From Asticcacaulis sp. MM231 (GTDB lineage: Bacteria; Pseudomonadota; Alphaproteobacteria; Caulobacterales; Caulobacteraceae), in contig NZ_OZ075108.1 of NCBI RefSeq assembly GCF_964186625.1, forward strand, positions 248,001 to 312,000: DNA of 64,000 bases. The letters run 5' to 3'. Of the stretch, positions 1 through 64,000 are shown piece by piece. The notes under the pieces were generated by a model that worked only from the letters and a program-made list of their open reading frames with translations, searched no databases and was not told the DNA's origin. Position 1 is the stretch's first letter; each line of letters begins with the position of its first letter. The translations under genes were made by a program, and so were the position numbers.

Positions 1-1615
1 GATTGGCCAGGCTCTGGCGGTGGATGAACTGCTTTTGGCTGTCCTGCGCCTGGAGCTGTTCGGCCAGTTTCTGACTAAGCTCGATGAAATAGCCCAGCAC
101 ATTGTTGAACTTGATGCGGATGGCGATGCCGGTTTCGGCGGCGAGGCGTTGCTCCAGCGCCAGAATAACCTGACGGCTGTCGTCACGCAGCGAGCGCGCT
201 TCGTCAAGATCGGTGTTGAAGCCGGGACGGATAAAGCCACCATCGCTCAGTTTCAGCGGCGGTTCCTCGACCAGCGCTTGTTCCAGCTTGCCGCGCAACT
301 GGCGCAGGGGCAGGGAGGGCACGAGCGCCGCGATGATGTCGTCAATCTCTTGCGGCGCGGTGACGAGGTTGCCGGCCAGATCGACGGGGGTCTCGTAACG
401 CGCATCGTTCAGAGCGTTGGCGAGGCTTTCACCGATGTGCAGGGCTTGCGCGATGATGCACAGGTCACGGGCGCCGCCACGATTGAGCGACAACCGCGAC
501 AAGGCGCGTGCCTGATCGCTTAAAGACCGCATGGCATGGCGCAGGGCATCACGCAGATCGCGGCGCGGCAACAGCCATTCGACCGTATCGAGGCGGGCCT
601 TGATAGCAGCCGGTTGATAGAGCGGGCGTGACAGACGGCTGAGCAGCAGGCGCGAACCGCCGGAGGTTACGGTCTGGTCGATGGCGGCGATCAGGCTGCC
701 CTCGCGCTTGCCCTGTTGCGTGCGGTCGATTTCGAGCGAATTGCGGGTGGCGGCATCGATGCTGAGATAGTTTTGCGAAATGACGCGCGACGGGGGTTTT
801 AGCACCGGAATCTTGCCGGCCTGGGTCAGGTCGATATAGGCCGCCAGCAGGCCGAGCGCCGAAATCTCGGCGGGGCTAAACGTGCCGAAACCATCGAGGG
901 TCGAGACGCCGTAAAGCTTGAGCAGGCGTGCTTCGCCGCTGGCCGGATCGGTCAGGGATGAGGGCTGAGGCTGAATCACACCGCCATACATTTTCAGCAG
1001 CGGATAGATCGCCTCGTCCTGCACCAGACGATCGGCCACGAGACTTTCCGAAGGGCGAAGCGCCGAGAGCTGCGCGCCCAGTTGCGCCGGCTCAACCTCC
1101 AGCACCTCGACATCACCGGTCGAAAGTTCGACCGCCGCCAGGGCCAGCACGCCGCCGCGCGACGACAGCGCCACCAGCCGGTTGGCGCCACGCTCCTCCA
1201 GCAGGGTATCCTCGGTCAGGGTGCCGGGGGTGACGACGCGGGTGATGCCGCGTTTGACGATGGCTTTCGAGCCGCGTTTCTTGGCCTCGGCCGGGTCTTC
1301 GAGCTGATCGCACACCGCGACGCGATGGCCCAGCCGGATCAGCTTGGCGATATAGGCGTCGGCGGCATGGGCGGGCACGCCGGCCAGCGGGATATCCTTG
1401 CCCTGGAACTGACCGCGCTTGGTCAAGGCCAGCGACAGGGCCTGCGAGGCGATGACGGCGTCCTCGAAGAAGATCTCGTAGAAATCCCCCATGCGCATCA
1501 AGAGGATGGCGTCAGGATACTGCGCCTTGATCTGGATATATTGCGCCATGACGGGCGTAGCGCCCTCGACATTGGGGCTTGCGTCTTGCGGGGTAAGGGC
1601 TGGGGTAGCGTTCAT
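1..1615 (-). CDS. mutS: DNA mismatch repair protein MutS, 3' end beyond the window
   Basis: MutS recognises mismatches and small loops and recruits MutL. The reading frame from the ATG at 1615 stays open to the window edge, giving about 538 N-terminal residues of a protein usually near 880, so the ATPase domain lies outside. The mismatch-binding Phe-X-Glu motif is seen in GDFYEIF (F45, E47), followed by the connector and lever regions. The N-terminal tail of about 22 residues before MAQYIQIK is poorly conserved, so a start at the internal Met23 is possible; no clear ribosome site decides. The gene is divergent from maeB. Confidence 0.95.
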   Translation of the reverse strand, partial: MNATPALTPQDASPNVEGATPVMAQYIQIKAQYPDAILLMRMGDFYEIFFEDAVIASQALSLALTKRGQFQGKDIPLAGVPAHAADAYIAKLIRLGHRVAVCDQLEDPAEAKKRGSKAIVKRGITRVVTPGTLTEDTLLEERGANRLVALSSRGGVLALAAVELSTGDVEVLEVEPAQLGAQLSALRPSESLVADRLVQDEAIYPLLKMYGGVIQPQPSSLTDPASGEARLLKLYGVSTLDGFGTFSPAEISALGLLAAYIDLTQAGKIPVLKPPSRVISQNYLSIDAATRNSLEIDRTQQGKREGSLIAAIDQTVTSGGSRLLLSRLSRPLYQPAAIKARLDTVEWLLPRRDLRDALRHAMRSLSDQARALSRLSLNRGGARDLCIIAQALHIGESLANALNDARYETPVDLAGNLVTAPQEIDDIIAALVPSLPLRQLRGKLEQALVEEPPLKLSDGGFIRPGFNTDLDEARSLRDDSRQVILALEQRLAAETGIAIRIKFNNVLGYFIELSQKLAEQLQAQDSQKQFIHRQSLAN

Positions 1616-1872
1616 GGAGGGGAAGTTAACCATTGTTAACAGTCATGAGAAGGGGGAAGGTCACGGAAAGTGTGCACAATCTGCGCCGGCGGTTCGTGTG
1701 GGCGGTGAAAACAGTCCCATAAAAACAACAGCTTGCCGATTTATTTGTCAGACAATAAAGAAAAGTGACCTTACGTCCGAGTTCGACCTTTATAACCCAT
1801 TGATCTTGTTATATGAGTTGGGCTCACAACGAAAATAATAATAATACAATTGCCAAACGTTTAGAGTTTCAT
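1616..1872. other. mutS-maeB divergent intergenic region
   Basis: A gene-free stretch that must hold both promoters. It is AT-richer than the flanking genes near maeB (1790-1870). The only distinct dyad is GTTAAC-CATT-GTTAAC at 1625-1640, just upstream of the mutS start. No terminator, RNA gene or convincing minus-35/minus-10 pair was recognised. Confidence 0.4.
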
Positions 1873-4155
1873 ATGCCCACCGAAAAACAGACCTTCAGCG
1901 ACGACGAAGCCCTCCACCTGCACCAGTATCCGCAGCCGGGCAAGATCGCGCTTCTGCCCACCAAGCCGATGGCAACGCAGCGCGATCTGGCGCTGGCCTA
2001 TTCGCCGGGCGTGGCGGTGCCGTGTCTGCGCATCGCTGAAAACCCCGATGCGGCCTACGACTATACGGCCAAGGGCAATATGGTGGCGGTGATCTCGAAC
2101 GGCACGGCGGTTTTGGGGCTTGGCAATCTCGGCGCCCTGGCCTCGAAGCCGGTCATGGAAGGCAAGGCAGTTCTCTTCAAGCGCTTTGGCGACATCGATT
2201 CGTTCGACATCGAGGTGAATACGCAAGACCCCGACGAATTCATCACGGTGGTGAAGAACATCACGGCGAGCTTCGGCGGTATCAATCTCGAAGACATTAA
2301 GAGCCCTGAGTGCTTCATCATCGAAAGCGCTCTGCAGGATCTAGCCGATATCCCCGTCTTCCACGATGACCAGCATGGCACGGCCATCATCGCCGCCGCC
2401 GGCCTGATCAACGCGCTGGAAATCACCGGCAAGAAGATGGAAGACGTCAAGGTCGTGCTTTGCGGCGCGGGCGCTGCAGGCCTGTCGTCGCTGTCGCTGA
2501 TCAAGGCCCTGGGCGTCAAGCATGAGAACACCACGGTCGTCGACATCCACGGCGTCGTCTATAAGGGCCGCACGGTCGATATGGACCAGTGGAAATCGGT
2601 CCACGCCACCGAAACCAAGAAGCGCACCCTGGCGGAAGCCATGGTCGGCGCTGATATCTTCCTGGGTCTCTCCGCCAAAGGCGTGCTGACGTCGGATATG
2701 GTGGCCACCATGGCCGCCAACCCGATCATCTTCGCTATGGCCAACCCCGATCCGGAAATCACACCGGAAGACGTCGCCAAGGTGCGCGCTGACGCTATTG
2801 TCGCCACCGGCCGTTCGGACTATCCGAACCAGGTCAACAACGTGCTGGGGTTCCCCTACATTTTCCGCGGCGCGCTCGATGTCCGCGCCCGCCGCGTCAA
2901 CCACGAAATGAAGCTGGCCGCCGCCAAGGCGCTGGCCATGCTGGCGCGCGAGGACGTGCCCGATGAGGTGGCCGCCGCCTACCAGGGCCGTCACCTGAAA
3001 TTCGGCCGCGACTACATCATCCCGTCGCCATTCGATCCGCGCCTGATCTGGTATGTGCCGCCCTTCGTGGCGCAGGCCGCTATGGAAACCGGTGTGGCGC
3101 GCAAGCCGATCACCGACATGGACGCCTATCGCAAGTCGCTCGAACAACGTCTCGATCCCTCGGCCGGCTTCCTACAAACCATCACCTCGTCGGTGCGTTC
3201 GCGTCCCAGCCGCCGTATTGTCTTCGCCGAGGGCGAGGATATTTCGGTCATTCGCGCCGCCCACGCCTTCAAGCTGCAGGGCCTTGGCACACCGATCCTG
3301 TGTGGCCGCGAAAACCTGGTCGAGGCCAATATGCGCGCCGCCGGTATCGATCCGGCCGAGGAAGGCATCGAGATCGTCAATGCCCGCCTGAGCCATCGCA
3401 ATGCCGCCTATTCGCAGCTTCTCTATTCGCGTCTGCAGCGTCAGGGCTTCCTGAAGCGCGACGTCGATCGCCTGATCAATCTCGACCGCAACTCCTTTGC
3501 CGCCGCCATGGTAATTTCCGGTCACGCCGATGGCATGGTCACCGGCGTGACGCGTTCGTTCGACAAGTCGCTTGATGATGTGCTGCGTGTGGTCGATCCG
3601 GCGCCGGGCGGCCGCATCATGGGCCTGTCGATCGTGCTGGCCAAGGGCCGGACAATTTTCGTGGCCGATACCACCGTTGCCGAGTTGCCCACGCCGGAAG
3701 AACTGGGCGATATCGCCATCGAAGCCGCCATGGCGGTGCGCAGCATGGGCCACACTCCGCGCGTCGCCTTCATGAGCTATTCGACCTTCGGCAATCCGTC
3801 GGGCGAACGTTCGGACCGCGTCAAGGAAGCGGTGCGTCTGCTCGAAGAGCGCGGTGTCGACTTTGAATTTGAAGGCGAAATGGCGCCTGACGTGGCGCTC
3901 GATTCTGCCACCTGGGCCAACTATCCCTTCCAGCGCCTCACCGCACCGGCCAATGTGCTGATCATGCCGGCCATTCACTCGGCCTCGATCTCGACCAAGA
4001 TGATCGAAGCGCTGGGCGGTGCCACGGTGGTCGGTCCGTTGCTGTTGGGGCTCTCCAAGCCGGTGCAGATTTGCCAGTTGTCGGATTCGGTGTCGAAGAT
4101 CCTGACCATGGCGACCTTCGCGGCCTATGATATCCGGGCATCGGCGAAGATCTGA
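1873..4155 (+). CDS. maeB: NADP-dependent malic enzyme with C-terminal phosphotransacetylase-like domain
   Basis: Oxidative decarboxylation of malate to pyruvate with NADP reduction, supplying acetyl-CoA precursors and NADPH. The 760-residue protein has the two-part layout of MaeB enzymes: a malic enzyme half (about 1-430) with AYSPGVAVPC near the N-terminus and the nucleotide-binding GAGAAG loop, then a phosphate acetyl/butyryl-transferase-like half (about 435-760), normally regulatory. The frame extends upstream to 1813, but the extra 20 residues are Asn-rich and unlike the family, whereas MPTEKQTFSDDEAL is the usual beginning; hence the start at 1873. A strong terminator follows, so it is probably monocistronic. 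Confidence 0.95.
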   Translation: MPTEKQTFSDDEALHLHQYPQPGKIALLPTKPMATQRDLALAYSPGVAVPCLRIAENPDAAYDYTAKGNMVAVISNGTAVLGLGNLGALASKPVMEGKAVLFKRFGDIDSFDIEVNTQDPDEFITVVKNITASFGGINLEDIKSPECFIIESALQDLADIPVFHDDQHGTAIIAAAGLINALEITGKKMEDVKVVLCGAGAAGLSSLSLIKALGVKHENTTVVDIHGVVYKGRTVDMDQWKSVHATETKKRTLAEAMVGADIFLGLSAKGVLTSDMVATMAANPIIFAMANPDPEITPEDVAKVRADAIVATGRSDYPNQVNNVLGFPYIFRGALDVRARRVNHEMKLAAAKALAMLAREDVPDEVAAAYQGRHLKFGRDYIIPSPFDPRLIWYVPPFVAQAAMETGVARKPITDMDAYRKSLEQRLDPSAGFLQTITSSVRSRPSRRIVFAEGEDISVIRAAHAFKLQGLGTPILCGRENLVEANMRAAGIDPAEEGIEIVNARLSHRNAAYSQLLYSRLQRQGFLKRDVDRLINLDRNSFAAAMVISGHADGMVTGVTRSFDKSLDDVLRVVDPAPGGRIMGLSIVLAKGRTIFVADTTVAELPTPEELGDIAIEAAMAVRSMGHTPRVAFMSYSTFGNPSGERSDRVKEAVRLLEERGVDFEFEGEMAPDVALDSATWANYPFQRLTAPANVLIMPAIHSASISTKMIEALGGATVVGPLLLGLSKPVQICQLSDSVSKILTMATFAAYDIRASAKI

Positions 4156-4205
4156 CGCTGTTGCGTTTTGGGGTGAAGGGGTCCGCGACCCCTCGCCTTA
4201 CCTTG

Positions 4206-4246
4206 AAAAAAAAGGGCCGCCCCTGAAATGGGGCAGCCCTTTTTCT
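4206..4246. terminator. Bidirectional intrinsic terminator
   Basis: A stem of AAAAAGGGC/GCCCTTTTT continued by CCCC/GGGG around TGAAAT, with A-tract before and T-tract after. It sits 50 bp past the maeB stop and 40 bp past the stop of the convergent permease gene, so it can serve both. Confidence 0.85.
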
Positions 4247-4288
4247 TTATGAGATCAAGCAGAAGGGGCCACAGGCCCCTTCACCCCA

Positions 4289-5998
4289 TTACTCGACAGC
4301 GTCGTCCTTGAATTTCTGCACACGGACCAGCCACAGGCAAAGCACTATGGCGACCAGACCGATGGCGGCCGTGTAACTGAAGAAGACGACATAGCCCGTG
4401 CCGAGCGCCTCGCGGCTGACCTTGAGAATAGCCGCTGGTTTTTCATAGGATATGGCCGGTAAATTACCGAACCATCCCTTGAAAATAGAGGACCAGCCGC
4501 CGCTATCGGCGCTTTTCGCAGTTGTCTCGATCAAACGGCCGGATTGTGACGCCAGAAGCTTGCCGGGCAGGGCGTAAAGCGAGGTGAACAGCGCGTACTG
4601 CTGCGCCGCATAGCCCTTTGAAATCAGCGATGACATATAGGCGATCAGGACGGTGCCGGCCACGCCCGCGGATATGTTATCCGCGGCAAGTGCTATTGAA
4701 AATGCAGTCAGGCTGTTGCCCTGCGTCGCCAGCCAGGCATAGGCGAGGTTGGAAAAGCCGCAGACGATCGCGCCGAAAACCAGGCTCTTCTTCATGCCGA
4801 ACCGGGTCATGACAAAGCCGCCCATCCCCACGCCCAGCATGGTCATGACCACGCCGAAGATCTTGCGCACCTCGGCGATGGCCAGCTTGTCAAAACCGAG
4901 ATCAAGATAAAAGGCGCCGTTAACGTTCAGCACGAAGTCCGAAATCCGGTAGAGGCATATCGTGGCCAAAATCAACCAGGCGAGATTATCGTAACGCTGG
5001 AAAAAGGCGACGATCGGCACCACAAAGGTCTGGCGCAGATAGGCGCCGGGACGCGTTACCAGATTGCGGATCGGCAGGCAGCTCAGGATCAGCAGGCCCA
5101 GCCCGACCGGAAGGACCGACAGGAATTGCAGCAGAATGCCGTAGCTCTTGCTGGTCCATAGCGCCTTCACCGCCTCAAAGGCTGCATCGGTCGGGAACAG
5201 GAATTTGAACAGATCGATATTGGCGGTCAGGCCCGCGCCCATCAGGCAGATGGCGAAGAACATCAGAACAAGCCGGCCCAGCCACTCCACCAGTTCCAGC
5301 GCGGGCTTGGCCGGCGCATCACCATAATCTATGGGGCGCACATTGTGCACAGCCTCTTTCGGCACCAGCAACACACCGATTATGCCGAGGCCCATAAGGG
5401 CCGCCATCAAGGCGTAGGCAAATCCCCAGCCCAGCGTATCAGCCAGGGCCAGCGGCACGATGCCGGAAACGAAAGGCGCAATGCGGGCGCCCCAGGCCGC
5501 GGCGGTGGCCATGACGGCCTGATGCTGGGTGGAGTCACCGGCCGTTTCGATCCGCCAGGCGTCAATGACGATATCCTGCGTCGCACCGGCAAACCCGATG
5601 ATCACCGCCACGAGCGCCATCCAGCCGAGATGAGCCTGCGGATTGAGGCCGGAGATCGTGAATAGCCCCGCCATAATGACGATCTGGCTCAGCAGAATCC
5701 AGCTTCGGCGGTGCCCAAGCATTTTGGTGAGCGCTGGCAGGCCGACACGATCAAGCACCGGCGCCCAGACGAATTTCAAGCTGTAGACGAAGGTGACCAG
5801 TGAGAAATAGCCGATGGTGGTGAGCGACAGATTGACGTCACGCAGCCAGACCTGAAGCGTATCGAAGATCAGCGACAGCGGCAGGCCGGAGGAGAATCCG
5901 AGGAGGATCATCACCAGGGCGGGCCGTGACAGAAAAGGCTTGAGGCTCTGCTTAAGCGATTTCTTTTCAGGCGCAGCGGGCGCGGGTGATGTGGTCAT
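4289..5998 (-). CDS. ampG: AmpG-family muropeptide MFS transporter
   Basis: AmpG proteins import anhydro-muropeptides (GlcNAc-anhMurNAc-peptides) across the inner membrane for cell-wall recycling. The 569-residue protein has the family N-terminus (FSSGLPLSLIFDTLQVWL, then FSLVTFVYSLKFVWAPVLDR) and many hydrophobic segments, roughly 12-14, with a long loop near 215-300 as in the larger AmpG forms. The start at 5998 follows GGAGGCCGCC, a good ribosome site. Transcribed alone between a terminator and an intergenic repeat. The substrate is inferred from family membership; no beta-lactamase or ampR gene lies next to it. Confidence 0.85.
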   Translation of the reverse strand: MTTSPAPAAPEKKSLKQSLKPFLSRPALVMILLGFSSGLPLSLIFDTLQVWLRDVNLSLTTIGYFSLVTFVYSLKFVWAPVLDRVGLPALTKMLGHRRSWILLSQIVIMAGLFTISGLNPQAHLGWMALVAVIIGFAGATQDIVIDAWRIETAGDSTQHQAVMATAAAWGARIAPFVSGIVPLALADTLGWGFAYALMAALMGLGIIGVLLVPKEAVHNVRPIDYGDAPAKPALELVEWLGRLVLMFFAICLMGAGLTANIDLFKFLFPTDAAFEAVKALWTSKSYGILLQFLSVLPVGLGLLILSCLPIRNLVTRPGAYLRQTFVVPIVAFFQRYDNLAWLILATICLYRISDFVLNVNGAFYLDLGFDKLAIAEVRKIFGVVMTMLGVGMGGFVMTRFGMKKSLVFGAIVCGFSNLAYAWLATQGNSLTAFSIALAADNISAGVAGTVLIAYMSSLISKGYAAQQYALFTSLYALPGKLLASQSGRLIETTAKSADSGGWSSIFKGWFGNLPAISYEKPAAILKVSREALGTGYVVFFSYTAAIGLVAIVLCLWLVRVQKFKDDAVE

Positions 5999-6055
5999 AG
6001 GCGGCCTCCGGACAATCGGGACAGCCTAAAGCAGTTTGCCGAACTGTGAAGGGGG

Positions 6056-6172
6056 TTTAAGCGCTTTCCGAAAAGTGTGACGCTCTTTTCGGATCAAAAA
6101 GTGCGTAAAAGCAAAACATTAGAGCTTATCCCGATCCGTGTGATCCGATCGGAATAAGCTCTAAGCGCTTTT
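6056..6172. repeat. Intergenic palindromic repeat, two stem-loops
   Basis: Two adjacent dyads: CCGAAAAG...CTTTTCGG (about 6067-6091) and TTAGAGCTTATCCCGATC...GATCGGAATAAGCTCTAA (about 6119-6164, one mismatch). The layout resembles the mobile palindromic repeats scattered in alphaproteobacterial intergenic regions. It runs into the last codons of the hybrid kinase gene, whose stop codon (6161-6163) it supplies. Confidence 0.6.
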
Positions 6173-7690
6173 GGCTTGCCGCTGTTCACCGGTCCAGGTT
6201 TGCAGGCGGTTTTTCAGCGCCACTAGCTCGATCGGTTTGGTCAGGAAGTCGTTCATACCTGCGTTCAAACTGGCGCGGCGGTCTTCTTCGTATGCGTTGG
6301 CGGTCAGGGCGATGACCGGTGTGCGGATGCCCATGCTGCGGATTTCACGCACGGCGCCGAGGCCATCAATACCGGGCAAGCCCAGGTCCATGAAGATGAT
6401 ATCGAACTGGCGGACTTTCAGGATATCCAGCGCTTCCTCGCCTGATGCGGCGCGCTCGACGCGGCAGCCTTCGCGCTGGAGCAGAATCTGCGCCAGCAGG
6501 GCATTGACCGGATTATCCTCGACCAGCAGAACCGCCTTATCGGGCGCGCATTCCGAGGCGATGCGCTCATCGTCACTATGGGGGCTGGCCGGCTTGGTGT
6601 CGGCCTGATCGTGCAGGGCTTCGACACGTTCCAGTACAGATGAGCGGCGCAAGGGCTTGATCAGATAGCCGGCCCAGCCTTTTTCGCGCCAGGCGGCGAT
6701 TTCATCGCGCTGTTCCGGCGCGAGCAGGATCAGGCTCTTGGGTGAAGGTGCCGCGACCGGGCCCTCAATGAACATGGCGCGATCAGCCAGGATAATGCCT
6801 TGCGCATCAAGGCACTCATCAAGACGGGCGGCGGGGCGCAGTCGGCAATCCCCGGCCGCCAGATGGCAGGTGGCGCCTTCGATCAGGACGCTATTGTCGC
6901 TGACGAAATTGACGGCATGGGGATAAAGCTCATGAACGGGCTGATGACGCAGGCCATAAGGGGCACGAAATTCGACGGTGAACAGTGAGCCCTTGCCGAC
7001 CTCGCTATCGAGCGTCAGCGTGCCTTGCATAACCTCAACGAGCTTCTTGACGACGACGAGGCCAAGGCCGGCGCCGCCATAGCGGGTGGCATGGCTGGCT
7101 TCGACCTGACCATATTCCTCGAAAATGCGCACCCGCGCTTCTTCGGGGATGCCGGGGCCAGTATCGCGGACGCTGAAACGGATCAGGCCAGAGTCGCTCA
7201 AGCCGACATGGATAAGAACGCCGCCTTTTGTAGTGAATTTGATAGCGTTGCCAGCGAGATTGAACAGGATCTGGCGCAGGCGGCCTTCGTCGGCATGGAT
7301 GTAATCAAGGCGGGGATCGAGCGACCACACCACCTCGATGCCATTGCCGTGGGCGCGCGGCGATAAAAGCTCGGCGACGCCTTGCAACAGGGGTTCAAGA
7401 TGGACCTCGCTGGTTTCCAGTTCAATGCGGCCGGCATCGATGCGGGCATAATCAAGCAGATCATTGACGAGGGTCAACAGATGGTCGCCGGATTCGCGGG
7501 CCGTCTGGATGTAGGAGGCCTGATCAGGGCTCAAAGGTGTGCGGGTCAGCAGCGACAACATGCCCATCACGCCATTGAGCGGCGTGCGGATTTCATGGCT
7601 CATCAGGCGGAAAAAATCTTCGCGCGCCTTCAGGCGCTCCTCGGGTGTTAGCCGATCGTCTGACTCATGGCCGGTCAAGGAAATATGCAT
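6161..7690 (-). CDS. shkA: ShkA-type hybrid histidine kinase with c-di-GMP-binding pseudo-receiver
   Basis: In Caulobacter, ShkA starts the ShkA-ShpA-TacA phosphorelay controlling stalk genes and is switched on by c-di-GMP binding to its Rec1 pseudo-receiver. This 509-residue protein has the same order: H-box SHEIRTPLN (His32), N-box LFNLAGNAIKF, DTGPGIP and GAGLGL ATP lid motifs, a degenerate receiver at about 265-360, and a canonical receiver at 385-500 with phospho-acceptor Asp435 (IFMDLGLPG). The Rec1 residues that bind c-di-GMP in ShkA (R324, Y338, I340, P342, R344, as I recall them) have counterparts R328, Y342, I344, P346 and R348 at constant offset. No membrane segment. Neighbours do not overlap it. 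Confidence 0.85.
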   Translation of the reverse strand: MHISLTGHESDDRLTPEERLKAREDFFRLMSHEIRTPLNGVMGMLSLLTRTPLSPDQASYIQTARESGDHLLTLVNDLLDYARIDAGRIELETSEVHLEPLLQGVAELLSPRAHGNGIEVVWSLDPRLDYIHADEGRLRQILFNLAGNAIKFTTKGGVLIHVGLSDSGLIRFSVRDTGPGIPEEARVRIFEEYGQVEASHATRYGGAGLGLVVVKKLVEVMQGTLTLDSEVGKGSLFTVEFRAPYGLRHQPVHELYPHAVNFVSDNSVLIEGATCHLAAGDCRLRPAARLDECLDAQGIILADRAMFIEGPVAAPSPKSLILLAPEQRDEIAAWREKGWAGYLIKPLRRSSVLERVEALHDQADTKPASPHSDDERIASECAPDKAVLLVEDNPVNALLAQILLQREGCRVERAASGEEALDILKVRQFDIIFMDLGLPGIDGLGAVREIRSMGIRTPVIALTANAYEEDRRASLNAGMNDFLTKPIELVALKNRLQTWTGEQRQAKSA

Positions 7691-7775
7691 TCGGATTTTT
7701 CCGCAGTTATCTTCTGATGCGGTGAGCTTAAGGTGAAAAGGTTAAATTCACTCAAAGATCACGCAGAGATAGCGT

Positions 7776-9351
7776 TTAATCAGCCGATGACGGAGCGAAA
7801 GATGCGGTATGTGCTTGCATGCGCTTCTCCACCTGTTCATCGGCGGAGACGGTGCGGCGATAGATCAGCGCCTCGGCGACATGACGGCGTAAGGTGGGTC
7901 CGGACTGCTCCAGATCGGCGATGGTGCGCGCCAGGCGCAGGGTGCGCGTCCAGCCGCGCGCGCTCAAGCCTGTCTGTTGCGCTGCCTGGGTCAGCAGGGC
8001 CTTGGCCTTGTCATCCAGCGCGCAGATCTGTTCCAGACCGGAACCATAGGCGGTCGCGTTGAGGCCATTGTCGTGCGCCAGTTCCAGCCGCTTGGCGCGT
8101 TCGATCTGGAGATCACGCGCAGCCAGCACCCGCGCTGCCACCTCTTTTGAGCCTTCGGCGGGCGCCGGCAGGGACATGTCCATGGCCGTCACCGGCGGCA
8201 CGTCGATTTGCAGGTCGATCCGATCCATCAGCGGGCCCGAAACCCGTCCCTGGTAGTCCTTCAGGCAGCACGGCGCCTTGCCACATGCGCCCTTGCCAAC
8301 GCCGCCATAGCCACAGCGGCAGGGATTCATGGCGGCGACCAGTTGCACGCGTGCCGGATATTTGACGTGGTGATTGGCACGGGCCACGATGATGTCATTG
8401 GTTTCGAGTGGCTGACGCAGCGAATCCAGCGCCTGCGGTGAAAATTCCGGCAGTTCATCTAAAAACAGCACGCCATTATGCGCCAGTGACACCTCACCCG
8501 GCTTGGCGCGCATACCGCCGCCGGTCAGGGCCGCCATCGAGGCCGAGTGGTGTGGTGCTCTGAAAGGCCGTTCGCGCGTCAGTTCACCCTTGGCGATCAG
8601 ACCGGCCATCGACCATACCTGCGAGGTTTCCAACAGTTCGCGCGAAGTCAGCGGCGGCAATATGCCCGGCAGGCGCTGCGCCAGCATCGACTTGCCCGAA
8701 CCCGGCGGGCCAACGAACAGCAGGTTATGGCGGCCGGCGGAATTTCCAGGGCGCGTTTTGGCACTTCCTGTCCCTTGACCTCATTGAGATCGAGCGGTTT
8801 GGTTGAGGCCTTCATCTCGCCGGCGACGGGCGGTGACAGCACGCTGTGGCCCTTGAAATGGTTGATCAAAGCGATCAGCGAGGCCGGCGCCAGAATATTG
8901 ACATCGCCGGCCCAGGCCGCTTCGGCACCGTTATCTGCGGGGCAGATCAGCCCCATGCCGTAGCTCGAAGCTGCGATGGCGGCGGGCAGGGCGCCACTGA
9001 TCGGGGCGATGCGGCCATCGAGCCGCAATTCACCGACACAGACATAGCCTGACAAGGCGTCTTCGGGGATAACACCCATGGCGGTCATGACCGCCAATGC
9101 GATCGGCAGGTCGAAATGCGGCCTTCCTTGGGCAGGTCGGCGGGGGAAAGCGCGGCCACGATGCGTTTGCCGGGCAGGCTCAGGCCCATGCCAGCGAAGG
9201 CGCCACGCACCCGTTCGCGGCTTTCCGCCACGGCCTTGTCCCCCAGACCGACGAGTTGGAAGCCTACTTGGCCATTGGTGAAAACAACCTCGGCCTCGAC
9301 GCGCCGCGCTTCGGCCCCTTCAAAGGCAATGGTGGTGATCCGTGCCGGCAT
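7776..9351 (-). CDS. comM: YifB/ComM-family Mg chelatase-like AAA+ ATPase, interrupted by two frameshifts
   Basis: ComM is a hexameric helicase promoting branch migration during natural transformation. Three frames together give the whole family: MPARITTIAFEGAEARRVE start with lon-like domain (9351 to about 9110), the middle part (about 9110-8740), then the ATPase (about 8740-7776) with LFVGPPGSGKS, LFLDELPEF and the NPCRCGY...C zinc-like cluster. Each junction needs one missing base: near 9110 (expected GGCCCGCATTTC, GGCCGCATTTC found) and near 8740 (ALEI followed by AAAGGHN out of frame). The sequence between is otherwise well conserved, so sequencing error or very recent inactivation are both possible. 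The start at 9351 fits the family. Confidence 0.85.
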
Positions 9352-9550
9352 ATGCCCCGCCCTCATTCGTAAATATTGTGTCACGCGCAAGCTGGTACTG
9401 GAATACTGAATCTATCCACAGCTTACGGCGTTAATAAATACAAATCAAGAACAAAAATAGAACAAAGAGGAAATATCTCCCGCTTCTATGTAAGAAGCCG
9501 GATCAAGTCGCGGTATGTTCACTGTTTTTGGACGAAAACCGGCCTCGTTA

Positions 9551-10504
9551 TCAGGCGCGGCTTTGCAGCGTCTCGGCTATCCGATCCCACAAAATCTCAC
9601 CGGCATCAACCCCCTCGAAGGCCTTTAACTGCACGGCGCCGGTGGGCGAGGTGACGTTGATTTCGGTCAGATAATCACCGATCACGTCAATACCCACAAA
9701 CATAAGACCTTTTTCCTTGAGCACCGGCTTGAGGATCTCGCAGATCTCGCGATCACGTTTTGTGAGCACCAGCGGTTCGGCAGTGCCGCCGACGCGCAGG
9801 TTGGAACGTACGGCGCCATCTTCCGGCACGCGGTTGATGCCGCCTATGATCTCGCCATCGATCAGGATGATGCGCTTGTCGCCGGCGCTGACCGCGGGGA
9901 TGAACTTTTGCAGGACGAGCGGCTCGCGGCTTATGCCGCCGAAAATCTCGATCAGGGCGTCAAGATTGCGGTCACCGGCCTTGAGCTTGATGATGCCGTT
10001 GCCGGCGGCGCCATGCAGGGGCTTGAGGATGCAGTCGCCATGACGGGCGAAGAAATCATTTAGCGCCACTGGATCGGAGGAGATGAGGGTTGGTGGTTGC
10101 AGGCCGGGAAAACGCGTCGCCAGCAGCTTCTCCGGCGCATCGCGCACGCTGGTCGGGTTATTGACCACCAGCGTTTTCGGGTGGACGGTCTCCAGCAAAT
10201 AGGTAGCGGTGATGTAGGCGATATCGAAAGGCGGGTCCTGGCGCATCAGGATGACGTCGAGATCGTTGCCTAAGTCAAGCTTTTCAAAGTCGCCCAAGGT
10301 AACGTGATCGCCCTTGACCTCGCGCAAAGTGACCTTGCGGGCGCGGGCGAAGGGTTTGCCGTCCTCGTAGCTCAAATGTTCGGGTTGATAGACCCAGAGC
10401 GTGTGACCGCGACGCTGGGCGGCCATCATCAGCAGGAAGGTGGTGTCGCCACCGATATTGATATTCTCGATGGGGTCCATCTGGACGGCGACGCGCAGGC
10501 TCAT
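9551..10504 (-). CDS. gshB: Glutathione synthase
   Basis: ATP-dependent ligation of gamma-glutamylcysteine and glycine, the second step of glutathione synthesis. The 317-residue protein has the GshB N-terminal domain ([13 protein letters not shown]), the ATP-grasp core with [12 protein letters not shown] and [16 protein letters not shown], and the metal/phosphate site INVTSPTG near the C-terminus. The frame is open to 10588, but the start at 10504 has AAGGAA seven bases upstream and matches the family. Downstream of yraN, separated by 55 bp, in a common run of minus-strand genes. Confidence 0.95.
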
Positions 10505-10559
10505 GGGGTGTTCCTTTATGCTGTCCGTCATATGAGACGCGAACGCGCGGATGGCAAGT

Positions 10560-10937
10560 TCAGAAGCGTTCGATTTTCTCAAAAGCATTGATCTGGTGGC
10601 GCGGCCATTGTCCGGGCGCGAGTGTGTAGAGATCGATGACGAGATCGAGCTTGCGCAGGCGCGGCTTCTTTTCCTGCAGCGCCAGTCCGGCCTGCCACAG
10701 GCGTTCCTGCTGGATGGCGGACACGGTCTCGATCGCCTCTTCGTGACTGCGGCGCTGCTTGACCTCGACCATGGCCAGTCGCGTGCCCTTCTGCGCCAGA
10801 ATATCGATCTCGCCCTGCGGCATTTTCAAGCGAAAACCGAGGATACGGTAGCCTTTCAGCATCAGGTGCACGAGCGCGATATATTCGGCCAGGTGACCGC
10901 GTTTATGCGCCTGCGCCCCCCGAAGCGCCCTATCCAC
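10560..10937 (-). CDS. yraN: YraN family protein (UPF0102), nuclease-fold
   Basis: A 125-residue member of the UPF0102 family, whose members have a restriction-endonuclease-like fold; the cellular role is not established. The conserved core is visible: [31 protein letters not shown] (with the G-E-I-D metal-site signature) followed by VEVKQRRS (E-x-K). Its start overlaps the 3' end of rsmI by 8 bp, the usual rsmI-yraN pairing in proteobacteria; the lppC gene often found between or beside them is absent here. Confidence 0.9.
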
Positions 10938-11796
10938 GATCTTTGCTCTTCATCTCCAGCGCCATCTGGTAGATCATTTTGCGCGGCAGGCCGAACATGG
11001 CCGAAAGCTGGCGGGCGGCATCGGCCGGCGCATATTGCTCCAAAGCCAGTTTCAACGCTTCTTCGAGATTGTCGGCGGAAGGGACAGCCTCCGTCGGCGG
11101 GGCGATGACCAGCACGATCTCGCCTTTGGGCTCGGCCAGCGCCGGATCGGCGACCAGTTCGGAAAGCGTGCCGCGGTGGGCGGTCTCGTAAAGCTTGGTC
11201 AGTTCGCGGCAGACGCAGGCCTCGCGGTCGCCGAGCACGCTCAGGATATCGCTCAGGGACTCATGCAGGCGCGGACCGGTCTCGAACATGACGAGCGTTG
11301 CCGGATTGGTGGTGAAGGCGCTTAAGAAGGTTTTTCGCGCCGCCGACTTGTTGGGCAGGAAACCCGCGAAGAGAAAACGGTCGGTCGGCAGGCCGGACAG
11401 ACAAAGTGCCGCCAGCACCGCCGAAGCGCCTGGGATCGGGTGGACCTTGGCGCCGGCCTTCTGCGCTTCGCTAACCAGCTGGAAGCCGGGATCATTGATC
11501 AGGGGGGTGCCGGCGTCGGAGACCTGGGCGATGATCTGGCCATCGGCGAGGCGTTGCAGGATTTCGGGCAGGATCTTGTCGCCGGCATGATCGTCATAGC
11601 GCAGCAGCTTTTTCTTGAGGTCGTAGGCGGCCAGCAGCTTGCCGGCGACACGCGTATCCTCGGCCAGCACCACATCGGCGGCGCGCAGCACATCGAGCGC
11701 ACGCAGGGTGATATCGCGTAGATTGCCGATCGGCGTCGCGACGATATAGAGGCCGGGGCTGACAGGACGCGGCGGGGGAGCGGTGAAAGATTCCAT
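10930..11796 (-). CDS. rsmI: 16S rRNA (cytidine1402-2'-O)-methyltransferase
   Basis: RsmI methylates the ribose of C1402 in the 16S decoding centre using S-adenosylmethionine. The 288-residue protein shows the tetrapyrrole-methylase fold signatures: YIVATPIGNLRDIT near the N-terminus, VLAEDTRVAGKLL, QVSDAGTPLINDPG and IPGASAVLAAL. Length is normal for the family. It overlaps yraN downstream by 8 bp, and hemW lies only 3 bp away on its upstream side, so the hemW-rsmI-yraN genes are very probably one transcript. Confidence 0.95.
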   Translation of the reverse strand: MESFTAPPPRPVSPGLYIVATPIGNLRDITLRALDVLRAADVVLAEDTRVAGKLLAAYDLKKKLLRYDDHAGDKILPEILQRLADGQIIAQVSDAGTPLINDPGFQLVSEAQKAGAKVHPIPGASAVLAALCLSGLPTDRFLFAGFLPNKSAARKTFLSAFTTNPATLVMFETGPRLHESLSDILSVLGDREACVCRELTKLYETAHRGTLSELVADPALAEPKGEIVLVIAPPTEAVPSADNLEEALKLALEQYAPADAARQLSAMFGLPRKMIYQMALEMKSKDRG

Positions 11797-11799
11797 GGT

Positions 11800-12978
11800 T
11801 CAGCTTAGCAGTTCAAACAACAGCCGGTCCAGCACAACCCGGCCCTTGGGCGTAGCGCGCAGGCGATCCGGTGTCAGGTCCATAAAGCCCTGCGCGATCA
11901 GGGGGGCGGCTTTATCAATGATAGGCAGGGTCGGCAGGCGGTTGAGCGCCACACCTTCTGCCAGACGCAGGCCCAGCATCAGGGCTTCTTCTTCGGCTTC
12001 CAGAGGGCTTAAGACTTCGGATTCGATCGGGTTTTTGGCGGCGGTGTAGTCTTTCAGGTCGCGGTTGGCGATGGTGGCGTGGCGCACGCCGTCGCGCGTC
12101 AAGCGCCCATGCGCGGCATTCTCGTTTTGTCGCGTCTGTCCGCTTGCCACGTTAAAACGTGTCAAGCGTCCATGCGCTCCGGGGCCGATGCCCATATAGT
12201 CGATGCCTTCCCAGATCAGGACATTGTGCGCCGAGCGGGCGGCGAGTCCGCGCGCGTGATTGGAGACCTCGTAGGCTTCAAAGCCGAGCGATTCCAGCGT
12301 GTCGAGTGTTCGGAAATAGAAGCTCTCGGCCAGCTCTTCTTCCGGCGGCGACCATAGTTTGCGTTTGACGGCGCGGCCAAACGGCGTGGTCTGCTCGATG
12401 GTGAGCTGATAGGGCGAGATATGCTCGATGCCGAGGGCCGCGGCGGCGAGCAGTTCGCTTTCCCAGGCGTCTAACGTCTGATCGGGCAGGGCGTAGATAA
12501 GGTCGAGCGAGACGCGGCCGAAGACCTTCTGCGCCGTTTCGATGCCGCGAATGGCCTCAGCGGCGGAATGGTTGCGGCCTAAGAATTTCAGGGCCGCGTC
12601 ATCGAGCGATTGCACTCCCAGCGACAGGCGGTTGATACCGGCGGCGCGGAAGCCTTCATAGCGCGAAATCTCGGCGTCGGTCGGGTTGGCTTCGAGTGTG
12701 ATTTCAATATCGTCCGTGTACGGAAAAAGATGTTTCGCCTGTACAATGAGTTCGGATACCCATGCCGGCGGCAGAAGCGAAGGGGTGCCGCCGCCGAAAA
12801 AGACGCTGGCCAGTTGGCGCGGGCCAAGGCCTTCGGCCTGTATCTGCATGTCACGCAGGATGGCCTCGAACAGGGCACGTTGCGAGGCCTGTCCACGGTC
12901 GCGCGTGACGTTGAAATCGCAATAGGGGCAGATGCGCGAACAATAGGGCCAGTGGATATAGAGGGCAAGCGGGGTCAT
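11800..12978 (-). CDS. hemW: Heme chaperone HemW (radical SAM, HemN-like)
   Basis: HemW-type proteins carry heme to acceptor proteins; they resemble oxygen-independent coproporphyrinogen oxidase but lack its activity. The 392-residue protein begins MTPLALYIHWPYCSRICPYC with the radical-SAM CX3CX2C cluster, followed by FFGGGTPSLL, EANPTD and LSLGVQSLDD. The frame is open further upstream, but that stretch encodes the intergenic repeat and is not conserved, so the start at 12978 is chosen. It is separated from rsmI by 3 bp. Confidence 0.9.
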   Translation of the reverse strand: MTPLALYIHWPYCSRICPYCDFNVTRDRGQASQRALFEAILRDMQIQAEGLGPRQLASVFFGGGTPSLLPPAWVSELIVQAKHLFPYTDDIEITLEANPTDAEISRYEGFRAAGINRLSLGVQSLDDAALKFLGRNHSAAEAIRGIETAQKVFGRVSLDLIYALPDQTLDAWESELLAAAALGIEHISPYQLTIEQTTPFGRAVKRKLWSPPEEELAESFYFRTLDTLESLGFEAYEVSNHARGLAARSAHNVLIWEGIDYMGIGPGAHGRLTRFNVASGQTRQNENAAHGRLTRDGVRHATIANRDLKDYTAAKNPIESEVLSPLEAEEEALMLGLRLAEGVALNRLPTLPIIDKAAPLIAQGFMDLTPDRLRATPKGRVVLDRLLFELLS

Positions 12979-13112
12979 ACCCTTCTCCCTGCTTGCGAGG
13001 AGAAGGTGGCCCGCAGGGCCGGATGAGGGGCGCCTTGGGCGCCGGATAGATAGCCCCTCACCCGCCGCTTCGCAGCACCCTCTCCCCGTAAACGGGGCGA
13101 GGGGAAAGGCTT
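12979..13112. repeat. Intergenic GC-rich palindromic repeat between rdgB and hemW
   Basis: Contains CCTTCTCC...GAGAAGG, GGCCCGCAGGGCC, GCGCC...GGCGC and CCCCTC...CCCTCTCCCCG...CGGGGCGAGGGG elements arranged as consecutive hairpins. This composition is typical of REP-like elements found near gene ends in Caulobacterales and relatives. It fills nearly all the space between the two genes. Confidence 0.7.
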
Positions 13113-13123
13113 TTCTCCGCTGG

Positions 13124-13735
13124 TCAAAACAGCGCCGCCCGCAGTTGTTCGAAGGCGAGATGGCGGTGGCTGATGCGGTCTTTCGCGTCCGGATCCATTT
13201 CGGCGAAGGTGATGTCATAGCCGTTGGGCTGGAAGATCGGATCGTAGCCGAAGCCCTTGTCACCGCGCCTAGGGAAAACGATGCGGCCATCGACGCGGCC
13301 CTCGAACACCACCGCATGACCTTCCGGCCAGGCCACCGATAGGGCGCAGGTGAACCAGGCGTTGAGGCTCGTTTTACCCTCTGTTTCGCGGGCAATGCGC
13401 ATCTTGTGCTCGATCACCTCCATGGCGCGGTCGAAATCCTTGTTCGGACCAGCCCAGCGCGCGCTGTAGATGCCGGGATCGCCATCGAGCGCCTCAATGC
13501 TCAGGCCGGAATCATCGGCCAGCGCCACGATGCCGGCGCTCATGGCGGCATGACGCGCTTTCAGGATGGCGTTGCCGATAAAGCTGACCTCGGTTTCGGG
13601 CGGCTCGGCCAGACCAAGCGAGCCGGCGGTGATCACTTCGTAGCGGCCCTCCAGCATGGCGGAAATCTCGACCGCCTTGCCGGGATTGTGCGTGGCGGCG
13701 ATCAGTCGGGCGCCGGGGATCAGTTGCAGGCTCAT
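13124..13735 (-). CDS. rdgB: Non-canonical purine NTP pyrophosphatase (RdgB/HAM1)
   Basis: Hydrolyses dITP, XTP and related nucleotides to monophosphates, keeping deaminated purines out of nucleic acids. The 203-residue protein has the family signatures AATHNPGKAVEI (triphosphate loop), ALADDSGLSIEALDGDPGIYSARW and the C-terminal GFGYDPIF...DRISHRHLAF. The frame opens at 13780, but GAGAGAG precedes the ATG at 13735 and matches the family start. It reads toward hemW across the palindromic repeat; in many alphaproteobacteria rph, rdgB and hemW are one cluster, here split by the DUF2975/HTH pair. Confidence 0.95.
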   Translation of the reverse strand: MSLQLIPGARLIAATHNPGKAVEISAMLEGRYEVITAGSLGLAEPPETEVSFIGNAILKARHAAMSAGIVALADDSGLSIEALDGDPGIYSARWAGPNKDFDRAMEVIEHKMRIARETEGKTSLNAWFTCALSVAWPEGHAVVFEGRVDGRIVFPRRGDKGFGYDPIFQPNGYDITFAEMDPDAKDRISHRHLAFEQLRAALF

Positions 13736-13852
13736 GGATATCTCTCTCGTTGTGAGCGCCTTGTAGCCGATCCTGATCACCTTACAAATAGGTCACTTGT
13801 GTTTCAGGTGATTGTTGTGACAGGATATTTGGGTAAGTTTAGGAAGATCTCT

Positions 13853-14374
13853 ATGCGCCTGCTTGGTCCGCGCTCCATATCCAGCCTGCTCAAAACGGCG
13901 ATCGATGTCGTCTATTATGGCCTCTATAGCCTGATCTTCGTGGTGGTCGTGGCGGCGGTGTGTCTGTTGTCGGTCCCAAACCTGGCATCGGAATCGGTGC
14001 GGCGCTTCCATATCGCCGGCGATCTGTCGGCCGGGTCTCTGACCGTCATGTTCGTGGCGTTTGGTTTGTCGCTGGCGGGCTACCTCGTCATCATGCACTG
14101 GACGCGCAAGATCTTCCAGACCCTGGCGGAAGGCGATGTTTTCCATCCCGACAACACCATTCGCCTGCGCTGGATTGGCTTCGGGCTGGGGGCGATGGAG
14201 ATTTTCAGCTATGCGGTGCGGGCCGGCGCTTCGGGCATCCTGCATGTCCATTTCGAGCCGATCTATGGCTTGCGCGCCGTGACAACCTGGTTCGCCGTGC
14301 TGGTGGTGTTCGTGCTGGCCGAGGTCTTCAAGGAAGGCGCACGTCTGCGGCAGGAAGTGGACCACACGATATGA
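13853..14374 (+). CDS. DUF2975 family membrane protein
   Basis: A 173-residue protein with about four hydrophobic segments (near 20-45, 65-90, 105-130 and 145-165) and the DUF2975 layout. Function unknown. It is paired with a small helix-turn-helix gene, its stop overlapping that start as ATGA, an arrangement repeated in many bacteria for DUF2975/YozG-type pairs, so the two probably act together (regulator plus membrane partner; inference). AGGAAG precedes the ATG at 13853; the frame upstream to 13406 is antisense to rdgB and is not coding. Confidence 0.85.
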   Translation: MRLLGPRSISSLLKTAIDVVYYGLYSLIFVVVVAAVCLLSVPNLASESVRRFHIAGDLSAGSLTVMFVAFGLSLAGYLVIMHWTRKIFQTLAEGDVFHPDNTIRLRWIGFGLGAMEIFSYAVRAGASGILHVHFEPIYGLRAVTTWFAVLVVFVLAEVFKEGARLRQEVDHTI

Positions 14375-14580
14375 TTAAGTTGAAGCTGGCTGAAGTGCTG
14401 GCGCGCAAACGTTTGTCGATTGTAGAACTGTCGGATCGGACGGGGATTACCGTGCGCGATCTTGAAGTGCTGCGCGATCAAAAGGCGCTGGCCTTGCGCT
14501 TGAAGACGATTGATTGCCTGTGCCGTTCGCTTGGCTGCCAGCCGGGTGAACTGATCGAATATATGATGGACGAGAGTTAG
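14371..14580 (+). CDS. Small HTH transcriptional regulator (XRE/YozG type)
   Basis: A 69-residue protein that is almost entirely one Cro/CI-type helix-turn-helix: LAEVLARKRLSIVELSDRTGITVRDLEVLRD, then a C-terminal helix CLCRSLGCQPGELIEY typical of YozG-like regulators. The ATG overlaps the DUF2975 stop by four bases, indicating translational coupling. Targets are unknown; autoregulation of the pair is plausible. Confidence 0.9.
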   Translation: MIKLKLAEVLARKRLSIVELSDRTGITVRDLEVLRDQKALALRLKTIDCLCRSLGCQPGELIEYMMDES

Positions 14581-14593
14581 ACAGTCAGAAGGT

Positions 14594-14735
14594 TTATCCA
14601 CAGATTGCACAGATTATCACAGATTAAGTAAAGGGCTTTATGGCTCCATTTACGCCTTGATACAGGCAAGACGCACCGGTTTTAAGACAGGCCGCTGACA
14701 CTCATCATCTGTGTTAATCTGTGCAATCTGTGGAT
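14594..14735. repeat. Intergenic inverted repeat, CCACAGATT family copy 1
   Basis: TATCCACAGATTGCACAGAT on the left (14594-14627 with a decayed extension) is mirrored by ATCTGTGCAATCTGTGGATA at about 14717-14736, preceded by ATCTGTGTTA. Arms are built of short direct repeats of ACAGATT. A second copy with the same design lies at 38261-38390. Nothing else was found in this 190-bp gap. Confidence 0.75.
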
Positions 14736-14770
14736 AGCCCTTAAGAATAGTCTGCCCTACATGGCCAAGG

Positions 14771-15526
14771 TTACTCTGCCGCCAAAGCCGCATTCTGAAG
14801 GTCGAACAGTTCTTTCGCACCCTTGATGCCGAGATCGTAGAGGCTGTTGAATTCAGTCCGCGAGAAGCCGCGCTTTTCGCCGGTGGCCTGGATCTCGACC
14901 GCGTCCAGATTGCCGGTGATGACGAAGTTGGCGTCGGTCTCGGCGTTTGAGTCTTCGTCATAATCGAGATCGAGCACCGGTGTGCCCTCGAAAATGCCGC
15001 AGGAAATGGCAGCGACCTGATCGATGATCGGCGACTTTTCAATGATCTTGTCGGCCACCAGCTTATTGCAGGCCATGGAAAGCGCTACCCAGGCGCCGGT
15101 GATCGAGGCGGTGCGGGTGCCGCCATCAGCCTGCAGCACGTCGCAATCAAGGGTGATCTGGCGTTCGCCCAGCGCCTTGAGGTCGATAATGGCGCGCATC
15201 GAGCGGCCGATCAGGCGCTGGATTTCCTGCGTGCGGCCGGATTGCTTGCCGCTAGCGGCTTCACGGCGCGAACGGGTGTGGGTGGAGCGCGGCAACATGC
15301 CGTATTCGGCCGTCACCCAGCCCTGGCCCTTGCCCTTGAGGAAGCCCGGCACGCCCTGTTCGAGCGAAGCGGTGACCAGCACCTTGGTGTGACCGAAGGT
15401 GACGAGGCACGAGCCCTCGGCATAGCGCGTTACGCCGGTTTCCAGCGTCACGACACGCATCTGGTCGGGCTGGCGGTTGGACGGACGGATGGTTTTCAGT
15501 GCCGACAAGGCATCGAAGTGGGACAT
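14771..15526 (-). CDS. rph: Ribonuclease PH
   Basis: Phosphorolytic 3'-5' exoribonuclease that trims tRNA 3' ends. The 251-residue protein matches the family end to end: [24 protein letters not shown] start, [15 protein letters not shown], the strongly conserved [24 protein letters not shown], and [18 protein letters not shown] in the phosphate/metal site. Length normal. The usual partner rdgB is about 1 kb away on the same strand, separated by an oppositely oriented gene pair and a repeat. Confidence 0.97.
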
Positions 15527-15596
15527 GGTGGGGCCTCTTGAAAATGTGCCCCTGCCCTAACAGGTCGCGCCCGCGAGTGAAACCAAAAAAACTGAC

Positions 15597-15950
15597 CTAA
15601 CCGGGAAGGCGGCCCTGTTCCTGCTCCAGCGGCGTGCGGGTGTTGTAAACCGGCGCCTGTGTCTTGCATTTTTTATCTGCGCAGACAAAGCCGCGATGCT
15701 CATCGTCATGCTGCTTCGTATCGGCGATGCGCGTGGCGGGACGGATCAGGCCGGGCGTCGGATCGATGGCGGTCGTTTGACTGACATCCTGAAGCGGGGC
15801 GTAAGTCTCAGGATCGCGCGGTTTGTCCGGGGTTTGCAGCGCTTCGGCGACAGCCGGTGCGGCGGGCGCCCTATAGGTGTAGTCCTTGGCGCCGGCGGCG
15901 GTAGCCATTCCGGCCAGAATCAGAACGGACGCAATGGATAGAGCACGCAT
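15597..15950 (-). CDS. Small secreted protein of unknown function
   Basis: 117 residues with a clear signal peptide (MRALSIASVLILAGMATAAGA, cleavage likely after AGA), then a proline-rich mature part with one Cys pair (VCADKKCK). No family recognised. It lies divergent from hrcA with only 109 bp between the starts. Confidence 0.65.
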   Translation of the reverse strand: MRALSIASVLILAGMATAAGAKDYTYRAPAAPAVAEALQTPDKPRDPETYAPLQDVSQTTAIDPTPGLIRPATRIADTKQHDDEHRGFVCADKKCKTQAPVYNTRTPLEQEQGRLPG

Positions 15951-16059
15951 GACAGCCTCCCGATAAGCGATGTCTGACAGATTTCGCTGACTTTGTGGCG
16001 CAATTGTGGCCCGGCTTTTACCCCTTGGCGCTCAGGCTAAAGCTTTGCTACACTGACGG

Positions 16060-17154
16060 ATGATGAAACTGCCTCCCCACATGACTGGCCTGCTCAATTC
16101 CGGCGCTTCCTTGAGCGAAATGGATCAGCGCGCGCGCGACATTTTCCGCCATGTGGTCGAGACCTATCTGGAGACCGGTGAGCCGGTCGGTTCGCGCACG
16201 GTGTCGCGCAATGGCGTGCATCTGTCGCCGGCCTCGATCCGCAACACCATGCAGGATCTGGCGCACCTGGGCCTGCTGTCGGCGCCGCATACCTCGTCCG
16301 GCCGGATGCCGACCCATCAGGGGCTGCGCCTGTTTGTCGATGGACTGCTGGAGATCGGCGATATCGGCGAAGATGCCAAACGCGATATCGAGGCCCGCCT
16401 GACCGGCAAGGGGCAAACCTTCGATCAGGCGCTGCACGCTGCCTCGAACCTGCTCTCCGGTCTGGCCGGTGGCGCCGGCGTGGTGATGACGCCGTCGTTT
16501 GAGGCGGGGGTCAAGCACGTCGAGTTTATATCCTTGAGCGCCGAACAGGCCCTGACCGTGCTGGTGTTCGACGACGGCCGGGTGGAAAACCGCCTGATGC
16601 CGTTGGCGCCGGGCATGACGCCGTCGGTACTGAGTGAGGCGTCGAACTATCTCAACACCCACCTCAAGGGTCGTACGCTTTCCGAGGCGCGCCTGGAGCT
16701 GAAATCCGAACTGGACAGCGAACGGCGCAAGCTCGATGAGGCGGCGGCCACCCTGATCGAGAACGGCCTGGCCATGTGGTCCGGCGGCGACAAGGAGAAG
16801 CGCGCCCTGATCGTAAGGGGCCGCGCCAATCTGGTGGAGCAGACCCAGAGCCTTGAAGATCTGGAGCGTGTGCGTTCGCTGTTCGAGGATCTGGAGCAGA
16901 AGGAAGAGCTGATCGACCTGCTCGATGATGTGAAGGATGCCCAAGGGGTGCGAATTTTCATCGGATCGGAGTCGAAACTGTTTTCTTTGTCGGGCTCGGC
17001 TGTTATTGCAGCCCCCTATATGGTGTCCCCGCAAAAGGGCGCGGCGAAAGTCATGGGTGCGATCGGTGTGATCGGGCCCGCCCGGTTGAATTACGCCCGC
17101 ATCATCCCACTTGTGGACTACACCGCCCGAATTCTGGGTCGCCTGCTTGAGTAG
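16060..17154 (+). CDS. hrcA: Heat-inducible transcription repressor HrcA
   Basis: HrcA represses groESL and other chaperone genes at CIRCE operators. The 364-residue protein has the winged-helix start ([29 protein letters not shown]), the conserved [12 protein letters not shown] recognition region, and the C-terminal GAF-like domain ending [20 protein letters not shown]. It is followed 32 bp later by grpE, the usual hrcA-grpE pair. Two adjacent Met codons (16060, 16063) are possible starts. No CIRCE inverted repeat was seen upstream, so autoregulation is not evident. Confidence 0.97.
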
Positions 17155-17186
17155 GGGTGGCCCGATATGTTTAAGAGGACGACGAG

Positions 17187-17795
17187 ATGAGTGACGAGAT
17201 CGAAAACGACGGTAACGAACTTGAGCAGGACGCGACCGAACTGCTCAATGCCGAGCTGGAAAAGCTGACGGCCGAAAACGCCGCGCTCAAGGAACAGGCG
17301 CTGCGCTACGCTGCGGACGCCGAAAACACCAAGCGCCGCGCCGAACGCGAAGGCAATGACGCCCGCGCCTTCGCCATCCAGAAATTCGCCCAGGGCCTGC
17401 TCGGCGTGGCCGACGTGCTGCAACGCGCCTTGTCGTCGGTGCCTGCCGATGTCAGCGATCCGGCCTTCAAGAACTTCATCGCCGGCATCGACATGACCGA
17501 GAAGGAACTGGCCGGTGCGTTCGAGAAGAACGGTGTCAAGAAGATCGCGCCGATGAAGGGCGACAAGTTCGACCCCCATATGCATCAGGCGGTGATGGAA
17601 CAGCCCTCGACCGACGTCGAAGGCGGTTGCGTCATCATGGTCATGCAGGCCGGCTACGAGTTGTTCGGCCGCGTGATCCGTCCGGCCATGGTGGCGGTGG
17701 CCGCCAAGTCGGCTGCGCAACCCGCGCCGGTCAAGAACGGCTATGACAGTGATGGTGCCGACGCCGGTGACCGCGTCGACACGCAAGCCGAGTAG
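17187..17795 (+). CDS. grpE: Nucleotide exchange factor GrpE
   Basis: GrpE releases ADP from DnaK. The 202-residue protein has an acidic N-terminus, the long coiled-coil dimer helix (about 20-70, LTAENAALKEQALRYAADAENTKRRAERE) and the C-terminal beta-wing domain with the family signature FDPHMHQAVMEQP...VIMVMQAGYELFGRVIRPAMV. AGAGGACGACGAG precedes the ATG. A strong terminator follows 20 bp after the stop, so hrcA-grpE form a two-gene operon separate from dnaK. Confidence 0.97.
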   Translation: MSDEIENDGNELEQDATELLNAELEKLTAENAALKEQALRYAADAENTKRRAEREGNDARAFAIQKFAQGLLGVADVLQRALSSVPADVSDPAFKNFIAGIDMTEKELAGAFEKNGVKKIAPMKGDKFDPHMHQAVMEQPSTDVEGGCVIMVMQAGYELFGRVIRPAMVAVAAKSAAQPAPVKNGYDSDGADAGDRVDTQAE

Positions 17796-17815
17796 GATTC
17801 TTTCCTTTCAGATGA

Positions 17816-17849
17816 AGCCTCCGCAGTTCTGCTGCGGGGGCTTTTTTTC
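17816..17849 (+). terminator. Intrinsic terminator of hrcA-grpE
   Basis: Stem AGCCTCCGCAG / CTGCGGGGGCT with a TTCTG loop region, followed by TTTTTTT. Placed 20 bp after the grpE stop. Confidence 0.9.
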
Positions 17850-18011
17850 TGCGCGACTCAAAGGTAAACGGCTTTGTTCCGAATCCACGAACGACACGGA
17901 AACGAATCAGCGACGAATCACTGACATCGCCCGGTTTCCATTTTGTTCACGGCTATATGTTGTGGCTTGACAATGACTTAACCATAGACTTCCCTGAGTT
18001 TAGGGGGAGAA

Positions 18012-18527
18012 ATGTTGCCAATCTATCTAAAGTTTAAATTTGGTTTGTTTCTCCGCGCCTTTGGATTTGCGTCGGCGCTTTTTTTATTCTTCTTCGCCTG
18101 GATATTATGGCAAATGTCCGGCGTGCGAATTGAAGGGTGGTCGCTCTCCTTTCCTCAGCTTCCATCTATAATTTTCGGCCATCGATTGGACTTGTCCAAG
18201 CCTGGTCTGATGTATCGAAGAGTTGAGTACGTCGGTCTTGCCTTCATGTTTATCGGTTTTGCAGTTTGGAATTTCACCCTTGTTTTTCGTTCCGATATCC
18301 GCTGGACGATTACTGAAGAGCAAATCGAACGTCGAATAGGTGCCAGGCGCGATGTCTGGCTTATGTCCAGCGTGGTGGCAACCCAACTATACTGCAAGGT
18401 ACAGTACTTGTGGGCCGCCAAATTGCAACTAAAGAGTGGCAAATGGCTTCGCTTGCCATGGATCGAAACTCAATCAGAAGCCGAAGCGGTTATTGACACC
18501 ATAAAATCTCTTATCGCACGCAGATAG
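18012..18527 (+). CDS. Hypothetical membrane protein
   Basis: A 171-residue protein with a strongly hydrophobic N-terminal segment (about 12-35), a second one at about 75-95 and a cytoplasmic-looking C-terminal half. GGGGGAGAA sits directly before the ATG, a good ribosome site, supporting expression. No family recognised. Base composition and codon use (many AAT, TTT, AAA) are visibly AT-richer than the neighbouring genes, which suggests horizontal acquisition. Confidence 0.7.
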   Translation: MLPIYLKFKFGLFLRAFGFASALFLFFFAWILWQMSGVRIEGWSLSFPQLPSIIFGHRLDLSKPGLMYRRVEYVGLAFMFIGFAVWNFTLVFRSDIRWTITEEQIERRIGARRDVWLMSSVVATQLYCKVQYLWAAKLQLKSGKWLRLPWIETQSEAEAVIDTIKSLIARR

Positions 18528-18600
18528 TCATGACCGGCTATCACCTTGACGTCCGCTATAACCAAACTTAACACTGTTGACGTCATTCAAAGGTCTATCC

Positions 18601-19968
18601 ATGCTGAAACACCGTCTTGTCCTCGTCGCCAGCCTGTTGGCGTTTGTTGCCACTGGCGCATCGGCCGAAACGCCATGGACGGTGAAACAGGACTGGGTCA
18701 GCGCCCACGAAGCCTTTCTGGCCTCGGACGCCTTGCGCGGTCGCGGCAGCGCCACGCATGACGAGGCCGTAGCCGCCGCTTACGTGGCCGCGCAGTTCCA
18801 GAGCTATGGGCTGAAACCCGCACCTGGCATGGACGGCTATATCCAGACCGCCGGCGTCATCAAGCCGAAGATCAGCGGTCCGGTCAGCCTGAAAATCGGT
18901 GACGCCACGGCGAGCGACGGCTTTCGCCTGATCTATACTTCGGCCAAACCCGTCAGCGGCACGGTGGCGGTGGCCACCAGCGATGATCCGGCCAAGCTGC
19001 CGGTCGCCGATATCGTGCTCATCGCCAATATGGGCAAGGCGACCGCCGGTGGCTGGAGCCGGGCGGCTCTGGCCAAGGGCGCCAAGCTGGTCGTGTTCCG
19101 CGATAATGCCGCCTTGCAGGCGCGTTATGGCACCGGAGCCCGCGCGCCGTCTGTCGCCAGTTATCTCGAAGAGTCGCCGCCGAAATCCGGTCTGGCCGAT
19201 ATTGCCATCCTGCCGGCGAAGGCGTTTGATCGCTTCGTCGCTAACAAGGCCGCGACCGGCGCGCTCGATCTGGGTGAGGTGACGCTGGAAAAGGCACTGA
19301 CGAGCAACGCCATCGCCTATCTGCCGGGCAGCGATTCTTCGGCCGGCGTGATTTTGGTCACCGCGCATCTCGATCACCTCGGCGTGCAGGCCGATGGCAC
19401 CATCATGCACGGCGCCAATGACGATGCTTCGGGCACGGTGGCGGTTATGGAGGTGGCGCATGCTCTGGCGGCAGCGCCTCAGCCGAAACGCGGCGTGCTG
19501 TTCGTCGCCTACGGTTCGGAAGAAATCGGCGGTCTGGGTTCGCATTATTTCGCCGATCATCCGCCGATTCCGCTGGAACAGATCGTCGCCAATCTCGAAT
19601 TTGAGATGATCGGTGCGCAAGATCCGAAGATGGCTAAGGGCGAGCTGATGATGACCGGCTTCGAGCGTTCCAATCTGGGCGAAACGCTGAAAGCCAGGGG
19701 CGCTTTGATCGCGTCCGATCCCTATCCGGAACAAAACTTCTTCGAGCGCTCGGACAACTACTCGCTGGCGCTCAAGGGCATCGTCGCGCACACGATTTCC
19801 GGCTGGGCCGTGACCCCGACCTATCATGACAAGACGGATGATATCGCTCATCTCGATCTACCGTTCATGACCGCCGCTATTCAGTCGCTGATCGTGCCGG
19901 TGGAATATCTGATCAACAGCGATTTCAAACCCGAATGGAAGCCGGGGGGAAAACCGGGCGCGAAGTAA
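18601..19968 (+). CDS. Secreted M28-family zinc metallopeptidase
   Basis: A 455-residue predicted aminopeptidase-like enzyme. A signal peptide (MLKHRLVLVASLLAFVATGA) precedes a PA-like insert domain (about 110-210) and the M28 catalytic domain with the metal ligands and acid visible in TAHLDHLG (His, Asp), GANDDASGT (Asp), YGSEEIGGLG (Glu-Glu) and a late His in GIVAHTISGW. The frame opens at 18577 but the signal peptide fixes the start at 18601. Substrate unknown. Monocistronic; it converges on the GH15 gene. Confidence 0.9.
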   Translation: MLKHRLVLVASLLAFVATGASAETPWTVKQDWVSAHEAFLASDALRGRGSATHDEAVAAAYVAAQFQSYGLKPAPGMDGYIQTAGVIKPKISGPVSLKIGDATASDGFRLIYTSAKPVSGTVAVATSDDPAKLPVADIVLIANMGKATAGGWSRAALAKGAKLVVFRDNAALQARYGTGARAPSVASYLEESPPKSGLADIAILPAKAFDRFVANKAATGALDLGEVTLEKALTSNAIAYLPGSDSSAGVILVTAHLDHLGVQADGTIMHGANDDASGTVAVMEVAHALAAAPQPKRGVLFVAYGSEEIGGLGSHYFADHPPIPLEQIVANLEFEMIGAQDPKMAKGELMMTGFERSNLGETLKARGALIASDPYPEQNFFERSDNYSLALKGIVAHTISGWAVTPTYHDKTDDIAHLDLPFMTAAIQSLIVPVEYLINSDFKPEWKPGGKPGAK

Positions 19969-20054
19969 TCATCGGGCGTTCCCTTGGTTTTGTAACGCAC
20001 ACATCTCGCAGCCGTTACGGAGCTTGTTCGAGCAGTGACGCCGGCCCGCAGGGT

Positions 20055-20093
20055 AAGAAAAAAGCCCCCGCCATCCTTGGATGACGAGGGCTT
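20055..20093 (-). terminator. Intrinsic terminator of the GH15 gene
   Basis: Read on the minus strand: AAGCCCTCG...CGGGGGCTT with an internal ATCC/GGAT stem, followed by TTTTTTCTT. It lies 25 bp past the GH15 stop. Confidence 0.75.
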
Positions 20094-20118
20094 GAGTTGG
20101 GCCAAAGAGGGTTGAGAC

Positions 20119-22551
20119 TTAATCCTTGACCTTACTGAAATGCTGGTATGTCGTGGCATTGCGGTCCCAGACCTGACGGTCACGCACACTGCGCAGCAGC
20201 TTGACATATTCGGCATGTGACCAGGCCAGCGGCGTGGCGCTGTCGGTGCCTTCTCCCACCACATAGTCGTGCGCGGTCTTCGAGCCGACGCCATCATAGA
20301 CCTGTTCGGGGATCATCAGGCCTTCGTTGGCAAACAGCTCCATGCCCCTGATATAGGTGCCGCGAAGGACGGCCACGTCGGCAACGCTGGCGCCGCCGGC
20401 TTTCAGGATGTCCGCCGCCAGTTCGTAATGGCCGCGTTCGCCGGTGAAGATCGGCCAGACGCGGCCGCGCTGATCCGGCGACATCGAGCCGTAATTTCCG
20501 CCGTTCGTGCCTTCACCATAGCCGTCATTGCCGTAACGTCTGAACCCGGGCACAGTCACGCCCGCGCCGGGGAAATGGAAATCGTAACGCACGCGCAGGC
20601 TGTCCGGCAGGGTCTGGTCGTCGATCACGGCCAGCGAAGCGGCGATGTCCTTGTCATCGGCTGGCCGCACACCATAGCGCACCAGCTCCAGGAAGCCAGC
20701 ATCGACCATCAGGTCAGCGCGCAGACCCTTGAGGCCATTGCGATCATCGAGTGTGCCGGGATTATTGGCGTCGTCCGAACGCGAGATGCGCAGGAAATAG
20801 CTGGCGGGTTTATTGTCGCCGCGCAGCTTGCCGGTGGCGGTGAAAAGTCTCTGTTCCAGCTTTCCGGAATAATCATCGGCCTTGGCGGTGTAAAGCTTTG
20901 CGCTCTCGGAATCGCCTGCCTGTGTGGCCATATCAGCGGCAGCCACCAGGCCGGCGATCACCGCGGCGGTGGTGGAGGGCGAGTGGCCCTCCTGCTCTTC
21001 CCAGCGCTCCTGCTGGCTATAGGGCGGGGTGATGGTGGCGTGGTTCCAGTCGAGCCCGACCGTGCCGCCGTGGCTCAGGAAATCGGCGGCGGGCTTCAGC
21101 ATGGTCTGCCACGAGGCCATCAGTTCGGATTTCGGGATCAGGCCCAGTTGCTCCAGACGGGCGCCGAGCAGGATCGGCATGGCGGTCTGGTCAAGCTGGA
21201 CGCCGACCCATTCCGGCGTGCCGTCGACATGGGCCTTTTGCAGGAACCAGCCGGTGGCGCCGGTATTACCGGGTGTGCTGGCCTTGACCTGAACGGTCGG
21301 CAGGTAACGGAAGGCGGCGACCGGCGTTGCCTTGTCGCCCAGGGCGGCCAGCGCCATCGAGACCTGGTAGAAGTCACGTGGCCACACGGCCTTGTAGCCC
21401 GTGGCGGAGACATCAGCGGTGACCGTATCACCCCACGGATTGCTGAGCGAGGCGATCATAGCGCCGGCGGCGGTGTGGTCTTCCTGCACCTTCAGCATCA
21501 GGGCCGAAGCATAGAGCAGCTTGCCGTTGTCTTCCGAGATGGGAATGAGGCTTTTCAGTTCGGAGAGCGAGGCGAGGTAGTCCTCCCAGCCGACTGCCTT
21601 GCCCTCGCCGTTGAAGTTGGCCAGCACCTTGGCGTAGCCGGTCTTCAGACTGGCGGCGGATTCGGCGGCGGCGGCTTTCGGTGTGGCGCCGAAACCTACG
21701 GCCAGATCGACTGTGGTCTGCTTCGTCACGACCGGCAATTGACCCACCAGCACGATATTGCCCTTGTCGTTAGCCGCACTGTGCAGTTCACCCAGGGTCT
21801 GCGAAGCGGTCAGGCTGGCGATGCCATCGCTGACGCCGGTATAGCCGACAGTCGCTTTTTTGAAAGGCACGCTGGCCGAAAGATTGAGCGCCACATTTCC
21901 CTGCCAGGCTTGCAGGTTGGTGACGTTGGCGTGGCCCAGATCATCGCCGGATGTATTGGCCATCGACGGATCAAGGATGACATAGGGCGTGACTGGGCCT
22001 TTCAGCGCCTTGACCGTGACGCGCACCATCAGGGTCTGGCGATCGGGGTCGGTGAAGACGTCCTTGATGATGACGAAGCGGCCCTGCTTATCGGTATTGG
22101 TCAGGCGGTAGGCGGGCGAAAGCGGCCGGCCGGCCTTGTCGGTGTGGATATAGCTGACATGGCTGATGGTGTCGGTGCGCTCGAAAGCGGTCCAGCCCTT
22201 GCCGGTGACGGCGATCTGCAATTCGCGGATCTGCGCCTGATGGATCAGGCCGTACATGGTCTCGGTCACCACGCCCTCGGCCAGCGAGAACCATACCTTT
22301 GACACGGTGCCGGTAGTGGACTTGTCGGAGAACTGGAAATCCTTATAGGCCTCGTAAGCGCTGCCGATGCCCTGCTTGCCCGAATAGGCCCAGGGGGAGG
22401 GCTTGCCGGGACCATCCGTTGCCTTTGGATCGGCGATCACGGTCGGGTTATGATCGGGCATAGCCTCCTGCGCCAGGGTGGGCAGACCGGCGCCCACGGC
22501 CAGCAGGCTGACACAGGCGGCCAGAACATGTCTACGAACGCGGTATTCCAT
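20119..22551 (-). CDS. Exported glycoside hydrolase family 15 enzyme (glucoamylase/glucodextranase type)
   Basis: GH15 enzymes release glucose from non-reducing ends of alpha-glucans by an inverting mechanism. The 810-residue protein has a signal peptide ending near LPTLAQEA, an N-terminal beta-sandwich domain (about 30-290), and an (alpha/alpha)6 barrel (about 310-780) with YKAVWPRDFYQ, the general-acid region WEEQEGHSPSTTAA and the C-terminal FTGERGHYELA that carries the second Glu in bacterial members. CAGGAGAAG before the ATG at 22551 fixes the start over Met at 22566. Divergent from the GH97 gene; the intergenic region carries LacI-type operators, so glucan-inducible expression is likely. 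Secretion implies periplasmic action on imported malto-oligosaccharides. Confidence 0.9.
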   Translation of the reverse strand: MEYRVRRHVLAACVSLLAVGAGLPTLAQEAMPDHNPTVIADPKATDGPGKPSPWAYSGKQGIGSAYEAYKDFQFSDKSTTGTVSKVWFSLAEGVVTETMYGLIHQAQIRELQIAVTGKGWTAFERTDTISHVSYIHTDKAGRPLSPAYRLTNTDKQGRFVIIKDVFTDPDRQTLMVRVTVKALKGPVTPYVILDPSMANTSGDDLGHANVTNLQAWQGNVALNLSASVPFKKATVGYTGVSDGIASLTASQTLGELHSAANDKGNIVLVGQLPVVTKQTTVDLAVGFGATPKAAAAESAASLKTGYAKVLANFNGEGKAVGWEDYLASLSELKSLIPISEDNGKLLYASALMLKVQEDHTAAGAMIASLSNPWGDTVTADVSATGYKAVWPRDFYQVSMALAALGDKATPVAAFRYLPTVQVKASTPGNTGATGWFLQKAHVDGTPEWVGVQLDQTAMPILLGARLEQLGLIPKSELMASWQTMLKPAADFLSHGGTVGLDWNHATITPPYSQQERWEEQEGHSPSTTAAVIAGLVAAADMATQAGDSESAKLYTAKADDYSGKLEQRLFTATGKLRGDNKPASYFLRISRSDDANNPGTLDDRNGLKGLRADLMVDAGFLELVRYGVRPADDKDIAASLAVIDDQTLPDSLRVRYDFHFPGAGVTVPGFRRYGNDGYGEGTNGGNYGSMSPDQRGRVWPIFTGERGHYELAADILKAGGASVADVAVLRGTYIRGMELFANEGLMIPEQVYDGVGSKTAHDYVVGEGTDSATPLAWSHAEYVKLLRSVRDRQVWDRNATTYQHFSKVKD

Positions 22552-22660
22552 ACGCTTCTCCTGCATCCGAAGCGCCGGTGCGGCTCGGATCTTATTGATT
22601 ATAACCGCTTCGGTGCGGTGCTTGCGGTGATTATGTCAAAGAGCGGGGGTGTCGTCGCGC

Positions 22661-22674
22661 TGCATACGTATTCA
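22661..22674. promoter_or_regulatory. LacI-type operator O1 (GH15-proximal)
   Basis: TGCATACGTATTCA, a near-perfect palindrome with the central CG of LacI-family operators, 110 bp upstream of the GH15 start. Its reverse complement equals the GH97-proximal site at 23042. Confidence 0.75.
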
Positions 22675-22691
22675 CGGCTTGAATTTCGTTA

Positions 22692-22705
22692 TGAATACGA
22701 ATCCA
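22692..22705. promoter_or_regulatory. LacI-type operator O2 (degenerate)
   Basis: TGAATACGAATCCA: one consensus half and one degenerate half, exactly 31 bp from O1. Confidence 0.55.
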
Positions 22706-22731
22706 GCGAACTTACGGGACGGCGTGGGCAC

Positions 22732-22763
22732 AAAAAACCCCTTGAACCGTTAGGATCAAGGGG
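22732..22763 (-). terminator. Minus-strand intrinsic terminator inside the GH15/GH97 divergent region
   Basis: On the minus strand CCCCTTGA-N10-TCAAGGGG followed by TTTTTT. It points at the GH15 gene but ends 180 bp before its start, so it would stop a transcript begun upstream: either a leader/attenuator or a small RNA of up to about 200 nt. No coding gene lies upstream on this strand. Confidence 0.65.
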
Positions 22764-22905
22764 GAGTTTATGTTGAGAAGATACCGCTTACAAACAGACG
22801 CCTGTAATTGGTGTATCCCGATCGCGTCACAACGATCGAAATGGCAGGATGGCGGGCAATGCAAAGACGTCCGGAGACAACTCGATTGACGGCCTGAAAA
22901 GAATG

Positions 22906-22919
22906 TGTAAGCGCTTACA
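22906..22919. promoter_or_regulatory. Second LacI-type palindrome, different specificity
   Basis: TGTAAGCGCTTACA, a perfect 14-bp palindrome with central CG, close to the cre-like consensus of other LacI-family proteins and different from the TGAATACGTATTCA sites around it. It lies about 235 bp upstream of GH97 and 355 bp upstream of GH15. Confidence 0.55.
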
Positions 22920-23010
22920 TCTGCTATCCAATACACACTGTGCACGGGAAAGAGACGCTTAAGTTTACGCAGTTGCCTCAACCTATCGTTTGCCTGGGAG
23001 ACAGACAATT

Positions 23011-23024
23011 TGAATACGTATTCA
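23011..23024. promoter_or_regulatory. LacI-type operator O3 (perfect palindrome)
   Basis: TGAATACGTATTCA, a perfect 14-bp palindrome with central CG, 31 bp upstream of O4 and about 120 bp before the GH97 start. Confidence 0.8.
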
Positions 23025-23041
23025 GCCCCCGTTTGCGCCTT

Positions 23042-23055
23042 TGAATACGTATGCA
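23042..23055. promoter_or_regulatory. LacI-type operator O4 (GH97-proximal)
   Basis: TGAATACGTATGCA, one mismatch from a perfect palindrome, 31 bp from O3 and 88 bp before the GH97 start. The O3/O4 pair mirrors the O2/O1 pair on the other side. Confidence 0.75.
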
Positions 23056-23142
23056 GGCGCTTCATGGGCCCCGGAGGGCTTTTGCCGGGGGGACAATTGG
23101 CTTAAGCCCACAGTATAAAAATTACAGGACAGGAACATCGCT

Positions 23143-25266
23143 ATGCTTTTCAGGCCGCGCCTTATGACCTTCGTTTTCCCCCTGCTCGCAGGTGCCGCTT
23201 TGAACGTGGCACCGGCCCTGGCGCAGGAGGCAGCACCGGCCGCCGATGTTTCACAGGCGTCGCAGGCGGCGCCGAAATTCCAGACCATCGCCAGCGCCGA
23301 TTCACCCGGCAAGGTTTTGCATGTCGATGTGATGTTGAGCGGTGATGGCAACCTGTCCTATCAGATCACGCGCAACGGCCAGACGGTGATCGCGCCGTCG
23401 CGGCTGGGCCTCATCCTTGCCAATGCGCCGAAGTTCGACCGTTATTTCGCACTGGAAACCGCAAATGTCAGCGCGCATGATGACACCTGGGAACAGCCGT
23501 GGGGCGAGCGCCGTTTCACGCGCAATCACTATAACGAACTGCGCGTCAATGTCGTCCAGAAGACGTGGGACGACCGCAAGATGACCGTGGTTTTCCGCAT
23601 GTATGACGACGGCTTGGGCTTCCGTTACGAATTCCCTGATCAACCGCAACTCCACAAGCTGGAGATCATGGACGAACTGACCGAGTTCGCTGTGGCCGAC
23701 AAGGCGACCGCCTGGTGGGATGTCGCCGGCGAATGGAACCGCGAGGAATATCTTTATCAAAAGACACCGCTCGATGAGGTCAGCGAAGCCCAGACGCCGA
23801 TGACCCTCAAGACCGACAAGGGGCTCTATATTTCGTTCCACGAAGCGGCTCTGGTGGACTATGCCGCCATGTGGCTGCGCCGCGTCGATGGCCAGCGTCT
23901 GAAAGCGCGCCTTGCCCCTTCGGCCATGGGTGCGCCGGTGGTGCGCGATGCGCCGTTCCCAACGCCGTGGCGCACGTTGCAAATCACCAATTCCGCCGCA
24001 GCGCTCTATAATGGTTCGGACCTGATCCTGAACCTCAACGAGCCCAACAAGCTGGGTGATGTGTCATGGGTCAAGCCGTATAAATATGTCGGCATCTGGT
24101 GGGGCATGCACCTCAACACTTGGACCTGGGAAGCCGGTCCACGCCACGGCGCCACCACCACCAACACCAAGGCCTATATCGATTTCGCGGCCAAAAATGG
24201 CTTCCGCGGCGTGCTGGTCGAGGGCTGGAACAAGGGCTGGGAAGACTGGTTTGGCAAGGGCTATAATTTCTCCTTCACCGAAAGCTATCCGGATTTCGAT
24301 TTGCCCGCCATCTCCGCCTACGGCCTGAAGAAGGGTGTCCATCTGGTTGGACATAACGAGACCTCGGGCAATGTCTCGGTCTATGAGCCGCAGATGGAAG
24401 CCGGCTTCAAACTGTACGAGAAATACGGCGTCGATTCGGTGAAGACCGGCTATGTCGCCGATGCTGGCGGCGCCCGCGTCAAGGCGCCGGACGGCAGCAT
24501 CCGCTACGCCTGGAACGATAGTCAGGAAATGGTGCGCCACTACCTGTTGAATGTGACCACAGCCGCCAAATATCACATCGCCATCGATACACACGAGCCG
24601 ATCAAGGACACCGGCCTGCGCCGCACCTATCCGAACTGGGTGTCGCGTGAAGGCCAGCGCGGCATGGAATATAACGCCTGGGGTGAACCGCAGAATCCGC
24701 CGGAGCACGAGGCCAATCTCGTCTTCACCCGCATGTTGTCAGGGCCGATGGATTTCACGCCGGGAATCCTTAGCCTGCAAGGTCAAGGCAAGCCGATCGC
24801 CTCGACGCAGGCCAAGCAACTGGCGCTCTATGTCGTGCTCTATTCGCCGATCCAGATGGCGGCTGATTTGCCGGAAAACTACGCCAAGTACCCGAAGCCC
24901 TTCCAGTTCATCAAGGACGTGCCGACCGACTGGGAGCAATCGATCGCGCTGAATGGCGAACCGGGCGATTTCGCCACCATCGTGCGCAAGGACAAGGCGT
25001 CGGACGACTGGTATCTTGGTGCCGTGACCGATGAAAACGAACGCAGCGTCGATGTGCCTCTGACCTTCCTGGAGCCCGGTCGCAGCTATACGGCCCAGAT
25101 CTACCGTGACGGTCCGAACGCAGGACTGACCGGGGATGCGCGCTTTGATATCGTCATCGAAGACAAGACGGTGACGGCGGCGGATACGCTGAAGGTGCGC
25201 ATGGCGCCGGGTGGTGGCGAGGCGATCCGTTTCAAGGCGCTCGGTAAATCAAAAGCCAGAAAGTAG
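23143..25266 (+). CDS. Exported glycoside hydrolase family 97 alpha-glucosidase (SusB-like)
   Basis: GH97 enzymes of the SusB type split alpha-1,4 (also 1,6) linked glucose units in the periplasm. The 707-residue protein has a signal peptide ending near APALAQEA, an N-terminal beta-sandwich (about 50-310), a TIM barrel (about 310-600) and a C-terminal beta-domain. Motifs are YKYVGIWWGMH, VLVEGWNKGW, GVDSVKTGYV, IDTHEPIKDTGLRRTYPN and GPMDFTPGIL. The VKTGYV and HEP forms, as I recall the family, belong to the inverting SusB-type subgroup rather than the retaining one. AGGACAGGAAC precedes the ATG. Probably co-regulated with GH15 and the receptor downstream through the operators before it. Confidence 0.92.
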   Translation: MLFRPRLMTFVFPLLAGAALNVAPALAQEAAPAADVSQASQAAPKFQTIASADSPGKVLHVDVMLSGDGNLSYQITRNGQTVIAPSRLGLILANAPKFDRYFALETANVSAHDDTWEQPWGERRFTRNHYNELRVNVVQKTWDDRKMTVVFRMYDDGLGFRYEFPDQPQLHKLEIMDELTEFAVADKATAWWDVAGEWNREEYLYQKTPLDEVSEAQTPMTLKTDKGLYISFHEAALVDYAAMWLRRVDGQRLKARLAPSAMGAPVVRDAPFPTPWRTLQITNSAAALYNGSDLILNLNEPNKLGDVSWVKPYKYVGIWWGMHLNTWTWEAGPRHGATTTNTKAYIDFAAKNGFRGVLVEGWNKGWEDWFGKGYNFSFTESYPDFDLPAISAYGLKKGVHLVGHNETSGNVSVYEPQMEAGFKLYEKYGVDSVKTGYVADAGGARVKAPDGSIRYAWNDSQEMVRHYLLNVTTAAKYHIAIDTHEPIKDTGLRRTYPNWVSREGQRGMEYNAWGEPQNPPEHEANLVFTRMLSGPMDFTPGILSLQGQGKPIASTQAKQLALYVVLYSPIQMAADLPENYAKYPKPFQFIKDVPTDWEQSIALNGEPGDFATIVRKDKASDDWYLGAVTDENERSVDVPLTFLEPGRSYTAQIYRDGPNAGLTGDARFDIVIEDKTVTAADTLKVRMAPGGGEAIRFKALGKSKARK

Positions 25267-25374
25267 CCCTGGCTTGTCGATTAAGCTTTTTTCATAACTC
25301 CGAAAGCACTTGCTTTCACTCATAAATTTGTGTTGTCTCAGTCCTGGTCCGTGCAAAACGGACGAGGTTGAGGG

Positions 25375-26397
25375 ATGATGGACAACATTTCGGGCAAGAT
25401 AAGGCTGGAGGATCTGGCCAAGATTGCGGGCGTTTCGGTGGCGACGGTTTCGCGGGCGCTCAATGATTCGCCCGCCGTCAATCGTGTCACCAAGCGGCGT
25501 GTCTGGAAGATCGCCCGCGACCACAATTACGTGCTCAATCAGGACATGCCGATGTCGATGAGCGGCTCTCAGGCCACCATTGCCATCGTTATCCCGCCGC
25601 CGCATGGCCGCGAAGGTCGCTTTTCCGACCCCTTTTATCAGGAAATGATTTCGGCTGTGGGGGAGGCGGCGCGCGATATGGGCTGCGATCTCCTGTTGTC
25701 GCACCTGACGCCCAAAAGCCAGAACGACCTCGCTACCCTGATGGCCAATATCAAGGCCGATGGTGTCATCTTCCTTGGTCAGAGCTATCTGCACGATCGC
25801 TTCAACCACCTCGCCAATTCGACCAACAAGTTCATCGTCTGGGGCCAGGAACTGCCCGGTCAGAAATATTGCACGGTCGGTTCGAACAATTTGCAAGGCG
25901 GCACGCGCGCCACGTCGCACCTCGCCCGCCTGGGACGCAAGCGCATCGCCTATTTCGGTGAAACCGAAGGCACCGAGATGAAGCAGCGCTTTCAGGGCTA
26001 CCTCAGCGCTCTGGCCGAAGCGGGTCTCACCTACGATCCGAAGCTTGTCGTACCCACGCATTTCGAACTGGCCTCGGCCGAAGCCGCCGTGCTTACGCTG
26101 ATCAACAAGGGGTTGGCCTTTGACGGTCTGTTTGCCTGTTCCGATATCATCGCCTTTGGCGCTATTCGAGGCCTGATGCGCGCCGGCCGCAGCGTGCCCC
26201 ATGATGTGTCGGTGGTAGGCTATGATAATATCCAGCTCGCGAGCCTCACCCGTCCGGCCCTGACGACAATTTCACAGGAGCTGGCGCGCGCCGGCAAGTT
26301 GATGGTGTCCAAGCTGATCGGCTCGATTTCCAACGACGACATTCACACTGAAATCTTGTCTACAGAGTTGGTGGTGCGCGAATCTTGCGGCGGCTGA
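25375..26397 (+). CDS. LacI-family transcriptional regulator of the glucan locus
   Basis: A 340-residue repressor with the N-terminal LacI helix-turn-helix (RLEDLAKIAGVSVATVSRALNDSP), hinge helix region, and periplasmic-binding-like sensor domain (about 65-335) ending in a typical VVGYDNIQLASLTRPALTTISQ. Starts at 25375 or the next codon are both possible. It sits 109 bp after GH97 and before the TonB receptor, so it is the natural candidate for binding the TGAATACGTATTCA sites; this pairing is inferred from position only. The ligand is probably a malto-oligosaccharide or glucose derivative. Confidence 0.9.
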   Translation: MMDNISGKIRLEDLAKIAGVSVATVSRALNDSPAVNRVTKRRVWKIARDHNYVLNQDMPMSMSGSQATIAIVIPPPHGREGRFSDPFYQEMISAVGEAARDMGCDLLLSHLTPKSQNDLATLMANIKADGVIFLGQSYLHDRFNHLANSTNKFIVWGQELPGQKYCTVGSNNLQGGTRATSHLARLGRKRIAYFGETEGTEMKQRFQGYLSALAEAGLTYDPKLVVPTHFELASAEAAVLTLINKGLAFDGLFACSDIIAFGAIRGLMRAGRSVPHDVSVVGYDNIQLASLTRPALTTISQELARAGKLMVSKLIGSISNDDIHTEILSTELVVRESCGG

Positions 26398-26424
26398 GCT
26401 TGGGCGCAGCAGGAGTTTTACCTA

Positions 26425-26437
26425 TGTTAGCGCTACA
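26425..26437. promoter_or_regulatory. LacI-type palindrome downstream of the LacI gene
   Basis: TGTTAGCGCTACA, a dyad with central CG that resembles the Caulobacter xylose-repressor operator (TGTTAGCGCTACCA as I recall it). It lies 28 bp after the LacI stop and 342 bp before the TonB receptor start. Confidence 0.45.
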
Positions 26438-26778
26438 TTTGCATAAATTTGCAATTTTTTAAACTTTTTGTCAAAAATGAAAAGCGCCCGCAATGCGTTA
26501 TTGCGAAGCATTATTTGACAGATTGTATTATATATACGCGCAAGTTGTCGTGAAAAATGCGTTTTTCGTATCCTCAAAGCCACATTATTACAAATAGTAC
26601 AGGTCTTAGAATGCAAAATTTTGCAAAGCCTTGCAAAAAATATGGTGTGCGATAGATAGTCGCCACAACAGACGCCGTCAGAGTGTCATTGAGGGTTGAG
26701 ATGTCAAAAGGCGAATGTCCCGCAAAGAACGGGACAAGCGTTGTCATATCAAAACGCAACACCAGGAGGAAACTCACT
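26438..26778. promoter_or_regulatory. AT-rich leader region of the TonB receptor gene
   Basis: About 340 bp, markedly AT-rich up to 26660. Contains TTGCAA-type dyads: TTTGCATAAATTTGCAA near 26438-26456, the perfect palindrome TGCAAAATTTTGCA at 26612-26625 and another TTGCAA at 26631-26636, plus AATGC/GCATT near 26491-26511. AGGAGGAA at 26763-26770 is the ribosome site. No gene recognised. Confidence 0.5.
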
Positions 26779-29555
26779 ATGCTTAATTCCAAGGGCCACA
26801 CAGCAGCGTTCAGAGCACGCCTGCTGACCTGCGGCGCCACCGCGGCCATTCTGACGGCCTGCGCTTTCGCAGCGCCCGTTATGGCCCAGGATGCCGCTGC
26901 TGCCCCCGCAGAAGATACGACGACCATCGTCGTGACCGGCATCCGCCGTGGTATTCAGGACGCCATTTCCGCCAAGAAGAAATCCGCGCAGATCGTTGAA
27001 GCCGTGTCGGCCGAAGATATCGGCAAGCTGCCCGATGCCTCGATCGCCGAATTGATCGCCCGCCTGCCGGGCATCGCCGCCCAGCGCACAAATGGCCGCG
27101 CCCAGTCGCTTTCCATTCGCGGCCTTGGCCCTGACTATACCGTCACCACGCTGAATGGCCGCGAACAGGTCTCCACCGGCGACAACCGTTCGGTTGAGTT
27201 TGACCAGTATCCGTCGGAACTGATCTCGCAGGTTCTGGTTTACAAGACGCCGAACGCTGGCATGACCACGCAGGGCATCGCCGGTACGGCCGATCTGCAG
27301 ACCGTCCGTCCGCTGGCCTATGGCAAGCGCGCGGCGGCGATCAATGTCCGTGGGGAGCAGAACAGCGAAGACGCGGCCATCGGCGGCATGAAGAATACCG
27401 GCAATCGGTATTCGCTCATGTATATCGACCAGTTCGCCAACAAGACCATCGGTCTGGCGCTCGGTTACGCCCATACCGATTCGCCCTATCAGGTGCAAAA
27501 GAAGGAGCCCTGGGGTGACGGCGGTTATCCGACCTGCGGCGCTTGTCTGCCCGCCGATCAGGATCTGCTGATCCTCGGTGGCGCCAAGGATGGCATCATC
27601 TCGTCCAACCTGACGCGCGATGGCTATATGGGTGTTCTGGAATGGAAGCCGAACGACCAGCTTCACATGACGCTCGACGCCTACCACTCGGATTTCCGCG
27701 AACTGCAAAAGATCGCCCGCATCGAGTATCCGCTGGCCTGGGTGATAACCAACTGGCGGCTGGCTATACTGCCGGCAACACCTTCGTCACGCACGGTGTT
27801 TTCAATAACGTCACGGCTGTGGTCGAAAACTACACCAATGACCGCAAGGCGTCGCTCGATGCCGTTGGCCTGAACACGCAGTACAAGCTCAACGATAACT
27901 GGGACCTGATGGCCGATCTGGCCTATTCCAAGGTCGAGCGCGACGACATCATCTTGGAATCGACCGCCGGCACCGGTTTTAACAAGAGCGGCCCGAAGGA
28001 CACGATCACCTTTGATACGCCCGATGGATACGGCCTCTCAACGCTGTCCGGCGTGGTCGATTATTCCAACTTCGACACCACCTTCCTGACCGATCCGGGC
28101 GGCTGGGGTGGCCCGGTCGGCCGTGCCGGCTATGTCAAGGCGCCGCACATCGAGGACGAACTGACGACGATCAAGCTCGCCGCCACACGTCATCTTGATA
28201 ACGTCTTCTCGAGCGTCAGCTTCGGTTATACCGGCACGCACCGCGAAAAGGACAAGAAGGGCGTCGAGGGCTTCATCACCCTGCCGTCCGGTATTCAGGC
28301 TGTCGTGCCTGAAAAGTATCGCATGGGCGTGACCGATGCCACCTTCCTTGGCGGTTCATCGGGCATGATCTCCTATGACAGCCTGGCGATGTGGAATGAT
28401 GGTTATTTCGGCTTCGTGCAGGATGTCAGCCAGGATTCGGTCAAGCGCACCTGGAACGTCGATGAACATATCGATGTACTGTTCGTCAAGGCCGACCTCG
28501 ATACCCAACTGTTCGGCTATCCGCTGACCGGCAATATCGGCGTCCAGTCGCAGCACGCCAAGCAGACGGCCAAGTCGTACTTCACCGATGGCACCGCCAC
28601 CGGCACCAAGCTGAAATCGGAAAGCGCCGACTATACGGACATCCTGCCGAGCGCCAACTTCAACTTCGCCATTGCGGACGACATGACCCTGCGCGTCGGT
28701 GCCGGCGTCACCATCGCCCGCCCGCGCATGGACGATATGGCGGCCGGTGTCGGTTACGGGGCCATCGCTGACGGCAACCAGCCGGTTCAGTTCGGCGGCA
28801 ATTCCTACTACTGGTCCGGTTCCGGCGGTAATCCGACCCTGAAACCCTGGAAGGCAACCGCCGTCGATATCTCGTGGGAAAAGTATTTCGGCCGCAAGGG
28901 CTATGTCTCGATCGCGGGCTTCCACAAGACTCTGAACTCCTACATCTTCAACCAGACCCTGCTGCGTGACTATACCGGCGCTGCCCTGCCGGCGAATGCC
29001 AATCCGGCGCTTTACAGCCTGGCCAACGCCAACCGCATCGGTACGGTTTCGGTCATGCAGAACGGCAGCGGCGGCTGGATCAAGGGGCTCGAAGCCACAA
29101 TCTCCGTGCCGGGCGATATGGTCACGTCTTACCTCGACGGTTTCGGTCTGATCCTGTCGGCTGCTTTCAACAACTCGGAAATCAATCCGTCGGGCACCAA
29201 CCCGATCGATCTGCCGGGCCTGTCGAAGAAGGTCATCAATACGACCATCTACTATGAAAAGTACGGCTTCTCCGCCCGGCTGTCCAACCGCTATCGCGGC
29301 GACTTCCTCGGCGAAGTGCCGGACTACACCAACAGCCTGCAAAGCCGTTATGTCGCGGCGGAATCCCTGCTCGACGCCCAACTAGGTTACGAGTTCCAGA
29401 GCAGCCCGTTGAAGGGTCTGTCGCTGTCCTTCTCGGCGACCAACATCACCAACGAGCCGTTCAAGCTCTACACCAAGGGCAATAAGAACAACGTGATGCG
29501 TCACGAAGTCTACGGCTCGACCTATCTGTTCGGCGTGAACTACAAGTTCTTCTAA
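26779..29555 (+). CDS. TonB-dependent receptor for glucan uptake, interrupted by one frameshift
   Basis: Outer-membrane active transporter of the large TonB-receptor class used by Caulobacterales for oligosaccharides. Signal peptide ending VMAQDAAAA, TonB box-like DTTTIVVTG, plug domain (about 65-185, LPDASIAELIARLPGIAAQR and TLNGREQVSTGDNRSVEFDQYP), then a long beta-barrel ending in aromatic TYLFGVNYKFF. The frame changes near 27741: PLAW must be followed by GDNQLAAGYTAGNTF, which is in the next frame; adding one G to TGGGTGAT restores it. The two parts together have normal length (about 925 residues). AGGAGGAA precedes the ATG at 26779. Sequencing error is the simplest reading. Confidence 0.88.
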
Positions 29556-29576
29556 GACGTTGAACATAGACAGTTG

Positions 29577-29611
29577 CACCCGCCGGTCTAACGATCGGCG
29601 GGTGTTTTTGT
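29577..29611 (+). terminator. Intrinsic terminator after the TonB receptor
   Basis: Stem CACCCGCC / GGCGGGTG followed by TTTTTGTTG, 22 bp after the receptor stop and before the halogenase start. Confidence 0.88.
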
Positions 29612-29647
29612 TGTGAAAAGTGTAAGCTTAAGAAAACCGAGGACATC

Positions 29648-31159
29648 ATGCCCGCTGCCCCTATCAAAAAGATCGTCATTCTCGGTGGTGGCACCGCCGG
29701 CTGGCTGAGCGCAGCTATGATGGCGCGCGTGCTGGGCCGCACGGTTGATATCACCCTGGTCGAATCCGATGAGATCGGGATTGTCGGGGTGGGTGAGGCG
29801 ACGATTCCGCCGCTGGTCAATCTGTTGGTGTTTCTCGGCATCAATGAAGACGACCTGCTGAAGCACGTGCAGGGCACCTTCAAGCTCGGTATCGAATTTC
29901 ACGACTGGTATGAAAAAGGCCATAGCTACGGCCATATGTTTGGCGCACCCGGTAACCCGCTCGGAGTCCTGCCCTTCCATCAATACTGGCTACGGCAATA
30001 TCAGGCCGGGAAGGCCGGCAGTCTGTGGGACTACAGCCTGAACGCGCTGGCGGCGCAGCAAAATCGCTTCGGTCGTCTGCGCACCATCCCCAATACGCCC
30101 AATATGGAGGGCATGAACTACGCCCTGCATTTCGATGCCAGCCTGCTGGCCCGATATGTGCGCGGCCATTGCGAAAAGCAGGGTGTCATCCGGCGCGAAG
30201 GCATGGTCAGCGGCGTCAATCTGCGCGGCACGGATGGCTTTATCGAAAGCCTGACCCTGCAATCAGGCGAGGTCATCAGCGGTGATTTCTTCCTCGATTG
30301 CTCCGGCTTTCAGGGGTTATTGATCGAAGGTGCCTTGAAATCCGGCTATGAAGCGTGGACGGAATTTCTGCCCTGCGATCGCGCTTGGGCGGTGCCGTGC
30401 CAAGCAGCCGGACCGCTGCGGCCCATCACCCGGACGCGCGCCCATACGGCCGGCTGGCAGTGGCGCATCCCCTTGCAGCACCGCACCGGCAACGGTCACG
30501 TTTTTTCCAGCGCCTTCATGGAGGCCGACGCGGCGCGCGATATCCTGATGAATAATCTCGATGGCGAAGCGCTGGCCGAACCGCGCCTGATCAGCTTTGT
30601 CACCGGCCGCCGCAAATCCTCATGGGTCAAGAACTGTGTCAGCCTGGGGCTTGCTTCCGGTTTTATGGAACCTTTGGAATCGACCAGCATCCATCTGGTG
30701 CAATCGGCGCTGCAGCGGCTGGCCCATATGTTCCCCGATACCGGATTCAACCAGCCGGAAATTGATGAATATAACCGCAAGACCAAACGCGAATACGAAC
30801 TGATCCGCGACTTCCTCGTCCTGCATTACAAGGCGACGAAGCGCGATGACAGCCCCTTCTGGAACCATTGTCGCACCATGGCGATGCCCGATAGTCTGGC
30901 GACCAAGATAGACTATTTCCGCCAGCATGGCCGTGTCATGGTCGAGGAGGATGACCTATTCAAGGAGGCGAACTGGGTGCAGGTGCTGATCGGTCAGGGC
31001 GTCATGCCGGAAAGCTTTTCACCCCTGGCCCTGACCGTGCCGGATGACAGCCTTGCGGACTACATGGCCCATGTCCGGCAGATCTACGATACGCTTTTGC
31101 CGAAGATTCCAAGCCATGTCGATTACATCGCCCAGTATTGTCAGGCGTTTAAAGATTAG
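29648..31159 (+). CDS. Flavin-dependent tryptophan-halogenase-like protein
   Basis: The 503-residue protein has all hallmarks of FAD-dependent halogenases: the GGGTAGW dinucleotide fold at residues 13-19, the catalytic Lys79 (GTFKLGIEF, same number as in PrnA), the WQWRIP motif at 270-275, and the catalytic Glu344-Ser345 in EPLESTSI. It should therefore be able to form hypochlorous or hypobromous acid and a lysine haloamine. Its substrate is unknown. It directly follows the TonB receptor, separated by a terminator; the same receptor-halogenase pairing occurs in other Caulobacterales and in xanthomonads, where the role in carbohydrate loci is unexplained. The frame overlaps the convergent hydrolase gene by 11 bp. 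Confidence 0.92.
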   Translation: MPAAPIKKIVILGGGTAGWLSAAMMARVLGRTVDITLVESDEIGIVGVGEATIPPLVNLLVFLGINEDDLLKHVQGTFKLGIEFHDWYEKGHSYGHMFGAPGNPLGVLPFHQYWLRQYQAGKAGSLWDYSLNALAAQQNRFGRLRTIPNTPNMEGMNYALHFDASLLARYVRGHCEKQGVIRREGMVSGVNLRGTDGFIESLTLQSGEVISGDFFLDCSGFQGLLIEGALKSGYEAWTEFLPCDRAWAVPCQAAGPLRPITRTRAHTAGWQWRIPLQHRTGNGHVFSSAFMEADAARDILMNNLDGEALAEPRLISFVTGRRKSSWVKNCVSLGLASGFMEPLESTSIHLVQSALQRLAHMFPDTGFNQPEIDEYNRKTKREYELIRDFLVLHYKATKRDDSPFWNHCRTMAMPDSLATKIDYFRQHGRVMVEEDDLFKEANWVQVLIGQGVMPESFSPLALTVPDDSLADYMAHVRQIYDTLLPKIPSHVDYIAQYCQAFKD

Positions 31160-32006
31160 CCTTCAGCCACGCCGCCGCATCGGCGCGCAACGGCGCCTTT
31201 TTGCGGAAGGGCACGGAATAGACCGCCGCCGTATCCTGATGGGTCAGGCCGTCATAAAGCTGCAAGGTCACGTCGGTGCCAGCGGCCTTCAGGCGCGTGT
31301 CGAGATTAACGGCATTGTGCACGCCAACCACCGTATCTGAGCGGCTTTGCTGGAGCAGGAATTTGGTATCGACTTTGCGCGCATAGTGGATGGGTTGCGT
31401 CTCTTCCGGCTTTGGCCATTGACCAAAGGCGTCTTTCGAGGCCTGAACATCGAAGGGGTAGAAGTCGTAGGGTCCGGCAATGCCGACGCAAACCTTGAGC
31501 GGCGATGGCTCACCAAGATAGCGTGGATCAAGCGCCATCATCGCCGCGGCATAGCCGCCGGCCGAATGACCGATGACGCCGAGTCGCGAGAGATCGCCGC
31601 CGTGTTCGGCCGCATGGGCCATGACGTGCTTCACAGCCCGCGCATTGTCTTCGAGAAAAGCCGGATAGACGACATCCGGCACCAGCCGGTAATCTGGAAT
31701 GGCGACGAGATAACCGAGCGCCGCCAGGGCATGACCCATCCAGGCGTAGTCGGATTTTGCGCCGGTATTCCAGCCGCCACCATAGAAAAACACCAGCACC
31801 GGCAGGTTCCTGGCCACACCCTTCGGTGCATAGAGATCATAGGTCTGACGCGGCAGGTTGCCATAAGGGACATCGCGCGCCACGCGCACCGCCTCGTCCT
31901 TTGGTGTCAGGGTGTTGAACAGGCTGAGCGTATTGCAGCCCGCCAGCAGGGTGCCGATACCGCCAAGACCGAGAGCGGACAGAAGGGTGCGTTTCGTCAA
32001 GATCAT
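31149..32006 (-). CDS. Lipoprotein alpha/beta hydrolase (esterase-lipase type)
   Basis: A 285-residue alpha/beta hydrolase with a lipoprotein signal (LLAGC, lipidated Cys24), oxyanion-hole loop VFFYGGGW, nucleophile elbow VIGHSAGGYA and a late catalytic His in DGLTHQDT. Related to the HSL/BD-FAE-type esterases. It is the last gene of a minus-strand operon under the ECF sigma promoter: its ATG overlaps the DUF1365 stop as ATGA. Substrate unknown. The 3' end overlaps the halogenase stop by 11 bp. Confidence 0.85.
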   Translation of the reverse strand: MILTKRTLLSALGLGGIGTLLAGCNTLSLFNTLTPKDEAVRVARDVPYGNLPRQTYDLYAPKGVARNLPVLVFFYGGGWNTGAKSDYAWMGHALAALGYLVAIPDYRLVPDVVYPAFLEDNARAVKHVMAHAAEHGGDLSRLGVIGHSAGGYAAAMMALDPRYLGEPSPLKVCVGIAGPYDFYPFDVQASKDAFGQWPKPEETQPIHYARKVDTKFLLQQSRSDTVVGVHNAVNLDTRLKAAGTDVTLQLYDGLTHQDTAAVYSVPFRKKAPLRADAAAWLKANL

Positions 32007-32830
32007 CTCGTTATCGACTTAAAGCTGGCGCTCGATTTTTCGGTCGGCGGCTTAGGGCACAGGCGCATGCCCTTGAAAAACAGGATCGCGGCCTCCCAAT
32101 GGATACCCCACACCACCTTCAGCGTCATCAGCGGCATGGCGAAAAAAGTCGTAACAAAGCGCTGTCGCGCAAGGCTTCGCGTTTGGCGGTGAAGCCGGCG
32201 AACAGCATGTCGCGGAAAATGCCGCCATCCGTCTGCTGTTTGAGGCGGATATTGAGCACGAAGGTATCTTCCGGCGGGATCAGCTCGAAGTCATAGGCCA
32301 TGTCCATATCCATGAAGGGCGAGACATGCAGGCGCTTGTCAGCGGCCTGATGGATAGGGCGATGGGTCTGATTTGAGACGTTTTGGCGCACCGGCAGGAC
32401 ATAGGAATGACGGTCGCCGAAGGTATTGTTGACCTCATAGACCACGGCCTTCATCGCGCCATCCGATGCTTGCACGAAATAGAGGCTGATCGGATTGAAC
32501 ACGAAGCCGAGAATGCGCGGCATGGCCAGCAGGAACAGGCGATCGCTATTGACGTAGAAGTCCATGCCCGGCCAGCAGGCGGATCATTCGGTCCTTGAGC
32601 GTGCCGGTATGCGCGGCGGCCTTGTCGGGGCCATGATCGCGGTCATAGAAGCCGAACAGGTTGAAGCGATTGCGCGACAGGCATTTGGTCTGTTTCAGGT
32701 CATCGTCCAGACGGTCAAGATCCAAAAGCACCTGAAAGATGCGATAGTTCAGGCGATGCTGTTTCGGGGCGAAACGCTGGTGCATCACGTCGCCGACATA
32801 AAGGCCCGCTTCGATATGGGGCGCCGCCAT
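32003..32830 (-). CDS. DUF1365 family protein, interrupted by two frameshifts
   Basis: DUF1365 proteins accompany COG2907 FAD oxidoreductases and ECF11/ChrR systems; their activity is unknown. Three frames are needed: AGLYVGDVMHQRFAPKQHRLNY (32830 to about 32553), then MPRILGFVFNPISLYF...TFGDRHSYVLP (about 32553-32160), then FFAMPLMTLKVVWGIHWEAA (about 32160-32003). The first junction has one extra base, the second one missing base. Because the true stop overlaps the next gene's start as ATGA and the ATG overlaps the upstream stop as TAATG, operon architecture is intact and the indels look like errors or very recent lesions. Confidence 0.8.
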
Positions 32831-34191
32831 TATTCGGCGGCCGCCAGAACCGAGTCAGGCGCCCATGGATTGTAGCGGATGCGGCTCTGGCTCCAGTCGA
32901 AATCCCAAGGCCGGCGTTTTCCGGTGATCGCTTCGGCGACCGCCAGCCCTGATTGCAGGCCATCCTCATGGAAGCCAGAACCAAAATAGGCGCCGCAGAA
33001 CCAGCTTCGGTTCTGGCCCTGCAAATCGCCAAGCCGCTCTTGCGCCGCTATGGCCTCGCTGTTGAAAAGCGGATGCTCGAACACGATGCGCTTGATGACC
33101 TTGGCCGGATCGACGGCGTGCGTCGGGTTGAGCGTGACAAAGTAGTTCTTGTCGGTTTTCAGCACCTGCAACAGGTTCATCCAGTAGGTGACGCAAAGCT
33201 GTTGCTCGTTGGAGGCCGAGCGCTCGCCCATATAGTTCCAGCTCGACCAGGCGGCGCGTCGCTTCGGCATGAAGGCGGTGTCGGTGTGCAGCACCACCTC
33301 GTTCGGCGTATAGGTGAAGGCTTTCAGCGTCTCGACCTCGGCTTCGGAAGCGTTGGCCAGCAGGCTCAGGGTCGTGTTGGCATGGGTGGCGAAAACCACC
33401 TGATCGAAGGCGTGTTGCTGACCATGCTGATCGACTAGCACCACGCCGTTACGGTCGCGCTGCACGGTGCGGATGGCGGTTCTGGTGACGATGCGATCGG
33501 CAAAACTGGGGGTCAGTTTTTTCAGGTAGGCCTGCGCCCCGCCTATGACGCTGCGCCACAGGATGCGGTCCATGATCTGCAACAGGCCGTGGTTTTCGAA
33601 GAAGGCGATGAAAGCGCGGAACGGATAGTCCATGATCTGATTGGCCGACGTTGACCAGATGGCGGCGGCCTGCGGCAACAGGTGATCGTCGATAAAGGCG
33701 CGGCCGTAATTGCGGTCCTTGAGATAGTCGCCCAAGCGGTAATCCTCGCGGGCGCGGGCGGCCAGATCCTTCGGCGCCTCACGATAAAAGCGCATGATGT
33801 CGAGGAGCAGGCTGATGAAGCGCGGGCGGAACAGGTTTCGCGTCTGGGCGAACAGGCCCTTCAAACCGAGGCTGGAATATTCCAGCTTACCCTTGTCGAT
33901 CGACACGCCGAACGACATGTCGGAAAGCTGATGCTCGACACCGAGGTGCTTGAAAAGCTGGACAAGGTTCGGGTAGCACGGCTCATTGAAAACGATGAAG
34001 CCCATATCGAGCCACAGCGGCTTTTGCTCACTGCCGATATTGATGGTGTGACTATGACCGCCGACCTCGGCTTCGCTCTCGAAGACCGTGATATCGCAGG
34101 TGTCGTTCAGCATCCAGGCCGCCGACAGGCCGGCAATGCCGGTGCCAATGATGGCGACACTTTGCTTTTTTTGCGGGATGGAATCGAACAT
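32830..34191 (-). CDS. FAD-dependent oxidoreductase of the COG2907 amine-oxidase type
   Basis: A predicted NAD(P)/FAD-binding protein with IIGTGIAGLSAAWML dinucleotide fold and FESEAEVGGHSHTI right after the start, and FVVFATHANTTL-like mid-region. In Rhodobacter-type genomes this gene, DUF1365 and often cfaS form part of the sigmaE (singlet oxygen) regulon. Possible starts are 34236, 34218 and 34191; the sigma-type promoter at 34224-34252 places the transcript start near 34217, so only the ATG at 34191 leaves a normal leader, giving 453 residues. Overlaps the DUF1365 start as TAATG. Confidence 0.85.
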   Translation of the reverse strand: MFDSIPQKKQSVAIIGTGIAGLSAAWMLNDTCDITVFESEAEVGGHSHTINIGSEQKPLWLDMGFIVFNEPCYPNLVQLFKHLGVEHQLSDMSFGVSIDKGKLEYSSLGLKGLFAQTRNLFRPRFISLLLDIMRFYREAPKDLAARAREDYRLGDYLKDRNYGRAFIDDHLLPQAAAIWSTSANQIMDYPFRAFIAFFENHGLLQIMDRILWRSVIGGAQAYLKKLTPSFADRIVTRTAIRTVQRDRNGVVLVDQHGQQHAFDQVVFATHANTTLSLLANASEAEVETLKAFTYTPNEVVLHTDTAFMPKRRAAWSSWNYMGERSASNEQQLCVTYWMNLLQVLKTDKNYFVTLNPTHAVDPAKVIKRIVFEHPLFNSEAIAAQERLGDLQGQNRSWFCGAYFGSGFHEDGLQSGLAVAEAITGKRRPWDFDWSQSRIRYNPWAPDSVLAAAE

Positions 34192-34223
34192 GGTGGCGTT
34201 GCTGTCTTGGCTTGTCATGAAAG

Positions 34224-34252
34224 GTCTACGCGCCACACCCTGACACGGATCA
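34224..34252 (-). promoter_or_regulatory. ECF11-type promoter driving the oxidoreductase operon
   Basis: Minus strand: TGATCC (34252-34247), 18-bp spacer, TAGAC (34228-34224). Same pattern as the Rhodobacter sigmaE consensus TGATCC-N18-TAAGA and as the promoter on the other strand. Confidence 0.7.
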
Positions 34253-34295
34253 CCGCCTTATGTCCTATCTTTAGGAAACTATTCCGTATGCGTCA

Positions 34296-34324
34296 TGATC
34301 CATTCCGCTGGTGGCGGCGTAAAC
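34296..34324 (+). promoter_or_regulatory. ECF11-type promoter driving the sigma/anti-sigma operon
   Basis: TGATCC (34296-34301), 18-bp spacer, TAAAC (34320-34324), about 50 bp before the sigma gene. Indicates autoregulation. Confidence 0.75.
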
Positions 34325-34371
34325 TCCCTGAAACAGCAAAAATCTGATGCGAATTTCTGATACGGGATAAA

Positions 34372-34995
34372 ATGCTCTTTGACCGCGCCCTCACAATCGG
34401 GTCTTCTGCTCGCATGACAGTCATGCCTTCGGAAGACACCCAATCTGCGGAAATGCTCATCGCGCGCATTGCCTCGGAAAAGGATCGCGCCGCCTATGCC
34501 GCCCTCTTTACGCGCTTTGCCCCCAAGCTCAAGGCATTCGTGATGGGGCAGGGCATGACGGCGCAGGAAGCCGAAGATCTGGCGCAGGAGGCCCTGCTCA
34601 ATGTGTGGCGCAAGGCGCACCTGTTCGATGCCTCCAAGGCGACGGCGGTGACCTGGATATATTCCATCGCCCGTAATCTGCGCATCGATGCGGCGCGCAA
34701 GGCCAAGCGCGTCAAGGAATTGCCGGAAGATCTGTGGCAATCCGAAAAGGAAAAGGGCGCCGATGACCTGCTGGTCGATGCTCAGGCGGCCAGCAATATC
34801 ACGCATCTGCTGGAAACCTTGCCGCCCGAGCAGAAAACCATTCTGCGTCTGTCTTTTTACGAGGACCTGTCACATGGCGATATCGCCAAGGCCTTGTCCA
34901 TACCCCTGGGAACCGTCAAATCCCGCCTGCGCCTGGCGATGACCCGCCTGCGCACGGCTTTTGGCGATACGTCCCGTTCCGGAGATACAGTATGA
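34372..34995 (+). CDS. rpoE: ECF sigma factor, RpoE/ECF11 type (singlet-oxygen response)
   Basis: Group IV sigma factor with region 2 (AAYAALFTRFAPKLKAFVMGQGMTAQEAEDLAQEALLNVWRKA, then TWIYSIARNLRID) and region 4 (LPPEQKTILRLSFYEDLSHGDIAKALSIPLGTVKSRLRLA). Pairing with a ChrR-type cupin anti-sigma places it in ECF11, which in Rhodobacter responds to singlet oxygen. The frame opens at 34372, used here; the ATGs at 34414 and 34423 give more usual family lengths. The stop overlaps the chrR start by four bases. Promoters of the expected type lie in both directions from it. Confidence 0.9.
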   Translation: MLFDRALTIGSSARMTVMPSEDTQSAEMLIARIASEKDRAAYAALFTRFAPKLKAFVMGQGMTAQEAEDLAQEALLNVWRKAHLFDASKATAVTWIYSIARNLRIDAARKAKRVKELPEDLWQSEKEKGADDLLVDAQAASNITHLLETLPPEQKTILRLSFYEDLSHGDIAKALSIPLGTVKSRLRLAMTRLRTAFGDTSRSGDTV

Positions 34996-35657
34996 GTACC
35001 GTTCACCATCCCGGTGAAGACCTTTTGTGGGATTATTTTCGTGGCGCGCTGGCGCCCGGCCTGCGCCTGAGCGTGGCGACCCATCTTGAGCTATGCCCGC
35101 ATTGCCGCGCCGATCTGCAGCTTTTCAGCGCCGTCGGTAGCGCCATGCTCAACGAGATAGACGGCGTTGCCCTGTCCGAGAGTGCGCTGGATCTGGCGCT
35201 CGCCCGTATCGAGCGTCCGGAGAATGCGCGACCGGCGCCGGTGGCAAAGCTGGTGAAGCAGCCCGCCTTCCTGGACGGTTTCGAGTTGCCGGACTCGCTG
35301 AAACAGGTGCGCGTGAAAAACCGTTACTGGGTCGCGCCCGGTGTCTGGCTGGCGCCGGTCGATCTGCCGGAAGCCGCCAAGGGCGCCAAGACCTATCTGA
35401 TGTACGTCAAGGCGGGCATGGCTATGCCGAACCATACCCATCGCGGCCGTGAAATCACCGTCATGCTGCAAGGCACCTATGTCGACCATAAAGGCCGCTA
35501 CGAGCGTGGTGATTTCGCCATGTGCGACGACAGCGACGACCGGCACAATCCGATTATGGAAGGCGATGTCGATTGCCTGTGTCTGGTGGCGCAGGAAGCT
35601 GCCATCATCCCGCAAACCTGGCTGGGCTGGCTTCTCAAACCCGTTGCGCGGATCTAA
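34992..35657 (+). CDS. chrR: ChrR family zinc anti-sigma factor with cupin domain
   Basis: ChrR holds its ECF partner inactive until singlet oxygen triggers release. The 221-residue protein has the N-terminal anti-sigma zinc site at His6, His31, Cys35, Cys38 (the numbering known for Rhodobacter ChrR) and the C-terminal cupin (about 95-205) with putative metal ligands His148, His150, Glu154 and His185 (PNHTHRGREIT...DDRHNP). All ligands for both metals are retained, so a functional sensor is expected. Translationally coupled to the sigma gene (ATGA overlap). Confidence 0.93.
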   Translation: MSTVHHPGEDLLWDYFRGALAPGLRLSVATHLELCPHCRADLQLFSAVGSAMLNEIDGVALSESALDLALARIERPENARPAPVAKLVKQPAFLDGFELPDSLKQVRVKNRYWVAPGVWLAPVDLPEAAKGAKTYLMYVKAGMAMPNHTHRGREITVMLQGTYVDHKGRYERGDFAMCDDSDDRHNPIMEGDVDCLCLVAQEAAIIPQTWLGWLLKPVARI

Positions 35658-35720
35658 GCTTTTGCTTTTACGTGCTTTTTCATCTGAAAAATGCGTCACA
35701 CTTTTTGGAAAGCGCCAGGC

Positions 35721-36158
35721 ATGAAAAACTTCGCGGCCCTTTACGGCATCAGTTTCGTTATCCTCGGCGTGCTCGATTTTATCTGGCTGACAACCATGGG
35801 GGACAGCCTTTACCGCCCTGCCATGGGCGGCATGATGCGCGCCAAACCGGACCTCACTCCAGCCGCCATCTTCTATGTGCTTTATGTTTTTGGCCTGACT
35901 TACCTGGTGACATGGCCAGCGCTTTTTGGGCCAGCACTTTTCGGCGGTTCCGGTCACGTCTCTCTGGTCAATCTGGCGATCAAGGCTGGCCTGTTCGGGC
36001 TGGTGGCCTATGGCACCTATAATCTGACCGGGCTTGCCGCCATCAATGGCTGGCCTCTGCGCCTCAGCCTCATCGATATGTCATGGGGCACGCTGGTCAC
36101 GCTGGTCACCGCTTGCGGTTCGGCCTTCCTGCTCAAGGTTATGGGTTGGGTCCGCTAG
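35721..36158 (+). CDS. DUF2177 family membrane protein
   Basis: A 145-residue protein with four hydrophobic segments (about 5-25, 50-75, 85-105, 115-140) and the DUF2177 signature LDFIWLTTMGDSLYRPAMGGMM. Function unknown; the family often sits beside ChrR-type sigma systems, as here (64 bp after chrR), so it may belong to the same response. Start at 35721 preferred to 35691 because the membrane segment begins there. It overlaps the convergent HMG-CoA lyase gene by 20 bp. Confidence 0.85.
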   Translation: MKNFAALYGISFVILGVLDFIWLTTMGDSLYRPAMGGMMRAKPDLTPAAIFYVLYVFGLTYLVTWPALFGPALFGGSGHVSLVNLAIKAGLFGLVAYGTYNLTGLAAINGWPLRLSLIDMSWGTLVTLVTACGSAFLLKVMGWVR

Positions 36159-37050
36159 GTCGGCCCATAGCGTTAGCCACCTTGGAACGCGGCGGCCGGC
36201 CAAGCACATCCGAAATGAACCATGCCGCGCGCACCACCTCGTCGATATCGACACAGGTATCTATGCCCAGCCCGTTCAGCATATAGAGCACGTCTTCGGT
36301 CGCCACATTACCACTGGCGCCGGGCGCATAGGGACAGCCGCCGAGCCCACCCACTGAGGAGTTTATGGTAGTAATTCCGTAATCGAGCGAGGTCAGGATG
36401 TTGGCCAGGGCCTGACCGTAGGTGTCATGGAAATGGACGGCCAGTTTCTCGCGCGGCACACGCGCGGTAACGACATCGAGCAGTCGCTCAACATCAGACG
36501 GCGTGCCGACGCCGATGGTGTCGCCCAGACTGATTTCATAGCAGCCAAGATCGAGCATTTTCACCGCCACCTCGGCGACCTTTTCCGGATCAATGGGGCC
36601 TTCATAAGGACAGGCGATGACGGTCGAAACATAGCCGCGCACGCGGATGCCCTGCGCCCGCGCCGATTGTGTCACCATGCCGAAGCGCTCCAGGCTCTCA
36701 TCAATGGAGCAGTTGATATTGCGCTGGCTGAAGGTCTCCGAAGCCGCGCCGAAAATGGCCACCACATCGGCCCTGGCGTCGCGCGCCGCTTCATAGCCCT
36801 GCAGATTGGGCGTCAGGACGGGGTAGGTGGTGCGGGGAGCGCGCCCTATGCCGGCCATGACCGCCGCCGCATCGGCCATTTGCGGCACCCGTTTCGCGGA
36901 TACAAAACTGGCCGCCTCGATAGAGCTCAGGCCGCTATGGGTCAGGAGATCGATCAGCGTGATCTTGTCCTCGACCGTGACCATATGCGCCTCGGCTTGC
37001 AGTCCGTCGCGCGGCCCGACTTCATAGAGCTTGATTTTTGACGGCCTCAT
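36139..37050 (-). CDS. mvaB: Hydroxymethylglutaryl-CoA lyase
   Basis: Cleaves HMG-CoA to acetyl-CoA and acetoacetate, the last step of leucine degradation. The 303-residue TIM-barrel protein starts [14 protein letters not shown], has the metal-binding [12 protein letters not shown] and the active-site Cys loop [15 protein letters not shown]. Last gene of a five-gene minus-strand operon; its ATG overlaps the isovaleryl-CoA dehydrogenase stop by four bases (37047-37050). Confidence 0.95.
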
Positions 37051-38213
37051 CTTGTTTCCTCAAACAGCTCCCGACCGATTAGCATCCGGCGGATTTCCGA
37101 TGTACCGGCGCCGATCTCATAGAGCTTGGCGTCGCGCCATAGCCGGCCGGCAGGATAATCATGGGTATAGCCGTTGCCGCCAAGACATTGAATGGCCTCT
37201 CCCGCCATCCAGGTCGCTTTTTCGGCGGCGTAAAGAATGCAGCCGGCGGCGTCCTTGCGCGTGGTTTCACCGCGATCGCAGGCCTGCGCCACGGCATAGA
37301 CATAGGCGCGGCAGGCAGCCCAGGTCGAATACATGTCGGCGATCTTGCCCTGCATGAGTTGGAAGGTGCCGATGGGGCTACCGAACTGTTCGCGCTCGTG
37401 GATATAGGGGATCACCACATCGAGGCAGGCGCGCATGATGCCGAGTGGTCCGCCGGACAACACGACACGCTCATAATCGAGCCCCGACATCAGCACGCTT
37501 GCGCCGCGACCGACGGTGCCCAGAACATTCTCCTCTGGCACCTCGCAATCGGTGAAAACAAGCTCGCCGGTATGCGATCCGCGCATGCCCAGCTTGTCGA
37601 GCTTCTGCGCCACCGCGAAGCCGGCAAAGCCCTTTTCGATCAGGAAGGCCGTCATGCCTTTCGAACCGGCGGCGGGATCGGTCTTGGCGTAGACGACCAG
37701 CGTGTCGGCGTCGGGGCCATTGGTGATCCACATTTTCGAGCCGTTGAGAATGTAGCGGTCGCCCTTTTTGTCGGCGCGCAGTTTCATGGACACGACGTCC
37801 GAACCGGCGCCGGTTTCCGACATGGCCAGGGCGCCGATGTGCTCGCCGGAAATCAGCTTGGGCAGATATCTCGCTTTCTGGGCGTCATTACCGTTACGGA
37901 CGATCTGGTTGACGCAGAGGTTGGAATGCGCGCCGTAAGACAAGCCTATCGAGGCCGAAGCGCGGGAGATTTCTTCCATGGCGATTGTGTGCGCCAGATA
38001 ACCCATATTGGCACCGCCGAACGCTTCCGGCGCGGTCAGGCCAAGCACGCCCATATCCCCCATCTTGCGCCACAGGTGCATGGGGAATTGATCATCGCTG
38101 TCGGCCTCTGCGGCCAGCGGCGCAATCTCGATCTCGGCGAACCTGCGCACCCCTTCGCGCAAGGACTCGATGTCCTCGCCATGGCCGAATTGCAGATGAG
38201 GGAAATCGATCAT
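37047..38213 (-). CDS. ivd: Isovaleryl-CoA dehydrogenase
   Basis: FAD enzyme converting isovaleryl-CoA to 3-methylcrotonyl-CoA. The 388-residue acyl-CoA dehydrogenase has [11 protein letters not shown] and [17 protein letters not shown] flavin-loop motifs, and the catalytic Glu sits in [16 protein letters not shown], the position specific to isovaleryl-CoA dehydrogenases rather than the C-terminal Glu of most relatives. C-terminal [22 protein letters not shown] also fits. A repeat-containing gap of 185 bp separates it from mccA upstream. Confidence 0.95.
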
Positions 38214-38260
38214 CGCCTGTTTTCCTTCTGCCCGCTTGCCGGGCCTTTGTTTTAAGAGAG

Positions 38261-38390
38261 GAATCCACAGATTTCACAGATTAACACATATTTTTCAGTT
38301 CTTTAATTTCATGCGGCGTGCCGAATGGCCGCTTGATTGAGCGCGAGAGCGCTCTCTTAATCTGTGTCAATCTGTGCAATCTGTGGATTC
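38261..38390. repeat. Intergenic inverted repeat, CCACAGATT family copy 2
   Basis: Left arm GAATCCACAGATTTCACAGA (38261-38288 with extension) and right arm ending TCTGTGCAATCTGTGGATTC (to 38390), about 70 bp apart. Same design as 14594-14735. It separates mccA from ivd within the operon. Confidence 0.75.
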
Positions 38391-38398
38391 CCTTTCCT

Positions 38399-40111
38399 TC
38401 ACTCAATCTCGACCAGAACGGCCTTATCGGCCACTTGATCACCGGTCGCTGCATGAACAGCCCGCACCAAGCCCGCCTTAGGCGCCTTCATAGTGTGTTC
38501 GATCTTCATGGCGCCGAGGATCAGAAGCTTTTGGCCCTTCTCGACCGTCTCTCCAGCTGTTACGAACACATCGAGCAGCTTGCCGGGCATCGGTGCCTTG
38601 ATGTCGCCGGAAGCGATCATTTCTTCGCCGGCCTCGGCTTTCAAATTCAATGGCGCGCGCGATGGCAGATTGAGTATCCAGCCGGTGATATCGTTCCATG
38701 GCGAGGTCGGATCGGCCGGTGATGGCGCCATCTCGCTGTCGGCCCAGGGCGCTAGCAGGCGTTCCTGATGACGGGCGATAAAGCCGGTGTCGATCTCGGC
38801 CGCCGCGAAGGCTTCATCGGATACCACACGGCGCAGAAAGCCGAGATTGGTCGCCAGTCCACGCAATTTTGTCTCGATCAGCGCCTCACGCATACGGCTC
38901 AGGGCCTGCTTGCGGTCCTTGCCATGGACGATGATCTTGGCAATCATCGGGTCATAAAACACGCTGACCTCATCGCCCTGTTCAACCGCGGATTCGATGC
39001 GGGCCGATGGCGGAAACTCCAGTCGTTCCAGCGTGCCGGTCGCCGGTAAAAAGTCGTTCTGCGGATCTTCAGCATAGAGCCGCGCCTCGATGGCATGGCC
39101 GGTGATCGTCAGGTCTTCTTGCGTCTTGGGCAGGGGTTCGCCCGCCGCCACGCGCAACTGCCATTCGACCAGATCAAGCCCCGTGATCGCCTCGGTCACC
39201 GAATGCTCGACCTGAAGGCGAGTATTCATTTCCATGAAATAGAACGGCGCGCCTTCGATGCCCTTTGACACATCAACAATGAATTCGACCGTGCCGGCGC
39301 CGCGATACTGAATGGCCTGTGCCGCTTTGACCGCCGCCTGTCCCATGGCCTGCCGCATGGCGTCCGGCAGGTTGGGCGCCGGGGCTTCCTCGATCACCTT
39401 CTGGTGGCGGCGTTGTAGCGAGCAATCGCGCTCGAACAGGTGCACCACGTTGCCGTGTTCGTCGGCGAACAACTGGATCTCGATATGGCGCGGCACCTCC
39501 AGATATTTCTCGATCAGCACCATGGGATCACCAAACGCCGCCTGACCTTCGCGTTGTGCCGAAAGCAGCGCATCGACAAAATCCACTGCCGCATCGACGC
39601 GCCGCATCCCCTTGCCGCCGCCGCCAGCTACCGCCTTGATCAACACGGGATAGTCGATCCGCGCAGCCTCTTTGGCAAGATGATCCGTGTCCTGATCATT
39701 GTCATGATAGCCGGGCGTCACGGGTACGCCCGCTGCCGTCATCAGGGCCTTGGCCGCGCCTTTCAGCGCCATGGCGCGGATGGCGTCGGGACGCGGGCCG
39801 ATAAAGGTCAGCCCCGCCGCCTCGCATGCTTCGGCGAAATCAGCGTTTTCCGACAGGAAACCATAGCCGGGATGGATAGCTTCGGCGCCGGTTTCCAGCG
39901 CCACCGCCATGATCCGATCGCCGCGCAGATAGCTGTCGCTAGCCGCCGCCGGGCCAATCAGCACGGCGTGGTCGGCCTCGCGCACGAAGGCGGCGCGGGC
40001 GTCAGCCTCGGAATAGACCGCGACCGTCTGCACATTCATCCGCTTACAGGTGCGGATGATGCGGCGGGCGATTTCTCCGCGATTGGCGATCAGGATCTTT
40101 TTGAACATCAA
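38399..40111 (-). CDS. mccA: Methylcrotonyl-CoA carboxylase, biotin-containing alpha subunit, shortened
   Basis: Carboxylates biotin for the beta subunit, which then carboxylates 3-methylcrotonyl-CoA. Biotin carboxylase domain (about 1-450) with ANRGEIARRI, the Gly-rich ATP loop KAVAGGGGKGMR, and EMNTRLQVEH; biotinyl domain at the C-terminus with the biotinylated Lys in ILGAMKIEHTM. Only about 60 residues lie between, whereas alpha subunits normally carry a BT domain of about 100 residues there; total 570 against about 650-670. GWILNLPSR looks like the first strand of that domain, suggesting an internal loss. Operon order hydratase-mccA overlaps by four bases. Confidence 0.92.
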   Translation of the reverse strand: MMFKKILIANRGEIARRIIRTCKRMNVQTVAVYSEADARAAFVREADHAVLIGPAAASDSYLRGDRIMAVALETGAEAIHPGYGFLSENADFAEACEAAGLTFIGPRPDAIRAMALKGAAKALMTAAGVPVTPGYHDNDQDTDHLAKEAARIDYPVLIKAVAGGGGKGMRRVDAAVDFVDALLSAQREGQAAFGDPMVLIEKYLEVPRHIEIQLFADEHGNVVHLFERDCSLQRRHQKVIEEAPAPNLPDAMRQAMGQAAVKAAQAIQYRGAGTVEFIVDVSKGIEGAPFYFMEMNTRLQVEHSVTEAITGLDLVEWQLRVAAGEPLPKTQEDLTITGHAIEARLYAEDPQNDFLPATGTLERLEFPPSARIESAVEQGDEVSVFYDPMIAKIIVHGKDRKQALSRMREALIETKLRGLATNLGFLRRVVSDEAFAAAEIDTGFIARHQERLLAPWADSEMAPSPADPTSPWNDITGWILNLPSRAPLNLKAEAGEEMIASGDIKAPMPGKLLDVFVTAGETVEKGQKLLILGAMKIEHTMKAPKAGLVRAVHAATGDQVADKAVLVEIE

Positions 40112-40875
40112 GAGGTCCAGTTGGGTTTGCGCTTAGCTAAAAACGCGCTGATGCCTTCGCGGCCTTCGTCGGAGGCGCGCCGCGTGGCGATGCGGTGGGA
40201 GGTCATATCTGCCTTGTCATCCATTCTGGTGATGTCGCTGATCAGGTCCTTGGCGTCGGGGATGGCTTCCGGACCACCTGCGAGCAAGGCCTCCACCACC
40301 TTGGCACCCTCCGCTTCCAGGGCGCTGGACACTTCGTGGATCAGACCGATGCGCAGGGCTTCTGCGGCGGAAAAGCGCTCACCGGTTAGCATATAGCGTC
40401 GCGCCGCCGATTGACCGATCTTGGCGATGACAAAGGGGGAAATCACCGCAGGAATCAGCCCCAGCCGCACTTCCGTCAGGCCGAACATCGTTTCCGGCTG
40501 GGCGATGACGATATCGCAGCAGGCAATCAGCCCGATGCCGCCGCCAAAGGCCGCGCTCTGCACCAGACCGATCACCGGCTTGGGGCAGGTATTGAGCGTA
40601 TCGAACATCTTCGCCATCCCCTGGGCATCCTCGCGGTTGGCGTATTCGTCCTGCTCAGCGCCGCGCTGCATCCAGTTAAGGTCGGCGCCGGCGGAGAAAC
40701 TGGCGCCATTGCCGGCCAGCACGATAACGCGCACGCCGTCTTGCTTGCCCAGATCGGTGAAGGCGTCGGTCAGTTCGCCGATCATGCCTTCATTGAAAGC
40801 GTTATGAACGGCGGGGCGGTTGAGGGTGACGCGGACCACGCCACGTTCGTCGGCGTCTACGGTGATATCCTGCAT
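40108..40875 (-). CDS. liuC: Enoyl-CoA hydratase, probable methylglutaconyl-CoA hydratase
   Basis: Crotonase-fold protein of 255 residues with the oxyanion loops SFSAGADLNWM and AAFGGGIGLIACCDIVIA and the catalytic Glu in FGLTEVRLGLIP. Between the two methylcrotonyl-CoA carboxylase genes it most probably hydrates 3-methylglutaconyl-CoA to HMG-CoA. The frame is open upstream to 41007, but AAGGAA eight bases before the ATG at 40875 and the family start decide. Overlaps mccA by four bases and follows mccB by 17 bp. Confidence 0.9.
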   Translation of the reverse strand: MQDITVDADERGVVRVTLNRPAVHNAFNEGMIGELTDAFTDLGKQDGVRVIVLAGNGASFSAGADLNWMQRGAEQDEYANREDAQGMAKMFDTLNTCPKPVIGLVQSAAFGGGIGLIACCDIVIAQPETMFGLTEVRLGLIPAVISPFVIAKIGQSAARRYMLTGERFSAAEALRIGLIHEVSSALEAEGAKVVEALLAGGPEAIPDAKDLISDITRMDDKADMTSHRIATRRASDEGREGISAFLAKRKPNWTS

Positions 40876-40892
40876 GGTGGTTTCCTTGTTGG

Positions 40893-42500
40893 TTACATCC
40901 TGAAGACACCAAAGGTGGTGGGTGCGATGGGCGCATTCAATGCGGCGGATAGTCCCAGGCCCAAAATGCGACGGGTATCGGCTGGATCGATGACGCCATC
41001 GTCCCACAGGCGCGCGGAGGCGTAATAGGGGTGACCCTGCGCTTCGTAGGTGTCGCGGATCGGGGTCTTGAAGGCGGCTTCATCCTCGGCGCTCCACTGA
41101 CCGCCTTTAGCTTCGATACCGTCGCGTTTGACGGTGGCCAGCACATTGGCCGCCTGTTCGCCACCCATGACCGAGATACGCGCATTGGGCCACATCCACA
41201 GAAAGCGCGGATCGTAGGCGCGCCCGCACATGCCGTAATTACCGGCGCCGTAGCTCCCGCCGATAATGACGGTGAATTTCGGCACATTGGCGCAGGCGAC
41301 GGCGGTCACCATCTTGGCGCCATGGCGGGCGATGCCTTCGTTCTCATAGTGCCGGCCCACCATGAAGCCGTTGATATTTTGCAGAAAAATCAACGGAATG
41401 CCGCGCTGACAACACAGTTCTATAAAATGAGAACCTTTCAGCGCGCTCTCGGAAAACAGCACGCCATTGTTGGCGACAATCCCGACAGGATAACCGTAAA
41501 GATGCGCAAAACCGCAGACCAGGGTTTCGCCGTAAAGCTTTTTGAATTCGTCGAATTCGGAGCCATCGACCAGCCGCGCGATCACCTCACGCACATCATA
41601 GGGCTGGCGGCTATCGGCGGGAATGATGCCATAAAGCGTCTCAGCGTCATACACAGGTTCGACCACAGGCCTTGTCGCCAGATCGACCTTTTTTGTCCGG
41701 TTGAGGTGGCTGACGATACGGCGGGTAATGGCGAGCGCATCGGCATCATTGGCGGCCAGGTGATCGACCACACCGGAAATCCGCGCATGGACGTCGCCGC
41801 CGCCTAGGTCTTCCGAAGTCACGATCTCACCTGTGGCGGCTTTCACCAGCGGCGGGCCGGCCAGAAAGATCGTGCCCTGCTTTTGCACGATGACCAACTC
41901 ATCCGACATGGCCGGCACATAGGCGCCGCCGGCGGTGCAGGAGCCCATGACCACGGCGATCTGGGGGATGCCCCTGGCGGACATCTGCGCCTGATTGAAG
42001 AAGATGCGGCCGAAATCGTCCTTGTCCGGAAACACCTCGTCCTGATTGGGCAGGTTGGCGCCGCCGGAATCGACCATGTAGACGCACGGCAGGTTGTTGG
42101 TCTGGGCGATTTCCTGCGCGCGCAGGTGCTTCTTGACGGTGAGGGGGTAGTAGGTGCCGCCTTTTACAGTGGCGTCGTTGCAGACAATGACGCATTCCTG
42201 GCCGTTGATGCGGCCGATGCCGGTGATCAGGCCGGCCGCTGGCACCACGTCGTCATAAACCTTGTGGGCCGCCATCGCTGACAGTTCAAGGAAGGGCGAA
42301 CCGGGATCGAGCAGGCCATTAATCCGGTCGCGTGGCAGCAGCTTGCCGCGCTGCGTGTGCTTGTCACGCGCTGCCGGCGAACCGCCAAGCGCGATCTGTG
42401 CGGATATTTGGCGCAGATCATCGACCATAGCCATCATGGCGGCGGCGTTGGCGATGAAGGCGTCTGACGCCGTATCGATCTCGCTTTTGAAAACACTCAT
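40893..42500 (-). CDS. mccB: Methylcrotonyl-CoA carboxylase, carboxyltransferase beta subunit
   Basis: Transfers CO2 from biotin to 3-methylcrotonyl-CoA. The 535-residue protein has the N-terminal [16 protein letters not shown], the [19 protein letters not shown] loop and [15 protein letters not shown] typical of MccB, and the C-terminal [19 protein letters not shown]. The start at 42500 has AGCAGGGC at ribosome-site distance; the upstream extension to 42545 is not conserved. First gene of the leucine operon, divergent from a LysR gene. Confidence 0.95.
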
Positions 42501-42595
42501 AAGCCCTGCTTGTGTAAACTCCATGCGAAAATACGCCCTTTTCATGAATTGGAAAAATTGATAATAACTATTCTAATCATAGAAAGTATTTATCA

Positions 42596-43465
42596 ATGGA
42601 ACTGTACTTGCTGCGCTATTTTCTGGCCGTGGTCGAGACCGGCAGTTTCACCAAGGCGGCGGGCGCCTGCCTGATCACCCAGCCAACGCTGTCGGCGGGT
42701 ATCAAGCGGCTGGAAGACCAGATCGGCGTCGCGCTTTTTATCCGCAACAACAAGCGGGTATCGCTGACCACGGCCGGTGCGCGTTTCCTGCCCCGCGCCA
42801 AGGCGATCCTGCACGAGGTCAATATGGCGTCGGCCGAGATTGCCCAGACAGATCAGGCCGATGTGCTGCGTCTGGGTGTGTTGCAAACCTTGCCATCGGC
42901 CTTGGTGGCCCGCCTGCTGGTCGGCTTTGCCGCCGCTCACCCCGGTATCCGTTTCGACCTGTTCGACGGCACCGAACAGGAACTGCTCAATCGTCTTGAT
43001 GAGCGAGGCATCGACTTCGCGCTATCCCTGCGCCGTGTTGAGGATGACACCAGCCTTGCCTTGTTCGAGGAAGGCTATCAACTGGCCCTGTCGCGCCAGC
43101 ATCGTCTGGCCGCAGAGCGCATCATTCGCGGTGAGGATCTGGCCAATGAGTCGATGATCGTGCGCTCGCGCTGCGAGGTGCTGTCGGAGACCAGCCGCCA
43201 TTTCACCGATCGCAATGTCCGGCCGCCGCTGGTTTATCGCACGGCGCAGGATGAACGCGCGCTCAGCATGGTGGGGGCGGGCGTCGGCATCACCGTTATG
43301 CCGGAGAGCTACACGGCACCCGATGTGGTGCGCATCCCGATGAAGGGCTTCAATCCCCGCCGCACTGTGGCGCTTTTCCTGCCACGCTTCAGTTTACCGC
43401 AGCGCCTGAAGGACACAGCGGAGGCCTTTACAGGGTTTACAAGGCCGTTTTACCGGCGAGGCTAG
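42596..43465 (+). CDS. LysR-family transcriptional regulator, divergent from the leucine operon
   Basis: A 289-residue regulator with N-terminal winged helix (LLRYFLAVVETGSFTKAAGACLITQPTLSAGIKRLE) and a substrate-binding effector domain (about 90-285). Divergent from mccB with 95 bp between the starts, which is AT-rich and contains a loose dyad TGATAATA...TTCTAATCA (about 42560-42580) of the T-N11-A kind. Regulation of the leucine operon is likely from position; many proteobacteria use the MerR-type LiuR or TetR-type LiuQ for this job instead. Confidence 0.88.
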   Translation: MELYLLRYFLAVVETGSFTKAAGACLITQPTLSAGIKRLEDQIGVALFIRNNKRVSLTTAGARFLPRAKAILHEVNMASAEIAQTDQADVLRLGVLQTLPSALVARLLVGFAAAHPGIRFDLFDGTEQELLNRLDERGIDFALSLRRVEDDTSLALFEEGYQLALSRQHRLAAERIIRGEDLANESMIVRSRCEVLSETSRHFTDRNVRPPLVYRTAQDERALSMVGAGVGITVMPESYTAPDVVRIPMKGFNPRRTVALFLPRFSLPQRLKDTAEAFTGFTRPFYRRG

Positions 43466-43467
43466 GG

Positions 43468-44088
43468 CTATTCATCCGCGATGATGATGGCCGGGTTCTC
43501 CGGTAGCGGAAAATCGAACAGTCCGAAGTCGAGCGCTTTTTGCGGACGCGCCGCCAGCAGCGGGCTCTGCGACAGGGCCGCAATCTCTTCCGGCGTCAGG
43601 TCTTTGCCATTGGCTTTCTTGCGCAAATGCCGCGCCTGGCCGACCGGCGCGAGGCCCGCCGCCTTAACCTGCGCCACGGTCATGATCTTCCAGTAGCTGA
43701 GCGACAATTGCCACACGGTGGCTATCGGGGCTTTGGCTTTCGGCCAGCGCTCGCCTTCGCTGAACACGGGTTTTATCGCCTTGGGCTTGCCCCGCAGCGC
43801 ATCGCGCGGTCGGCAGACCAGGGTGCAGAAACGGTCCTCAGCCGCAGGTGTAAAGGCGTGATCCTTTCGGTCGTCCTCAACAAGGCCCTTGTAAGCGTTC
43901 AGCGCTTCATCGCGACTCTCATACAGCGGGCCCACAGCCTGGGTCACAAAGGTGACGCGTGCTTCGGCCCGCGCTTCGGCTTCTTTCTCGCGCACAGCGC
44001 GCTGCGGCCACGACTCTTTATGACCCGCCTTGAGGAAGGCGAGCATATCATAGGCATCCGAAGCTATGGGGTAGGCGATAAGCGACAT
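43468..44088 (-). CDS. Conserved hypothetical protein
   Basis: 206 residues, soluble, charged N-terminal half (EKEAEARAEARV) and a C-terminal part with WQLSLSYWKIM and KKANGKDLTPEEIAAL. No signal peptide or membrane segment and no family that I recognise. The coding bias matches the neighbours. Its stop is 3 bp from that of the convergent LysR gene. Confidence 0.75.
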   Translation of the reverse strand: MSLIAYPIASDAYDMLAFLKAGHKESWPQRAVREKEAEARAEARVTFVTQAVGPLYESRDEALNAYKGLVEDDRKDHAFTPAAEDRFCTLVCRPRDALRGKPKAIKPVFSEGERWPKAKAPIATVWQLSLSYWKIMTVAQVKAAGLAPVGQARHLRKKANGKDLTPEEIAALSQSPLLAARPQKALDFGLFDFPLPENPAIIIADE

Positions 44089-44179
44089 AGGTTGTTCACG
44101 TTTTGATCCGAGCGGCAGATTAGACCGTAATATCCCTTTGTGGCAAATTTTTCGTTAGGGCCTCGTCGCTTTTTGAGAT

Positions 44180-44743
44180 TTACGCGCCGGGACGCACCTG
44201 CGTCAGGACCACGGGCGTCTTTTCGCCCTTAGTATCGAGCATATAGCCGCGCCACACCTGATCGACGTCCTTGTGCAGGTTCAGAATGGTGGGGGAACGC
44301 GCACCGCCGACGAAATAGTTCACTTCGAGATCGCGGCCGGTCAGGGTGATGTCTGACACAAAGCCCGAGTTGTTCATGCCGAAGCCGGCCAGCATGGAGC
44401 GCCACGCGCCTTCGAGACGGCCGCTGACCATGTTCTCGCTGCGCAGTTCCAGCCCGACCAGCTTGCGGCCATCGGCGGCGGTGACGACCCACGAGCCCTC
44501 CATGTTGCCGATCTGATTTTCCTTAGAGGCATAGGCCTGGAAGATGCCGGAATCGTAGGTCAGTTCCTGCGAATTTTTCGGGCCTTCGTAGTCGCGGCGA
44601 TAGGCGTCGACGCCCACACCGCCGCCAGTCGCCGGCGCAACAGGGCCGTTGCCTTTAGCCGTGGTTGTTGGCCGATAGGGTTGCGGGCTATCGGGCAGGT
44701 CTTGCGCCAGCAAGGCGGCGGAAAGGATCAGGGAGGTAATCAC
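44180..44743 (-). CDS. Small secreted hypothetical protein
   Basis: 187 residues; a short hydrophobic N-terminus (MITSLILSAALLAQDLP) looks like a signal peptide with cleavage near LAQ. The mature part is mostly predicted beta (SWVVTAADGRKLVGLELRSE, DITLTGRDLEVNYFVGG), with no Cys and no recognised family. It is divergent from sdhC. Confidence 0.7.
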   Translation of the reverse strand: MITSLILSAALLAQDLPDSPQPYRPTTTAKGNGPVAPATGGGVGVDAYRRDYEGPKNSQELTYDSGIFQAYASKENQIGNMEGSWVVTAADGRKLVGLELRSENMVSGRLEGAWRSMLAGFGMNNSGFVSDITLTGRDLEVNYFVGGARSPTILNLHKDVDQVWRGYMLDTKGEKTPVVLTQVRPGA

Positions 44744-45078
44744 CAGGGGTACACTCGCTACTGTGGAGAGGGGGATGCATCAGCTTAAGGCTATGCGCCT
44801 GCATCTTAAGAATTCATTCACCTCATCAGGGAAACACAGGATTTTGTCGAAGCTGCGACGTCATGCCTTAAAGATTAAGTCACATCTCTGTGAAACCCTG
44901 AAAGTGCTACCAGATGTGCGGATGCGAAGCGTTCGCGCAACCCTGTGGCAAAAAAGCGGTTTCTCTATAGAAAGCTTGATTGACAGCACCGTTTCAGGGT
45001 CTAAAAGACCCGCAAGTGTAACCGTACCCGGCTGCGTTTCCGCGCGCCGTACAAGACATGGGTTTAAGGCCGCATCAT
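44744..45078. other. Long leader region of sdhCDAB
   Basis: 335 bp without a gene, holding the predicted sdh promoter (44980-45007). An imperfect inverted repeat, ACCCTGAAAGTGCT (about 44903-44916) against AGCACCGTTTCAGGGT (about 44985-45000), brackets 70 bp upstream of it. Confidence 0.45.
44980..45011 (+). promoter_or_regulatory. Candidate sigma-73 type promoter of sdhCDAB with overlapping palindrome
   Basis: TTGACAG (44980-44986), 13-bp spacer, TCTAAAAG (45000-45007) matches the Caulobacter housekeeping pattern TTGACGS-N10-14-GCTANAWC well. The minus-10 lies inside a perfect palindrome GGGTCT-AAA-AGACCC (44997-45011), a plausible operator. Confidence 0.55.
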
Positions 45079-45492
45079 ATGTCTCAGACGCCCTCACAGC
45101 TTCCCCGCCGTCCGCTTTCGCCGCATTTGCAGATCTGGCGCTGGCACATCACCATGTTCAGCTCGATCATGCACCGCGTCACCGGCTCTGCCTCGGTGGC
45201 CGGGGCCATCCTGATCGCCGCCTGGCTGGTGGCGCTCGCCATGGGACGCGAAGCCTATACCTGCTTCATGACGCTGGCCTCATCGCCTCTGGGTCTTCTG
45301 GTCTGGTTCGGCCTGTCACTGGCCGGCTTCGTCCACTTGACCGGCGGTCTGCGCCACCTGATCTGGGACACCGGCACCGGCTTCGAGCCGAAGAAGGCCG
45401 ACCAGATCGCCTTGTGGACCATGATCCTCGGCGTCGTTCTCACCCTCGCCTTCTGGGCGGTTCTTTTCGCTACCGGTAAGGTGATCCTCTGA
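45079..45492 (+). CDS. sdhC: Succinate dehydrogenase cytochrome b556 subunit
   Basis: Membrane anchor of complex II. 137 residues, three membrane helices, with the quinone-site region MFSSIMHRVTG and the heme-ligand His in HLTGGLRHLIWD. First gene of sdhCDAB; its stop overlaps the sdhD start by one base. The ATG at 45079 is preferred to 45058 because RPLSPHLQIWRWH follows at family distance. Confidence 0.95.
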   Translation: MSQTPSQLPRRPLSPHLQIWRWHITMFSSIMHRVTGSASVAGAILIAAWLVALAMGREAYTCFMTLASSPLGLLVWFGLSLAGFVHLTGGLRHLIWDTGTGFEPKKADQIALWTMILGVVLTLAFWAVLFATGKVIL

Positions 45493-45878
45493 TGAGCGAC
45501 AATCGTGACGTCGGCGCCAAGAGCGTCAAATCCTGGAAAAAATCCGACCACCACGGCGCCGGCGAATGGCTGGCCGAACGTGGCACCTCGCTGGTCCTGA
45601 TCCCGCTGACCCTTTGGGCGGCCTATGCGGCCTATTCGATTGCCGGCGGCGGTTTCGATGCCGCTATCGCCTTCGCCCGCGCGCCGCTGAATGCCGGCCT
45701 GATCGCGCTTACCATGCTGATCTCGGTCTGGCACATGTATATGGGCGTCAAGGTCATCATCGATGACTATCTGCAGGGCGGCCTGCGCGGCTTTTCCATC
45801 TTCCTTACCTTTCTCCTGAGTGCGGCTCTCGTTCTTGCCACCGGCTACGCGCTCTTTGTTCTGCATCAGGGGGCGTAA
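45492..45878 (+). CDS. sdhD: Succinate dehydrogenase hydrophobic membrane anchor subunit
   Basis: 128 residues with three membrane helices. [21 protein letters not shown] and [18 protein letters not shown] carry the conserved Arg, heme-ligand His and Asp-Tyr pair of the quinone site. Overlaps sdhC by one base and precedes sdhA by 4 bp. Confidence 0.95.
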
Positions 45879-45882
45879 GCTC

Positions 45883-47679
45883 ATGTCTGCCAAGAAGCCT
45901 TACAACATCATCTATCACGACTATGACGTGGTCGTGGTCGGCGCCGGTGGTTCCGGTCTGCGTGCCGCGCTCGGCGCCGGTCAGGCCGGTCTGAAAACCG
46001 CCTGCATAACCAAGGTCTTCCCGACCCGCTCGCACACCGTGGCCGCCCAGGGTGGCGTCGCCGCGTCGCTCGGCAATATGGGCGAAGACAAGTGGGAATG
46101 GCACATGTACGACACCGTCAAGGGGTCGGACTGGCTTGGCGATCAGGACGCCATCGAATATCTCGTGCGTAACGCCCCCAAGGCCGTTTACGAGCTGGAA
46201 CACTGGGGCGTGCCCTTCTCGCGCACCGAGGATGGCAAGATCTACCAACGCCCCTTCGGCGGCATGACCAAGAACTTCGGCGAAGGCCCGGTGCAGCGCA
46301 CCTGCGCCGCTGCCGACCGCACCGGTCACGCCATGCTGCACACCCTCTATGGCCAGTCCCTGCGCAATGACGTCGAGTTCTTTATCGAGCACTTTGCCCT
46401 CGACCTGATCATGGACGACGGCGTTTGCCGCGGCGTTACCACCTGGCAGCTCGACAACGGCGACATCCACGTGTTCCGCGCCCATCTCGTCATTCTGGCG
46501 ACCGGCGGTTATGGCCGCGCCTATTTCTCGGCCACCTCGGCCCACACCTGCACCGGTGACGGCAACGCTATGGTGCTGCGCGCCGGCCTGCCTTTGCAGG
46601 ACATGGAGTTCGTGCAGTTCCACCCGACCGGCATCTATGGTTCGGGGTGCCTGATTACCGAAGGCGCGCGCGGCGAGGGCGGTTACCTGACCAACTCGGC
46701 CGGTGAACGCTTCATGGAGCGCTACGCTCCCTCGGCGAAAGACCTGGCTTCGCGTGACGTCGTGTCGCGCTCGATGACCATGGAAATCCGCGAAGGTCGT
46801 GGCGTCGGTCCGAAGAAGGACCACATCTTCCTCCACCTTGATCACCTGCCGCCGGAAATCCTGCACAAGCGTCTGCCGGGCATCTCGGAAAGCGCCAAGA
46901 TTTTCGCCGGCGTTGATGTGACCAAGGAGCCGATCCCGGTTATCCCGACCGTCCACTACAATATGGGCGGTATCCCGACCAATTATCACGGCGAAGTCCT
47001 GACCAAGGTCGGCGACAATGCCGATACGGTCGTGCCCGGCCTGATGGCCGTCGGCGAAGCGGCCTGCGTCTCGGTGCATGGCGCCAACCGCCTCGGCTCC
47101 AACTCGCTGATCGACCTCGTCGTCTTCGGCCGCGCCGCTGGCCTGCGCTCGAAAGAGCTGGTCAAGCCGAACACGCCGCACAAGGAATTGGCGCCGAGCG
47201 TCGTCCAGAAGCACCTCGATCGCCTTGATACGTTCCGCTACGCTGACGGCAAGACGCCGGTTGCCAAGCTGCGTCTCGACATGCAGATCGCCATGCAGCA
47301 GGACGCCGCCGTCTTCCGCACCGGCGAGACCTTGCAGCAGGGCGTGTCGCGCCTCGACGCCATCCATACGGCGTCCAACGATCTCGGTATCAAGGATCGT
47401 GGCATCATCTGGAACACTGACCTGATCGAAGCGCTGGAATATGACAACCTGATCAATCAGGCGGTGGTGACGGTCAATTCGGCCGCTAACCGAGAGGAAA
47501 GCCGTGGCGCTCACGCTCGTGAGGACTTCCCGAACCGTAATGACGAGGTCTGGATGAAGCACAGCCTGATGTGGATCGACACCCAGTCCGGCCAGGTGAA
47601 GGCCGATTTCCGCCCGGTCCACACCTACACCATGACGAACGATATCGCCTATATCCAGCCTAAAGCGCGTGTGTACTAG
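45883..47679 (+). CDS. sdhA: Succinate dehydrogenase flavoprotein subunit
   Basis: Oxidises succinate to fumarate with covalently bound FAD. 598 residues with [16 protein letters not shown] dinucleotide fold, flavinylation His in [14 protein letters not shown], substrate loop [11 protein letters not shown] and the C-terminal active-site Arg region [19 protein letters not shown]. The frame opens at 45820 inside sdhD; the ATG at 45883, four bases after the sdhD stop, is the family start. Confidence 0.98.
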
Positions 47680-47692
47680 GAGCGTATGACAG

Positions 47693-48466
47693 ATGGTTGA
47701 ACTGACCCTTCCCCGCAACTCGAAAGTCAAGGCCGGCAAACGCTACAAGGCCGCCAAGAAGACCAAGACGACGCGCACCTACAAGATCTATCGCTTCGAT
47801 CCGGATTCGGGTGAAAATCCACGCTGGGACACCTACGAGGTCGACTCGGCCGATCACGGCCCGATGCTGCTCAACTCGCTGATCCACATCAAGAACAACG
47901 TCGATTCGACCCTGGCGTTCCGCCGCTCATGCCGCGAAGGCATCTGCGGCTCCTGCGCCATGAATATCGGCGGTCGCAACACCCTGGCCTGCACCAAGGG
48001 CCACGACGAGTTCAAGGGCGACATCACCATCGCGCCCCTGCCGCACATGCCGGTGGTGAAAGACCTGATCCCCGATCTGTCGGGCTTCTACAACCAGTAC
48101 GCCTCGATCGAGCCGTGGCTGGAATCGAAGACCCCCGATCCGGAACAGGAACGCCTGCAAACGCCGGCGAACCGTGACAAGCTCGACGGCCTTTATGAGT
48201 GCATTCTGTGCGCCTGCTGCTCGACCTCGTGCCCCAGCTACTGGTGGAACCAGGACAAGTACCTTGGGCCCGCAGCCCTGCTGCAAGCCTATCGTTGGCT
48301 GGCGGATTCACGCGACGAGAACACCACGGCGCGTCTCGAAGCGCTGGAGGATCCCTTCAAGCTCTATCGCTGCCACACCATCATGAACTGCGCTCAGGTC
48401 TGCCCGAAGGGTCTTAACCCCGCCAAGGCGATCGCCGAGATCAAGAAGATGATGCCCGCGAAGTAA
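47693..48466 (+). CDS. sdhB: Succinate dehydrogenase iron-sulfur subunit
   Basis: Carries electrons from FAD to quinone. 257 residues with the 2Fe-2S cysteines ([13 protein letters not shown], then LACTK) and the 4Fe-4S/3Fe-4S cysteines ([16 protein letters not shown] and [17 protein letters not shown]). An N-terminal extension of about 20 Lys-rich residues precedes the ferredoxin domain, as in other alphaproteobacteria. Last gene of the operon. Confidence 0.98.
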
Positions 48467-48470
48467 TCGT

Positions 48471-48927
<457 letters not shown>

Positions 48928-49035
48928 GAATATGAACGCCGTTCAAGTTCTTTATTGAACAATGTTCACAATCTGATATCGTGACGTCCGGCAGTGCCTC
49001 CGCTGTCGCCCTGGACGCCTTTCAAGGAAACCACG

Positions 49036-50466
49036 ATGTCCACTACATCCACCCCCGGCTATCCCCCGCAAAACCCAGCCCCGCGTCAGATCATCAGCCG
49101 CAGCAAGGGTACCAAGCTTCTGATCGTCTGTATCCTCGCCGTGCTCATGTCGGTGCCGGCGGGCTTTGTCTTCCTGTTGTTGCTTGACCGCACCCACCGC
49201 GCTGACGAGGTCACCCGCGAAATCGGCGGCCTGATGGGCGGCCCGCAAACCTTCCTGGGCCCGGTCATCACCGTGCCCTATGTTGCCCCGCCCAAGGTCG
49301 AGACCGACGCCAACGGCGTCAAGTCGGTGGTGCCCGCCCAGACCGGCAATCTGGTCGTCTTTCCAGTCACCGGCAAGGCTGTGGCCACCAGCAAGAGCGA
49401 GGTGCGCTCGCGCTCGCTATTTCGCGTGCCGGTCTATACCACCGACCTGCATTTCACCGCCCATTTCGATCTGACCCAGGTCAAGGCGCCCCCCGGCGCC
49501 ATGCTCGACTGGAGCCGTGCCCAGTTGCTTTCCGGTGCGTCCGATTCACGCGGCGCGCGCAAGGACATCACCGCCACGGTCGACGGTCAGGCCATGACTC
49601 TGGCGCCGGCGGTCGAAGGCGCGCAAAGCCTCAGCACCGATAGCGGCAGCGGCAAGCTCGACCTGTTCTCGACGCCCCTGGCATCGCTCGATACCGCCAA
49701 GCCCTATGACGTCACCCTCGATATGAGCTTTACCGGCGCGCAAAAGATCGGCGTGCTGGCCTATGCCAAGTCGTCCGAGGTTACGCTTTCCGGTGACTGG
49801 AACACGCCGTCGTTCGGCGGCGGTTTCCTGCCGGCCACGCGCGCCTTTCGCCACGATCGGCAGACGCCGCTGGTCAAGGGCGAGGAAGACCTGAAATCGG
49901 GCTTCCGGGCCACCTGGTCTGTGCCTTTTGTGGCGCGCGGCCTGCCGGCGGTCATCAATCTCGATAGCCTGTCGTCACTCGGCAAGTCGGAACTGTCGGT
50001 CGCCTTTGTCGAGAACACCAATCCCTATAAGAATGTCGGCCGTTCGCTGAAATACGCCCTGCTGTTCGTTGGTCTCGTCTTCCTGACCTATTTCGTTTTT
50101 GAGAGCACCTCGAAGCGCGAACTGCACCCGGCGCAATATATCCTGATTGGCCTGACGCAGATCACCTTCTATTTGTTGCTGCTGTCGCTGGCCGAGCGCA
50201 TCGGCTTCGATCTCGCCTTTCTTGCCGCGGCCATCGCCACGGTGGGGCTGATATCGAGCTATGCCGGCATGGTGTTCAAAAGCCGGTTACGTGGTTTTGC
50301 CGCCCTGATTATCTTTTCCTTGTTGTACGGAATGATCTATACGCTGATGCGGATGGAAGATTACGCGCTGCTGATCGGCGCCGTGGCGGCCTTCGTGGTC
50401 ATCGCCACCGTGATGATCTTGACGCGAAATATAAACTGGTACGGCAAGGAAACCGAGACTGCGTAA
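49036..50466 (+). CDS. creD: CreD family inner-membrane protein
   Basis: 476 residues: one N-terminal membrane helix (about 28-50), a large periplasmic domain (about 55-330) and a cluster of C-terminal helices (about 335-465). FLGPVITVPY and the LTYFVFESTSKRELHPAQYILIGL stretch are typical of CreD. In enterobacteria creD is the major target of CreBC; no creBC genes are present here, and its molecular role is unknown. The start at 49036 has AAGGAAACC before it. Confidence 0.9.
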   Translation: MSTTSTPGYPPQNPAPRQIISRSKGTKLLIVCILAVLMSVPAGFVFLLLLDRTHRADEVTREIGGLMGGPQTFLGPVITVPYVAPPKVETDANGVKSVVPAQTGNLVVFPVTGKAVATSKSEVRSRSLFRVPVYTTDLHFTAHFDLTQVKAPPGAMLDWSRAQLLSGASDSRGARKDITATVDGQAMTLAPAVEGAQSLSTDSGSGKLDLFSTPLASLDTAKPYDVTLDMSFTGAQKIGVLAYAKSSEVTLSGDWNTPSFGGGFLPATRAFRHDRQTPLVKGEEDLKSGFRATWSVPFVARGLPAVINLDSLSSLGKSELSVAFVENTNPYKNVGRSLKYALLFVGLVFLTYFVFESTSKRELHPAQYILIGLTQITFYLLLLSLAERIGFDLAFLAAAIATVGLISSYAGMVFKSRLRGFAALIIFSLLYGMIYTLMRMEDYALLIGAVAAFVVIATVMILTRNINWYGKETETA

Positions 50467-50539
50467 GGAACTAAAAGCCTTTTTTGAAGACTTTATTCCA
50501 CCGTCCACGCGAATAGATGCCCGTCAGCGCATCCTTATC

Positions 50540-51508
50540 GTGGGCGGTGTTTTCCTTGGCATAGCTCTTACCGCCCTGATTTGCGGCCTGTTCGAGCGCG
50601 ATCTGCATCTCAAATGGTGGCTGATGGCTCCGCTCGGCGCCTCGGCCGCGCAGGTCTTCGCTGTGCCGGGTTCGCCGATGTCGCAGCCCTGGCCGATTAT
50701 CGGCGGGCATGCCCTGTCGGCCCTGGCCGGTCTGATCGCTTTTCATGAGTTTGGCCATACGGCGCTTGGCGCCGGTACGGCTGTCGCCCTGGCGGTCCTG
50801 CTGATGGTCAGCTTGCGTGCCCTGCATCCCTCCGGTGGCGGCACCGCCCTGTTCGTGGTCATCGCCCAGACAACCGACTGGTCGTTCATTCTGTTCCCGG
50901 TGACGGTCAACGCCGCTGTTCTGGTTATCGTCGCCATCGCCTACCATCATCTGACCGGCGTCAAATATCCGCAGCGTCAGATTGTCAGCGCCACACCACA
51001 CCTGCTGGCCCTGCATCGCTTCGATCCGTCCGATCTTGAGGCCGCCCTGCTGGGCTATAATCAGGCGCTCGATATCAGCCGCGAAGACGTTGAAAAGCTG
51101 ATCGAACAAACCGAGATGCAGGCCTATATGCGCCTTGCCCGCAAGATGACCTGCGGCCAGATCATGGTGGCTAAGCTGCGCACGATCGCGCCGAATACAC
51201 CGCTCAGTTTCGCCGAGGCCACCATGGTGCGCCACGATATCAAGGCCCTGCCGGTGGTTGACAGCCGCCGTAAACTGATGGGATTGCTGCGACTGGACGA
51301 TACGCTCAAGTCCGAACCCTCATTGCCGGCGGGTCAGGTTATGCGCCAGACCTATGCGCGCGTAAAGCCCGGGGATTCTGCCACCGAATTGCTGCCGATA
51401 CTGGCCAAAGGTGATCGTCGCCACGTTATGGTGGTTGATGACGAGGGCCGGCTCGAAGGCATGGTCAGCAAGTCTGACCTGATGCGCGCCCTGTTCCATG
51501 CCGGATAG
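50540..51508 (+). CDS. HPP family membrane protein with C-terminal CBS domains
   Basis: 322 residues from a GTG at 50540: four or more membrane helices (about 2-135) of the HPP domain with PLGASAAQVFAVPGSPMSQPWPIIGGH and ALHPSGGGTALF (the HPP motif), then a linker and a CBS pair (about 200-320, MTCGQIMV...TPLSFAEATMVRHDIKALPVVD and HVMVVDDEGRLEGMVSKSDLMRAL). Related proteins transport nitrite in plants; the bacterial role is not settled. The frame is open upstream to 50435 and RKELKAFFEDFIPPSTR looks genuine, so a CTG start at 50459, with AAGGAA before it and overlapping creD, is quite possible. Confidence 0.85.
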   Translation: MGGVFLGIALTALICGLFERDLHLKWWLMAPLGASAAQVFAVPGSPMSQPWPIIGGHALSALAGLIAFHEFGHTALGAGTAVALAVLLMVSLRALHPSGGGTALFVVIAQTTDWSFILFPVTVNAAVLVIVAIAYHHLTGVKYPQRQIVSATPHLLALHRFDPSDLEAALLGYNQALDISREDVEKLIEQTEMQAYMRLARKMTCGQIMVAKLRTIAPNTPLSFAEATMVRHDIKALPVVDSRRKLMGLLRLDDTLKSEPSLPAGQVMRQTYARVKPGDSATELLPILAKGDRRHVMVVDDEGRLEGMVSKSDLMRALFHAG

Positions 51509-51513
51509 ACCGG

Positions 51514-53956
51514 TTAAGCGACGCTGGAGACCGTATCGTCGCTGCGATCGATCACGTTCAGTGTTTTCGTGTCTGCTTGAGGCTCAGCCGCGACAGGTTC
51601 GGATTTCCCCGCATCGGCCTGACCCGGCAGGTGAATTTTGAAGCTGGCGCCCTCGTTGGGTTCGGATTCCAGCGTGATCCAGCCCTCATGCAGTTCGACC
51701 AGCGCCTTGACCAGCGCCAGGCCTAGGCCCGGACCTCCGCGTTCACGGCCGATATAACGGTCAAAAATATGCGCCTGCACATGATAGGGGATGCCGCGAC
51801 CGGTATAGGCCACTTCCAGCACCAGATTGTCGCCGTCCTTTTTCGCGTTCAGCATAACCGCGCCGCCGCTGGTGGCGTTACGAATCGCGTTGCCCAGCAG
51901 ATGTTCGAGGCATTGGCCGAGGCGCTTGGCATCGACGCGCACCATGCCGGTCTCGACCACGCCGGTGTAATCGAACTTGACGCCGCGGGCCTTGAACACA
52001 TCGGTGAGCCGCAGACCAACCTCGGCCACGATATCGAGCAGGCGGACATCGGCGCGCGAGATCGACATCTCGCCGGCATCGATCTGAGCCATATCAAGCA
52101 CGTCATCGATCGAACGCGCCAGTTCCTGCGCCGCGCTCTGGATCGAATTCGAGGAAGGCCTTCTGCTTCGGATTGGTATCGGCCGAAGTCACCTGCGCCT
52201 GCAACAGTTCGGCATAGCCGACGATGGTGGTCAGCGGCGTGCGCAGTTCGTAGGAGACATTGGCAACGAAATCACGCTTCAACCGAACCAACTCGTTCAG
52301 GGCCTCATCGCGCGCCTCGATGGCCTTTTCAAGCTGGCGCGTGGCGGTGATATCGGAGAAGGCCACCAGCGTCGCGCCATCCGGCAGGGGCTGGGTGCGC
52401 CATTGCGCCAGGCGGCCATCGGAGATCTTGATCTCGCCGATTTGCGGCGCACGCGCCAGCGGATCGGTATCGGTGACGCGGGCCTTAAGCTCGGCCCAGA
52501 AGCCGCGATCATGAACCAACGGCAGGCACAGTTCGGCCAGATCGGCGAAGTCCATCACCGTAGTGATATCTTCAGGCTGCAAGGCCCAGAACTTGTCAAA
52601 CGCCAGATTACGCAGGCGGAGGCGACCATCGCTGCCATAGACCGACACGGCGTCGTTAAGCTGGTCGAGCGTCGATTTCTGTACCTGAATAAGCGCATTG
52701 AACTGCGCCTTGAGCTTCAGTTCGCCGGTCTTGTCGGAGAACAGGATCAGCAGGCCGCCCAGCGGATGCGGCTGGCGCACAACACGCAAGGAGCGGCCAT
52801 CGGGCAGGCTCCACATTTCATCGTCGGCCGTATGGGTCAGCCCGTAAAATTCCAGTTCGCGCGTCTTGAAGGCGCTGTAATCACCGGTTTCCGGCGAGCG
52901 GCGCTTCTGGCGCAGGCGATCGAGCCATTCGCCGTGCGTCGGACGCTCATCGAGCCAGGCGGCTTCCAGATCCCACAGCTTCTCGAACGCCCGGTTGCGG
53001 AACATCAACTGCTTTTCCGGCCCGAAGATTGCCACGGCGTCTTCCAGCGTATCGAGCGTTTCGTCGTGTGCCTTGGCGTGGCGCTTGAGCGCTTCACGGC
53101 TTTCCTCGGCCTCGGTGACATCGACCGCGTAGGCGCAGGCATAGGCATCGTTGAGCGGCTCGGCGATGACCTGAAAGGCGCGGCGCTGACCGCCGACTGT
53201 CAGCCAGCGGAAGCCTTCGCGGCGCGTCTTCTGCTCCATCGCTTCCATGACCAGGGCATCGGCATTGCGGTCAAGCGACAGGTTATTCTTGATGGCCTCG
53301 TCAAGGCTTGAGGCCTCGGCGGCCTTCAGCCAGGCGGCATTGACCCAGACGATGCGGCCATCACGCGCGCAGATCCAGCAAGGTGCAGGCAAATGCTCGG
53401 CCATCTGCGCGAACGGACCGGACGACAGCGAGGCCTTGGCGCCGGCAATCGCCAGCCGGATCCAGGCGGTGGCGCCCGACGATTTGCCCTCAATGATCAA
53501 GGTCATGCCGGCGAGCGTGGCGGCGCTGATACCGGCGATCTTGTTAGGCGGGGTTTCGGCGAAAACCTCGAAACGGCACCACTTGCCTTCGGAAATCAGT
53601 TCCTTGAGGCCCAGTCCGGCTTCTGCGGAGGTTTCGCCCAGCGCCTGGACCACCTGCGGTGCTATATCGGCACTGCTGTTGAGTTTGAGGCCGAGCGCTT
53701 CGGCGCAGAGGCGCAGGGTGTCTTCGCCCCAGACCAACCGCACCGTATCGCCTTCAACCGCCAGAAAGGCCTCGTCAAAGGCCGTGGTTGCGGCGTCGAG
53801 CTCGCGCAACATGCTTTCTTTGACGGTGAGGTCGGCTTTCAGCGTATCGCGGGCCTTGGAGAAGCGCATACGGTTGCGCAAGGCCAGCCACGTGGTGGAC
53901 AGGGCCAAGGCCAATCCGCCCGCTGCGGCGGTATAGGCAATGGAGGCTATGGCCAT
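51514..53956 (-). CDS. divL: DivL, tyrosine pseudokinase of the CckA-CtrA pathway, interrupted by one frameshift
   Basis: In Caulobacter DivL senses phosphorylated DivK and controls CckA, hence CtrA; it is essential. The protein starts with a membrane helix (about 5-25), then three PAS-like domains (about 190-500), DHp with VSYELRTPLTTI where Tyr569 replaces the usual His, and an ATPase-like domain. The frame changes near 52145: KAFLE must be followed by IQSAAQELARSIDDV, one base out; removing one T from GAATTCGATC gives LESIQSAAQ. The G1-box reads AYTGRGIP instead of DTGRGIP. Total about 813 residues (Caulobacter DivL 769). An essential gene makes a sequencing error the likelier cause of the frameshift. 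Confidence 0.88.
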
Positions 53957-54259
53957 GGTTTATCCGAACGAATCACTTAAGTTGCTACTATAGAGTAAGT
54001 TGATTCGCCTGTAAAAAGCGGTAAAGGCAAACTTAACCGCAATTCTTTTGGGCGGCGCAGGCATGGTTTTTTTCATGCCGCTGGTGGTCATGAGGAGGCG
54101 CTCAGCGCCTTATTTGCTGGTGTAACCCCATTTATACCCCCAATTTGCCATCAGGGCCGTGGACGCGGAGGTACAGTTGCGGACACTTCAGATGTAACCG
54201 GAGCAAATTCCCGTGCAGTTGGGGTTGGCAGGGACTTGGGTTTGTGATTTAAGCTTTGG
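53957..54259. other. Intergenic region at the boundary of the accessory island
   Basis: Upstream region of divL followed by non-coding sequence leading to the transposase fragment. Small dyads GGCATG/CATGCC (54057-54077) and AGGCGC/GCGCCT (54096-54111) are seen, otherwise nothing recognised. The left end of the transposon fragment probably lies within 54120-54259. Confidence 0.35.
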
Positions 54260-55171
54260 ATGTCTCGCACTCCTGAATCGGATGATGGTTTATCGCTTGC
54301 CGGGTTACGGCAGGTTGTTTCGACGCTCGTGGCGCAAGTTGAGCGGCTTCATGCAGAGGTTTCGGCGCAGTCGCAGATCATCGAAGATCAGTCTCGGACG
54401 ATTGAAGACCTGAAGCTTGCGGTTTCGGTTCGCGATGTGAAGATCTCTGAACAAGCCGACGAGATCGCCCGCCTGAAGGGTCTGCCGCCGCGTCCGAAGT
54501 TTCCAGGCAAACCGTCAGGGATGGAAAAGGCGTCTTCGAAGCTTTTTGGGGGCAAGGGTAAGGGGGGCAAGCCTGGTCGCGGATCGAAACGTGACAAGCT
54601 GACGGTAACGGCAGCGGTCAAGCTGAAGGCTTCAGACGTGCCGACGGGGTCGCGTTTCAGGGGTTATGAAGACGTGACGGTCCAGGACCTGCACATTGAG
54701 ACAGCGGTGATCCGCTATCGTCGCGAGCGTTGGGAAACACCTGATGGCAAGCGGATTGTCGCCGACATTCCGGCGGGTGTGATGGGAGGCTTTGGGCCGC
54801 AGGTGCGCCAGTTCATTTTGGCCGCCCATTATCAGGGCCAGGTGACGAGCGAGCGCCTGGTGTCGCTGTTGAACGGCATGGGGCTTGATATCTCGAAGCG
54901 CCAGGTGGTCCGCTTTCTGAACGAGGGTCTCGATGATCTGATCATGGAAGACCAGGAGGTCTTTAAGACGGGCCTTGAGACGGCGTCATGGATCAGTGTG
55001 GATGATACGGGTGCGCGTCATAATCGCCATGACGCCTACCCCTTCAAGTTACCGGAGTTCATCAAATATCTTAGCCTGACTGTAGCCGCTACTTTTACGC
55101 TGGTATGGATTTGCATCGGAAAGCCGTCAAATAGTTCACGCTCGACTCTATCGAACGCCTGCCCAAATTGA
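54260..55171 (+). pseudogene. IS66-family transposase (TnpC type), 3'-truncated
   Basis: The first about 255 residues match IS66 TnpC/ISBst12-type transposases: coiled-coil (about 15-75), a basic Gly-Lys linker (FGGKGKGGKPGRGSKRD), zinc-finger-like region, VRQFILAAHYQGQVTSERLVSLL and the start of the catalytic domain SWISVDDTGARH, which carries the first catalytic Asp. Soon after (near 55030) homology ends and the frame continues antisense to hipA1, so about half of the enzyme including the other acidic residues is gone. No tnpA or tnpB genes precede it. Confidence 0.85.
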
Positions 55172-56367
55172 CTTTCGATTTCCTGAAAAACAATATTGGT
55201 TAGTGTGGGACCAAGGCCTGCCTCCTTGGCTGTTTCCTGAAAATGGTAGCCCCGTATTCCAAGTATGTCGTAGTGACGGCTGTTGCCGACTGACATTGCC
55301 AGCTTGTAGTGTTTGTGTGGTATCTGTTTGTAATCGAAACTGGGCTGTGCCGTCAGCACATCGTAAAATGGCGTCAGCGAATATCTGGCACCCGGCTTCA
55401 GGAAAATGCTAAAATTTTTAGCGTGTCCATCGGTAGCGCCAATCAGCCAAAAAAGTATCTGAGATTTGAAAAACGCTTGCTGGTCTTTCTGTGGATTATC
55501 GCCGTCGCGTAGAATTCGGACGATATCAGTTATCTTTGGACCGCCGTGACTTTGATATTTCTGGCTCGGAGCTACGGATAGCGCTTGGCAGAAGTCTTCT
55601 TGTGGTAGCCTGAGCAGTCGACCATCTTTGGTCCAGCGCCGGTCGAATCTTTCTACTACAAGAACTTTTCTGTTTCCAAAGTTTGTGATGCTCGCTTTGT
55701 TTACGGTCAAACCGAAGGCTTCCATGAGCTTTAGGCAGTAGTACTCGTTTTCAACACTGTTAGACAGGTCGATCGTGCCAGTACTATTTTCAATCGTACC
55801 GATCTGCGGTTTGAGAATATGTGTTGTAGGTGTTGTTCCCAGCGGTTTCTTCCAACGATTTTCGTGCCATAGCAGGGCTGTTTTTTCTTGGGCACCTGCA
55901 ACCGAGATTCGAAATCCTTCTTCTGCATCGAGTCCAAGAGGGGCGCGCGCAAGATTGGCTAAGATTCCTTCGATATCGCTTTCTGAAACGTTTTCGCCTT
56001 CTATGACCTGTACTTGATCGGTCGTTTGGTCCTCGGGCAAGAATTGCAGGGCACCAACACAGTCACGTCCAATTTTGGACAGAAGGCTGTAAGAGTTGAT
56101 GCCTTCTGCGCCTACACGTTCCGCAACACGTCTACGGATATTGTCTCGATCTGGAAGTAAGTTTTCAAAAACTGCCTGAACGCTACTACCTCTATAGGCG
56201 CGCTCGTCCAGTGGAAGGGATAAAGATACGGGTAGCGCATAGTCCTTGGCAAGCCATGTAGGGTCATAACGAAACGTCGTCGCACCACTCGGCTCCTTTT
56301 CGAGTTGGCCGATAGATTGGTTGTTCAGAAATACGTTGAGAGGAACGTGTGACGGGCGACGAGCCAT
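55036..56367 (-). CDS. hipA: HipA-family serine/threonine kinase toxin, module 1
   Basis: HipA toxins phosphorylate tRNA-charging enzymes (GltX in E. coli) and slow growth. The 443-residue protein has the N-terminal subdomain (VFLNNQSIGQLEKEPSG, FENLLPDR), the Gly-loop/ATP region ISVAGAQEKTALL, PTTHILKPQ, the LPQEDFCQALS activation segment, and the catalytic and metal sites in IGATDGHAKNFSIFL and LTPFYDVLTA. Its final codons and stop lie in the IS66 fragment, so the native C-terminus may be altered. Coding is AT-richer than the core genes. hipB1 overlaps as TAATG. Confidence 0.93.
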   Translation of the reverse strand: MARRPSHVPLNVFLNNQSIGQLEKEPSGATTFRYDPTWLAKDYALPVSLSLPLDERAYRGSSVQAVFENLLPDRDNIRRRVAERVGAEGINSYSLLSKIGRDCVGALQFLPEDQTTDQVQVIEGENVSESDIEGILANLARAPLGLDAEEGFRISVAGAQEKTALLWHENRWKKPLGTTPTTHILKPQIGTIENSTGTIDLSNSVENEYYCLKLMEAFGLTVNKASITNFGNRKVLVVERFDRRWTKDGRLLRLPQEDFCQALSVAPSQKYQSHGGPKITDIVRILRDGDNPQKDQQAFFKSQILFWLIGATDGHAKNFSIFLKPGARYSLTPFYDVLTAQPSFDYKQIPHKHYKLAMSVGNSRHYDILGIRGYHFQETAKEAGLGPTLTNIVFQEIESQFGQAFDRVERELFDGFPMQIHTSVKVAATVRLRYLMNSGNLKG

Positions 56368-56615
56368 TAGAATATGTCCTCGATATCCTGGTTGTCGCGC
56401 GTTCTAGCTGTAATCATAATTTCCAGGTCTAGGGCGGCAAGGATATCTAACAGCGTTGCTAGTTTTGTGCCTTCCTGTCCAGTTTCGACCTCCGAAACTG
56501 TAGCTTGTCGGACGCCCGCTAGGCCTGCGAGCTCGCATTGCGTCATGTTCTTTGATTCGCGATGGCGCCGTAGGACCGAGCCGATTTGTTTCGGGGATCT
56601 AGCGAGTTGTTTCAT
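56367..56615 (-). CDS. hipB: HipB-family HTH antitoxin, module 1
   Basis: 82-residue Cro/CI-type regulator (IGSVLRRHRESKNMTQCELAGLAGVRQATVSEVETGQEGTKLATLLDILAALDLE) that should neutralise HipA1 and repress the operon. The frame extends upstream to 56726, but those codons run through the operator array; GGAG six bases before the ATG at 56615 fixes the start. The stop overlaps the hipA start (TAATG), implying coupled translation. Five operators precede it. Confidence 0.92.
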   Translation of the reverse strand: MKQLARSPKQIGSVLRRHRESKNMTQCELAGLAGVRQATVSEVETGQEGTKLATLLDILAALDLEIMITARTRDNQDIEDIF

Positions 56616-56629
56616 AACGGTCTCCATGA

Positions 56630-56761
56630 ACGCTTTATACGCCTCCGCGTATAAAGCGTCAATATGCGGTGCGGCGTATAGTTTTGGTATATACGCTCTT
56701 GCGTATAAACCGACAATATACGCCACGACGCATAAATAAAATTCATACGGTGTCGCGTATG
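56630..56761. promoter_or_regulatory. Five-operator array of hipBA module 1 with exact 27-bp period
   Basis: 18-bp sites of consensus TATACGC-N4-GCGTATA begin at 56636, 56663, 56690, 56717 and 56744, each exactly 27 bp after the last. Sites 1 (56636) and 3 (56690) are perfect dyads; 2, 4 and 5 are degenerate. The first is the core of a perfect 30-bp palindrome at 56630-56659 (13-bp arms around CTCC) lying just upstream of the hipB ribosome site. Confidence 0.85.
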
Positions 56762-57068
56762 TGGAGTGCGTTTGCCCGAAAAGGTAACGGATTAAACTGC
56801 AATAAGAGCCGCCGACTTCTCTCCGTAATTAACGCCTCGGCTGGGGCCTATATCGCCGCAGTCGGGCGCAATATGGTCAAGGGTGTTCGACACGCCAAAC
56901 CGCTACACCATCAACAAATGTCCGCGCGCATCTAGGTACCCATTCGCCCAAGGCCACAGGGGGTATGATTATTTCTTTTTGTAGAACAGTTCAGTTTTCT
57001 TACGTTGCTCGACGTAATGCTCCCGATTGTCTTTCAGAGCCTCGATCAGGTAGTCGATCCCATCTGTG
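56762..57068. other. Non-coding stretch with two gene remnants
   Basis: Between the operator array and the IS21 element. On the minus strand 56897-56935 matches the last codons of an HTH antitoxin gene (DARGHLLMV then stop), as at 63015-63040. The 3' part of the IS21-split reading frame occupies 56969-57068. Otherwise no gene. Confidence 0.5.
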
Positions 57069-57269
57069 TGCGAAATCCGATTTGATCCCGGCCACTGTTC
57101 CGATTTGATGTCGGCCGGCATTCCGATTTGAAGTCGGCCACCGTACCGATTTGAAGCCGGCCGGGTGTGAAGTAATATTGCACCGTAATATCCCTAACTC
57201 TCAGGCGCGTTTTGTTGGGTCAGCCACCGAGGCATAACTGTCTCCATGATCAATCATGGGGATACCGGA

Positions 57270-58811
57270 ATGCCTGCGAAGAGAGAGCTGACGATGAAGC
57301 AATTACGGCAGATTTTGCGGCTGACGCATGACGGAACGAGTGCGCGCGAGATCGCACGACGACTGGGCAGCGCGCGAAGTACGATCCAGGACAGTCTGAA
57401 GCGTGCAAGGGCGGCGGGGCTATCATGGCCTCTGCCCGCTGAGTTGACGGACAGCCTGCTTGAGAAGCAACTTTACGCCTGCAGCAGTGGATTCCAAGGC
57501 GCCCGGCGACGGCCCGAAGCCGACTGGCAGGCGCTGGTCAAGGAGATGAAGCGTCCGGGTGTCCATCTGATGATGCTTTGGGAAGAATACCGTGAGATCC
57601 ATCAGGATGGATACAGTTATAGCCGTTTTTGCGATCTGTACCGTGCCTTCGAGATGCGTCTGTCGCCGGTCATGCGGCAGGATCATGTGGCGGGCGATAA
57701 AGTCTTCGTCGACTATTCAGGTAAGAAGCTCGGCATTGTTGACCGCCTGACCGGAGAGATCCGTTTAGCCGAGATCTTTGTCGGCGTTCTTGGGGCGTCA
57801 AACTACACCTATGCCGAGGCCACCTGGACACAAACCCTGCCAGACTGGATCGGCGCACACGTGCGGATGCTCAACGTGTTCCAGGGCTCGCCGAGACTAG
57901 TTGTGCCGGACAATCTCAAGTCAGGCGTCAACAAGGCCTCGTTCTACGACCCCGAGATCAACCGAACCTACGGGATGATGGCGGCCCACTATAATATGGG
58001 TGTCCTTCCAGCCAGGCCCTATAAACCAAAGGATAAGTCGAAGGTCGAGGCTGGGGTTCGCTTTGCCCAGTCTTACATTTTAGGGCGCCTGCGCAATCAA
58101 ACCTTCTTCTCTCTGGCCGAGGCCAATGAAGCCATTGCGGAGATAATGGCGCGAATGAATGGGCGCATCATGCGCAAGATCGGGCAAAGCCGCCTGGAGC
58201 TGTTCGAGGCCGTAGAAAGGCCCGCTTTGGCCCAGCTGCCCGCGACGGACTACGAGTTTGCTGAGTGGAAGCTGGCGCGGGTTTCTCTGGATTATCACAT
58301 CGAGCTGGCGGGCTTCTTTTACTCAGTTCCCCATAAACTGATCCGGGAACAGGTCGATACCCGCCTAACAGCTCGGATGGTTGAGATCTTCCACCGGGGC
58401 AAACAGGTTGCTGTCCATGAGCGGCGGTACAATGGCCGGTCACATGGTACAAATCCGGACCATATGCCCAGCTCCCATCGCAGTTATGCGGAATGGTCAC
58501 CCGAACGGTTCAGCCACTGGGCTTTGTCCATCGGTCGCGAGACCGAAGGGCTCATCGTCGCCATTCTGGCCCGCCACCGTCATCCCGAGCACGGCTACCG
58601 AACCTGCCTTGGGGTCATGAACATGTTCAAAAAACTTGAACCGGCGCGGGCAGAACGGGTGGCTTCCAAGGCCGTTGCCATAGGGGCCTTCAATTACAAA
58701 AGCATCGCCTCGATCATCGAACACAGGCTGGATGCCACCGGCACGGATGACGGACCAGAATTCATCCTGACCCATCCCAATCTGCGGGGGCCGCAGTACT
58801 TCCTTCAGTAA
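57270..58811 (+). CDS. istA: IS21-family transposase IstA
   Basis: About 513 residues: N-terminal helix-turn-helix (MKQLRQILRLTHDGTSAREIARRLGSARSTIQDSL), DDE core beginning at DKVFVDYSGKKLGI (first Asp) with LVVPDNLKSGV (second Asp) and KDKSKVEAGVRFAQ (Glu), then a C-terminal beta domain. The frame is open from 57246; MPAKRELTMKQ at 57270 fits related IstA starts. Followed 18 bp later by istB. Confidence 0.93.
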   Translation: MPAKRELTMKQLRQILRLTHDGTSAREIARRLGSARSTIQDSLKRARAAGLSWPLPAELTDSLLEKQLYACSSGFQGARRRPEADWQALVKEMKRPGVHLMMLWEEYREIHQDGYSYSRFCDLYRAFEMRLSPVMRQDHVAGDKVFVDYSGKKLGIVDRLTGEIRLAEIFVGVLGASNYTYAEATWTQTLPDWIGAHVRMLNVFQGSPRLVVPDNLKSGVNKASFYDPEINRTYGMMAAHYNMGVLPARPYKPKDKSKVEAGVRFAQSYILGRLRNQTFFSLAEANEAIAEIMARMNGRIMRKIGQSRLELFEAVERPALAQLPATDYEFAEWKLARVSLDYHIELAGFFYSVPHKLIREQVDTRLTARMVEIFHRGKQVAVHERRYNGRSHGTNPDHMPSSHRSYAEWSPERFSHWALSIGRETEGLIVAILARHRHPEHGYRTCLGVMNMFKKLEPARAERVASKAVAIGAFNYKSIASIIEHRLDATGTDDGPEFILTHPNLRGPQYFLQ

Positions 58812-58829
58812 AAACAAAGGACATAGATT

Positions 58830-59582
58830 ATGCTGACACATCCAATCCACGACACACTCCAGGCGCTTGGCCTGACCGGCATGGCAAAAGGCTTCAAGGA
58901 GCTTGCCAATCAGCCGGAAGCTAACGGCCTCGACCATGCCGAATGGCTGGCAATATTGCTCGAGCAAGAGACCACATTGCGCCAGCAGAAGCGCTATGAA
59001 AGCCGAGCCAAAACCGCCAGGTTACGCCAGTCGGCCACCATCGAAGATGTCGACTACCGGGCTGCCAGGGGGCTGGACAAGTCCATGTTCCTGAAGCTCA
59101 CCAGCGCAGACTGGATCCGACGAAAGCACAACCTGCTGATAACAGGGCCATGCGGGGTCGGTAAAAGCTGGCTTGCCTGTGCTCTCGGTCAGAAGGCCTG
59201 TCGGGAAGACATGTCTGTTGCCTATCACCGGGCATCTCGACTGTTTACGGCGCTCGCCCTGGCAAGGGCAGATGGACGCTACGCGAAGCTTCTGAAGCAA
59301 ATCGCCCGCGTTGACCTGCTTATCCTCGACGACTGGGGCCCGGAGACCCTGACCTCAGATCAAAGGCGCGATCTGATGGAAATCGTCGAAGATCGCCACG
59401 AGGCAAAATCCATCATCGTCACCAGCCAGGTGCCGGTGGACCAATGGTATAAAATTATCGGAAATCCGACCCTGGCAGACGCCATACTCGATCGTCTCGT
59501 CCACAACGCCTACCGAATAGAACTCACAGGCGACAGCCTTAGAAAGAGGAAACCAGCACAGCCCGATACAGCCAGGGCTTGA
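58830..59582 (+). CDS. istB: IS21-family helper ATPase IstB
   Basis: 250-residue AAA+ ATPase related to DnaC. Walker A is GPCGVGKSW, Walker B LLILDDWG, sensor region IIVTSQVPVDQWY, and the C-terminal DAILDRLVHNAYRIEL is typical of IstB. Regulates target choice and IstA activity. Intact. Confidence 0.95.
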   Translation: MLTHPIHDTLQALGLTGMAKGFKELANQPEANGLDHAEWLAILLEQETTLRQQKRYESRAKTARLRQSATIEDVDYRAARGLDKSMFLKLTSADWIRRKHNLLITGPCGVGKSWLACALGQKACREDMSVAYHRASRLFTALALARADGRYAKLLKQIARVDLLILDDWGPETLTSDQRRDLMEIVEDRHEAKSIIVTSQVPVDQWYKIIGNPTLADAILDRLVHNAYRIELTGDSLRKRKPAQPDTARA

Positions 59583-59804
59583 CCCAAACCACGAACCAAA
59601 CAATCATGAATTACGACCCAACGAAATAAGCCAGGGGCGGCCGACTTCAAATCGGAACCATGGCCGGCTTCAAGTTGGAATGGGTGGCCGGCTTCAAGTC
59701 GGAATTAGTGGCCGACATCATCGGAATACGCAATCTGTGTTAAAAACAGTAATCAACTCCTTTGTTTCATCGGCTGGGTATCCTAAAACATAACCGACTA
59801 CCAT

Positions 59805-60380
59805 CACCCGAACGGGTGACTCAGCGAAAATTCGCGTCGCACTGGAGTTCGGCTTTGGATGGCCTGGTTTATGGGAGAGGCGTCGTTTTCGGCAATTTGT
59901 GAGAGGCAGGATAAAAGGGAGAGAGGTGCTTGGGGCTTTTCAGCGAAATTTATTCATATGTTTCAATTAGTTAAGTGCGTAAAGCGAGAGGTGCGCGGGG
60001 CCTATCGAGAGGTTTCCGGATGCTAAGCTCTTGTTTCTAATATGTATTTTGAGAGGTGCGGCTACACTTCAGGGGCAAATTTGTCCATCGCAAGGTAGGC
60101 GCCCTATTCTGCTTGGTTTACAGGCCTGCCATAGGCCTTTGGAGGGCCTGGCAGGCCTCTACCAGCAGCCTCGGACAAGAGGTGCAAGAGGTGCCTGGAA
60201 GGGCGCGTAAAGGGCTTGCGAGGCAACCCTGGCCTTTGCCGCGTTATTCCGAGGCATAGAGGCAACGAGTTGAGCAGTGAGCCTGTAAATCAAAGAAATA
60301 GAAAGAACATCGTAGAATTGGCGTGTTGCCATTTTCGACATCAAGCGCATGCTTCAAGGGTTGTCAGTAGAGGTGCAGAA
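59805..60380. repeat. Non-coding region with repeated AGAGGTGC octamer
   Basis: AGAGGTGC occurs, always on this strand, at 59922, 59987, 60052, 60178, 60187 and 60369, with a partial copy at 60008 and related GAGAGG at 59901. The last copy doubles as the ribosome site of the excisionase-like gene. TCACCCGAACGGGTGA (59804-59819) is a perfect palindrome. No other gene recognised. Confidence 0.5.
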
Positions 60381-60683
60381 ATGCCTGAACTCAATTCCAC
60401 GCCCGGAAAACTTGCCTATCGTATCGATGAAGCCGTTCAAGTTTCCGGCTTGGGGAGAACCTTCCTTTACGAATACATCGGCAGCGGCAAGCTTCCATCG
60501 ATAAAGGTTGGCGGCCGGCGCTTAATTCTGCATGACGATCTGTTGGCATTCTTGAAAGGCACCTCGTCGCCAAGCCCCGCATCTACGAATGGCAAAGCAT
60601 TGGAAGGCCGGAAAAGGTCTGCGGCTCGTTCTCAGGCGCCGCTACCGGGACAGATGGAATTCCCGTGGCCAAGAAGAGGATAG
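60381..60683 (+). CDS. Excisionase/MerR-like small DNA-binding protein
   Basis: 100 residues with a helix-turn-helix-17 type domain (YRIDEAVQVSGLGRTFLYEYIGSGKLPSIKVGGRRLILHDDLLAFL) as in phage and integrative-element excisionases, and a Pro/Ser/Arg-rich tail. GAGGTG five bases before the ATG fixes the start. No integrase is present in the window; it may be a relic of a mobile element, or a regulator. Confidence 0.8.
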   Translation: MPELNSTPGKLAYRIDEAVQVSGLGRTFLYEYIGSGKLPSIKVGGRRLILHDDLLAFLKGTSSPSPASTNGKALEGRKRSAARSQAPLPGQMEFPWPRRG

Positions 60684-60735
60684 ATATTCTGCCGCAAACG
60701 CGGCGCTGGCGATTTTGTCTAATATAAAGACGCTG

Positions 60736-60798
60736 CCGACACACCATACGCTGTAGCGTATAAACTCCTCATATACGCTACAGCGTATGGTGTGTCGG
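60736..60798. promoter_or_regulatory. Orphan pair of module-1 hip operators in a perfect inverted repeat
   Basis: Two 27-bp arms (60736-60762 and 60772-60798) are perfect reverse complements around a 9-bp loop. Each contains one TATACGC-N4-GCGTATA type site (60745-60762 and 60772-60789), starting 27 bp apart, the same spacing as in the hipBA1 array. It lies between the excisionase-like gene and the 3' end of hipA2, not in front of any gene. Confidence 0.8.
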
Positions 60799-60845
60799 TA
60801 ATCAGGGATAGGCAGAGACCGAAAGCTTTACCCCTAAGGCTTTCG

Positions 60846-62159
60846 TCATGGATATTCTTTGAGACGCCCTAGTATCCGCAACGCGTTGCCCTCGACACAT
60901 GTACGTGCTTGCTCCACAAGGGGCGCGATAGCGCCGGGATGGCTGGCGACATGCTCATAGGTTCTAACGCCGGCGCCCACTATCGCGTCAACCAATTCCT
61001 TGACCCGCAGACGTGTCTGGCGAGGATTATAGCCTCCGGTCGCTGCTATGGCATCCCAATGTCGGGCCGCGACGTCTTCCGGCTTTCTTTTTTTACCGTC
61101 AATCTTCTGCGCGAAATTCTGGTTGACATGTGGCCAAGGCAGGACGGTTGAGACGTCGTACAAGGGGGCCAATGCCCGTTCGCTGGCCAACAGAAGCGAA
61201 TAGTTCTTGGCATGGGCATCTGTGTTGGCGACGAGGATGTTGAAGATCAACTGATCAAGAAGCTTCAAACCGTCGCGTGATGGCAAATTCCGCCCCGTCG
61301 CCAGCAAGGTCGCTATCGTCGGACCAGGAACAGTGCCCGCCTCGTATTTGTTGACCGGAAAGACTCGATTCGCCTGAGCAAAATCCTCCTGATGTAGGCG
61401 TCTGATCTGACCGTCCTTGCGATAGGCACGATCATATCGCGCCACGGCCAGGGCATTTCGCGGGCCCGCTTTCAGGATGCTGACCTCTACTGTCTCAATG
61501 CCAATGGCTGCCGCCAGTGTCAGGCAATAAGCCTCGTTTTCGACGATACCTGGAATGCGATCATTGTCCGGCTTCACGATCAAGGTAGACGGCGCCCCGG
61601 TCTTGGGAATGGCCAGTATGTCGCCAGGCTTCGGCAACCCAAGGCGGGGCCGCCCCCCCGCATCCAGAACAGTCAATGTGGCCTTCTCTTGACCACCGGC
61701 CAAGGACAATCTTACCCCATCTTCCCCAGCCAGAAAGGGCCGCTCCTTCAGATCTGCGAAGTGACGCAAAAGCGCTGCCTCCGGATCTTCCAGTTGATAA
61801 AAAGTCTCCAGAGGCTCAAAGCGCCAGTCTTCGCGCAGAGACGGTGCACCGAAAGATAAGGCGCCGGCCGTGTCGCCACCGATTTCCCGCAAGATGGCGA
61901 TCGTGTCCTTGCGATCGACGCCAATAGCACGCGCCAATGTTGCCAGTTGGCGTTCTTCCGGTAGCAGGTTGGCAAGCCAGGGATGGACGGTGTCCGGCGA
62001 ATAAGTGTCGGCGGCAAGTGGCATCGTGAGGGAGATAGGAAAGGCGCCGCGTGACTCCGTCCAGCGCAGATCGTAGGCAAAGCTGATTGCTCCGTCGTTG
62101 TCGATCAACAGCTTGCCGACGGGAAACGCTTCATAAAAGACAGTGATCTCCTCGGACAT
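60846..62159 (-). CDS. hipA: HipA-family serine/threonine kinase toxin, module 2
   Basis: 437 residues. N-terminal subdomain with VFYEAFPVGKLLIDNDG and WLANLLPEERQLATLA, the ATP region LSLAGGQEKATL, STLIVKPDND, RLHQEDFAQAN, and catalytic/metal motifs NILVANTDAHAKNYSLLL and LAPLYDVST. Only distantly similar to HipA1 and with GC-rich codon use like the core genes, so the two modules have different histories. hipB2 ends one base before its ATG. Confidence 0.93.
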   Translation of the reverse strand: MSEEITVFYEAFPVGKLLIDNDGAISFAYDLRWTESRGAFPISLTMPLAADTYSPDTVHPWLANLLPEERQLATLARAIGVDRKDTIAILREIGGDTAGALSFGAPSLREDWRFEPLETFYQLEDPEAALLRHFADLKERPFLAGEDGVRLSLAGGQEKATLTVLDAGGRPRLGLPKPGDILAIPKTGAPSTLIVKPDNDRIPGIVENEAYCLTLAAAIGIETVEVSILKAGPRNALAVARYDRAYRKDGQIRRLHQEDFAQANRVFPVNKYEAGTVPGPTIATLLATGRNLPSRDGLKLLDQLIFNILVANTDAHAKNYSLLLASERALAPLYDVSTVLPWPHVNQNFAQKIDGKKRKPEDVAARHWDAIAATGGYNPRQTRLRVKELVDAIVGAGVRTYEHVASHPGAIAPLVEQARTCVEGNALRILGRLKEYP

Positions 62160-62160
62160 C

Positions 62161-62448
62161 TTACATATCCAAATCGTATGGCGAAGTGTCGGGTTGCGCC
62201 GGCCGTTCGCTATGGGCAGAGACCGACGCTAGCAGATCATAAAGATCGCTGCGCAGGGCTTGCAGGATGCGTGTGATGGTAGACAGCTTGGGGTCACGAT
62301 TGCCGTTTTCGAGATGCGACAAGGTGGCAATGCCTACACCAGACAAGCGAGACAACTCTTCCAGCTTGAGGTTCTTGGACAGGCGCAGGGCCCGTAAGGC
62401 GTGGCCCAGTTGCACCGGCAATGGATGGACGTCCGTCGATGAGGCCAT
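62161..62448 (-). CDS. hipB: HipB-family HTH antitoxin, module 2
   Basis: 95-residue Cro/CI-type regulator (LGHALRALRLSKNLKLEELSRLSGVGIATLSHLENGNRDPKLSTITRILQAL). AGGAG eight bases before the ATG supports the start. Four identical-type operators lie directly upstream, so the operon is expected to be autorepressed. Confidence 0.92.
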   Translation of the reverse strand: MASSTDVHPLPVQLGHALRALRLSKNLKLEELSRLSGVGIATLSHLENGNRDPKLSTITRILQALRSDLYDLLASVSAHSERPAQPDTSPYDLDM

Positions 62449-62459
62449 GATGTCGCTCC

Positions 62460-62624
62460 TTTATCGTTAGCGATAAATAAGCCTATTTACATCAGGAAAT
62501 CAAGGCCATTTATCGTCAGCGATAAATGATTGAGAAATTGAGCGGTGCGACGGTATATTTATCGTTGGCGATAAATGGTGTGGGGTAAGCCTATTTGAGA
62601 TGAATTTTTATCGCCGGTGATAAA
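62460..62624. promoter_or_regulatory. Four-operator array of hipBA module 2 with exact 49-bp period
   Basis: 18-bp palindromes TTTATCG-N4-CGATAAA begin at 62460, 62509, 62558 and 62607, each 49 bp after the last. The first three have perfect 7-bp arms; the fourth (TTTATCGCCGGTGATAAA) has one mismatch. The DNA between sites is not repeated. The first site begins within a few bases of the hipB2 ribosome site. Confidence 0.88.
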
Positions 62625-62711
62625 TCACTACGGGCCGAGGTATATTCCACACTGTTAATCCGTACACTGATTAAGTTTGGTATTGCGGTCCGAATTTAGC
62701 TCCGCCGACAA

Positions 62712-62994
62712 TCAGGCAGCAATCGAAAGCTTAACGCCTAAAGCCTTCGTAACTGCCAAAAGGGTCGAAAGCGTTGGATTGCCGTGTTCGCCAATAGCCT
62801 TATAGAGCGCGGCACGAGTGAGGGCCCGCACCTTGTGCGATCTCCTGAACGCCTTTGGCCCTTACAACATCATTCAAAGCTGCGCTGATGAGGTTCATAT
62901 CGCCCTATTCAAACGCAGCCTGTAAGTAGGCGGCGATTGCTTCCTGTCCATCTAGGTAAGCAACAGAATCAAATGTGCGCGTAGTCTTTTTCAT
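62712..62994 (-). pseudogene. Decayed addiction-module antidote protein gene
   Basis: Minus strand from an ATG at 62994: MKKTTRTFDSVAYLDGQEAI AAYLQAAFE then a TAG, continuing GDMNLISAALNDVV and VQEIAQGAG, and after a frame change LTRAALYKAIGEHGNPTLST and VTKALGVKLSIAA, stop at 62712. This is the layout of HigA-like addiction-module antidotes (TIGR02684 type). One in-frame stop and one frameshift make it a pseudogene. No partner toxin gene is left. Confidence 0.75.
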
Positions 62995-63014
62995 TGGGTT
63001 GCCCCGCGAAGCCG

Positions 63015-63260
63015 CTACGCCATCACCAAATGTCCGCGGGCGTCCGACCTCGGCGGCGAGACCGAGATTTGGACATCGCAGCCAAGGTCATTCAGAAATC
63101 GCATCAGCCTGTCGGTCGAATATCCTTCGAGACGGCCGTTGATAATGGATGACACTTTAGGCTGATCAATACGCAAAATTTTGGCAGCTTGGGCTTGGGT
63201 GAGCTTCCGCGCCTTGATCGCACTTCTGATATGAAGCGCCAGATTAGCTTTCGCTAGCAC
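63015..63260 (-). CDS. HTH antitoxin-like regulator, probably N-terminally truncated
   Basis: 81 residues from a GTG: LAKANLALHIRSAIKARKLTQAQAAKILRIDQPKVSSIINGRLEGYSTDRLMRFLNDLGCDVQISV, the XRE-type fold of HigA-like regulators that partner RelE-type toxins. Relatives have about 20-25 residues before LAKA (GNVFADLG region); here only PQNSFSAKVV is readable upstream before the transposon begins. Truncation by the IS next door is likely, and no toxin gene is present. Confidence 0.7.
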   Translation of the reverse strand: MLAKANLALHIRSAIKARKLTQAQAAKILRIDQPKVSSIINGRLEGYSTDRLMRFLNDLGCDVQISVSPPRSDARGHLVMA

Positions 63261-63343
63261 TACTTTGGCAGAAAATGAATTTTGAGGATTCCCCCGGCTG
63301 ACATTGCGTGATTCATAGAGAGCCAGCTTTAAGGAGACTGGCG

Positions 63344-64000
63344 ATGTCGGAACATTGGCGCGTAGATTTGGAAGATTGGTTGACGCCCTTCCTGGTGGCC
63401 TTGCGGCATAAGACCCGGATGCGGCTGTGCCCTGCCTATATTGCAGGCCTGATTGGCCCGGGTGACCGCAAGAGTGTCCAGCCGATGGCCGCCCGCGATG
63501 GCGAGTTTGGCTATGACCAACTCCATCATTTTGTCTCTGACGGCGTTTGGGAAAGTGGACCGCTTGAAGCCGTTCTCCTGAAGGAGGCCGACCGTCTGGT
63601 GGGGGATGATGCCGGTTATCTTGTCATCGATGACACGGCGCTGCCGAAAAAGGGCAGCCATTCGGTTGGCGTGGCGGCGCAATATGCTTCCTCGCTTGGC
63701 AAGACGTCCAACTGCCAGTCGCTTGTTTCGGTGACGCTGGCATCGCGCGAAGTGCCTGTGATGGTGGGCCTGCGCCTGTTCTTGCCCGAGAGTTGGACGA
63801 ATGATGTCGCGCGGATGAACCGGGCTCGGGTCCCGCAAGAATGCCAGGTTGCCCTGACAAAGCCGGAGATCGCCATTGAGGAAATTGATCGTGTTATAGC
63901 CTCTGGGGCCCGGTTCGGGTGCGTGCTGGCCGATGCTGGCTATGGGTCAAGCGGGCCGTTCCGCGAGGCCCTGAGCAAGCGCGACCTGTTGTGGGCCGTC
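63344..64000 (+). CDS. IS701/IS4-type DDE transposase, 5' part
   Basis: The first 219 residues of a transposase: MSEHWRVDLEDWLTPFLVALRH, the catalytic start DDAGYLVIDDTALPKKGSHSVGVAAQY, SVTLASREVPVMVGLRLFLPESWTND and CVLADAGYG, the second catalytic Asp. AAGGAGA precedes the ATG. The rest lies beyond the window. The element appears to have inserted into the 5' part of the neighbouring antitoxin-like gene. Confidence 0.9.
   Translation, partial: MSEHWRVDLEDWLTPFLVALRHKTRMRLCPAYIAGLIGPGDRKSVQPMAARDGEFGYDQLHHFVSDGVWESGPLEAVLLKEADRLVGDDAGYLVIDDTALPKKGSHSVGVAAQYASSLGKTSNCQSLVSVTLASREVPVMVGLRLFLPESWTNDVARMNRARVPQECQVALTKPEIAIEEIDRVIASGARFGCVLADAGYGSSGPFREALSKRDLLWAV

Follow-up and report, generated by a model that had tools for sequence, protein, structure and literature searches.

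Why five palindromes should stand at an exactly repeated distance in front of a small operon, what reads them, and what holds the distance constant are the questions raised by one locus in the 64-kb stretch of DNA that was analysed as a whole (64,000 nucleotides, hereafter the window). The five-site array is located directly upstream of two genes:

55036..56367, minus strand: hipA1, 443 aa, Couple_hipA and HipA_C domains
56367..56615, minus strand: hipB1, 82 aa, Cro/C1-type helix-turn-helix (HTH)

HipA1 contains both the Couple_hipA N-terminal domain (PF13657, 9.6e-27) and the HipA_C kinase domain (PF07804, 1.2e-53) of HipA, and matches PDB chain 2wiu_A ('PROTEIN HIPA', 8.4e-102), which we take to be E. 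coli HipA. The small HTH protein encoded just upstream, HipB1, matches PF01381 (8.4e-9) and a PDB chain named antitoxin HipB (4.6e-8); its start codon, ATG 56615, is preceded by GGAG 6 nt upstream, an alternative ATG is present at 56627, and its stop codon and the hipA1 ATG have one base in common. By alignment, the serine that is autophosphorylated in E. coli HipA (S150) corresponds to HipA1 Ser155, and the equivalent residue is a serine in 106/106 clade-I rows and 25/25 clade-II rows. HipB1 ends in a hydrophobic residue, Phe, as E. coli HipB does (Trp), and several predicted palindromic operators lie over the putative promoter. On these features, hipB1-hipA1 is predicted to be an E. coli-like HipBA type II toxin-antitoxin operon encoding a dormancy toxin, for which toxicity of HipA1, glutamyl-tRNA synthetase as its target and neutralisation by HipB1 would be expected.

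The sites of the array conform to TATACGC-N4-GCGTATA, are 18 bp long and are separated by 9-bp spacers. Together with the promoter elements read from the same sequence, they are:

56636..56653: operator site 1 (proximal), TATACGCCTCCGCGTATA, 0 mismatches
56663..56680: operator site 2, 2 mismatches
56690..56707: operator site 3, 0 mismatches
56717..56734: operator site 4, 2 mismatches
56744..56761: operator site 5 (distal), 3 mismatches; outer arms CATACG/CGTATG complementary
56634..56639, minus strand: putative -10 TATAAA, overlapping site 1
56657..56662, minus strand: putative -35 TTGACG, in the 9-bp spacer of sites 1 and 2, 17 nt to the -10
56711..56716, minus strand: possible second -35 TTGTCG, in the spacer of sites 3 and 4; TATATA 17 nt on (56688-56693)

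The sequence-only reading had described five such sites of graded quality at a constant 27-bp step, and both points hold: the starts at 56636, 56663, 56690, 56717 and 56744 are exact, and sites 1 and 3 are perfect, with sites 2, 4 and 5 weaker. It had also put 27 bp at about 2.6 helical turns, with adjacent dimers rotated, which agrees with the arithmetic (27/10.5 = 2.57 turns); neighbouring complexes would therefore sit on roughly opposite faces, an arrangement in which contact between them is still not forbidden, given bent DNA. The palindrome of site 1 extends to 56630-56659, with 13-bp arms. One further 27-bp step up or down from the array, there is no motif match within 3 mismatches. At up to 3 mismatches, the window contains 8 matches, the five array sites and three others, two of which (60745 and 60772) likewise stand 27 bp apart, against a mean of 1.44 and a maximum of 6 in 100 dinucleotide shuffles. 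The 4.65-Mb genome contains 9 matches at up to 2 mismatches, namely, sites 1 to 4 of the array (the 3 mismatches of site 5 put it outside this cut-off), a pair at 60745/60772 described below and three scattered ones, compared with 7 for the motif read backwards, so that the bare count is unremarkable. What exceeds chance is the clustering at a fixed step, not the genome-wide number of matches. The four spacers (AAGCGTCAA, GTTTTGGTA, AACCGACAA and AATAAAATT) are mostly dissimilar, and the array therefore does not resemble a newly arisen tandem duplication.

The conservation of the spacing was assessed in relatives of HipA1, which were found in 44 of 199 genomes of the family at 1e-30 (30 loci kept, including the locus itself), in 53 of 398 genomes of the order at 1e-90, and in a named collection, where 80 loci were kept among the matches listed (565 relatives); stretches for 20 further matches were added. 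In total, 152 loci were used, including the window, E. coli and nine distant homologues, and hipB was recognisable in all of them except for two (L028 and L029). Sequence of 200 bp upstream was available for 145 loci; removal of near-copies and of E. coli left 116, of which 108 are close orthologues.

Matching each of these 108 promoters to itself at every lag, without any motif, yielded a combined z of 36.6 at 27 and 24.0 at 54, along with 11.0 at lag 25, which we think is a side-lag of the A/T-rich site ends, and 7.5 at lag 81. The best single lag was 27 in 69 promoters, 54 in 17 and another value in 22 (for example, in L013). Lag 27 was not among the top eight in shuffled sequences, in the sequence 400-600 bp upstream (103 loci) or in the hipB coding sequence (108 loci); the upstream sequence gave 54 at z 3.3, and the coding sequence gave 81 at 8.2, with other multiples of three. 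Pairs of TATR-N10-YATA sites 27 bp apart numbered 220 at 7/8 outer bases, versus 0.35 per dinucleotide-shuffle set, and 85 at 8/8 outer bases, versus 0.0. Counted outward from hipB, 96/100, 77/83, 45/48, 1/3 and 1/1 of the successive intervals are exactly 27 bp; among the deviating ones, 26 bp occurs three times and 28 bp never. When the 27-bp step was imposed and 6/8 outer bases were demanded, in-register chains comprised five sites in 2 of the 108 promoters (one of them that of the window), four in 53, three in 44, two in 6, one in 2 and none in 1, with three or four sites accordingly present in 97; these chains are also the basis of the recognition-helix and promoter counts given below. The sequence-only reading had named sites without conserved 27-bp spacing at orthologous loci as a result that would refute it; this was not the outcome, and lag 27 dominates across the 108 non-redundant promoters.

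Across whole genomes, a pair of TATRCG-type motifs at the 27-bp step (up to 3 mismatches) is present in 18 of the 199 family genomes, and a control with the pattern read backwards detected 5 of the same 18 (G000, G061, G166, G190 and G193) and no others. The pair adjoins a hipA1 relative in 13 of the 18, and likewise in the genome of the window, which has an orphan pair as well. Two further pairs lie upstream of hipB (L277 and L294), the L277 sequence ending before any hipA position, and at L289 (G166) no hipB was seen within 1.5 kb of the pair. At L278 (G068, 1501-1813), a hipB that by eye closely resembles hipB1 is preceded by an exact inverted operator pair and followed by no visible hipA, perhaps a lone regulator. 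Arrays with the 27-bp step were also observed at hipBA in records named Bacillus sp. 2B10 (L086), Verrucomicrobia (L069) and Nitrospirales (L095), reflecting either wide transfer or misnamed contigs.

That the repeats were simply inherited from a recent tandem duplication of a 27-bp unit, with the spacing not selected, is very unlikely. The exact unit length speaks for it, as does the fact that 27 bp corresponds to nine codons, in a frame that is open in the window. However, the likeness of spacers is about the same inside one array (0.377) as across different arrays (0.361), neighbouring units match better when one of them is inverted than when compared directly, and the 27-bp step persists under quite different motifs, such as TAGACC and TATGATC.

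Even less credible is the reading of the array as coding sequence that lengthens HipB at its N-terminus by a 9-residue LYAxxY repeat. An ORF at 56367-56726, counted from a GTG, does cover three sites and part of a fourth without a stop, and similar open frames are found at L021, L022 and L026, but stops close the frame between array and hipB in 83 of the 105 orthologue arrays, and GGAG stands ahead of ATG 56615.

A third alternative, that the spacing is dictated by the geometry of the promoter hexamers and not by contacts between neighbouring proteins, is better founded, since a -35/-10 pair does run through the first unit. In the window, TTGACG-N17-TATAAA predicts a transcription start near 56627; a generic promoter scan, in which the -10 must end in T, did not report this promoter. 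Among the 105 orthologue arrays, at least 4 of the 6 TTGACA bases are found in the first gap in 61 and 3 or fewer in 44, and the outer end of site 1, taken together with two more bases, is TATAAT-like, 17 bases from the -35, the first four of the -10 bases being part of the operator motif used in choosing the sites. Gaps 2 and 3 are merely A/T-rich in these arrays, and no -35-like consensus occurs in spacers 2 and 3, the spacer of sites 3 and 4 included, yet the second and third intervals are 27 bp almost throughout. Because the upstream gaps are as strict as the first one, the promoter does not explain the ruler, and we consider this alternative improbable. The placement itself is informative: with a -35-like hexamer between the two proximal sites and a -10 over site 1, occupancy should block RNA polymerase.

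What reads the sites is indicated by their covariation with HipB. The operators of the orthologues vary (TATACGC, TATACGG, TATGCG, TATGCC, TATACCCC and others), and their fourth position follows the recognition helix. With RQAT or RQGT, this position is A in 241 half-sites and G in 34, and with RQET, RQEL or RQEM, A in 8 and G in 183; the two classes together cover 78 of the 105 arrays, an array being defined by at least two sites. The helix is unclear in 16 arrays (14 A, 87 G), seven of which have WQETIS, and the remaining classes are KT (7 arrays; 31 A, 9 G), QT (3 arrays, mostly C) and AS (1 array). This covariation is the best sequence evidence for HipB reading these sites. The rule is local to this clade, because E. 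coli HipB, with the helix KQATIS, reads TATCC. The sites are thus probably hipB operators with a selected spacing, given that the spacing is kept while the motif and the spacers drift, the motif tracking the HipB helix. Of the proposal that these are hip operators in a cooperative periodic array, the operator appearance and the selected spacing stand, and cooperativity over several sites was itself already known from E. coli. Polymerisation along five sites would be a further and more conjectural step, five in-register sites being present in 2 of the 108 promoters and three or four in 97. The promoter running through the array, the 49-bp array of hipBA2 and the pair at 60745/60772 go beyond that reading.

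The explanation that best fits these observations, and the one we consider highly probable, is that the array is an autoregulatory operator lattice embedded in the promoter of hipB1-hipA1. It starts from what is visible in the sequences: the array, the conservation of its spacing, its placement in the promoter and the drift of its specificity with HipB. In E. coli, HipB binds four operators cooperatively and bends the DNA by 70 degrees (PMC3376134), HipA dimerises in the HipA/HipB/operator complexes (PMC7029023), and HipA is a co-repressor (PMC3920265). By analogy with that work, each 18-bp palindrome would bind one HipB1 dimer flanked by HipA1 and bend, the 9-bp gaps would bring neighbouring complexes into touch through HipA-HipA contact, resulting in cooperative binding along the array, and occupancy of site 1 over the -10, with the -35 in the first gap, would exclude RNA polymerase and repress the operon. 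We infer further, purely by reasoning, that the perfect sites 1 and 3 would be occupied before the weaker ones and draw complexes to them until all five are covered; upon loss of HipB1, the lattice would collapse and the operon would fire. The spacing data suggest that the 27-bp distance is set by repressor complexes touching their neighbours.

The operators within an array are related in a further way. Comparison of neighbouring sites about the centre of the gap shows complementarity of the 4-bp core of 0.499 versus 0.337 (z 11.1; such z-values are too large, because positions in related arrays are counted as if independent), whereas the core of a single site is not palindromic (0.342 versus a baseline of 0.340), and there is no excess in the gaps (0.271 versus 0.306) or the outer flanks (0.273 versus 0.269). 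Inverted likeness is higher at one step and direct likeness at two steps; at three steps, the alternation is weak (26 versus 24 pairs). Random flips of sites did not reach the observed alternation in any of 1000 trials, either for the 105 arrays or for the 62 with HipB below 70% identity, the latter being the safer test. At least 16 of 18 positions are complementary in 19 of 261 neighbour pairs, compared with 0.5% for sites from different arrays. The effect is slight in the five-site array of the window itself. Perfect inverted neighbours occur in G068, L014, L047, L083 and L102, as well as in the orphan pair of the window:

60745..60762: orphan site with the same motif, CATACGCTGTAGCGTATA
60772..60789: orphan site, 27 bp from the 60745 site and an inverted copy of it

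Both orphan sites lie inside a perfect 29-bp stem with a 9-nt loop (60734-60800; -54.1 kcal/mol, z -10.7) between convergent ORFs. No Rfam match was found in 54000-64000. As a terminator, the hairpin lacks an obvious T-run, and as a part of hipBA2 (see below), the pair is missing from the 4.3-kb locus L163, which encodes a 94%-identical HipA2.

Such a pattern could arise if operators were kept alike by hairpin-templated (quasipalindrome) correction between neighbours, a process compatible with the operator lattice that we regard as possible, at rather less than even odds. The core being complementary between neighbours and not palindromic within a site, the spacers and flanks showing no complementarity, the alternation of orientation in both sets of arrays and the perfect inverted pairs all point to it. 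The same pattern, however, could be produced by alternation imposed by the protein, the three-step trend and the effect in the window array are small, and the support comes from comparing existing sequences. Among the causes of the inverted copies, we think that hairpin-templated correction is the likeliest, followed by symmetric contact across the gap. No paper on quasipalindromes in operators was seen, by title, among the matches listed.

A second operon in the window provides a different spacing:

60846..62159, minus strand: hipA2, 437 aa, Couple_hipA and HipA_C domains
62161..62448, minus strand: hipB2, 95 aa, HTH-like by eye
62460..62624: hipBA2 operators TTTATCG-N4-YGATAAA, starting at 62460, 62509, 62558 and 62607, an exact 49-bp step

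Across the genome (contigs C1-C3), the HipA_C domain (PF07804) is matched ten times at 1e-25 or better. In the closest relative of hipBA2, L163, the steps are 49, 49 and 48 bp, and several others have 49-50 bp. A motif-free search for repeated palindromes at lags of 20-70 was applied to 266 loci, of which 211 were usable, corresponding to 187 non-redundant promoters. Among the E. coli/HipA1-like loci (clade I), a significant pair was detected in 89 of 147 and none in 58; the best lag was 27 in 30, 54 in 42, 26, 52 or 53 in 4 and 28, 56 or 67 in 3 (67 being E. coli, 28 + 39), and ten further loci had scattered lags, chance matches included. A significant pair was found in 24 of 28 HipA2-like loci (23 at 48-50 and one at 39; 4 with none) and in 5 of 12 unassigned loci, all at 49-50 (7 with none). 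Where arrays are detected, HipA1-like loci thus have a step of about 27 bp (or 54) and HipA2-like loci one of 48-50 bp. Six ruler labels, set by hand from visible arrays, were placed on a 44-row HipA tree, where they change 5 times, as few as possible; the automatic palindrome test is less biased. In 28 arrays with the 49-50-bp step, the core is alike at 0.78 directly and 0.71 inverted, which is no fair control for the mirror relation because these pairs were picked for direct match.

Two candidate causes of the rulers were examined and set aside. HipA residues G22 and D291, which are linked to HipA behaviour in E. coli, are conserved in the 27-bp clade (105/106 and 103/106) as well as in the 49-bp clade (23/25 and 20/25) and hence do not explain the ruler. 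The columns of P86 and D88, to which a role in E. coli HipA is presumably ascribed, differ between the 27-bp and 49-bp clades. Constant helical phase does not serve as a general rule: at 10.5 bp per turn, steps of 27, 28, 39 and 49-50 bp all exceed a whole number of turns by 0.57-0.76, but the lags of a wider survey scatter. In that survey of 90 regions upstream of HipA_C matches (a subset of those listed), 16 were significant, with lags of 27 (four), 54 (two), 56, 49 and 50 (two), and otherwise 31, 40, 41, 60, 62 and 67, some of which are likely due to chance or coding sequence. Constant phase is therefore only a lead.

Several neighbouring features of the window are recorded here. Repeats of about 23 bp (TTCCGATTTGAAGTCGGCC-type) at 57076-57164 and 59640-59720 flank the ORFs 57246-58811 and 58830-59582, which to us look like an IS21-type istA/istB pair. 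The ORF 54260-55171 converges on hipA1 and overlaps its 3' end; it has no Pfam match and presumably resembles the N-terminus of an IS66-type transposase. A kinase-like ORF at 52103-53956, with SYELRTPL at the place of the usual His, is in our estimation DivL-like, and what remains of its protein apparently follows in a different frame near 52.1 kb, through mutation or sequencing error. In a plasmid search, 1250 records matched, none over more than 80% of the query; the matches listed, 20 of the 1250, all lie on hipA, one of these being unannotated.

A more general view can be offered tentatively, as a conjecture that we consider doubtful: HipBA systems would form one-dimensional lattices on DNA, with a repeat set by the HipA clade (26-28 bp for E. 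coli-like and 48-50 bp for HipA2-like proteins); the 27-bp lattice would be symmetric about every gap and every site, making neighbours inverted copies, and hairpin-templated correction would keep the sites of an array uniform even as their sequence changes along with HipB. How easily the toxin escapes in E. coli is believed to be influenced by HipA contacts that join complexes on the operators (PMC7029023). Roughly a hundred divergent operons keep the ruler to the exact base pair, which suggests that contacts of this kind are ancient and widespread; the two clade-specific rulers offer a direct handle on which protein surface sets the distance, and the orientation bias presents a case of binding sites co-evolving while the specificity of the repressor changes.

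Among the known systems, E. coli K-12 hipBA is similar in that hipB is preceded by four 18-bp dyads of the form TATCC-N8-GGATA, the closest of which starts 39 bp ahead of the start codon; cooperative HipB binding and HipA co-repression are known there. It differs in the half-site, in having four sites instead of five, and in the steps of 28, 39 and 28 bp, that is, two pairs instead of an unbroken 27/27/27/27 run, a variable and not a defining trait. The hipBA2 operon and other HipA2-like loci share the regular palindrome array upstream of hipB, with a step of 48-50 bp and motifs of the TTTATCG and TCTTMCCG types. In Legionella pneumophila HipBST (O1-O3), an 18-nt dyad covers the promoter ahead of a hipB, with two more sites besides, but PMC10653801 describes larger inter-operator gaps, a core that is conserved, and an occupancy that is possibly intermediate, unlike the cooperativity of E. 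coli. The PaaR2/YdaS region of prophage CP-933P differs as a lambdoid regulator pair without HipA. No title on spacing rulers of hipBA operators was seen among the open-licence papers listed, which is weak evidence of absence. Cooperative binding of HipB to several operators and the resulting bend are already known from E. coli; the strict clade-specific rulers and the tendency of neighbouring operators to be inverted copies of each other are new.
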